A DNA stretch of 26,759 bases, from the IMG/VR virus record IMGVR_UViG_3300010883_000356, positions 1 through 26,759 of that record, one strand, 5' to 3'. The position numbers and the translations under genes are program-made. Origin of the DNA: a virus. Shown here one piece after another: positions 1 through 26,759 of the stretch (position 1 is the first letter of the stretch; every line of letters begins with the position of its first letter). The notes under the pieces were generated by a model. That model saw nothing but the letters and a program-made list of their open reading frames with translations, did no database searches and had not been told where the DNA came from.

Positions 1-714
1 CTTGTTGCAAAGACTAGAAAGCTTAAAGTTGTTTGGTCTCCAGAGTTCGCTCAAGATCTAAACGCTTACCATTCTATCGATGCTGAAGCTGAATTAACTT
101 CAATGTTATCAGAGTACATCTCAATGGAAATTGACATGGAAATTTTATCGATGCTTGATAGAGCTGCTGCAACTGTTGCTGCAAGTCAAGGTGCATTTGT
201 ATTAGGTGCTGCTGCTGATGGATATGCTCCAATCGCTACAGCTGCTAATCAAACTGCAAGATATGACTTCGGTACATGGGCACAAACTTTAGGATACGAA
301 ATGCAAAAAGTTTCGAACTCTATCCATAAGTTAACCATGAGAGGAGGAGCTAACTTCGCTGTTGTATCTCCGGAAATTGCTTCGATTATCGAATCGATTC
401 CAGGGTTTGCTGCTGATACCGACGGAACTGCATCACAGTTCGCTGCCGGTGTAACCAAGGTAGGTTCTTTTGCAAATAGATACACGATCTATAAGAATCC
501 TTATAGAGCAACAACTGATGGTATCTTGATGGGATTCAGAGGTAATCAATTCTTGGAAACTGGTGCTGTTTATGCTCCATATATTCCACTAATCATGACT
601 CCTTTGGTATATGACCCAACTAACTTTACACCAAGAAAAGGTGTAATGACTAGGTACGCTAAGAAAGTTGTAAGACCAGAATTCTACGGAAAAGTTGCTG
701 TAACAATTTCATAA
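1..714 (+). CDS. 23: Major capsid protein, gp23-like (5'-truncated by window edge)
   Basis: The reading frame is open from base 1 to the TAA at 712-714, giving the last 237 residues. The stretch RKLKVVWSPEFAQDLNAYHS followed by DAEAELTSML is the hallmark of T4 gp23 major capsid proteins (T4 has RKLKAKWTPELAQDLNAYHS-like sequence), and the later IHKLTMRGGANFAVVSPE segment fits the same fold. By family knowledge it forms the hexamers of the capsid shell and is usually matured by the prohead protease gp21. That cleavage site lies in the part outside the window. The internal ATG at 103 is not the start, because conserved sequence continues upstream of it. A strong hairpin terminator follows directly. 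The missing head genes (terminase, portal, protease, scaffold) are presumably upstream. Confidence 0.93.
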   Translation, partial: LVAKTRKLKVVWSPEFAQDLNAYHSIDAEAELTSMLSEYISMEIDMEILSMLDRAAATVAASQGAFVLGAAADGYAPIATAANQTARYDFGTWAQTLGYEMQKVSNSIHKLTMRGGANFAVVSPEIASIIESIPGFAADTDGTASQFAAGVTKVGSFANRYTIYKNPYRATTDGILMGFRGNQFLETGAVYAPYIPLIMTPLVYDPTNFTPRKGVMTRYAKKVVRPEFYGKVAVTIS

Positions 715-741
715 TTGTAACATAACTTATATACTACTAAG

Positions 742-768
742 AAAGCCCGCTTTATGCGGGCTTTTTTT
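742..768 (+). terminator. Rho-independent terminator after the capsid gene
   Basis: AAAGCCCGC (742-750), a TTTAT loop and GCGGGCTTT (756-764) form a perfect 9-bp stem that runs into a tract of seven T (762-768). It lies 28 nt after the capsid stop codon and ends 19 nt before the promoter-like element that precedes phoH, so it should end the abundant capsid transcript. Confidence 0.93.
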
Positions 769-786
769 ATGTTTATTTACATACAA

Positions 787-800
787 CTGATATTTATTAT
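787..800 (+). promoter_or_regulatory. Putative late promoter element before phoH
   Basis: CTGATATTTATTAT is one copy of an element found before many transcription units in this window. It starts 32 nt before the phoH ATG and is followed at 799-806 by ATAAATAA, close to the TATAAATA late-promoter box of T4. The role as a late promoter is inferred from recurrence and position, not shown. Confidence 0.6.
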
Positions 801-818
801 AAATAAGGAGTTTACGGT

Positions 819-1493
819 ATGACACAATTTGCACATGACAACGGTAGTAAAAACAATAAAAAAGGTTACCGCTTTTTATTATCATTAAACGACGAACAGA
901 AGCAAGCAAAGCGAGAGATCTTTGAAAATACTGTATCAGTAATACTTGGAAAAGCTGGCTCTAGTAAAACTTTATTAGCATGTCAAATAGCATTGCAAGA
1001 AGTCCTAGAAAAAACAAGAAGTAAAATAATTATCACCCGACCAACCATTTCTAAAGAAGACATAGGTTTCTTACCTGGCAACATGGAGGAGAAAATGTCA
1101 CCTTGGGTAGCACCAATATATGGAAACATGTACCAGCTATTACGCAGGGAGCGAGTTGATAAAATGATAAAGGACGGTCAAATAGAAATTATACCTGTAT
1201 CATATATGAGAGGTAGAACATTTCTCAACTCATGTGTTATTGTGGATGAGTGTCAAAATTTAGATCATCAACAGACATTAATGATATTACAACGTATAGG
1301 GTTAAACAGTCGTATGATGTTTTGTGGTGATTCACAGCAGATTGATCTAAAGCACAACAGTGACAGTGGCATACAGTTCCTGTCATCTGTAAAAAACGTT
1401 ACAGGGCTTCACACCTTCGAGCTCTTAAAGAATCATAGGCACCCTATATTAGACGAAATATTAGATGTATACCGAGCAAAACACGGTAAATAA
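819..1493 (+). CDS. phoH: PhoH-like ATPase
   Basis: 224-residue P-loop ATPase of the PhoH family. The Walker A motif GKAGSSKT is at residues 44-51 and the Walker B VIVDECQN at 140-147. IITRP (71-75) and GDSQQID (170-176) are the conserved PhoH segments, the latter acting as sensor I. The N-terminal 25 residues look disordered and basic. ATG at 819 is preceded by a good Shine-Dalgarno (AAGGAG, 805-810). PhoH is common in marine phages of many types. Its biochemical role in phages is unsettled; phosphate-stress ATPase and RNA-related functions have been proposed. It stands alone between the capsid terminator and the fibre operon, with its own promoter-like element, so it is probably expressed late with the structural genes. 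Confidence 0.93.
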   Translation: MTQFAHDNGSKNNKKGYRFLLSLNDEQKQAKREIFENTVSVILGKAGSSKTLLACQIALQEVLEKTRSKIIITRPTISKEDIGFLPGNMEEKMSPWVAPIYGNMYQLLRRERVDKMIKDGQIEIIPVSYMRGRTFLNSCVIVDECQNLDHQQTLMILQRIGLNSRMMFCGDSQQIDLKHNSDSGIQFLSSVKNVTGLHTFELLKNHRHPILDEILDVYRAKHGK

Positions 1494-1501
1494 TTTTTAA
1501 C

Positions 1502-1514
1502 CTGATATTTATTA
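1502..1514 (+). promoter_or_regulatory. Putative late promoter element before the fibre operon
   Basis: CTGATATTTATTA begins 9 nt after the phoH stop and 44 nt before the ATG at 1546. It is identical over 13 bases to the copy at 787. No clear terminator hairpin separates it from phoH. Confidence 0.6.
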
Positions 1515-1545
1515 GTACATAAAATTAAGATATTTGGAGAACTAC

Positions 1546-1941
1546 ATGGCAGCGGGAAATTACACATTTACTATAGAGCAGGGAGCAACAACTGACTTTG
1601 AAATACAGTGGGCAGACGCAGCAGGTACAGCGGTAGACTTAACAGGGTATGTAGCAAAGATGTCCCTTAAATCAGACATTGGTGGTACAGCATACCTTTC
1701 AATATCATCTAGTTTATCTGACGCACCTGCAAAAGCTGCTAGTCAAGGTCACATAAGCTTATCAGGTAGTAGTCACACAATGCCACTATCCAGTGGATCT
1801 ATAGGAATTTATATAGGACATACCGTTACAGCAGGATTAACTTCTGAAGCAGTGTATGATCTTGAATTAACATCAGGAGCTGCTAAAACGCGTTTATTAC
1901 AAGGTAAGGTACGGTTAAGTAAAGAAGTCACAACAGTTTAA
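1546..1941 (+). CDS. Small beta-rich virion protein preceding the tail fibre (BppU-N-like)
   Basis: 131-residue protein. An upstream in-frame TTG at 1534 would add four residues but lies in the ribosome site itself: GGAG at 1536-1539 with ATG at 1546 gives the normal spacing, so I choose 1546. The pattern YTFTIEQGATTDFEIQWAD, then AVDLTGYVAKMSLKS and a C-terminal YDLELTSG, resembles the immunoglobulin-like N-terminal domain family of baseplate/receptor-binding upper proteins (BppU-like), which often sits before fibre genes in marine phages. This is recognised by pattern only. It ends 9 nt before the large fibre gene, so a role as adaptor or collar for the fibre is a reasonable inference. Confidence 0.55.
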   Translation: MAAGNYTFTIEQGATTDFEIQWADAAGTAVDLTGYVAKMSLKSDIGGTAYLSISSSLSDAPAKAASQGHISLSGSSHTMPLSSGSIGIYIGHTVTAGLTSEAVYDLELTSGAAKTRLLQGKVRLSKEVTTV

Positions 1942-1950
1942 AGGAAGCGA

Positions 1951-4800
1951 ATGTCAATAAACATAAACGATCCTATAACAAGTGTATCTATAACAGAGCA
2001 ATCTCAAAAGCTAACAATTGTAGATAGCAATACAGGCACGTCTACCACCATAACTCCTACGTCAGATAATGTGGTAACTATTTCAACTGTTGGGTTCACC
2101 GGACCAACAGGTCCAGCGGGAGCTTCTGGAAATGAATCACAAACATTCTTTTCTACAGGACTCAGACTTGGTGACTCAGCAATAACCGGATCTCTAACTC
2201 TGAGTGGTAGTGGACATATAACAGCATCTGGAAATATATCTGCAAGTGGTAATATAATAGGTCTAAATTTAATCGCTGATAGTGCTTCATTTAGTACAAG
2301 AACAACCACTTTAGAAGGTAACGGAGTGTTTACGTCCGAAAGCATTTCTGGATCGTTCTTTGCACCAAGTGCTTCATTCAGTACAAGAGTGACTGCAAAT
2401 GATGCCAAGATAAGCTATACAGATGCAGCAGTAACAAGTGTAATCCATACCGCAAATATAATAAGTAGTTCAGCCCAAATTGCAACAGACATCAGTGGAT
2501 CGTTCTTTGCACCAAGTGCGTCATTCTCAACTAGAGTGACTGCAAATGATGCCAAGGTTACCAATTCAAATCAAAGCTTAGTACATTTGGCAGTAACCTC
2601 TAGTAATGTTATTTTTGGAGAAATAACAGCATCTGGTAATATATCTGCAAGTGGAACAATCGTTGGTTCTAATTTAAGTGGAACAAACACCGGTGATCAG
2701 AATATATCTAATCTAGCAGTAACCTCAAGTAATGTAATTTTTGGAAACATAACAGCATCTGGTAATATAAGCGCAAGTGGTACACTTACAACTGCAAATG
2801 CTAACCACAGTGGAAGTTTTATACACAGTGGCTCATTTACTGTGTATGGTGGTGTAGGAGCGGAAACATCTTCGGGTACTGTTGAAACATCTACCTTTTT
2901 TGGTGATGTTGACATTCGAAATGTAGGATCTTCGCCAAATGAACGATTCGGGCCTCCTAGATCCTTACGTATTTGGTCGTATAACTCATCTTCGATTATA
3001 CTTAAAAATCTCAGTGCATGGAGTGAAACTCACATTACAAATGGATTTGGTGGGACTATAGCAATAGATGAAAAAGGAACCAATGCAACAGGAGGGGGTA
3101 GATTAGTACTTGGAAATAATTCTCCAGCAAATGAAGACGTATCTTATTTATGGGTAAGAGGTAAATATGGAGATGGTGGGAGTGCTGATTTTGATCCAAA
3201 TATTTACTTAGGACCTAACTCAACAGCTTACTCAGCCCAAATTGGCTTAACTAATGCTGTTAACAACTATGGTCATGATGTTTATATAGCAGCCCAGAAT
3301 GGAACTACAGGTAAAGCATACTTCATATTTGGCAGGGATGCACAATTTAAAGCAGAATCAATATTTGTGGGTCCTATCGATGGTACTGCAGCCACAGGTG
3401 CAATAACAGCCTCAGGTCATATATCTGCAAGTGGTACGATAGTAGGGTCTAATTTAAGTGGAACAAATACAGGTGATCAGAATATATCTAATCTAGCAGT
3501 AACTTCAAGTAATGTGTTGTTTGGAGAAATCACGGCTTCAGGTAATATAAGTTCAAGTGGTAATGTTTACGCAGCAGACTATTTTGATAATGGCGCTAAT
3601 ATAAGTACATTATACGCCCCTGTTCTTGGTGGTAATGACAATTATGTAACCGATACACAATTAGTGGTAATTGGAAACACAAGTGGCACAAATACTGGTG
3701 ATCAGAATATATCTAACCTAGCAGTAACTTCAAGTAATGTATTGTTTGGAGATATAACATCATCAGGCGATATAAGCGCAAGTGGGGATCTCTATGGTGA
3801 TGTATACTATTCCAATAACATTAGATTTTTAGTAGCATCATCAACTGGAACGCAACTAGGATATGTTAATACTCCCACTGAAATAGACGGGACACATATA
3901 AAATTAGATGCCCCTGTCACAGCATCAACTATAAGTTCGAGTGATTACATTTATGCCTCTAATATAGTTGCAGCCGGAAATTGCAAAGGAAATCAAATCT
4001 TGGCTGGAGGGCAGGTTGCACTTAAAACAGGTGATGCTACATTAACAGGAAAACTATTTGTAAATCCTAATACTACTAAAGTTGAAATAGGTCAATCTGG
4101 TGTAAATCAATCTGTTAATATATTTGGACAAATCACATCCTCAGGTCATATATCTGCAAGTGGTACGATAGTAGGGTCTAATTTAAGCGGAACCAATACA
4201 GGTGATGTGACAGTTACAGGAACACCGGATTACATTACCCTATCCAACCAAGTACTAACAAGAAATCAAATAGTGTTAACGACCGATGTCACAGGTGTGT
4301 TACCATCAGCTAATCTAGACGCTGATACAGCACACTTAACAACTACACAAACATTCACAGGAGCAAAAACAATAGAAACTAGAGTATTTGCTGCACCTGG
4401 AGGTACTGATGGAAATATATGTGGAGATATTGTTAAATTCGGAACCACCGACGTTGACAAAGGTAAAGTATATTATTTTGATTCAACTGGCATTGCCGGC
4501 GATTGCTGGACATTAACTAATGCTACCACAGTCGCCAACTCCAAAGGTCTATTAGCTGTTGCCATGGGAGATGGAAACGCTAATTTGGTGGGCATGTGTA
4601 TAAAGGGTAGAGTAAATCTTAGCCATACCCCGGGGGCAATTGCGTCTGTGCTGTATCTAAGCGAAGACACCCCGGGATTCGCCACAAGCACTTCACCAGC
4701 AGCAAGTGATGAAGTTGTAAGAATTATTGGATATGCATTAACTGCAGATGGTAGTGATGTTTGGTTTAATCCTGATAGCACATATGTGGAGATTGCATAA
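1951..4800 (+). CDS. Repeat-rich tail fibre / receptor-binding structural protein
   Basis: 949 residues, rich in G, S, T and N, with low-complexity repeats typical of trimeric beta-structured fibres. Near residue 50 it has a short collagen-like GPTGPAG. A unit of the type ITASGNISASG with GTIVGSNLSGTNTGDQNISNLAV recurs about four times, and GSFFAPSASFSTRVTANDAK occurs twice. The last ~130 residues (GDIVKFGTTDVDKGKVYYFD onward to DVWFNPDSTYVEIA) have a distinct, non-repetitive character and may be a C-terminal beta domain. AAGGA ends 5 nt before the ATG at 1951. The stop overlaps the next ATG by one base (TAATG), so fibre and methyltransferase are translationally coupled. Host recognition is inferred from family style; no enzymatic motif is visible. 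Confidence 0.8.
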   Translation: MSININDPITSVSITEQSQKLTIVDSNTGTSTTITPTSDNVVTISTVGFTGPTGPAGASGNESQTFFSTGLRLGDSAITGSLTLSGSGHITASGNISASGNIIGLNLIADSASFSTRTTTLEGNGVFTSESISGSFFAPSASFSTRVTANDAKISYTDAAVTSVIHTANIISSSAQIATDISGSFFAPSASFSTRVTANDAKVTNSNQSLVHLAVTSSNVIFGEITASGNISASGTIVGSNLSGTNTGDQNISNLAVTSSNVIFGNITASGNISASGTLTTANANHSGSFIHSGSFTVYGGVGAETSSGTVETSTFFGDVDIRNVGSSPNERFGPPRSLRIWSYNSSSIILKNLSAWSETHITNGFGGTIAIDEKGTNATGGGRLVLGNNSPANEDVSYLWVRGKYGDGGSADFDPNIYLGPNSTAYSAQIGLTNAVNNYGHDVYIAAQNGTTGKAYFIFGRDAQFKAESIFVGPIDGTAATGAITASGHISASGTIVGSNLSGTNTGDQNISNLAVTSSNVLFGEITASGNISSSGNVYAADYFDNGANISTLYAPVLGGNDNYVTDTQLVVIGNTSGTNTGDQNISNLAVTSSNVLFGDITSSGDISASGDLYGDVYYSNNIRFLVASSTGTQLGYVNTPTEIDGTHIKLDAPVTASTISSSDYIYASNIVAAGNCKGNQILAGGQVALKTGDATLTGKLFVNPNTTKVEIGQSGVNQSVNIFGQITSSGHISASGTIVGSNLSGTNTGDVTVTGTPDYITLSNQVLTRNQIVLTTDVTGVLPSANLDADTAHLTTTQTFTGAKTIETRVFAAPGGTDGNICGDIVKFGTTDVDKGKVYYFDSTGIAGDCWTLTNATTVANSKGLLAVAMGDGNANLVGMCIKGRVNLSHTPGAIASVLYLSEDTPGFATSTSPAASDEVVRIIGYALTADGSDVWFNPDSTYVEIA
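2350..2556 (+). repeat. Direct repeat inside the fibre gene (two ~60-nt copies)
   Basis: Copies at about 2350-2409 and 2497-2556 both begin GGATCGTTCTTTGCACCAAG and end with GACTGCAAATGATGCCAAG, with only a few mismatches in the middle. They encode the repeated peptide GSFFAPSASFSTRVTANDAK. Confidence 0.85.
2646..4207 (+). repeat. Dispersed direct repeats inside the fibre gene (four copies, one partial)
   Basis: A unit of roughly 110-130 nt starts near TGCAAGTGG, contains GGTGATCAGAATATATCTAA and runs to the ITASG-type coding segment. Copies are at about 2646-2766, 3426-3550, 3679-3785 and a truncated one at 4152-4207, where the sequence turns into GGTGATGTGACAG. Copies differ by scattered silent changes, which suggests old duplication followed by drift or exchange. 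Confidence 0.8.
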
Positions 4801-5360
4801 TGGCATATATAGATGAAATATTAATCTTTGAATCCGATAAGGTCTATTACACAGAAGAAGGTATACAGATAGAAGTAATGATGGGATGGGAAGATCCTTT
4901 AATGTCAGGCTCTGCTGCGTACGTTTGTAAAGATGGTGGAGATATTCTAGAAATAGGATTCGGAATGGGTATATCAGCAGGGTATATGCACTCCCATTCA
5001 ATAGCATCCCATACAATAATAGAAAACCACCCAGACGTAATTCCAAGGGCTCAAGCTTGGGCAAGTGGAAAATCCAATGTAACAATAGTTACTGGTAGTT
5101 GGTATGATATAAAAGATTCCTTAACAACATATGATGGAGTGTTTTATGATGCCTTTGGAGATGAGGATCAGATACACTTTTCCTCTTCATTATCCTCTTT
5201 GGTAAAAAAAGGAGGGGTAGCTACTTGGTGGAATAGCCATCCAAGTGAAACAAACTTTTTTGATATCCCTAATGTAACCTATCAACAATATTCCGTTAAC
5301 CCTCCTACAAATACCTATTTTAATAGTACAAATTATTACCTACCCACATGGCAACATTAA
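4800..5360 (+). CDS. SAM-dependent guanidino-N-methyltransferase-like protein (GAMT/RMT2 type)
   Basis: 186-residue class I methyltransferase. Motif I is ILEIGFGMG (49-57). HTIIENHPDVIPRAQAWA (71-88) matches the guanidinoacetate methyltransferase pattern HWIIECNDGVFQRLRDWA, with E75 as the likely adenosine-ribose ligand. VMMGWEDPLM (27-36) matches GAMT VMERWETPYM, and YDGVFYDAF (111-119) matches FDGILYDTY, so the two acids that bind the guanidino group in GAMT (E45 and D134 in the rat enzyme, from memory) have counterparts E31 and D117. GGVATWWN (138-145) aligns with GGVLTYCN, with W in place of the Cys. The protein is shorter than GAMT (about 236), mainly at the N-terminus. It overlaps the fibre stop by 1 nt and the next gene by 13 nt. 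Likely substrate: an arginine side chain or small guanidino compound; this is inference. Confidence 0.8.
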   Translation: MAYIDEILIFESDKVYYTEEGIQIEVMMGWEDPLMSGSAAYVCKDGGDILEIGFGMGISAGYMHSHSIASHTIIENHPDVIPRAQAWASGKSNVTIVTGSWYDIKDSLTTYDGVFYDAFGDEDQIHFSSSLSSLVKKGGVATWWNSHPSETNFFDIPNVTYQQYSVNPPTNTYFNSTNYYLPTWQH

Positions 5361-6043
5361 ACGTAAGTAAGTGGGGTCAGATAGCTAGGACTGCCCAAAC
5401 CTCCCACGCTAATGCTAGAGATGGTACAACTGCTACAGCAACTATTGTTAACCCCCCCTATGCTTCAGCTGCAGCAATCCAATATAAAAGGTCAGCAGGT
5501 AGATCAGGTACTGTTTATAGTATATACCGTTCATTTTACTACTTTGATACAAGTGGTATATCAGGTGATGTCACAGACTCATCCCTTAATATAATGGGGT
5601 CTGCTGCCGAAACCGCTCAAGTTATCATAGTACCGTGTACAGCCTTTGGAGGTGATGGCACTGCAGATATAGTAGCTGCTGATTTTAATAATATATCATT
5701 TAATTCCACTTATGGAGCTGCCTATTCGGGCTGGGATGATGGTGCTAATAATGAAATTGAATTTCGAAGCAACAATGATGCAGAAGGAACAGTCAATGCC
5801 GCTATAAGAGATCAGAATTATTTTATTTGTGCTGTAATAGAGTTTGCCCGCGATTATAGTGACTCTGACCCTGGAAGTAATGTACAATTAGAAGCAGGTA
5901 TAAATTATGCAACAGCCGCTTATTTAGATTACACAGAAGCATCATCTGGATATGCAAATGATGTCATAGGTGTAGCGACAGGAAACATAGGTAAAGTGTT
6001 AGGTGTAGCAACAGCAAATATTGGAAAAGTCATAGGGGTGTAG
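5348..6043 (+). CDS. Jelly-roll-like (DNRLRE-type) structural protein with C-terminal IGKVxGV repeats
   Basis: 231 residues. The central segment YRSFYYFDTSGISGDVTDSS resembles the RSLLRFDLSSIPxGATVTSA core of DNRLRE/jelly-roll carbohydrate-binding-like domains. The last ~30 residues contain the repeated unit DVIGVATGNIGKV, LGVATANIGKV, IGV, a hydrophobic C-terminal repeat seen in various phage surface proteins. The ATG lies inside the methyltransferase gene (13-nt overlap), so the pair is translationally coupled, and the gene closes the fibre operon. A role as adhesin or fibre-tip component is inferred from context. There is no clear terminator in the 90 bases after it. Confidence 0.6.
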   Translation: MATLNVSKWGQIARTAQTSHANARDGTTATATIVNPPYASAAAIQYKRSAGRSGTVYSIYRSFYYFDTSGISGDVTDSSLNIMGSAAETAQVIIVPCTAFGGDGTADIVAADFNNISFNSTYGAAYSGWDDGANNEIEFRSNNDAEGTVNAAIRDQNYFICAVIEFARDYSDSDPGSNVQLEAGINYATAAYLDYTEASSGYANDVIGVATGNIGKVLGVATANIGKVIGV

Positions 6044-6109
6044 AGCCTAGGGTAATACATATATAATACAATATTTTACGAGTAGTATAGTGGTAAAGAT
6101 AATTTAAAA

Positions 6110-6124
6110 TGATATTTATATATA
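6110..6124 (+). promoter_or_regulatory. Putative late promoter element before the neck genes
   Basis: TGATATTTATATATA starts 26 nt before the ATG of the gp13-like gene and runs directly into its Shine-Dalgarno AGGAG (6124-6128). If this is the promoter, the 5' leader must be very short. Confidence 0.6.
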
Positions 6125-6135
6125 GGAGATAAATT

Positions 6136-7290
6136 ATGGCAACAACAAGCATTTGGCCAGGGTCATCATCATTCTATCCAGGCGACACACCGTTCGGTAG
6201 TTATGATAAAGAAAAGGCCTTCCAAGCAGACATTGAAAAGACGGCCGTCTGGTGCGCAAAGCGTATTGGGTATCCTATTGTTGATATTGAGTTGCAAGAT
6301 ACTCAATTTTTTGCATGCTTTGAGGAAGCTGTAACAGAGTATAGTTCACAAGTAAATAGATTTAACATACGAGAGAACTTATTAATAGCTAAAGGTAGTG
6401 CAACTGGATCAAGTCTAACACACAAAACAGTTAAGCAAAATCTAAACCAGCTTATAGGCATATCATCACAGTACGGACAAGAAGCAACTTCACCTGTCGG
6501 AGGTGATATGAAGTTGTACAGCGGATCCATAACATGTGCTTCCGGTCAACAAACATACAGCTTGCTTAACGGTGCACAGACAACATTTGAATCAGGGACG
6601 CCAGGAACAGATCCAGTTGAAATACGGAGAGTGTTCTTTGAATCTTCACCTGCAATGACCCGTTTCTTTGATCCACACATTGGCTCAGGGTTAGGTTCAC
6701 AACAAATGCTAACATCATTTGGATGGGGAAACTTCTCACCAGCAATTAACTACCTACTAATGCCAATGTATGATGATCTACTAAGAGTGCAGGCAATTGA
6801 ATTTAATGATCAAATAAGAAAGTCAGCGTACTCATTCCACCTTGTTGGAACAGATTTAACTATTTTTCCAATTCCGACATCAACATTTAAGTTAAGATTT
6901 CAATACTTTAAGAAAGCAGAACGAACAACACTAATTACATCTGCAGCCGTATCTGATTTTTCTAATATCGGGTATGACGATATGAAGTATGCTCAGATAA
7001 ATGCACCTGGTAAGCAATGGATTCGGAAGTACACATTAGCGTTAACTAAAGAGCTGTTAGGCTCTGTCCGCGGCAAGTACGGTACAATGCCAATACCAAA
7101 CGGTGACGTTTCACTAGATGGTGATACACTGAGATCGGAAGGAGCTGCAGAAAGAGATGCATTAGTAGCAGAGTTGAGAGAAGATTTGGAAGCAGCATCT
7201 CGCCGACAGTTAATGGAAAGACAAAACGACGAAGCTAATTTTCAACAGGAAACGGTAAATAAAATACCACTTAATATATACGTAGGTTAA
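6136..7290 (+). CDS. 13: Neck protein, gp13-like
   Basis: 384 residues (T4 gp13 is about 309). Near residue 40 the segment WCAKRIGYPIVDIELQDTQF with FEEAVTEYSS matches the gp13 N-terminal pattern (kRxLGyPvxdIevdddQlxdrvdeAlqyf). The C-terminal part KQWIRKYTLALTKELLGSVR, then PIPNGDVSLDGDTLRSEG, matches the gp13 ending. By family knowledge gp13 and gp14 close the filled capsid and form the neck on which the tail docks. Start ATG 6136 has AGGAG upstream. Two bases separate the stop from the gp14-like ATG, in the classical 13-14-15 order. The extra length lies in the middle beta-rich region (about 110-215). Confidence 0.78.
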   Translation: MATTSIWPGSSSFYPGDTPFGSYDKEKAFQADIEKTAVWCAKRIGYPIVDIELQDTQFFACFEEAVTEYSSQVNRFNIRENLLIAKGSATGSSLTHKTVKQNLNQLIGISSQYGQEATSPVGGDMKLYSGSITCASGQQTYSLLNGAQTTFESGTPGTDPVEIRRVFFESSPAMTRFFDPHIGSGLGSQQMLTSFGWGNFSPAINYLLMPMYDDLLRVQAIEFNDQIRKSAYSFHLVGTDLTIFPIPTSTFKLRFQYFKKAERTTLITSAAVSDFSNIGYDDMKYAQINAPGKQWIRKYTLALTKELLGSVRGKYGTMPIPNGDVSLDGDTLRSEGAAERDALVAELREDLEAASRRQLMERQNDEANFQQETVNKIPLNIYVG

Positions 7291-7292
7291 CT

Positions 7293-7889
7293 ATGCCAAT
7301 ATTTGGAAGACAGAAAGATAGAGAGCTGATAAAACATTTCAGTAAGGAAGTATTGCAAGATATACTTGATACCCCTGTGATTATATTTAAACCATATGTA
7401 ACAATGACAAATACAAATATTTATGGAGAGGGTGTTAACGGTGATAAAAACTACAGACCTGGTGTAACTCTACACGCGGCAATAAATCGAGAAGATCAGA
7501 CATGGGCCACAGACGATTTAGGTGTTGACATAACACAGAAAGGTACATTTTCATTCCTTAACGAAGACATCTGGAATGTAGCTGTATCGGGCACACAAGA
7601 GGAAGATGGCTTTGCTATTGAGATAGGTGATTTAATATACTACGACACTCAATACTGGGAAATAGATACCACAAACAAGAATCAGTACATGCACGGTAGA
7701 AATCAAAATGTATTAGAGGGTGATGGAGCAGACTTTGGTTTCGCAAACGAATCAGAAATGCATGGTGAAAGTCTCTCCACTGTCGTAGAAGCTCACATTA
7801 CACGTAGATCAAGAATAAATGTTGAAACACCAACTGCGATTAACACATCTCCTGATGCATCTAACAACTCACAGGGACTATATAGATAA
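7293..7889 (+). CDS. 14: Neck protein, gp14-like
   Basis: 198 residues (T4 gp14 is 256). Segments around GVTLHAAINREDQTW and IEIGDLIYYDTQYWEI follow the gp14 pattern, in which a beta-rich middle carries a GDLIYxP-like strand. The C-terminus VVEAHITRRSRINVE is also in keeping with the family. Sequence similarity alone is modest; the position between gp13-like and gp15-like genes, 2 nt after the former and overlapping the latter by one base (TAATG), is what settles the call. It is expected to act with gp13 as head-to-tail connector. Confidence 0.68.
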   Translation: MPIFGRQKDRELIKHFSKEVLQDILDTPVIIFKPYVTMTNTNIYGEGVNGDKNYRPGVTLHAAINREDQTWATDDLGVDITQKGTFSFLNEDIWNVAVSGTQEEDGFAIEIGDLIYYDTQYWEIDTTNKNQYMHGRNQNVLEGDGADFGFANESEMHGESLSTVVEAHITRRSRINVETPTAINTSPDASNNSQGLYR

Positions 7890-8701
7890 TGGCCGAAAGT
7901 AACAAACATAAAAGACACAATGTTGTACGAACAGATCAATCGCGACGGGACATAGCAACTGACGGGAAGGACATGCAACATGGGCTATATGACATCGATG
8001 AAGCTATTAAATATTACTTCGATGACGTTATAAAATTACAAGTTACAGATAGCAGCGGCATACTAACAAATGTACCTACAATGTATGCATCACCAGAGAA
8101 TTGGAAGAGCTTTCAGACAAATGATTTGAAAAGAGATTCAAGAGGAAGGATACAGTTACCTGTACTATCATTCAAGAGGGATAGTATATCTAAAGATAGA
8201 ACATTAGGTAACAAGGTTGATCCTAATTCACCTATCTATGCATTAGTAGACAGAGGTCGCAATCCAAACGATAGAACAGATAGATTGGGTAGAATGAAGC
8301 TAAATCAGATAGGTCAGAAAGAGACTCGAGTCTTGGAGAAAGTGATTGTACCAGACTACATAACAGTAACATACTCATGTGTTATATATACGGAATTTCT
8401 AACGCAAATGAATACGCTAATCGAAGCAATCAGTTACGGGGAAGGTGGATACTGGGGCGACAAAAATAAGTTCCTGGTGCGAGCTAAGATAGATGAATTT
8501 CCTAGTACTGTCGAGGTGGCTGTTGGAGAGGACAGGGTAGTCAAAAGCGAGTTTAATATTACTATAAACGGTCATATAATACCTAAAAATATACAGCAAC
8601 AAGCTGCACAGGGTAGTACAAAATCAATTACAAAATCAAAAATAGTAATGGGTGAGACCACCATTACAAATATAAATAATGTAGGCAATCTACCGAAGTA
8701 G
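7889..8701 (+). CDS. 15: Tail completion / sheath stabilisation protein, gp15-like
   Basis: 270 residues against 272 in T4 gp15. VTDSSGILTNVPTMYASPENW (about 52-72) matches the gp15 segment ending VPITYASKEHF, and PDYITVTYSCVIYTEFLTQM aligns with the gp15 strand-helix IKMIYELSIFTRYEDDM. VKSEFNITINGHIIPKN matches the late strand-turn (T4 LTFEVNGWMYPP). gp15 caps the tail tube and sheath at the head-proximal end and binds the neck. The first ~25 residues are basic and probably flexible. It overlaps the gp14-like stop by one base. Confidence 0.8.
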   Translation: MAESNKHKRHNVVRTDQSRRDIATDGKDMQHGLYDIDEAIKYYFDDVIKLQVTDSSGILTNVPTMYASPENWKSFQTNDLKRDSRGRIQLPVLSFKRDSISKDRTLGNKVDPNSPIYALVDRGRNPNDRTDRLGRMKLNQIGQKETRVLEKVIVPDYITVTYSCVIYTEFLTQMNTLIEAISYGEGGYWGDKNKFLVRAKIDEFPSTVEVAVGEDRVVKSEFNITINGHIIPKNIQQQAAQGSTKSITKSKIVMGETTITNINNVGNLPK

Positions 8702-8717
8702 ATACAGGGAAAAGGTT

Positions 8718-8963
8718 ATGAGTAAATTAACAGACAAAGAATTGGAAACAATTAAAAATGCAATCCAAGTTGAAAATCAATTAGCGTCACGGTTAGGAGC
8801 TGTAGAGTTCCAATTGGACCAACTTAAAGATTCAAAGCAGCAGATAATAGATAATATGGTAAAAATGTTACAAGAAAGGCAAACAAATTTAGATGAGTTA
8901 CGTACTAAATACAGTATAGACACATTAAATATCGATACAGGGGAATTTACTGTAACAAAGTAA
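8718..8963 (+). CDS. Small coiled-coil protein of unknown function
   Basis: 81 residues, mostly predicted helical. Heptad-like spacing of hydrophobic residues between about 10 and 62 (IKNAIQVENQLASRLGAVEF, then QIIDNMVKMLQERQTNLDEL) suggests a prefoldin-like or chaperone-like coiled coil, followed by a short beta end (IDTLNIDTGEFTVTK). ATG 8718 follows AAAAGG at a short distance. It sits between the gp15-like and sheath genes, so an assembly helper or minor structural role is possible. No family is recognised with confidence. Confidence 0.6.
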   Translation: MSKLTDKELETIKNAIQVENQLASRLGAVEFQLDQLKDSKQQIIDNMVKMLQERQTNLDELRTKYSIDTLNIDTGEFTVTK

Positions 8964-8979
8964 AGTTTGGGATTGCTAT

Positions 8980-8993
8980 CATATATTTATATA
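8980..8993 (+). promoter_or_regulatory. Putative late promoter element before the sheath gene (variant)
   Basis: CATATATTTATATA resembles the recurrent element but lacks the TG of its TGATATTTATA core. It lies 17 nt after the previous stop and 72 nt before the sheath ATG, farther than the other copies. The 88-nt gap otherwise shows no hairpin. Confidence 0.4.
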
Positions 8994-9051
8994 CGAATAA
9001 TAAAAAGACTACAACCAGTAGCTTAAACTTGATAATTCAGGAGACGAATAA

Positions 9052-11226
9052 ATGGCAGAAAAAATAGTTAGCCCAGGGGTGTTTACAAGAGAGAATGATT
9101 TATCATTCCTACCAGCAGGCATTGGAGAAATAGGAGCAGCGTTAGTTGGTCCCACAGTTAAGGGTCCAGCAGGAATACCAACAGTAGTAACATCGTATGC
9201 ACAATACGTAGAAAAGTTTGGTGACACATTCCAATCAGGAAGTGATTACTACCAATACCTAACATCACATACAGCAGAGCGCTATTTGCAGTTCGGAGGT
9301 GTGTTAACGGTGGTTAGAATCACAGGTGATTCACCATTGGTAGCTACTGCTAGTGTCGAGACATTAACTCCTACAACCCCATTAAATCCAGCGACAGGAT
9401 CATTAACGTTTGGAAATAGTTTCTTCCAAGATGAAGGTGATGAATTACAGATTACAGTAGGATCAACAGAGTATAGATTTATTGCAGGTGAAACTGGAGC
9501 ACTTCCACTAGATAATGCATCTGCAGGTATATTCTTTGTAGGCACAGGATCAAGTGATGCAACAGCAATCGACGCGCTAGTAGCTAAAATTGGTGCAAGT
9601 GATGCATTAGGCATAGGTATTAAAGCTATCGACGGAGCAACATTCTTAGGTCTATCAGCTTCAGCTGCAGGTACGGTAGGTAATACCTACGCTGTACAAA
9701 CTGGATCAGGTGAAACAATAGCAACCAATACAGTAGCATTTGGTAACTCTGGAGTATTCGGTGGTGGAACAAATGTGGTAGGTACAGCTGGTACAGCACT
9801 TAAATTCCACTCACTAGCACATGGTGGTTTGTTAAACAGTATTGATACTGGTGGTGCAATGACTGAGGGTGTTAAAAACACACTCACTAATGGTACTAAA
9901 GATAACTTTAGATGGGAGATAACAGGGGTAAATAACAAAATAGGTACATTCAACGTTAACATTAGACGAGGTAATGATACATCTAATGGTAAAGTACTTC
10001 TAGAGCAGTTCAATGGCGTTAATCTAGATCCTAACTCAAGTAACTATGTTGGTAAAGCAATTGGAGACGCGTATCTCACTACAGCTGGCTCACCTTCTGA
10101 TCCATACATACAATCGAATGGAGCATACGATGCAAAATCAAACTATATAAGAGTAGAGGTGTTAAACCAGACAGTTAATTACTTAGATGAAAACGGCACT
10201 ATTAGATTAGCAGCTGCATCGGCAAGCTTGCCAGCTGCAGGCTCTGGTTCATTAGGTGGAGCATTTGGAGGAGGCTATGACGGACCTACAGCAGCTGGAC
10301 CTAAATTATTTTATGATAAGATAACAAACTTAAACAGCCAAGGGCTAGATGCAAACGATTTAGCGAATGAATTTGGAGGAGCTAAATACACAGAAGCATT
10401 AAACCTGTTAGCTAATCAAGATTTTTACGATATCAATATGATTATTGTACCAGGTGTAAATCAAAAAGATCACACCGCAGTTGTTAATAAAGCTATTGCA
10501 GTGTGTGAAACACGTGGAGACGCTATTGCAATTGTTGATCCTGTTAGATACCAAACCACTTCACTAACTACTGTAACAGACCAAGCAGATGCATATAATT
10601 CAAGCTATGCAGCAATGTACTGGCCTTGGGTACAGATAACAGACAATCAGTTAGGTAAGAATGTATGGGTACCACCATCGGTTGTAATGCCAGGTGTAAT
10701 GTCATATAATGATACTGTAGCTGCTGAGTGGTATGCACCAGCCGGCCTTAACAGAGGTGGCATAACAGCTATTAAAGCAGAGAGAAACTTAACACATACA
10801 GATAGAGACACTCTATATGAAGGTAGAATTAACCCGATCGCAACATTTCCTGGAGTAGGCGTTGTAGCATGGGGCCAGAAAACGCTCCAAAAGAGAGCTT
10901 CTGCTTTAGATAGAATTAATGTTAGAAGATTGTTAATTAACCTTAAAAAGTTCATTGCATCGACATCCAAGTACTTGGTATTTGAGCAGAACACAGTTGC
11001 AACAAGAAATAGATTCTTATCATCAGTTGTACCATACATGGAAGAAGTTCAAGCAAACCAAGGATTGTATGCATTTAAAGTTGTAATGGATACAACAAAT
11101 AACACACCGGAAGTCATCGATAGAAATATCTTAAAAGGTGATATATTCCTACAGCCTGCGAAAGCAGCTGAATTCATAGTAATCGACTTTAATGTAATGC
11201 CAACTGGTGCTACTTTTGCGGACTAA
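9052..11226 (+). CDS. 18: Contractile tail sheath protein, gp18-like
   Basis: 724 residues (T4 gp18 is 659). The N-terminus VSPGVFTRENDLS matches the sheath signature SPGVxxxExDLS. EYRFIAGETG and the loop-rich region around 120-260 correspond to the variable outer domains. The conserved C-terminal core has INPIATFPGVGVVAWGQKTL (about 593-612) followed by RASALDRINVRRLLINLKKF, which is diagnostic. The sheath polymerises round the tube and contracts to drive injection. ATG 9052 is preceded by AGGAGA. It is followed after 30 nt by the tube gene, the usual 18-19 order. Confidence 0.95.
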   Translation: MAEKIVSPGVFTRENDLSFLPAGIGEIGAALVGPTVKGPAGIPTVVTSYAQYVEKFGDTFQSGSDYYQYLTSHTAERYLQFGGVLTVVRITGDSPLVATASVETLTPTTPLNPATGSLTFGNSFFQDEGDELQITVGSTEYRFIAGETGALPLDNASAGIFFVGTGSSDATAIDALVAKIGASDALGIGIKAIDGATFLGLSASAAGTVGNTYAVQTGSGETIATNTVAFGNSGVFGGGTNVVGTAGTALKFHSLAHGGLLNSIDTGGAMTEGVKNTLTNGTKDNFRWEITGVNNKIGTFNVNIRRGNDTSNGKVLLEQFNGVNLDPNSSNYVGKAIGDAYLTTAGSPSDPYIQSNGAYDAKSNYIRVEVLNQTVNYLDENGTIRLAAASASLPAAGSGSLGGAFGGGYDGPTAAGPKLFYDKITNLNSQGLDANDLANEFGGAKYTEALNLLANQDFYDINMIIVPGVNQKDHTAVVNKAIAVCETRGDAIAIVDPVRYQTTSLTTVTDQADAYNSSYAAMYWPWVQITDNQLGKNVWVPPSVVMPGVMSYNDTVAAEWYAPAGLNRGGITAIKAERNLTHTDRDTLYEGRINPIATFPGVGVVAWGQKTLQKRASALDRINVRRLLINLKKFIASTSKYLVFEQNTVATRNRFLSSVVPYMEEVQANQGLYAFKVVMDTTNNTPEVIDRNILKGDIFLQPAKAAEFIVIDFNVMPTGATFAD

Positions 11227-11240
11227 TGATATGTATAATA
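11226..11240 (+). promoter_or_regulatory. Possible promoter element between sheath and tube (weak variant)
   Basis: ATGATATGTATAATA differs from the copy at 13343 (CTGATATTTATAATA) at two positions. It starts right at the sheath stop and 31 nt before the tube ATG, the same spacing as other copies. The tube protein is needed in large amounts, so a private promoter would make sense; this is inference. Confidence 0.35.
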
Positions 11241-11256
11241 AAGAGGAGAACTAACA

Positions 11257-11760
11257 ATGCCAGAATTTGAACAATATAGCCCAGAGTCATTTATGTCCGG
11301 GCCCTCGGAACTGTTTGTACCAAAAACCGCAAACAGATTCGTAATGACAGTAGGAGATATACCATCTTTCCTAATTAAGAAAGTTACACGACCAAGTGTA
11401 TCATTTGGAGAGATAGTATTAGATCACGTAAACACAAAACGAAAGCTACAAGGTAAAGCAGATTGGGGTGATGTGTCAATGACATTGTACGATCCAATTG
11501 TACCTTCAGGAGCGACATATGTAATGGATTGGATACGGTTAGGTTATCAATCAGCAACAGGTCTAGCAGGATATCCATCTGAATACAAGAAGCAAGTAAC
11601 AGTAGAGGGCTTAGATCCAGCTGGTAATATTTGTGAAAGATTCATTTTAAACGGAGCGTTTCCAATGTCTACTGAAATGGGTGAATATGATTGGTCTAGT
11701 GATCAACCATTAGAAATTACTGTTACATTGAAGTATGACTGGGCCCTTTGGGATCTATAG
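11257..11760 (+). CDS. 19: Tail tube protein, gp19-like
   Basis: 167 residues (T4 gp19 is 163). SGPSELFVPKTANRFVMTVG at the N-terminus, VTRPSVSFGEIVLDHVNTKR, and WGDVSMTLYDPI then LEITVTLKYDWALW at the end are typical of the T4 gp19 tail-tube family, which makes stacked hexameric rings around the tape measure. ATG 11257 follows a strong AGAGGAG. It lies directly after the sheath gene and 10 nt before the tandem 70-residue pair. Confidence 0.95.
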   Translation: MPEFEQYSPESFMSGPSELFVPKTANRFVMTVGDIPSFLIKKVTRPSVSFGEIVLDHVNTKRKLQGKADWGDVSMTLYDPIVPSGATYVMDWIRLGYQSATGLAGYPSEYKKQVTVEGLDPAGNICERFILNGAFPMSTEMGEYDWSSDQPLEITVTLKYDWALWDL

Positions 11761-11770
11761 GGTATAGATA

Positions 11771-11983
11771 ATGGCTACGTATGTAACAGGAAATACCAAT
11801 GTTAAAGTTATCGTAGGGACGGTCACTGCAACACATGATAAGACACTTGTAGGGTCACTAGCTAAGGCTGTGTACGATTATATAATTACATTAGATGCAA
11901 CAGACAGCAAGATAATATCTGTTGAAGCTAAACCAGCTGGGTATGGTAACACTGTTATTGTAACAATAGTTAGCGGAGCATAA
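11771..11983 (+). CDS. Small unknown protein, copy A of a tandem pair
   Basis: 70 residues, predicted all-beta or alpha/beta with no charged cluster and no signal peptide. It is about 56% identical (39 of 70 positions, ungapped, counted by eye) to the protein encoded 3 nt downstream. Shared blocks are VGS near residue 27, KIIS near 47 and PAGYGNT with the ending IVSG. The ATG comes 10 nt after the tube stop. Such a small, strongly placed protein may be a decoration or accessory virion protein, but I recognise no family. Confidence 0.7.
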   Translation: MATYVTGNTNVKVIVGTVTATHDKTLVGSLAKAVYDYIITLDATDSKIISVEAKPAGYGNTVIVTIVSGA

Positions 11984-11986
11984 TTT

Positions 11987-12199
11987 ATGGCATTGTATCA
12001 TCCACTAAGCTCAAGCGTTAAAATTATATTAGGCACGGTTACCTCAACACAAGACTCAGCTAGTGTTGGATCATTCGCAAGTGCTGCATATGCCCACGCG
12101 GTAACATTAGATTCAACAACTAACAAGATAATATCATTTAATATCGAGCCAGCTGGGTATGGTAATACATTTATTGCAACCATAGTTAGCGGAATTTAA
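11987..12199 (+). CDS. Small unknown protein, copy B of a tandem pair
   Basis: 70 residues and paralogous to the preceding gene with no gaps in the alignment; the two differ mostly in the first 10 residues and in the helix-like middle (ASAAYAHAV versus AKAVYDYII). The conserved C-terminal PAGYGNTFIATIVSGI is the best-kept part. It closes the sheath-tube unit, with a terminator hairpin 25 nt further on. Function is not recognised. Confidence 0.7.
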   Translation: MALYHPLSSSVKIILGTVTSTQDSASVGSFASAAYAHAVTLDSTTNKIISFNIEPAGYGNTFIATIVSGI

Positions 12200-12223
12200 C
12201 TTAAGTATCACATAATAATAAAG

Positions 12224-12253
12224 AAAGTTCTGGTAAACACCGGGACTTTTTTT
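12224..12253 (+). terminator. Rho-independent terminator after the sheath-tube unit
   Basis: AAAGTTCTGG (12224-12233), loop TAAACA and CCGGGACTTT (12240-12249) form a 10-bp stem with two G-U pairs, running into TTTTTTT (12247-12253). The next promoter-like element starts only 6 nt later. Confidence 0.88.
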
Positions 12254-12258
12254 ATGTA

Positions 12259-12274
12259 CTGATATTTATATATG
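12259..12274 (+). promoter_or_regulatory. Putative late promoter element before the baseplate operon
   Basis: CTGATATTTATATATG starts 40 nt before the ATG at 12299 that I take as the true start. The ATG at 12272 lies inside this element, which argues against translation starting there. Confidence 0.6.
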
Positions 12275-12298
12275 AACAAACAATTAAAGGTTTATGAC

Positions 12299-13135
12299 AT
12301 GTCAAAAGTACAGTTAACAGACGCGCAAATTAAAGCGCAGATTATCGCAAAATCACAGCAATCAAATAAAGTAGAATCACTATTTCCAACAGAGATTGTC
12401 CCACTACCATCCAAAGGGCTAGTATATCCACTAGATCACCCGTTATCCGCTGGTCAAGTGGAAATTAGATACATGACTGCCAAGGATGAAGATATTATAA
12501 CAAATCAGAATTACTTGAAGAAAGGTGTTGCATTAGATAAACTATATAATGCACTAGTAGTTGGTAATGGCTTAGGTCAAGCTGTAGATATGAATGATAT
12601 GATTCTAGGTGATAGAAGCGCTGTAATGCTAGCCGCAAGAGTACTTGGATACGGACCTGACTACACCATAACAATAACACATCCAGACACAGGGAAAGAA
12701 CTTCAAACAGCAGTGGACTTAAATGAACTAAAACCACACCCGATTGATGAATCACTATATAACAACTCACGTGAATTTGATTATACTCTCCCAATCAGTA
12801 AAAAGACCGTAACAATTAGGTTACAAACAGCGGTAGAGCAAAAGGCTATTGATAGAATAACAAGAGCTCAAGAAAAGTCTGGTATGGGCACTAAGGTTAC
12901 AACGACTGTACTTAAGCATAGTATATGTGCTATAGAAGGTGATACAGAAACAAGCACGATTGCAGAGTTTGTTGATAATCACCTACTTGCACGTGACTCA
13001 CTATCACTACGTAGCTTTATACTAGATATAACACCAGATTATGATCTCTCTATAGATGTTAATATACCGGAAGAGGATTTCTTCGAAAGAATGTCACTGC
13101 CAATTGATGTAGACTTTTTTTGGCCTAGGTCTTAA
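12299..13135 (+). CDS. 26: Baseplate hub / assembly protein, gp26-like (T4_baseplate family)
   Basis: 278 residues from ATG 12299, which has AAAGG at 12286-12290; the in-frame ATG at 12272 lies in the promoter element and has no ribosome site. LFPTEIVPLPSKGLVYPLDH, EIRYMTAKDEDIITNQNYLK and GDRSAVMLAARVLGYGPDY are the hallmarks of the family annotated in T4-like phages as baseplate hub subunit gp26 (Pfam T4_baseplate, from memory). The C-terminal half (VTIRLQTAVEQKAIDRITRA, then SIDVNIPEEDF) ends IDVDFFWPRS. A gp51-like frame opens in the +1 register at exactly this end, suggesting that a fraction of ribosomes make an extended product, as in the G/GT tail chaperones of lambda. Confidence 0.8.
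   Translation: MSKVQLTDAQIKAQIIAKSQQSNKVESLFPTEIVPLPSKGLVYPLDHPLSAGQVEIRYMTAKDEDIITNQNYLKKGVALDKLYNALVVGNGLGQAVDMNDMILGDRSAVMLAARVLGYGPDYTITITHPDTGKELQTAVDLNELKPHPIDESLYNNSREFDYTLPISKKTVTIRLQTAVEQKAIDRITRAQEKSGMGTKVTTTVLKHSICAIEGDTETSTIAEFVDNHLLARDSLSLRSFILDITPDYDLSIDVNIPEEDFFERMSLPIDVDFFWPRS
13112..13125 (+). promoter_or_regulatory. Candidate programmed +1 frameshift site
   Basis: In the gp26-like frame the codons are GAC TTT TTT TGG CCT AGG TCT TAA. Seven consecutive T (13115-13121) let the P-site Phe-tRNA on TTT (13118-13120) slip one base forward onto TTT (13119-13121) with perfect re-pairing, after which translation reads GGC CTA GGT CTT AAC into the gp51-like frame. The -1 frame meets TAG at 13126-13128. 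Not proven; a homopolymer sequencing error must be excluded. Confidence 0.55.
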
Positions 13136-13331
13136 CTATAGGGCCAATCTGCACCAAGAGCTATTTTATATACTCGAACACATGCCTGGGTTCTCATGGA
13201 CAGAGCTCTATGTTATGCCAATTGATCTACGTAGGTTTTACATCAAGTGCGTTAGCAACAAAATTACTAAAGCTAACGAACAGATTGAAGAGCAGAATAA
13301 GAGAACTAACAGTTCACGTAACACACGGTAA
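13113..13331 (+). CDS. 51: gp51-like baseplate assembly frame, probably expressed by +1 frameshift
   Basis: This open frame has no start codon of its own near its beginning. It opens after an in-frame TAG at 13110-13112 and runs to TAA at 13329-13331. Translated past the slip site it gives GLGLNYRANLHQELFYILEH, MPGFSWTELYVMPIDLRRFY and then a lysine/glutamate-rich helix. The pattern GLGLxYxxNLHxxLF, W(T/E)xxYxMPxxLRxFY and a charged helix is that of gp51-like hub-assembly proteins and of tail-chaperone C-terminal domains, in a phage position where gp51 is expected. The only internal start is ATG at 13182 (49 residues, no good Shine-Dalgarno, losing the conserved first part). I therefore infer a gp26-gp51 fusion product by frameshifting at 13115-13121. 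Confidence 0.65.
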   Translation, partial: TFFGLGLNYRANLHQELFYILEHMPGFSWTELYVMPIDLRRFYIKCVSNKITKANEQIEEQNKRTNSSRNTR

Positions 13332-13342
13332 AAGTAATCTTC

Positions 13343-13358
13343 CTGATATTTATAATAT
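13343..13358 (+). promoter_or_regulatory. Putative late promoter element before the tape-measure genes
   Basis: CTGATATTTATAATAT starts 12 nt after the gp51-like stop and 44 nt before the next ATG (13387), the same arrangement as the copy at 1502. Confidence 0.6.
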
Positions 13359-13386
13359 ATAAAACCATACACATGGAGAGGGTATT

Positions 13387-13581
13387 ATGAGTAAAAAACA
13401 ATTAAGAGAAGGTTTGTTAGATAACGTATTTAAAGGTGTCTTAGGTGCTTACTTCGGTAGCAAGATGATTGATAAGCATGCAAGAAAGATGGCAATGGGA
13501 GACCCTGAAGTTAAAAAGGCTGTTAAATCTTTCAAAGATGAGTTAGCTAACTTTGACGCTATTATGGCTAAGTACGATTAA
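13387..13581 (+). CDS. Small unknown protein between gp51-like frame and tape measure
   Basis: 64 residues. The N-terminal half has a small glycine-containing hydrophobic stretch (VFKGVLGAYFGSKMI) and the C-terminal half is a charged helix (DPEVKKAVKSFKDELANFDA). ATG 13387 has GGAG at 13375-13378. It lies 13 nt before the tape measure. Small helical proteins of this style are found at this site in other T4-like marine phages as far as I recall, but I know of no function. A tape-measure partner or minor hub protein is possible. Confidence 0.65.
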   Translation: MSKKQLREGLLDNVFKGVLGAYFGSKMIDKHARKMAMGDPEVKKAVKSFKDELANFDAIMAKYD

Positions 13582-13594
13582 ATAAGGAACACCT

Positions 13595-15424
13595 ATGGCA
13601 GACTCAATTAAACAGTTAGAACAAGCACTCGCGTTAAGGCAAAGTGCACTTGCTATCGAGGAGAAAATGCTCGACGCTATGAGTCATTACGATGACGCGT
13701 CCAAACAAAAGATTGGTCAACAAAACAAAGTAAACGAATTAAAGCTGGTCGAAGAAAAGTTAGGTAATAAACTTTTAAAAATCGAAATCGCGCTAGAGAA
13801 GGCAGGTAAAGGACGGGCTGCTGTAATGAAGACTATGACTCTTCTAGGCGGTACTTTACTTGGTAGTATGGATAAACTCCGTGATCTATCAAAACAATAT
13901 AGTGCAGACGTTAAAGCCACAGGTGCATCACTAGGTATAAACGTGAACGAAGCACGTAAGATGAATAAAGAGATCATGGGGCAGATCAAGGGTGAGAAGA
14001 TGTTCCAAACTACCATGGGGTCTGTGGTAGATATGCAAAATGAACTTAATGATGCATACGGAGGGTCGGTAAAATTCTCAGCCGAGACAGCTGTTAACAT
14101 GGACATCGCTGCTTCGAAGCTAGGTGTATCTAACGCTAGCGCCGCAAGCTTCTCGAAATTAATGTTCTTATCAGGTGAAGCATCTGGTGAAGTTGCAATG
14201 AACACATTAGCTTCTGTAAAATCACTTTCCGATGCTTCAGGTGTTAAGTTCAGCGCAGTAATGAAAGACATCGCGGCATCCGGTAAAGAGATGATGTCAT
14301 ACTTCGGAGGTTCAGCTACAGAGATTGCAATCATGGCAGTTAAAGCTCGTAAGTTAGGATTTGAGCTATCAGATATGAAGAGCACTTCAGAAGCTCTACT
14401 AGATGTCGAGGGTAGAATTGAAAAGCAAATGTCCTTGAATATGCTAACCGGTAAAAATATCAATCTAGATAAAGCAACACAGCTAACGCTTGAGGGTGAT
14501 ATGATCGGAGCTCAGAAAGAGGTACTAGCTCAGCTAGGTGATGTTTCACAAATGAATATCATGGAGAGAAAACTAGCATCGGACATGCTAGGTATGGATG
14601 TAATGAAGATAGCAAACGCAGGTGAATTAGCTAAACAAGCTGACGAATCGGCCGCGGCAGCAGCTGAGATATTAAGAGTAGAAGCAGAAATCCGCGCTGG
14701 CCAGGTGGAAGAGTTTAAACAGAAGCAATTGGATCGCGTAGACGCTTTAGATAAGGAAACCGCGCTAGCAGCATTCGCTGAAAACGCAGAGAAAAAGTTA
14801 GCTGCAAAGCTCATCGCGGATGAAAAGGGAAACAATCTCGCCATGATCCTGCAAGGTATTCAGACAGCAATAGCTGTTGTATCAGCAGCAGCAGCTGCAT
14901 CTTCTGCACTTAAAGAAGCTACAGAGAAGAGATCACTTGGACATTCAATAAAAGCTCTTCCAAAATTAATCGCCGGTGGAATTGCGACAATGGCTAAGGC
15001 TGTCGCAGGCATTTTTGCAGGGATGGCGTCACTTGGCCCATTTGGTATACCATTAGCAATAGCAGGAATCGCGAGCATGGTCGGGCTTGCATCCAAAGCT
15101 AAGGGTATGATAATGAATGATGGTATAATCGATCCCAAAAAAGGAATGGTCGTTAATGGACCAGAAGGATCGATTCAGCTGAATAAGAAAGATTCTATTA
15201 TTGCAGGCACTGATCTAGCCGGTGGGGGTAAATCCGGAAAGGATCAACCATCACTAAATACCCCAAATGCAGGGATGAAGGGGGAAGGTGGAATGGATAT
15301 AGGTCCATTAGTGAAGAAGATCGACGAACTTATTGCAGCTGTACGTCAGAGTAGAGTACTAAATGTAGATGGGTATCAATTAAACGAGGTGTTACATCTA
15401 GAAAAAACACCATCAGGAGTATAA
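13595..15424 (+). CDS. 29: Tail tape measure / hub protein, gp29-like
   Basis: 609 residues (T4 gp29 is 590). The N-terminal ~75 residues are coiled coil, followed by a long, mostly helical body with repeated Ala/Met/Lys-rich segments. About residues 415-505 form a hydrophobic, alanine- and glycine-rich stretch (IQTAIAVVSAAAAASSAL, LIAGGIATMAKAVAGIFAGM, GIPLAIAGIASMVGL), as tape measures have for membrane interaction at injection. The tail end GIIDPKKGMVVNGPEGSIQL with DSIIAGTDL is a motif I recognise from tape measures of T4-like marine phages. It fixes tail length and is ejected through the tube. It precedes the tube-cap gene by one base. Confidence 0.87.
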   Translation: MADSIKQLEQALALRQSALAIEEKMLDAMSHYDDASKQKIGQQNKVNELKLVEEKLGNKLLKIEIALEKAGKGRAAVMKTMTLLGGTLLGSMDKLRDLSKQYSADVKATGASLGINVNEARKMNKEIMGQIKGEKMFQTTMGSVVDMQNELNDAYGGSVKFSAETAVNMDIAASKLGVSNASAASFSKLMFLSGEASGEVAMNTLASVKSLSDASGVKFSAVMKDIAASGKEMMSYFGGSATEIAIMAVKARKLGFELSDMKSTSEALLDVEGRIEKQMSLNMLTGKNINLDKATQLTLEGDMIGAQKEVLAQLGDVSQMNIMERKLASDMLGMDVMKIANAGELAKQADESAAAAAEILRVEAEIRAGQVEEFKQKQLDRVDALDKETALAAFAENAEKKLAAKLIADEKGNNLAMILQGIQTAIAVVSAAAAASSALKEATEKRSLGHSIKALPKLIAGGIATMAKAVAGIFAGMASLGPFGIPLAIAGIASMVGLASKAKGMIMNDGIIDPKKGMVVNGPEGSIQLNKKDSIIAGTDLAGGGKSGKDQPSLNTPNAGMKGEGGMDIGPLVKKIDELIAAVRQSRVLNVDGYQLNEVLHLEKTPSGV

Positions 15425-15425
15425 C

Positions 15426-16622
15426 GTGAGTATAGTTAAGCGAGGTGAAAATGGTAAGAACAGTATACGGAAGTACTATGATCAATTAAAACAGGACGGT
15501 TGGCGAGGTAATTCCCGTGACAAATGGGCACCATACCATGGTAGAACTGGTCGAGCAAAGCACTTACATGGAGCTGCTATACTTGGAGGGCTGTATTTAT
15601 TAGGTCAATTTAGATCTACTGAGCCTAGATTGTATACAGCTGCCAAATATGCTGTAGCTCCTATACTTGGTACAACTGTACTAGGGAAAATAGCTAATAC
15701 AGCGACAGATGTATTACGTGCAGCTCAACAATTAGGAGCTCTACCAATGGAGCTGACTAACAATTATCCAGATATAGCTATAACAAACAATCCCCTGGAA
15801 CGTATAAAATCTGTCTTTGCAAAACCACAGGTATCAAATGACATTAGAAAAAAGTACGGATTACAGTATGCAACTGATAAATCGTTCTCTACAGATCTAG
15901 GTGAGGCAACTAATCCAGATCTAATACCAGTGAGTTTTAAAAGTGGTGATGGCACATTTATACCTGTACGAGGCACCATATCAGGGCTGTCAGACACTGT
16001 AACACCTACATGGAACGAAACATCATATGTTGGCAGGCCACAAGCTGTAGTAACATACGGTGGATTCGGTCGAGAGATAGCATTTGACCTAACCATAGCA
16101 GCTGTTAACCCCGGTCAATTAAGACCGATGTGGCATAAGATAAATGATATAATGAATCTAGTGCTACCGCAAACTGATATGAAACAAACGCGCTTCGCAG
16201 GAAGATTAACAGAGATTACTATAGGTAATTACATAGAAGAGCAGTTGTGTGCTGTAACAGGAATAACAATAACCCCCCATGAGGAGTCATATTGGGAAAC
16301 AATGGATCCAGATGTACACCACCCGAGCTTGACACTAGATAACTCAGCTGGTAACAAGCTACAGGACGCTGCCCAAGCATGGATAAACCAAAGACGCGCG
16401 AATAAATCGGAAGAAACAATCACCGTACCACTATCTAGAAAGGCCAGAGAGAAACTAGTTCAAGATAATGAATCCCGCAATTTTATAATGCCCCGTGTGG
16501 TAACATTAAATATAGCATTAAAAGTGTTACATAATGCTGTACCTGGAGCTAATGGCGAAGACCTTTTCCACGTCAACCGAGCGCCAGAGTTAGGGACGTA
16601 TGTCGGAGTAAAGGATATATAA
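15426..16622 (+). CDS. 48: Baseplate tail-tube cap protein, gp48-like
   Basis: 398 residues (T4 gp48 is 364). The segment IPVRGTISGLSDTVTPTWNE, YVGRPQAVVTYGGFGREIAF and PMWHKINDIMNLVLPQ (about 178-245) matches gp48: FRATxxGISDSxxPxW, YIGRPDxVYxYTGxxRxxxF and a WxKLNYLVGLxYP-like helix. Translation starts at GTG 15426, one base after the tape-measure stop; no in-frame ATG lies near. Residues ~40-60 (HGAAILGGLYLLGQF) are hydrophobic, probably a buried helix and not a membrane anchor. gp48 caps the baseplate centre and starts tube assembly together with gp54. No separate gp54-like gene is evident nearby. Confidence 0.78.
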   Translation: MSIVKRGENGKNSIRKYYDQLKQDGWRGNSRDKWAPYHGRTGRAKHLHGAAILGGLYLLGQFRSTEPRLYTAAKYAVAPILGTTVLGKIANTATDVLRAAQQLGALPMELTNNYPDIAITNNPLERIKSVFAKPQVSNDIRKKYGLQYATDKSFSTDLGEATNPDLIPVSFKSGDGTFIPVRGTISGLSDTVTPTWNETSYVGRPQAVVTYGGFGREIAFDLTIAAVNPGQLRPMWHKINDIMNLVLPQTDMKQTRFAGRLTEITIGNYIEEQLCAVTGITITPHEESYWETMDPDVHHPSLTLDNSAGNKLQDAAQAWINQRRANKSEETITVPLSRKAREKLVQDNESRNFIMPRVVTLNIALKVLHNAVPGANGEDLFHVNRAPELGTYVGVKDI

Positions 16623-16624
16623 TC

Positions 16625-16912
16625 ATGAGATATAATAATACACCAACGCATAAAGATTCAACAGGATCACGAATCCAAAGCTCAACAATTATACCGAAAA
16701 TTGCAGTATCATCAGATGATCAATATGTAGAAGTATCAGTTACTGACAGGTTAGATACAATATCACATAAATTTTATGGTACACGGGACTATTGGTGGAT
16801 AATCGCAGCTGCAAATCATCTTGGTAAAGGTACAATGACTATTCAAGAAGGAGGTATACTACGATTACCTGCTAACCCAACTGCAATTGCAAACAACCGA
16901 GCGGGATATTAA
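16625..16912 (+). CDS. 53: LysM-like baseplate protein, gp53-like
   Basis: 95 residues. VEVSVTDRLDTISHKFYGTR followed by DYWWIIAAANHLGKGTMTI and GGILRLPANP is a LysM-like fold pattern (Dxxxx-IsxkfYGtxxlWWxIaxxN, then Gxxl-xxP) shared by T4 gp53 baseplate wedge proteins and gpX-like tail proteins. T4 gp53 is 196 residues, so this is a minimal version. The first ~25 residues are probably a flexible arm. ATG 16625 is 2 nt after the gp48-like stop, and the gene ends 2 nt before the giant hub gene. It is expected to sit in the baseplate near tube cap and hub. Confidence 0.68.
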   Translation: MRYNNTPTHKDSTGSRIQSSTIIPKIAVSSDDQYVEVSVTDRLDTISHKFYGTRDYWWIIAAANHLGKGTMTIQEGGILRLPANPTAIANNRAGY

Positions 16913-16914
16913 AT

Positions 16915-19900
16915 ATGGCAGGCTTCAGAGGAATATTTTTAGATTCAATACACCCTTTAGTTGTTAAGCGGTTAGATGCAGATCATGCCGCTTTTAAGCA
17001 AATGTCAATGCAGTATGATACTAATTCGGTCGGAGATGCAACCAAATCATTACCGCAGTATACGAGTACTAACGAAGGAGCTAGGTACTTTTCTGAGCGT
17101 CAAGTATGGATTCGTGTTGTTCCATTTGCAATACCACAAACGGAATACACAACACAGCCAGGGATGATTTTGCAAAACCCACCAGGAGAAGATGGTTGGA
17201 CAGTACCGGAATGGAGAGATTGGGTGATATGGGGTACAAAAGCAGCAGGGATACATAGTGAAGGTGCACCGTATGGAGTACAGGCCTCAGGATTACACAG
17301 TAATACTGTTGGAGGGTGGGGACAAAAGCATGGACTGTATAGGAGAACATCAGAAGCATGGGATGGAGCACAGTCAGCAGGTATACTGAATTCACCACTC
17401 CCGGGAGTCACATCACTACAGGTGAGTAATAAAGGGGATCTAGGTACTATACGTAGAGCGTCTTTCGATATAAAAGTACATAACCTCGCGGATTTAGAAG
17501 CTATAGAAATGATGTACATGGTACCAGGCATATCTGTACTAATAGAATGGGGATGGTATCATCCAGACTTCCCTAATCAGATCGAGCCCATTGATGTAGA
17601 GTTAATAACAGATGGTGCACCATTAGCATCAACAACACTAATTAACACAGAAATATTAAAAAAATCTTTTGGTGTTGGTGGTGGAAGTGCACCGGGTGAT
17701 CCCACTGCACTTTATAATCTTGAAGAAGTGTCAAACGCGCAGTTTGGACCTATGGGCCCTGGAGCAGGGACATATGACGGCTTGTTAGGCGTTGTAACAA
17801 AGTTTAATTGGTCTAACGACGGTCAGGGAGGGTATGATTGTAGAATAGATGTAATATCACCGGGATCATTAGCAACTGGAATCCCCGCGGAAAGTTTCCC
17901 TTTGGGTGGTAGCATAACGATCGACAAACAAGATATTCCTATATCGGATGTTGGTACTATTGTAGCTACTATTAAAAAGCACACGCGGGTGTTCGAAGGA
18001 GACGTCACAGCGGACTTCGTAGCTAACGATGCTTCATCAGCCTACAATAAAATTAGGGTAAGCACTAATAATACACCAGGTGAGGTGGAATTGTCCGATG
18101 GTGACACGGACTTCGATTTCAGTATACCCTCCAAGAAGATAAATACCAGTACCTTCGGTATTAAAATTACTGCAGGTGAGGATGGTGCACTTAAATATGA
18201 CGCTTCAGAAGAAACTGAAGAAGATGGTGAGTACTTTGTGGGTGATTATAAAGGTGGTATACGTGAAAAGATAACACCAATTTACGGGGATAGGACATGG
18301 TGGAACAAGGTGGTAAGCTACTGTTTGCACGGATTCGTGGGTACAGGTTTACGAAGTAGTAAAGATAATCTCAAGAGCGCCATGAGAATCAGGGGAGCAG
18401 TAAGACCGGATTTCACTTTGGAGAACCTTATGAAGTGGGTGGGTGGAGCTGGCTCGATACGAGATCGCGTCCGAGAAATCATGGACGTGGTAGGTGACTT
18501 GGATGACGACTATGGGCTTTTCTTCATGGAGATAAATTACGGAGAACAACTTAGAAACGGTAAATTTATCGTTTATGAAAGCGGAAACGGAGGGAATGCC
18601 GATGTTCGCCTAGATAGAGCTGTCCGCTGGAGATATACCTCATTTGCCATAAAATCTGCAGAAGGGCCGTATGTTGCGTCCCTAAATTTAGGGTTCAACA
18701 AAGGCTTTATTTGGTTTAGTTACAAAAATTACTGGAACCCAGAGCATGTCAACGGCTTGCAAGTAAACATGGAGCTCCCAAACCAGGACGACGTCCCTCT
18801 AGGCAATAGAAAACTCGCGGCCACCACAAACGACATACCTGGTGTATCATATGGAAAGGGCATTAATGATCGTGCACGGGAATACGGGTGGAAAGTCGAT
18901 TCTGACTCCGGGGAGATACAGGATGAGGGGTCTGGTCTTGCTGTAGAGACAGGAGGCTGGACGGCCGGTGACAATAGTGATTTCGATCCTATTTTAATAG
19001 AGCAGCAAACAGGATCCACAATATACAAGAAGTCAGAGAGTGAAGACGGTACAGTAACCTACACAGAAGTCGCGTCTATTGAAAACACCAGCGCAGAACA
19101 AATTACCAAGATGATTCAGCAAAAGGCCGAGAAAATGACACTCGCGGATGTTGAGGTAGCTCAGGCAGAGACTGCAGAAAACATCGCGAAAGACGCAGAG
19201 ATCACAGGTAACGCATCCAATTTCGGAGCTGTGACTTGGGGAGGCCCTTTCTCTCCGGATAAAAAGCCAGTAGTCTTTGGACACGGATCTAACACAGGAA
19301 TATACGCTAAGGTCTGGCCAAAGTTTGCACCTAAACTACATTACATACCAAGCACAGGGCAATTTATATCATCGGAGTTAGGATATGAGACCGCAAATAC
19401 CGGTGCTGGTGAACTGATATTTCCTATAGGAATGGTAGCATATGGTGAAACATACTTAAGTTGGAGATTTGTAGAGGATTATTTATTAAACGAGCTATAT
19501 ATGCCTAGAGCTGAACAGCCCGGTGTCGATAAGAATCCCGACCCATTTATAGCGTTAGAAACAACGTTTCTATCTGCGAACCGTGCATCGGACGAAGAGA
19601 AGAAAATGCTATCAGATGAGTTCTTAAAAGCTTTCCAAGGGTTGATTGAAAAGGATGGTGAACAACTAACAGACGAATCACGAGACCGAGAGACATACAA
19701 CTCACAGCATATAATAAATCACATTACATTGAGATCATACAACCCAGAGGTATGTATACTACCAGGCCAAGAAACAATACCACCACTGGTGGTGGAAAAC
19801 GCAGGAGGCTATTCGGTAACACCACCTGGAAGTCAACACATGTTAGATGAAATGCCCGACTCTCAAGTCGATTTAAATATAAAAGGGGCCACTTGTCTCA

Positions 19901-21528
19901 ATCCTTTTGCAGGAATAAATCAGGAGGGTGATAGAGATCCATCGCTAGGATCTTTACGCAACATTATGATTAATTCTGATCTAATCCAAGAAGCTGCAGA
20001 TAAAGCTCCGAATGTTCGTAAATTTTGTATGTCGATTTTAGATAAAGTTAACCGAGCTTGCGGCGAGCCATGGAAGTTTAAAATGCTAACAAACTCTGCT
20101 TTAGGTAAGATAAGTATTATTGACGAAAATTACACCCCTCCCGGTAATGTAAGCGATTACGGGTTAGGATACACATACATGGATACAGGTACAGATGGTA
20201 CAAATAAAGTGGGTGTTTATAAATTTACCGGGATAGGGTCGGACAACATATTAAAGGATGTTAAAGTACAATCTAAAATACCTTCTGAACTACAAACCAT
20301 GGCATACTACGCTACAATGGGTACAGGCAATGAAAAGGGATCATCGATTCAAATGTTTAATATGTACAGAGGTGGTGTCGTCGATAGGTTAAAATCCATA
20401 TCAAACATAACGGTACTAGGTAATGAGACAGGGTCTGAAGCTTCACGCGCTAAGGTATCTGCAGATCTAATTACATCGTACATGGAACTCCTTCCTAAGA
20501 CTAGACTCAACCAAGTGAGAGGTACCCCTGGACCAGAAACACTTGCAGGGGAGCAGATTGCTAGACAGTATGTACGTAAATATATACATGGTAACACGGT
20601 AGACATAGGCGGGTACAGACCTCCAATGCCTATTGATGTATCGCTATCTTTACATGGTGTTTCTGGTATATTTATGGGAAATGCAATAATGATTAAAACT
20701 ATGAAGGAGGGTGGTATATTACCAAACAGGTACTATAAAAATGTTGCTCTCCAAGCCACAGCTGTAGATCACACAATATCTCCGGAAGGTTGGTCCACGG
20801 AAATATCTACGCTAATGAGACCGTTAGCAGATATGCAGACAGGGGCACCGATAAGTGTTATAGTCAGAGCTGATGCAACAAACCATGATCAAGGAGCTGA
20901 TGTATATAAATGGGCTCAGAATTGGAGAGACACGAGTGAGCCAAATCTACGAAAACCAATCCCTGAAGCACAAGCCGGAGACCAAGCATTAGCAGACAGA
21001 GCAGGAATACCAGTTAATATCCTCCGCGCTGTAAGAGCAGTGGAGTCAAGTGGGAGACCAACGGTATTACGCTTCGAGCCTCATAAATGGAAATCGTTTG
21101 GTGATGGTGTAACTTACCCTGTCACTGGATTTACACTAGGTTACAAGTCAGATGGTACACCATTGAAGTACTCAACGACGAGAGCTGAAACTAATCGAGC
21201 TGCGTTTGAAACCAATTACGCTATAAACCCAACACTAGCTGTGAAATCAACGTCTTTTGGATCATACCAAGTAATGGGCGAAAGTGCCATAAAGCAATAT
21301 GGTACAGCTGAGGCTTTTTGGAAACATTTTAACGAAGATCCTACAGCAGCGTCAGATAGGTTGTTAGTGCAGTGGTTTAAGGATGCCCCAACGGCCATCG
21401 CCGCGGCTAACGTCACACCAATCCCAGATTTTGTAAAGTTAGCTACAAGGTATAACGGCGGTAGCCAAGCCGATCATCACTACGATGCTTTAATCGCTGA
21501 AGCTTATGATAAAGCTACACGCTTATGA
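16915..21528 (+). CDS. Giant baseplate hub protein with C-terminal N-acetylmuramidase domain
   Basis: 1537 residues, the largest gene here. Residues ~170-205 (DLGTIRRASFDIKVHNLADL, then VPGISVLIEWGW) look like a hub/spike beta domain of the kind found in large baseplate proteins of marine myoviruses. The middle (~350-1300) is not recognised. The last ~180 residues match the N-acetylmuramidase family (DUF3380): ADRAGIPVNILRAVRAVESSG with the probable catalytic Glu at 1377, FEPHKW, SFGSYQVMG (1447-1455) and RYNGG (1512-1516). By position after tape measure, gp48- and gp53-like genes it should do the jobs of gp27 and gp5, with a muramidase of a different family in place of T4 gp5 lysozyme. ATG 16915 is 2 nt after the previous stop; no good Shine-Dalgarno, so coupled translation is likely. 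Confidence 0.8.
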   Translation: MAGFRGIFLDSIHPLVVKRLDADHAAFKQMSMQYDTNSVGDATKSLPQYTSTNEGARYFSERQVWIRVVPFAIPQTEYTTQPGMILQNPPGEDGWTVPEWRDWVIWGTKAAGIHSEGAPYGVQASGLHSNTVGGWGQKHGLYRRTSEAWDGAQSAGILNSPLPGVTSLQVSNKGDLGTIRRASFDIKVHNLADLEAIEMMYMVPGISVLIEWGWYHPDFPNQIEPIDVELITDGAPLASTTLINTEILKKSFGVGGGSAPGDPTALYNLEEVSNAQFGPMGPGAGTYDGLLGVVTKFNWSNDGQGGYDCRIDVISPGSLATGIPAESFPLGGSITIDKQDIPISDVGTIVATIKKHTRVFEGDVTADFVANDASSAYNKIRVSTNNTPGEVELSDGDTDFDFSIPSKKINTSTFGIKITAGEDGALKYDASEETEEDGEYFVGDYKGGIREKITPIYGDRTWWNKVVSYCLHGFVGTGLRSSKDNLKSAMRIRGAVRPDFTLENLMKWVGGAGSIRDRVREIMDVVGDLDDDYGLFFMEINYGEQLRNGKFIVYESGNGGNADVRLDRAVRWRYTSFAIKSAEGPYVASLNLGFNKGFIWFSYKNYWNPEHVNGLQVNMELPNQDDVPLGNRKLAATTNDIPGVSYGKGINDRAREYGWKVDSDSGEIQDEGSGLAVETGGWTAGDNSDFDPILIEQQTGSTIYKKSESEDGTVTYTEVASIENTSAEQITKMIQQKAEKMTLADVEVAQAETAENIAKDAEITGNASNFGAVTWGGPFSPDKKPVVFGHGSNTGIYAKVWPKFAPKLHYIPSTGQFISSELGYETANTGAGELIFPIGMVAYGETYLSWRFVEDYLLNELYMPRAEQPGVDKNPDPFIALETTFLSANRASDEEKKMLSDEFLKAFQGLIEKDGEQLTDESRDRETYNSQHIINHITLRSYNPEVCILPGQETIPPLVVENAGGYSVTPPGSQHMLDEMPDSQVDLNIKGATCLNPFAGINQEGDRDPSLGSLRNIMINSDLIQEAADKAPNVRKFCMSILDKVNRACGEPWKFKMLTNSALGKISIIDENYTPPGNVSDYGLGYTYMDTGTDGTNKVGVYKFTGIGSDNILKDVKVQSKIPSELQTMAYYATMGTGNEKGSSIQMFNMYRGGVVDRLKSISNITVLGNETGSEASRAKVSADLITSYMELLPKTRLNQVRGTPGPETLAGEQIARQYVRKYIHGNTVDIGGYRPPMPIDVSLSLHGVSGIFMGNAIMIKTMKEGGILPNRYYKNVALQATAVDHTISPEGWSTEISTLMRPLADMQTGAPISVIVRADATNHDQGADVYKWAQNWRDTSEPNLRKPIPEAQAGDQALADRAGIPVNILRAVRAVESSGRPTVLRFEPHKWKSFGDGVTYPVTGFTLGYKSDGTPLKYSTTRAETNRAAFETNYAINPTLAVKSTSFGSYQVMGESAIKQYGTAEAFWKHFNEDPTAASDRLLVQWFKDAPTAIAAANVTPIPDFVKLATRYNGGSQADHHYDALIAEAYDKATRL

Positions 21529-21536
21529 TAAATATA
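21525..21536 (+). promoter_or_regulatory. Weak variant of the promoter element
   Basis: ATGATAAATATA overlaps the hub stop codon and differs from ATGATATTTATA at two positions. It starts 22 nt before the next ATG (21547) and is followed by AGGAG. It may be only an AT-rich ribosome-site leader. Confidence 0.25.
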
Positions 21537-21546
21537 GGAGAGCAAT

Positions 21547-21999
21547 ATGAGTGAGCTTAATGGAAGTCAAAGCTATGTTAGTGAAGGTACCACAGAAGCT
21601 ATGTACAATTACCAGGTCGTAACGGGCGCCAGTCGTACCTCTATTTTAACTCAAGCAGTTAACGATGATCTCACACTTAGCCAGATCAACGACGCGTACA
21701 AGCGTGTTATAGTTGTTAGATACACCGGTGAAATCCGCGAAGTATATCCCGATGATTATAATAAGTATAAAGATAGCTTAGCTAAAGGAATATATCAGCC
21801 TATAATATTTTACTGGACCCAGGCCGATGGTGATTATAATCAAACACAGGCGACATCCGCGACTGGTCAAGCAAGTGGAATATTACACCAAGTGGTACAG
21901 CAATGGTTTGCAAAACAACTTAATCAGCAGTCTGATGACCCCACTGTTACATCTCGCTTGTCGATAGATATAGATGCATATAACTCACCTTTGTTGTAA
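21547..21999 (+). CDS. Unknown protein following the hub gene, probably virion-associated
   Basis: 150 residues, mixed alpha/beta. Visible segments are RVIVVRYTGEIREVYPDDYN, YQPIIFYWTQADGDYNQ, a helical QASGILHQVVQQWFAKQLNQ and a C-terminal strand RLSIDIDAYNSPLL. There is no signal peptide, membrane segment or catalytic motif. AGGAGA (21536-21541) precedes the ATG. It closes the baseplate operon, so a baseplate or wedge component is a reasonable guess, but I do not recognise a family. Confidence 0.6.
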   Translation: MSELNGSQSYVSEGTTEAMYNYQVVTGASRTSILTQAVNDDLTLSQINDAYKRVIVVRYTGEIREVYPDDYNKYKDSLAKGIYQPIIFYWTQADGDYNQTQATSATGQASGILHQVVQQWFAKQLNQQSDDPTVTSRLSIDIDAYNSPLL

Positions 22000-22021
22000 T
22001 AATAGTTGGTTATTTGATGTT

Positions 22022-22042
22022 TTTTACTTATATTAAGTAAAA
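22022..22042 (+). repeat. Perfect AT-rich inverted repeat before the polymerase gene
   Basis: TTTTACTTA (22022-22030), TAT and TAAGTAAAA (22034-22042) form a perfect 9-bp hairpin with a 3-nt loop. No T tract follows on the + strand, so it is not a classical terminator there. It could stabilise the upstream mRNA end or act as an operator for the polymerase gene, whose ATG is 18 nt away. Confidence 0.6.
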
Positions 22043-22059
22043 GATTATAAAGGTTATAC

Positions 22060-23325
22060 ATGGTAGTAGATAGTGAAGATATATTATCTGCGCTCAAGAA
22101 AGATTACGCGAGCTCTGATTCTATAGTAATTCCTATATATAGTGATATTCGTAAACATCGAGTTAATAATCGAGTATCTCTATTATATATTTATATTATA
22201 GATACCAGTAAGGAGTATGTAATACTTATCAATCACTCTGATAAGGTATTCTCTGTAGATGAGCTGCAGTTTATAAATAACGATAAGTGCAAATACACGT
22301 ACAGTTCAGGTATAACAAACTCTATAAATATAGATGCTCTCTACTATATGAGTAATTTACATAATATTAAAACGGAAGAGATACACACTCCAGCGCATAC
22401 GCACTTCTATAATAAGTATTGGAGGTTGGATAATATAAACGACATAATTCCAGTGTTAAAGCATGTAGAGTATTGTGGTAAGGTTCGTGATATTGTGTTA
22501 GACATAAGGGAAAATAGGTCTATGCAAGGATTTGATGAGTATAATAGACAAGTAATACCAGCATTCAAATCTATAGAAAATAATGGATTGGCCACTAACA
22601 GTGGAGTGGAGTACACTAAATATAATCTATGGTCAATTACAGGAAGGCCTAGCAATGCATTCGGAGGTATAAACTACGCAGCATTAAAGAAGGATGACGG
22701 CACTCGTGGGCGATTTGTAAGTAGATTTGATAAAGGTAAGTTGGTTGAGTTTGATTTCGATGCATACCATCTGCGACTAATTGCTAAAATGATTAACTAT
22801 GAATTGCCTAACACCTCAATACATACATACTTAGGAAAATACTATTTTGGCAAAGATCTGATAACAGTTGATGAGTATAACGAATCAAAATCTGTAACAT
22901 TTAAAATATTGTATGGTGGAGTGCCTAAAGAGTTTGAGAATATACCATTCTTTGGTAAAGTTAAACAGCACATTTTTGAAGTCTGGGATATTTATAAGCG
23001 TAAAGGTTATGTAGAAACACCTATATTTAAAAGAAGGCTGTATGCTGAGAATCTTAAGGATAGGGATATAAAACCTCAAACATTGTTTAACTATATGATC
23101 CAAGCTATGGAAACAGAGCAGAATGTTCTTATAATTAACGAAATACAGGAGATGTTAAAAGAGTATCAAACTAAATTAGTGTTATATACGTATGATGCAC
23201 TGCTATTCGATCTACATCCAGATGAAACCGACCTGTTGAATATGATAAAGGAAAAAATGATTTATCCAATAAAATGTACCACGGGACATAATTATAATAA
23301 AATGGAAGCCTACAATTTTGAATAG
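22060..23325 (+). CDS. Compact family-A (Pol I-like) DNA polymerase, divergent
   Basis: 421 residues. The C-terminal ~240 carry the family-A palm and fingers. YNLWSITGRPSNAFGGINYA (188-207) matches the T-x-x-G-R-x-S...N region. Motif A is LVEFDFDAYHLRLIA with D232 as catalytic Asp. Motif B is KSVTFKILYGG, keeping K277, F281, Y285 and G286 of the Klenow K-F-Y-G set. KPQTLFNYMIQAMETEQNVL (338-357) is the conserved helix, and motif C is LYTYDALLFDL with D379. The Klenow residues E710, R754, H881 and E883 are replaced here by H237, Y273, Y378 and A380. The N-terminal ~170 residues are short and have no clear DEDD exonuclease motifs. AAAGG (22049-22053) precedes the ATG. A polymerase among late tail genes is unexpected; T4 uses family B. 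Replication, repair or gap-filling roles are all open. Confidence 0.85.
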   Translation: MVVDSEDILSALKKDYASSDSIVIPIYSDIRKHRVNNRVSLLYIYIIDTSKEYVILINHSDKVFSVDELQFINNDKCKYTYSSGITNSINIDALYYMSNLHNIKTEEIHTPAHTHFYNKYWRLDNINDIIPVLKHVEYCGKVRDIVLDIRENRSMQGFDEYNRQVIPAFKSIENNGLATNSGVEYTKYNLWSITGRPSNAFGGINYAALKKDDGTRGRFVSRFDKGKLVEFDFDAYHLRLIAKMINYELPNTSIHTYLGKYYFGKDLITVDEYNESKSVTFKILYGGVPKEFENIPFFGKVKQHIFEVWDIYKRKGYVETPIFKRRLYAENLKDRDIKPQTLFNYMIQAMETEQNVLIINEIQEMLKEYQTKLVLYTYDALLFDLHPDETDLLNMIKEKMIYPIKCTTGHNYNKMEAYNFE

Positions 23326-23332
23326 GCTTTTT
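23306..23332 (+). terminator. Terminator hairpin overlapping the polymerase stop codon
   Basis: AAGCCTA (23306-23312) pairs with TAGGCTT (23323-23329) over a 10-nt loop and is followed by more T (to 23332). The polymerase stop TAG is in the 3' arm. The next promoter-like element begins in the T tract itself. Confidence 0.65.
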
Positions 23333-23346
23333 GATATTTATATATA
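23331..23346 (+). promoter_or_regulatory. Putative late promoter element after the polymerase gene
   Basis: TTGATATTTATATATA starts 24 nt before the ATG at 23355. A TTG start at 23331 would lie within the element and is therefore unlikely. Confidence 0.6.
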
Positions 23347-23354
23347 GAAAATTT

Positions 23355-25409
23355 ATGAATTATTTTATACACAAAGCGTTAACAGATTGGGCATATAAAG
23401 TCAACGACGGCTGCCCAGACCCACAGAACAGAACTCATATGCAAGTTCTCGAAGCTGTATTGCGTCAGCATGGCTATCCAGAAGATTTTATTTCGGAGTA
23501 TATACCTCGTGTGCAAGATCCAACGCGATCATCATGCAAAACATTTCAAGAATTTTGTGTTGAGGTTGGTAAGACGCTCAGCGAAGATAAATTATTAACC
23601 GAAGCTTCTGCTTGGGATAGTAAATATACCGTTGGAACGGAGTTTATATCTATATTAAATACAGATGATTTATTTAAAAGTGGTGGAGTGACGCCTCCGA
23701 AAGGTCCATTCTACAAAGCCGCGCCCACCGAGGATGCAATACAGGTTAAAGTATCAGGAACAGGTATACTATTTTATATAAAATCAGGAAATGATGTATA
23801 CAAAATAGAAGGTGGAAAACAGCTCAAAGGTATGTTTGGTAAAGTGAAAAAAGGTAAGTCGGGATCAAATGTTAGCTGGGGGGAAGCTACATTAGAATCA
23901 GCTGCCTGTACAGGATTATATTTCGATGCAATCTCTCATTACAAAAAGGTATTTAGCCCTAACGTAACACTAGCGGATCAGCAAGCTGCAATATCAGCAT
24001 TCGAAGGAGCTCTTACAGGTGAATCAGCTGGCGCATCAGGATTAAAGGGCAAGCTAACTGCGATACCAGATCTATTATCTGCTTTGGAGCTAGCAATCGG
24101 TGTACAAAAATTTGCGGAAGCTCATGGTTGTAAGGGTTGGAATTTTATACATAAGAGTATCAAGGAGTTTTATGATGCTGGTGAGGAAAATGATAATCTT
24201 GATAAGAAAGGGTTTAAAGATAACACAGCGGACACAATAATAACAAAATCCAACCCTTCCACCTTGATAGCGAATATTGCAACAGACAAAGTAACATTTG
24301 ATAGTAGCGGAAAGTGCACAACAGAATCAGGAGATGAGTTCTACCAAATTAGTAATAAAAAATCTGATGGTGGTGCTCAATTAGGTAGAATTGTAAAGAG
24401 TTTTAGAGATATGTATGGAACTAAGACACCAGGGGATACGTGGAGACTACAGCTTACAACAGAAATACTTGAACATGGTGACTCTCTATTTATACTAAAC
24501 GAGGGGTTAGCAGACTACTTCAAACAAGGGTTAAAATTCCTTAAGGATAAATTTACGTCACTATTAGCTGTAGCTAAGAGTAAGGTAGCTACATTCGGTA
24601 GCTCCATTGTAAGTAAGCTATCTATCAAAATCACCAAACCTAGCTCTACTTTAGATAAGTTTATGAAGGGTAGATATGCCAAGGGCGTTAAGCAACTTGG
24701 CGAAGCTAAGAAAAAGTCCAAGAAATATACATATTGGGAATATGCAGAGATGGTTAGCCAACTTGCTATCGATGGTAATATGTCAGAGTTGAAAGCGCTA
24801 CACGGTAAAACTGCCGATGAGTGGAAAACACTCAAAAAGTTACTAGATATTCCTATGGATGGGATTGATGGTACAAAGGGGTCAAACGGTCCCAAATTAA
24901 TAACTCCACCTTCCGTTAAAGACGGTGCACATTATGCTCTAAAGCTAATGACAAATTTTATGGGATACGAGCACTTAACAGCAATGTTAAAAAATAAAGC
25001 TGGAGCTGTCAAGGAAGTTTCAAGAGTATTAGAGGAGTTTGTAGAGTTAGAGAAAGAGATGTATTTCGGTAGAACAGAACTGCCGTTATTCAAAGTATAC
25101 GGAACTGATCCAGGCGGTAAGGCATACCAGTTTTTAAAGAGTGGTAAAGAGTTTAGAGAAGATAGATTAAACGCTATGGATATGGGTGATGCAGTCAAAG
25201 ACGGTAAATATATACCCGGTGTAGTTGTTGAATCAAGTGTCCAAACGGCTGGACATGCCTCTGTTAAAGTTTGGATTTTACAATCACTTACAGAGAGCGG
25301 GGTAACCTACACTCAGGTTGATATGAGATCCAGTGATCCTGATACACTATCATTCTCAGTAAGTGGTGGTAGTATAATACGAGGTGATTTAGTATTAAAA
25401 AGGCTCTAA
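23355..25409 (+). CDS. Large unknown protein with conserved N-terminal motif
   Basis: 684 residues from ATG 23355; a possible TTG start at 23331 lies in the promoter-like element and is rejected. The first ~45 residues (ALTDWAYKVNDGCPDPQNRT, HMQVLEAVLRQHGYPEDFIS) follow a pattern I have seen at the N-terminus of several large phage proteins (W-xx-V-x-DGxPDxxNxxHxxxLxxVL), where the rest varies. Residues ~75-190 look beta-rich. The region ~370-470 is lysine-rich and helical (YFKQGLKFLKDKFTSLLAVA). The C-terminus is beta-rich again and ends SGGSIIRGDLVLKRL. No catalytic motif is visible. It has its own terminator/promoter boundary on the 5' side. It may be an internal or surface virion protein, but the function is unknown. 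Confidence 0.7.
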   Translation: MNYFIHKALTDWAYKVNDGCPDPQNRTHMQVLEAVLRQHGYPEDFISEYIPRVQDPTRSSCKTFQEFCVEVGKTLSEDKLLTEASAWDSKYTVGTEFISILNTDDLFKSGGVTPPKGPFYKAAPTEDAIQVKVSGTGILFYIKSGNDVYKIEGGKQLKGMFGKVKKGKSGSNVSWGEATLESAACTGLYFDAISHYKKVFSPNVTLADQQAAISAFEGALTGESAGASGLKGKLTAIPDLLSALELAIGVQKFAEAHGCKGWNFIHKSIKEFYDAGEENDNLDKKGFKDNTADTIITKSNPSTLIANIATDKVTFDSSGKCTTESGDEFYQISNKKSDGGAQLGRIVKSFRDMYGTKTPGDTWRLQLTTEILEHGDSLFILNEGLADYFKQGLKFLKDKFTSLLAVAKSKVATFGSSIVSKLSIKITKPSSTLDKFMKGRYAKGVKQLGEAKKKSKKYTYWEYAEMVSQLAIDGNMSELKALHGKTADEWKTLKKLLDIPMDGIDGTKGSNGPKLITPPSVKDGAHYALKLMTNFMGYEHLTAMLKNKAGAVKEVSRVLEEFVELEKEMYFGRTELPLFKVYGTDPGGKAYQFLKSGKEFREDRLNAMDMGDAVKDGKYIPGVVVESSVQTAGHASVKVWILQSLTESGVTYTQVDMRSSDPDTLSFSVSGGSIIRGDLVLKRL

Positions 25410-25430
25410 TGCATGTTAAAGTTAAAGAGT

Positions 25431-25446
25431 GGTATATTTATAATTA
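25431..25446 (+). promoter_or_regulatory. Possible promoter element before the 120-residue protein (variant)
   Basis: GGTATATTTATAATTA matches the AT-rich half of the recurrent element but has TA in place of GA before the ATTTATA core. It lies 33 nt before the ATG at 25464, the standard spacing. Confidence 0.4.
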
Positions 25447-25463
25447 AATAAAACGGAGATAAT

Positions 25464-25826
25464 ATGAAAGTAAAGAAAGGTACAAAAGTAAGATACAACG
25501 GTAAGGTTAGTGCTCGACACGACTTGAAGCCTGGTGAAGTATATGCAGCAACCGGAGCAGATGTATACTTACGCGTTATTAATGATAAAAGAAACGATAT
25601 GATGTATGATATCAGCTTTTTTGAATACAAAGGCCAGAAGATAGCGAAAGGTAAGATACCGAAAAAGGGACAATCTGTTAAGAGTATTCCTGATGAGAAG
25701 GGAAATCTCAGCTCTGCCTTGACAAGTGGTAAAGAGTATAAAGTTGTGGGTGTATGGATTGATATCCGAGTTAAAGGTCCAAAAGGAACTCAGTACGTAA
25801 ACCATAAATTGGTTGATGTTTTATAA
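25464..25826 (+). CDS. Small basic unknown protein, probably SH3-like beta barrel
   Basis: 120 residues and strongly basic at the N-terminus (MKVKKGTKVRYNGKVSAR). Alternating strands and turns (KPGEVYAATGADVYLRVIND, later SGKEYKVVGVWIDIRVKG) suggest one or two small beta barrels, possibly an internal duplication with KGTKVRYNGK facing KGQSVKSIP. Basic beta-barrel proteins may bind nucleic acid, but no family is recognised. ATG 25464 has CGGAG just upstream (25453-25457). Confidence 0.65.
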   Translation: MKVKKGTKVRYNGKVSARHDLKPGEVYAATGADVYLRVINDKRNDMMYDISFFEYKGQKIAKGKIPKKGQSVKSIPDEKGNLSSALTSGKEYKVVGVWIDIRVKGPKGTQYVNHKLVDVL

Positions 25827-25855
25827 AGTATGGATCTGGTATTAGGAAAAATCTA

Positions 25856-26257
25856 ATGCAAACACAATTATTATGCACATTCACTAACCAGCGGAGATTG
25901 AGAAAAACAATCGATACAGTTGTGGATGCGTATGATGTAATTTTTAATAAGATATTTGTACTTGAAGATGTAGATAATACCTTTGATGTAATGTGTACAT
26001 ATAATATAGATAAGGTAGTTGATAACACTCAATTAGAACATACAATATCTTTACATAGAAAAAAACAAACAAACACACTGTATACAATCAATGCTTTAAA
26101 CAGAGCCATTGAAGCGTGTAACAGCGGTGTATTAGATACCTCTTTCCAGTTAGACTGGGAGCAGTATAGCAATTGTATATTGCTTACAAATGAGAGTGGA
26201 TTACGCAGAATCGATACAGTGATTCATGATATAATTCATATAAAAGTTAAAAAATAA
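25856..26257 (+). CDS. Conserved phage protein of unknown function
   Basis: 133 residues. The pattern LCTFTNQRRLRKTIDTVVDA, IFNKIFVLEDV, CTYNIDKVVDN, then LHRKKQTNTLYTINALNRAI and TSFQLDWEQYSNCILLTN is one I recognise as recurring in marine T4-like and related phages without an assigned function. Mixed alpha/beta fold, no motif of known enzymes. AGGA at 25842-25845 with the ATG at 25856 gives a somewhat long spacing. It is the last protein gene before the tRNAs. Confidence 0.7.
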   Translation: MQTQLLCTFTNQRRLRKTIDTVVDAYDVIFNKIFVLEDVDNTFDVMCTYNIDKVVDNTQLEHTISLHRKKQTNTLYTINALNRAIEACNSGVLDTSFQLDWEQYSNCILLTNESGLRRIDTVIHDIIHIKVKK

Positions 26258-26269
26258 TCCTTAAACTAG

Positions 26270-26300
26270 TTGGCAGCTTGAATGTTTGTTCGTATCTTTA
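26270..26300 (+). promoter_or_regulatory. Possible Bacteroidetes-type promoter for the tRNA cluster
   Basis: TTG (26270-26272) and TATCTTTA (26293-26300) are 20 nt apart, close to the Bacteroidetes -33 TTG / -7 TAnnTTTG arrangement with one mismatch. It ends 6 nt before the first tRNA. AT-rich DNA makes chance matches likely. Confidence 0.3.
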
Positions 26301-26306
26301 TGATAT

Positions 26307-26380
26307 GGACCAGTAGCTCAGCTGGATAGAGCACCTCCCTTCTAAGGAGGCGGCCAAAGGTTCGAATCCTTTCTGGTTCA
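26307..26380 (+). tRNA. tRNA-Arg (anticodon UCU)
   Basis: Complete cloverleaf. Acceptor GGACCAG pairs with CTGGTTC (26373-26379), discriminator A at 26380. Anticodon stem CCTCC/GGAGG with loop CTTCTAA, so the anticodon is TCT (26341-26343), reading AGA. The T arm is AAAGG-TTCGAAT-CCTTT. CCA is not encoded. AGA is a common arginine codon in this AT-rich genome, which fits codon supplementation. Confidence 0.95.
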
Positions 26381-26386
26381 CAATAT

Positions 26387-26461
26387 GGTGATTATAGCTC
26401 AATTGGTTAGAGCGCTGGTTTGTGGTACCAGAGGTTGTGAGTTCAATTCTCACTAGTCACC
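26387..26461 (+). tRNA. tRNA-His (anticodon GUG)
   Basis: Anticodon stem CTGGT/ACCAG with loop TTGTGGT gives anticodon GTG. The extra 5' G (26387, G-1) can pair with C73 (26461), the identity element special to tRNA-His. The acceptor then reads GTGATTA against TAGTCAC. CCA is not encoded. It lies 6 nt after tRNA-Arg, so the cluster is probably one transcript. Confidence 0.94.
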
Positions 26462-26467
26462 CAAATA

Positions 26468-26541
26468 GATTTGGTAGCTCAGCTGGTTAGAGCATCTCAC
26501 TTTTAATGAGAGGGTCCTGGGTTCGAGTCCCAGCCAGATCA
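26468..26541 (+). tRNA. tRNA-Lys (anticodon UUU)
   Basis: Acceptor GATTTGG pairs with CCAGATC (26534-26540), discriminator A at 26541. Anticodon stem TCTCA/TGAGA with loop CTTTTAA gives anticodon TTT, reading AAA/AAG. The T arm is CTGGG-TTCGAGT-CCCAG. No encoded CCA. It lies 6 nt after tRNA-His. Confidence 0.94.
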
Positions 26542-26561
26542 CTAATTTTAAAAAAGGTAAT

Positions 26562-26759
26562 ATGAATAATATTTTAGCAGGGTTTTTACTGTTTTTATTA
26601 GGTCAAGCAATGATCTGGTTTCAAACAAATTCACAGTTCTTATGGAAATGGCCAAGGGAGCATACTATGTTAATGGCCCTTTGCGGTATACCGATATCAT
26701 ATATATTAATCATTGCAACTAAATATGTTGTAGAGGGATTCGATGGACTGCTATGGCCA
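26562..26759 (+). CDS. Small membrane protein, 3'-truncated by window edge
   Basis: The frame is open from ATG 26562 to the window end (66 residues seen). A first membrane segment lies at about residues 4-20 (ILAGFLLFLLGQAMIWF) and a second at about 36-56 (MLMALCGIPISYILIIATKY), followed by VEGFDGLLWP. AAAAAGG at 26551-26557 is a suitable ribosome site. The pattern GQxxIWxQTNxQFxW, then ISYxxIxATKYVVExFDGLLWP is one I recognise from hypothetical proteins of marine phages. Function is unknown. Confidence 0.75.
   Translation, partial: MNNILAGFLLFLLGQAMIWFQTNSQFLWKWPREHTMLMALCGIPISYILIIATKYVVEGFDGLLWP

Follow-up and report, generated by a model that had tools for sequence, protein, structure and literature searches.

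Comparative evidence for a probable programmed +1 ribosomal frameshift in a phage tail assembly chaperone gene of the T4 gp26/gp51 family

Comparison of a 26.8-kb virus fragment (IMG/VR record IMGVR_UViG_3300010883_000356, positions 1 to 26,759; the whole of this stretch is referred to here as the window) with its relatives indicates that it very probably carries a tail assembly chaperone gene of the T4 gp26/gp51 family, in which a programmed +1 ribosomal frameshift gives rise to a short and a long form of the protein. The parts of the gene are as follows.

12272..13135, + strand: gp26-like ORF, the candidate short tail assembly chaperone (TAC-N), 287 amino acids (ORF listing, PF12322, PHROG_150, AlphaFold model)
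13115..13126, + strand: putative slip site TTT TTT TGG CCT, conserved among the junctions of relatives
13133-13135, + strand: TAA stop codon of the gp26-like ORF (frame 0)
13113..13331, + strand: C-terminal (gp51-type, TAC-C) domain in the +1 frame (open frame; aligned in 27-30 relatives; homologous to a domain encoded elsewhere in the -1 frame)

The reading frames, the slip site and its conservation, the homology of both parts and the gene order can be read from the sequences themselves, and from them we infer slippage in vivo, its frequency and a function as a chaperone. The majority of ribosomes would terminate at 13133 and release the gp26-like short form (TAC-N). In a minority, the peptidyl-tRNA-Phe on UUU followed by a pyrimidine (UUU U in this case) would slip one base forward and re-pair with UUU or UUC, after which translation would resume at GGC CTA in the frame 13113-13331. 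The product of such a slip, the long form (TAC-NC), would be the equivalent of T4 gp51 and of lambda gpGT. As in lambda, both forms would act as chaperones, jointly coating the tape measure protein and recruiting subunits of the tail tube.

The run of seven T residues (T7) occupies 13115-13121, where frame 0 reads GAC TTT TTT TGG CCT AGG TCT TAA; the +1 frame starts TFFGLGLNYRANLHQELF and translates as TFF GLGLNYRANLHQELFYILEHMPGFSWTELYVMPIDLRRFYIKC.... The initial annotation of this DNA, made from the sequence alone, had described a gp26-like end followed by an open +1 frame at 13113-13331, and both were correct, although the start that it gave for the region, 13041, is internal to a gp26-like ORF that extends over 12272-13135. 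Its observation that the +1 frame has no usable start at its head was also borne out, the first ATG, GTG or TTG in the +1 frame of the window being the ATG at 13182 (MPGFSW), well within the conserved domain. The -1 frame of the window is closed by a TAG two codons past the T run, and the long product could therefore be reached only through a +1 (or a -2) shift. A -1-type heptamer (X XXY YYZ) with an open -1 frame was not found at this site, which reads C TTT TTT T.

A protein search with the gp26-like ORF gave 585 relatives, of which the best 80 of the 585 were used, and later searches added more; the conservation counts below refer to 101 distinct 48-nt junctions of the +1 type. The relatives came from many separate samples and also included GTDB MAG contigs, and the same layout was present in the isolates Flavobacterium phage immuto, Microcystis phage Mel-JY01, Bacillus SP-15, Listeria LIS04 and Streptococcus GXN1. 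A frameshift annotation was absent from the records of all these relatives, and a megablast search of the window against phage records gave no match. The gp51-type domain lay in the +1 frame at every readable locus of the window's clade; the automated frame call was undecided for the window, its near-twin L002 and one cut-off locus, solely because the -1 frame happened to be open as well or the contig ended. All 101 junctions had, at the end of gp26, a frame-0 TTT with T or C as the next base (TTT-Y). The exact sequence TTTTTTTGGCCT was shared by 61 of them (TTT TTT TGG CCT), despite protein identity down to about 37%; a further 27 had TTT CTT TGG CCT, three had TTT CTA TGG CCT, two had TTC TTT TGG CCT and the remainder were single variants. 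Of the T run and the frame offset, whose conservation the initial annotation had proposed as a check, the offset was upheld, but the shared requirement is TTT-Y and not the T7 run. Among representatives of the two commonest types of site, every Phe codon at the site was TTT, although TTC made up 26% of the Phe codons in the rest of the genes (p about 6e-8, without correction for the tree), and at the protein level F, G, MP and R of the C-domain were near-invariant. Such an arrangement is far beyond what could arise by chance, and the comparative evidence shows what is seen in G/GT genes: an overlapping second ORF, lacking its own start, with a conserved frameshift entry. In the T7 junctions either of two UUU codons could slip, and in the CTA TGG junctions the first codon only, and lineages may therefore differ in where the slip takes place. 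For annotation of these phages the rule would be to look for TTT-Y near the gp26 stop and to read the long frame at +1.

Homopolymers are prone to error, and six T residues in place of seven would unite both frames, such that the true gene might be a single fused ORF obscured by a sequencing or assembly error. The likelihood of this is practically negligible, as the offset is the same across 101 distinct junctions, taken from many samples and from isolates, and 27 of these junctions carry TTTCTTTGG, which has no run of more than three T. Runs of six or nine T placing both parts in one frame, which the initial annotation had named as the finding that would overturn it, never occurred in the relatives. 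The junctions without a long T run, about a third of the 101, argue not only against a miscounted homopolymer but also against transcriptional slippage and a -2 shift. If the polymerase were to slip at the T7 run and delete one U in some mRNAs, straight read-through would give the long form, and the presence of the run in the window and in 61 of the 101 junctions is what this idea would predict. It is nevertheless very unlikely, since the frame relation is unchanged in the third or so of junctions that lack T7 (TTT CTT TGG, TTT CTA TGG, TTC TTT TGG); a run of seven is also short for polymerase slippage. Slippage by -2 would arrive in the same frame as +1 and give a product one residue longer, and it is reportedly used in the tail chaperone gene of phage Mu. 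Here it appears exceedingly improbable, because at TTT CTT TGG, TTC TTT TGG and TTT CTA TTC it would unpair both tRNAs, whereas a +1 shift keeps tRNA-Phe on UUY in every junction.

The gp51-type domain might instead be a separate small protein, made by internal initiation or coupled reinitiation; it is annotated as such in Mel-JY01 (WWT39326.1), and the annotated start of cyanophage gp51 is an ATG immediately past the gp26 stop. However, no conserved start was found in the +1 clade, 74 of the 101 junctions lacking any ATG, GTG or TTG in the +1 frame between -30 and +18 relative to the gp26 stop, and so the second finding that could have overturned the original proposal, a conserved independent start for the gp51-like gene, was likewise not seen. 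As the conserved region also begins at the slip site, and as T4 encodes a covalent fusion, we consider a separate protein highly improbable and retain a +1 ribosomal frameshift as the preferred explanation.

The short ORF matched PF12322 at its cut-off (24.5 bits, 2.5e-5) and PHROG_150 (3.1e-8), and the short-form profile matched that of the -1 clade, described below, with 1.5e-24. T4 gp26 (8.8e-64) and T4 gp51 (3.9e-52) are both members of PF12322/PHROG_150 and are therefore paralogues, gp51 consisting of a gp26-like domain and a C-terminal extension that is matched by PHROG_634. The +1 domain of the window had no direct PHROG match, and the T4 gp51 extension gave no significant match to the +1 set alone. 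When the +1 and -1 extensions were compared by hhalign they aligned with 94.9% and 4.6e-8, Phe-Phe against Phe-Phe, and the -1 domains matched both PHROG_634 and T4 gp51 (1.7e-6 for the T4 gp51 extension against the -1 set). On these profile comparisons, the +1 domain is a homologue of the extension encoded in the -1 frame by cyanophages and Straboviridae, and the T4 gp51 extension is, via the -1 family, probably homologous to the +1 C-domain. The earlier designation of the domain as gp51-like applies to the C-terminal extension alone, since gp51 is a whole gp26 paralogue plus the extension. The label of baseplate proteins was less apt, as gp26/gp51-type proteins are better regarded as chaperones of the tape measure than as structural parts of the baseplate. 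The AlphaFold model of the short form (pLDDT 91.8) is suggestive of a chaperone-like fold, its top two matches in the PDB being the HK97 tail assembly chaperone 2OB9 with Foldseek E values of 0.27 and 0.40, neither of them significant alone. The C-domain was modelled as three helices, for which no fold match was obtained in the PDB.

The -1 arrangement was seen in cyanophage P-SSM5, Vibrio phage VmeM-32, Aeromonas phiAS5 and Rhizobium LG08, whose extension lies in the -1 frame behind gp26 at a T TTT TTC or T TTT TTT site, and the outgroup site reads T TTT TTC/T in 57 of 57. At homologous Phe-Phe codons, then, the shift is -1 in cyanophages, Straboviridae and a sister group (L254), and +1 in the window's clade. 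In a tree of 53 gp26-type proteins, with long branches and an uncertain root, a single branch with 95/84 support, recovered in 94% of bootstrap trees, set all 39 rows of the +1 type apart; the -1 members, including L254, lay outside this group, and the two genes of T4 were found among them. An alternative tree joining L254 with SP-15/LIS04/GXN1 was not rejected (AU p 0.25), and therefore one or two changes of direction are possible, with a single switch implied by the best tree. A search for the sister group starting from LR756508 returned nothing. The +1 direction looks new for the gp26/gp51 family: no report of it was found in a literature search that covered few subscription papers. As a separate observation, cyanophage-type loci (e.g. 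L089, Prochlorococcus phage P-SSM5, 3688-3700) have a conserved ATG in the -1 frame after the gp26 stop (TAA gt ATG), and reinitiation at this codon could add to their -1 frameshift.

As to RNA context, the -1 set had more downstream structure than its synonymous shuffles, with a mean z of -3.3 and values below -1.65 in 11 of 12, and loci of the cyanophage type had a Shine-Dalgarno-like GAG GGN 10-15 nt upstream in 51 of 54 cases, GAG accounting for 26% of Glu codons elsewhere. For the +1 set overall, downstream structure was not above control (mean z -0.58 vs -0.54) and was seen only in the window's subclade and a few other members; a Shine-Dalgarno-like motif upstream of the site was absent in most, with none in the 20 nt upstream of the site in the window. 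In 15 of 39 representatives of the +1 type, the 24 nt directly before the slip codon had a stronger fold than their synonymous versions (p<0.05), compared with 0-6 of 39 at other positions, and the test repeated on 18 later-fetched loci gave 10 of 18, compared with 1-2 of 18 elsewhere, the statistics in both cases ignoring shared ancestry. Both sides of this upstream stem had changed between relatives (CCGTC/GACGG in L038, CGGTC/GACCG in L023). The elements seen in the window were as follows.

13091..13110, + strand: weak upstream stem ATGTCA (13091-13096) / TGATGT (13105-13110), ending 4 nt before the slip codons (folding tests)
13128..13145, + strand: downstream stem-loop GGTCTTA (13128-13134), loop ACTA, TAGGGCC (13139-13145) (covariation, 7 relatives)

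The upstream stem is weak in the window (-2.2 kcal/mol, not significant), has 8 bp in L002 (91% identical) and is strong in many other +1 relatives. The downstream 7-bp stem-loop starts 4 nt past the TGG codon and holds the frame-0 stop in its 5' arm and loop. In 7 relatives from the window's subclade, 95.9% of cells were paired, against at most 57% in slid versions, and three pairs had changed on both sides; in the window's own sequence an overlapping alternative fold was slightly favoured over it by energy. On 70S ribosomes, engineered hairpins just upstream (E-site) stimulate +1 and attenuate -1 frameshifting, and downstream structure does the reverse (PMC6321510). We hypothesise that slippage is stimulated by the upstream hairpin or by the downstream stem-loop. 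A broader proposal, for and against which we would place about equal weight, is that one homologous chaperone family switched its direction of frameshifting while keeping the codons used, and that the RNA context altered together with the direction, the upstream hairpin of the +1 members being a natural counterpart of the engineered E-site hairpin. The family offers a natural comparison of -1 and +1 shifts for the same protein pair at the same codons, in which the roles of the upstream hairpin, downstream structure and Shine-Dalgarno motif in the direction of slippage become directly testable.

Vladimirov, Gautam and Davidson reportedly described T4 gp26 and gp51 as two chaperone forms, with frameshifting in other T4-like groups. 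According to the PRFect paper (PMC10885494, with reference to Vladimirov et al. 2022, doi 10.1016/j.virol.2021.11.003), one short gene and one long fusion gene take the place of a frameshift in some T4-like phages, and a second paper (PMC12846349, with the same reference) describes poly-T sequences as established -1 signals of the TAC-N genes in T4-like phages. It follows from these publications that the equivalence of gp26/gp51 with G/GT, which the initial annotation had correctly suggested, was already known and is not a new idea. The T4-like tail assembly chaperones share with the present gene the gp26/gp51 family, a short and a long form, a position before the tape measure gene and a poly-T slip site; they differ in that their signals are -1 (PMC12846349), against +1 and another RNA context here. 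T4 itself has a homologous N domain (PF12322), and a C extension probably homologous through the -1 family, but makes its two forms from two separate convergent genes with no frameshift. Lambda gpG/gpGT uses a -1 shift on another slippery heptamer. The G/GT analogue of the haloarchaeal virus HSTV-2 is a likely +1 case (review PMC5009743) and resembles the present one in having a +1 shift in a tail gene; Listeria phage PSA also uses +1, but in capsid and tail-shaft genes and on Pro CCC codons. The YUU-U forward slip of Escherichia coli prfB (RF2; CUU UGA) is similar, and members with TTT CTT TGG contain CUU-U, but the window has no stop codon in the A site (the next codon is TGG) and no adjacent Shine-Dalgarno motif, and many members have a hairpin there. 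A prfB-type +1 site was consequently rejected for the window, with no Shine-Dalgarno-like motif in the 20 nt upstream and TGG following. On our reading, the rule of G/GT chaperones would also hold for a large, unannotated group of phages with contractile tails.

The surrounding genes of the window were assigned as follows.

9052..11226, + strand: tail sheath (PF04984; PHROG_23, 1.3e-83)
11257..11760, + strand: tail tube protein (PHROG_4542, 2.6e-24)
13387..13581, + strand: small ORF of 64 amino acids between the chaperone and tape measure genes (ORF listing)
13595..15424, + strand: tape measure protein candidate, 609 amino acids, the expected client of the chaperone (same-position genes of relatives)

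The gene order is thus tube, chaperone, small ORF and tape measure, which is the position of G/GT. The 609-residue candidate matched the gene at the corresponding place in Mel-JY01 (3.6e-14) and in immuto (1.2e-11), the latter annotated as tape measure, and the small ORF had no family match passing a cut-off in Pfam or PHROG. No Rho-independent terminator or promoter that matters was found at the junction. Just upstream of the gp26-like gene (12222-12253), an 11-bp stem (AAAGTTCTGGT/ACCGGGACTTT) running into a T7 run was noticed by eye; it resembles an intrinsic terminator that would separate the gp26-like gene from the tube gene, and it is absent from the pattern-scan list. Elsewhere in the window, a DNA polymerase A-type ORF of 421 amino acids (22060-23325; residues 214-400 match PF00476) adjoins the structural genes, and three consecutive tRNA genes, Arg(tct), His(gtg) and Lys(ttt), lie at 26307-26542. 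Finally, the gp26-type ORFs of L077, L078, L080 and L081 (e.g. L077:5400) were intact but for an in-frame TGA about midway, where relatives have Tyr or Ala, and the gene ended in TAG or TAA; these are probably phages in which TGA is reassigned.

Follow-up and report, generated by a model that had tools for sequence, protein, structure and literature searches.

The window (the whole stretch of DNA analysed, 26.8 kb long) is part of a T4-like phage: a Gp23 capsid protein is encoded at its left end, followed by PhoH, tail sheath, tail tube and baseplate genes, as identified by PHROG and Pfam matches. A megablast search of the window against isolated phages gave no match. On the plus strand, an open frame at 22060-23325 (ATG at 22060, stop codon at 23323-23325) encodes a product of 421 aa. 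It lies after the tail genes and ahead of the replication cassette known from relatives; the "tail/late region" in which a previous sequence-only reading had placed it is therefore the border between tail genes and replication cassette, and not simply late. The features of the locus are:

22060..23325, plus strand: divPolA1, small family-A DNA polymerase, 421 aa (PF00476, homology to the immuto divPolA1, tree, AlphaFold2 model)
22060..22449 (boundary approximate), plus strand: shrunken, predicted dead 3'-5' exonuclease-like domain, N-terminal ~130 residues (superposition, no exonuclease Pfam match, I26/S28)
22450..22584 (boundary approximate), plus strand: thumb, apparently reduced, modelled as two long helices over residues ~132-175 (DSSP of the model, placement from the Pol I superposition)
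22753..22770, plus strand: motif A, D232-F-D-A-Y-H237 (D232 and H237 in 86/86 covering rows of the family alignment)
22876..22917, plus strand: motif B, Y273...K277...F281...Y285-G (Y273 in 85/87 rows; K, F and Y in 88/88)
23191..23199, plus strand: motif C, Y378-D379-A380 (Y and D in 88/88 rows)
23331..25409, plus strand: conserved neighbour of 692 aa with the N-terminal motif DWAYKVNDGCPDP (same start motif 3' of divPolA1 in the related loci L003, L006 and L010)
25856..26257, plus strand: conserved small neighbour, MQTQLLCTF... (same place in L003, L006, L010 and L063)

The product matched the Pfam family PF00476 (DNA_pol_A) over residues 214-400 (E=3.2e-11), with a score of 43.2 bits, above the curated cut-off of 34.3. 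Two matches to DNA polymerase families of PHROGs, at E=6e-14 and 2e-7, agreed with this. These profile matches, together with the motifs, bear out the minimal, divergent family-A polymerase that had been proposed from the letters alone. The product is 33% identical to the divPolA1 of Flavobacterium phage immuto_3-5A (E=2e-52). In a maximum-likelihood tree built on the palm/fingers region, which contains several long branches and whose inner order is unsure, one branch with 100/100 support set off 26 small polymerases, and the window polymerase was monophyletic with divPolA1. Thus, on sequence grounds, the gene encodes a member of an already published family, and it is a new example of it, not a discovery.

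In the text of Yutin et al. 2024 (Virol J 21:200, PMC11348598), divPolA1 is described in 14 phages, immuto included, as an additional PolA in genomes that also encode a regular polymerase of family A, B or C, with the exonuclease inactivated, the thumb shortened and conserved replication genes downstream. The immuto and window proteins do not differ in kind, both being small, with a dead exonuclease and an intact palm. Indeed, the palm with conserved catalytic residues and the inactivated exonuclease that define divPolA1 are present in the window product, and the downstream replication genes are found in the relatives L006, immuto and Mel-JY01. To this knowledge we add a family-wide His/Tyr/Tyr active-site signature, as read from the alignment, and several hundred further IMG/VR loci.

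The IMG/VR scan found 385 stretches encoding relatives, 80 loci of which were kept; scanning with gp32, the gene linked to it, added further loci. The carriers are widespread T4-like (Gp23/PhoH) aquatic phages, in which divPolA1 is a conserved second polymerase. A cellular origin was rejected: in one scan covering 84,980 genomes of prokaryotes, no more than two relatives turned up, both on contigs assigned to MAGs (Winogradskyella and Flavobacteriales) and of unsure value for naming a host.

The dN/dS against the 94%-identical relative L001 was 0.096 for the whole gene and 0.057 in residues 231-421, and it ranged from 0.12 to 0.16 among relatives 72-80% identical and from 0.13 to 0.25 in a second subclade. 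Such low values across comparisons (0.096 to 0.25) indicate strong purifying selection and not chance. A degraded remnant is ruled out by dN/dS and by the invariant motifs.

Conservation of the active site was assessed on a family alignment of 88 distinct rows, fragments included, in which each position is covered by 84-88 rows. Alignment to Taq polymerase identified D232 and D379 as the two metal-binding aspartates, and placed H237 at the position of the steric-gate Glu (Glu710), Y273 at that of the motif-B Arg (Arg754), F281 at that of Phe762, and Y378 and A380 at those of the His (His881) and Glu of the HDE. The catalytic aspartates, the motif-B K-F-Y and the His, Tyr and Tyr/Ala substitutions had thus been read correctly in the sequence-only reading. 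Other motif residues of the product are R196 of the TGR and N344/Q348. K277, F281, Y285, Q348, Y378 and D379 were found in 88/88 rows and N344 in 87/88, while residue 380 was Ser in 68 rows and Ala in 20. Position 273 was Tyr in 85 of 87 rows and Arg in the other two; Arg occupies it in L149 (ORF at 7105) and L144 (ORF at 2), which may be natural reversions or an early branch.

Then, we compared these positions with nine regular phage PolAs, all of which have Glu, Arg and His at the three sites. Their motif C reads HDS in 6/9 cases, so the change of the motif-C Glu to Ala/Ser, which had been counted among the substitutions, is ordinary, whereas the change of the preceding His to Tyr is peculiar. 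The peculiar changes are therefore Glu to His, Arg to Tyr and His to Tyr, and the alignment indicates that they are real. The usual Glu710, Arg754 and His881, which Pfam membership does not require, are absent from the window product, and the His/Tyr/Tyr combination marks, at the sequence level, a divergent subfamily inside family A. A discussion of the three linked pocket substitutions was not found in the passages of PMC11348598 consulted.

The AlphaFold2 model, built from an alignment of 53 members, reached a pLDDT of 90.5 and a pTM of 0.87. Its residues 1-417 superposed on the large fragments of Pol I (Klenow, Bst and Taq) with Z of 24-26.5 over 336-396 residues at 14-18% identity, and Foldseek agreed with this match; the window product is ~120-160 residues shorter than the Pol I large fragment and has three pocket residues replaced. 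Since the superposition involves the whole chain, the first ~130 residues occupy the place of the 3'-5' exonuclease domain. No 3'-5' exonuclease Pfam family matched the 421-aa product, and I26 and S28, which in an alignment made by eye fall opposite the Asp and Glu of exonuclease motif I, are non-acidic across the family. Acidic residues are kept in this region at position 61 (70/70 long rows) and position 90 (63/70), and no conserved acidic set matching the exonuclease motifs was found in the N-terminal part of the family alignment. H33, H59 and the acidic residue at 61 are almost invariant within the domain (22060-22449). Model and alignment thus identify the N-terminus as a shrunken, predicted catalytically dead exonuclease domain: the motifs are lacking, as had been noted, but an exonuclease-like domain is present. 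Bst and Taq likewise have a dead exonuclease domain. Between this domain and the palm, only two long helices (132-175) are seen, in the model alone.

Regular phage family-A polymerases (CRP-3, Herelleviridae and the 777-aa PolA of immuto) share with the window product the palm/fingers fold and the motif order, but they are 678-1070 aa long, keep the Glu gate, the motif-B Arg and the motif-C His, and form a separate group in the tree. The divPolA2 of Vibrio phage AUR84708 is likewise a small second PolA in phages with PolB; compared by sequence alone, it gave no significant blastp match to the window product (E=0.75) and no match to the divPolA1 profile. According to the text of Yutin et al. 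(PMC11348598), its N-terminal domain differs from that of divPolA1. Rhodothermus phage RM378, which is T4-related and has a 522-aa polymerase without an exonuclease domain in the same chain, had been suggested as a parallel; the parallel fails because this polymerase, Rm378p092, belongs to family B (PF00136, E=2e-33), whereas the window product belongs to family A.

The window stops short of the replication genes, and the gene order matches in L003, L010 and L063. The 692-aa neighbour (23331..25409) had no Pfam or PHROG match. In L006, the genes 3' of divPolA1 encode gp32, RecA/UvsX, a 5'-3' exonuclease, a DnaB helicase and ribonucleotide reductase (Pfam and PHROGs), and immuto and Mel-JY01 are annotated with genes of these kinds at this place. 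The polymerase gene lies upstream of gp32 in 26/28 of the gp32 loci examined; the other two say little, because less than 4.5 kb of upstream sequence is available there. In the relatives inspected, divPolA1 heads a conserved gp32-UvsX-5' nuclease-helicase cassette. In immuto (NC_055915.1 34089-34883; L087 13090-13884), divPolA1 is found together with genes of the queuosine pathway and one for a DpdA-like DNA guanine transglycosylase; therefore, immuto DNA may be modified.

The sequence-only reading had proposed looking elsewhere in the genome for a family-B polymerase and a primase, and we ran this search in the relatives, on 24 records, one of them a MAG and 16 of them virus records of at least 49 kb. 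A regular exonuclease-bearing polymerase was found in 15 of these 16: family B in 14, each with the PolB exonuclease domain, and family A in immuto, whose 777-aa polymerase has its own exonuclease domain and stands besides divPolA1. The sixteenth record, a 63-kb contig, ends ~0.5 kb past the small polymerase, and seven fragments below 49 kb gave no regular polymerase, as fragments would. A DnaG-type primase was present in all five records of at least 160 kb (the Toprim_2 profile alone detected four), so a role of divPolA1 in primer synthesis is unlikely. For the window, a fragment of 26.8 kb, a regular polymerase is expected by analogy with relatives, the nearest one with PolB being L006, at 72% identity.

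Taken together, we consider divPolA1 to be probably an accessory polymerase, active but of low processivity and without proofreading, that fills gaps or carries out recombination-linked synthesis. This reading draws on the family membership, the dead exonuclease motifs, the intact two-metal motifs, the purifying selection, the linkage to the cassette, the presence of a regular polymerase in related records and that of a primase in the near-complete ones; against it stands the replacement of three active-site residues usual in family-A enzymes. Catalytic activity is very probable, and low processivity and a part in gap filling or recombination are predicted. The compact, Klenow-shaped enzyme would extend 3' ends across short stretches, and its putative partners are the products of the genes that follow it closely: gp32, a UvsX/RecA-like recombinase, a separate 5'-3' nuclease and a DnaB-type helicase. 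For example, it could fill gaps after primer or flap removal, thus acting as a split DNA polymerase I, or alternatively it could extend recombination intermediates and damaged ends, while bulk copying would be left to the regular, proofreading enzyme, which in most relatives is of family B. Its small size and missing proofreading could also suit divPolA1 as a tool enzyme.

A larger part in replication may nevertheless be played by divPolA1, considering that the text of Yutin et al. (PMC11348598) takes the conserved replication cassette as a sign of its involvement in replication and calls what the regular polymerases do "less obvious". The argument is coherent with the position of divPolA1 at the head of the helicase/gp32/recombinase cassette in every relative inspected, and it would make divPolA1 the main replicase, as the sequence-only reading had also suggested, or one of two replicases dividing the labour, with another task for the regular polymerase. 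We regard this as unlikely: divPolA1 is without proofreading, the PolB of Mel-JY01 adjoins clamp loader genes, and the separate exonuclease-bearing polymerase found in 15/16 of the relatives of at least 49 kb makes a main replicase improbable.

It is conceivable, though we would not expect it, that the linked Glu710-to-His, Arg754-to-Tyr and His881-to-Tyr changes together rebuild the nucleotide pocket and give it a substrate or template preference unseen in other family-A enzymes, such as ribonucleotide-tolerant, modified-base or lesion-bypass synthesis. Across the family the three changes are invariant or almost so (85-88 rows), none of the nine regular phage PolAs has them, and in Pol I Glu710 is known to act as the steric gate (PMC13228545). 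The changes offer a sharp prediction on substrate choice. That a changed choice of substrate (ribonucleotides, modified or damaged bases), with a pocket rebuilt for lesion bypass or mixed DNA/RNA synthesis, is what the enzyme exists for seems rather improbable, as His is bulky and may still exclude the 2'-OH, F281 at the Phe762 position is invariant, and a primase is already encoded in all near-complete relatives. Finally, the dead exonuclease domain and the three replaced nucleotide- or primer-contacting positions could point to a catalytically dead polymerase that the replication complex retains for DNA binding or as a scaffold; this is very improbable given the invariant metal-binding aspartates and Lys, Phe, Tyr and Gln positions and a dN/dS that is lowest in the palm/fingers half.

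Other features were observed in the remaining part of the window. In the tail region, two adjacent 70-aa genes (11771-11983 and 11987-12199) are clear tandem copies, the first of which had no Pfam match. A tail-fibre-like protein of 949 aa with repeated segments (e.g., SGNISASGTIVGSNLSGTNTGDQNISNLAVTSSNV) is encoded at 1951-4800, and the adjoining gene, at 4800-5360, encodes a 186-aa methyltransferase-like protein (Methyltransf_25, E=6e-5, below the curated cut-off). The 1537-aa tail-region protein encoded at 16915-21528 carries a C-terminal N-acetylmuramidase domain (PF11860, E=3e-11).
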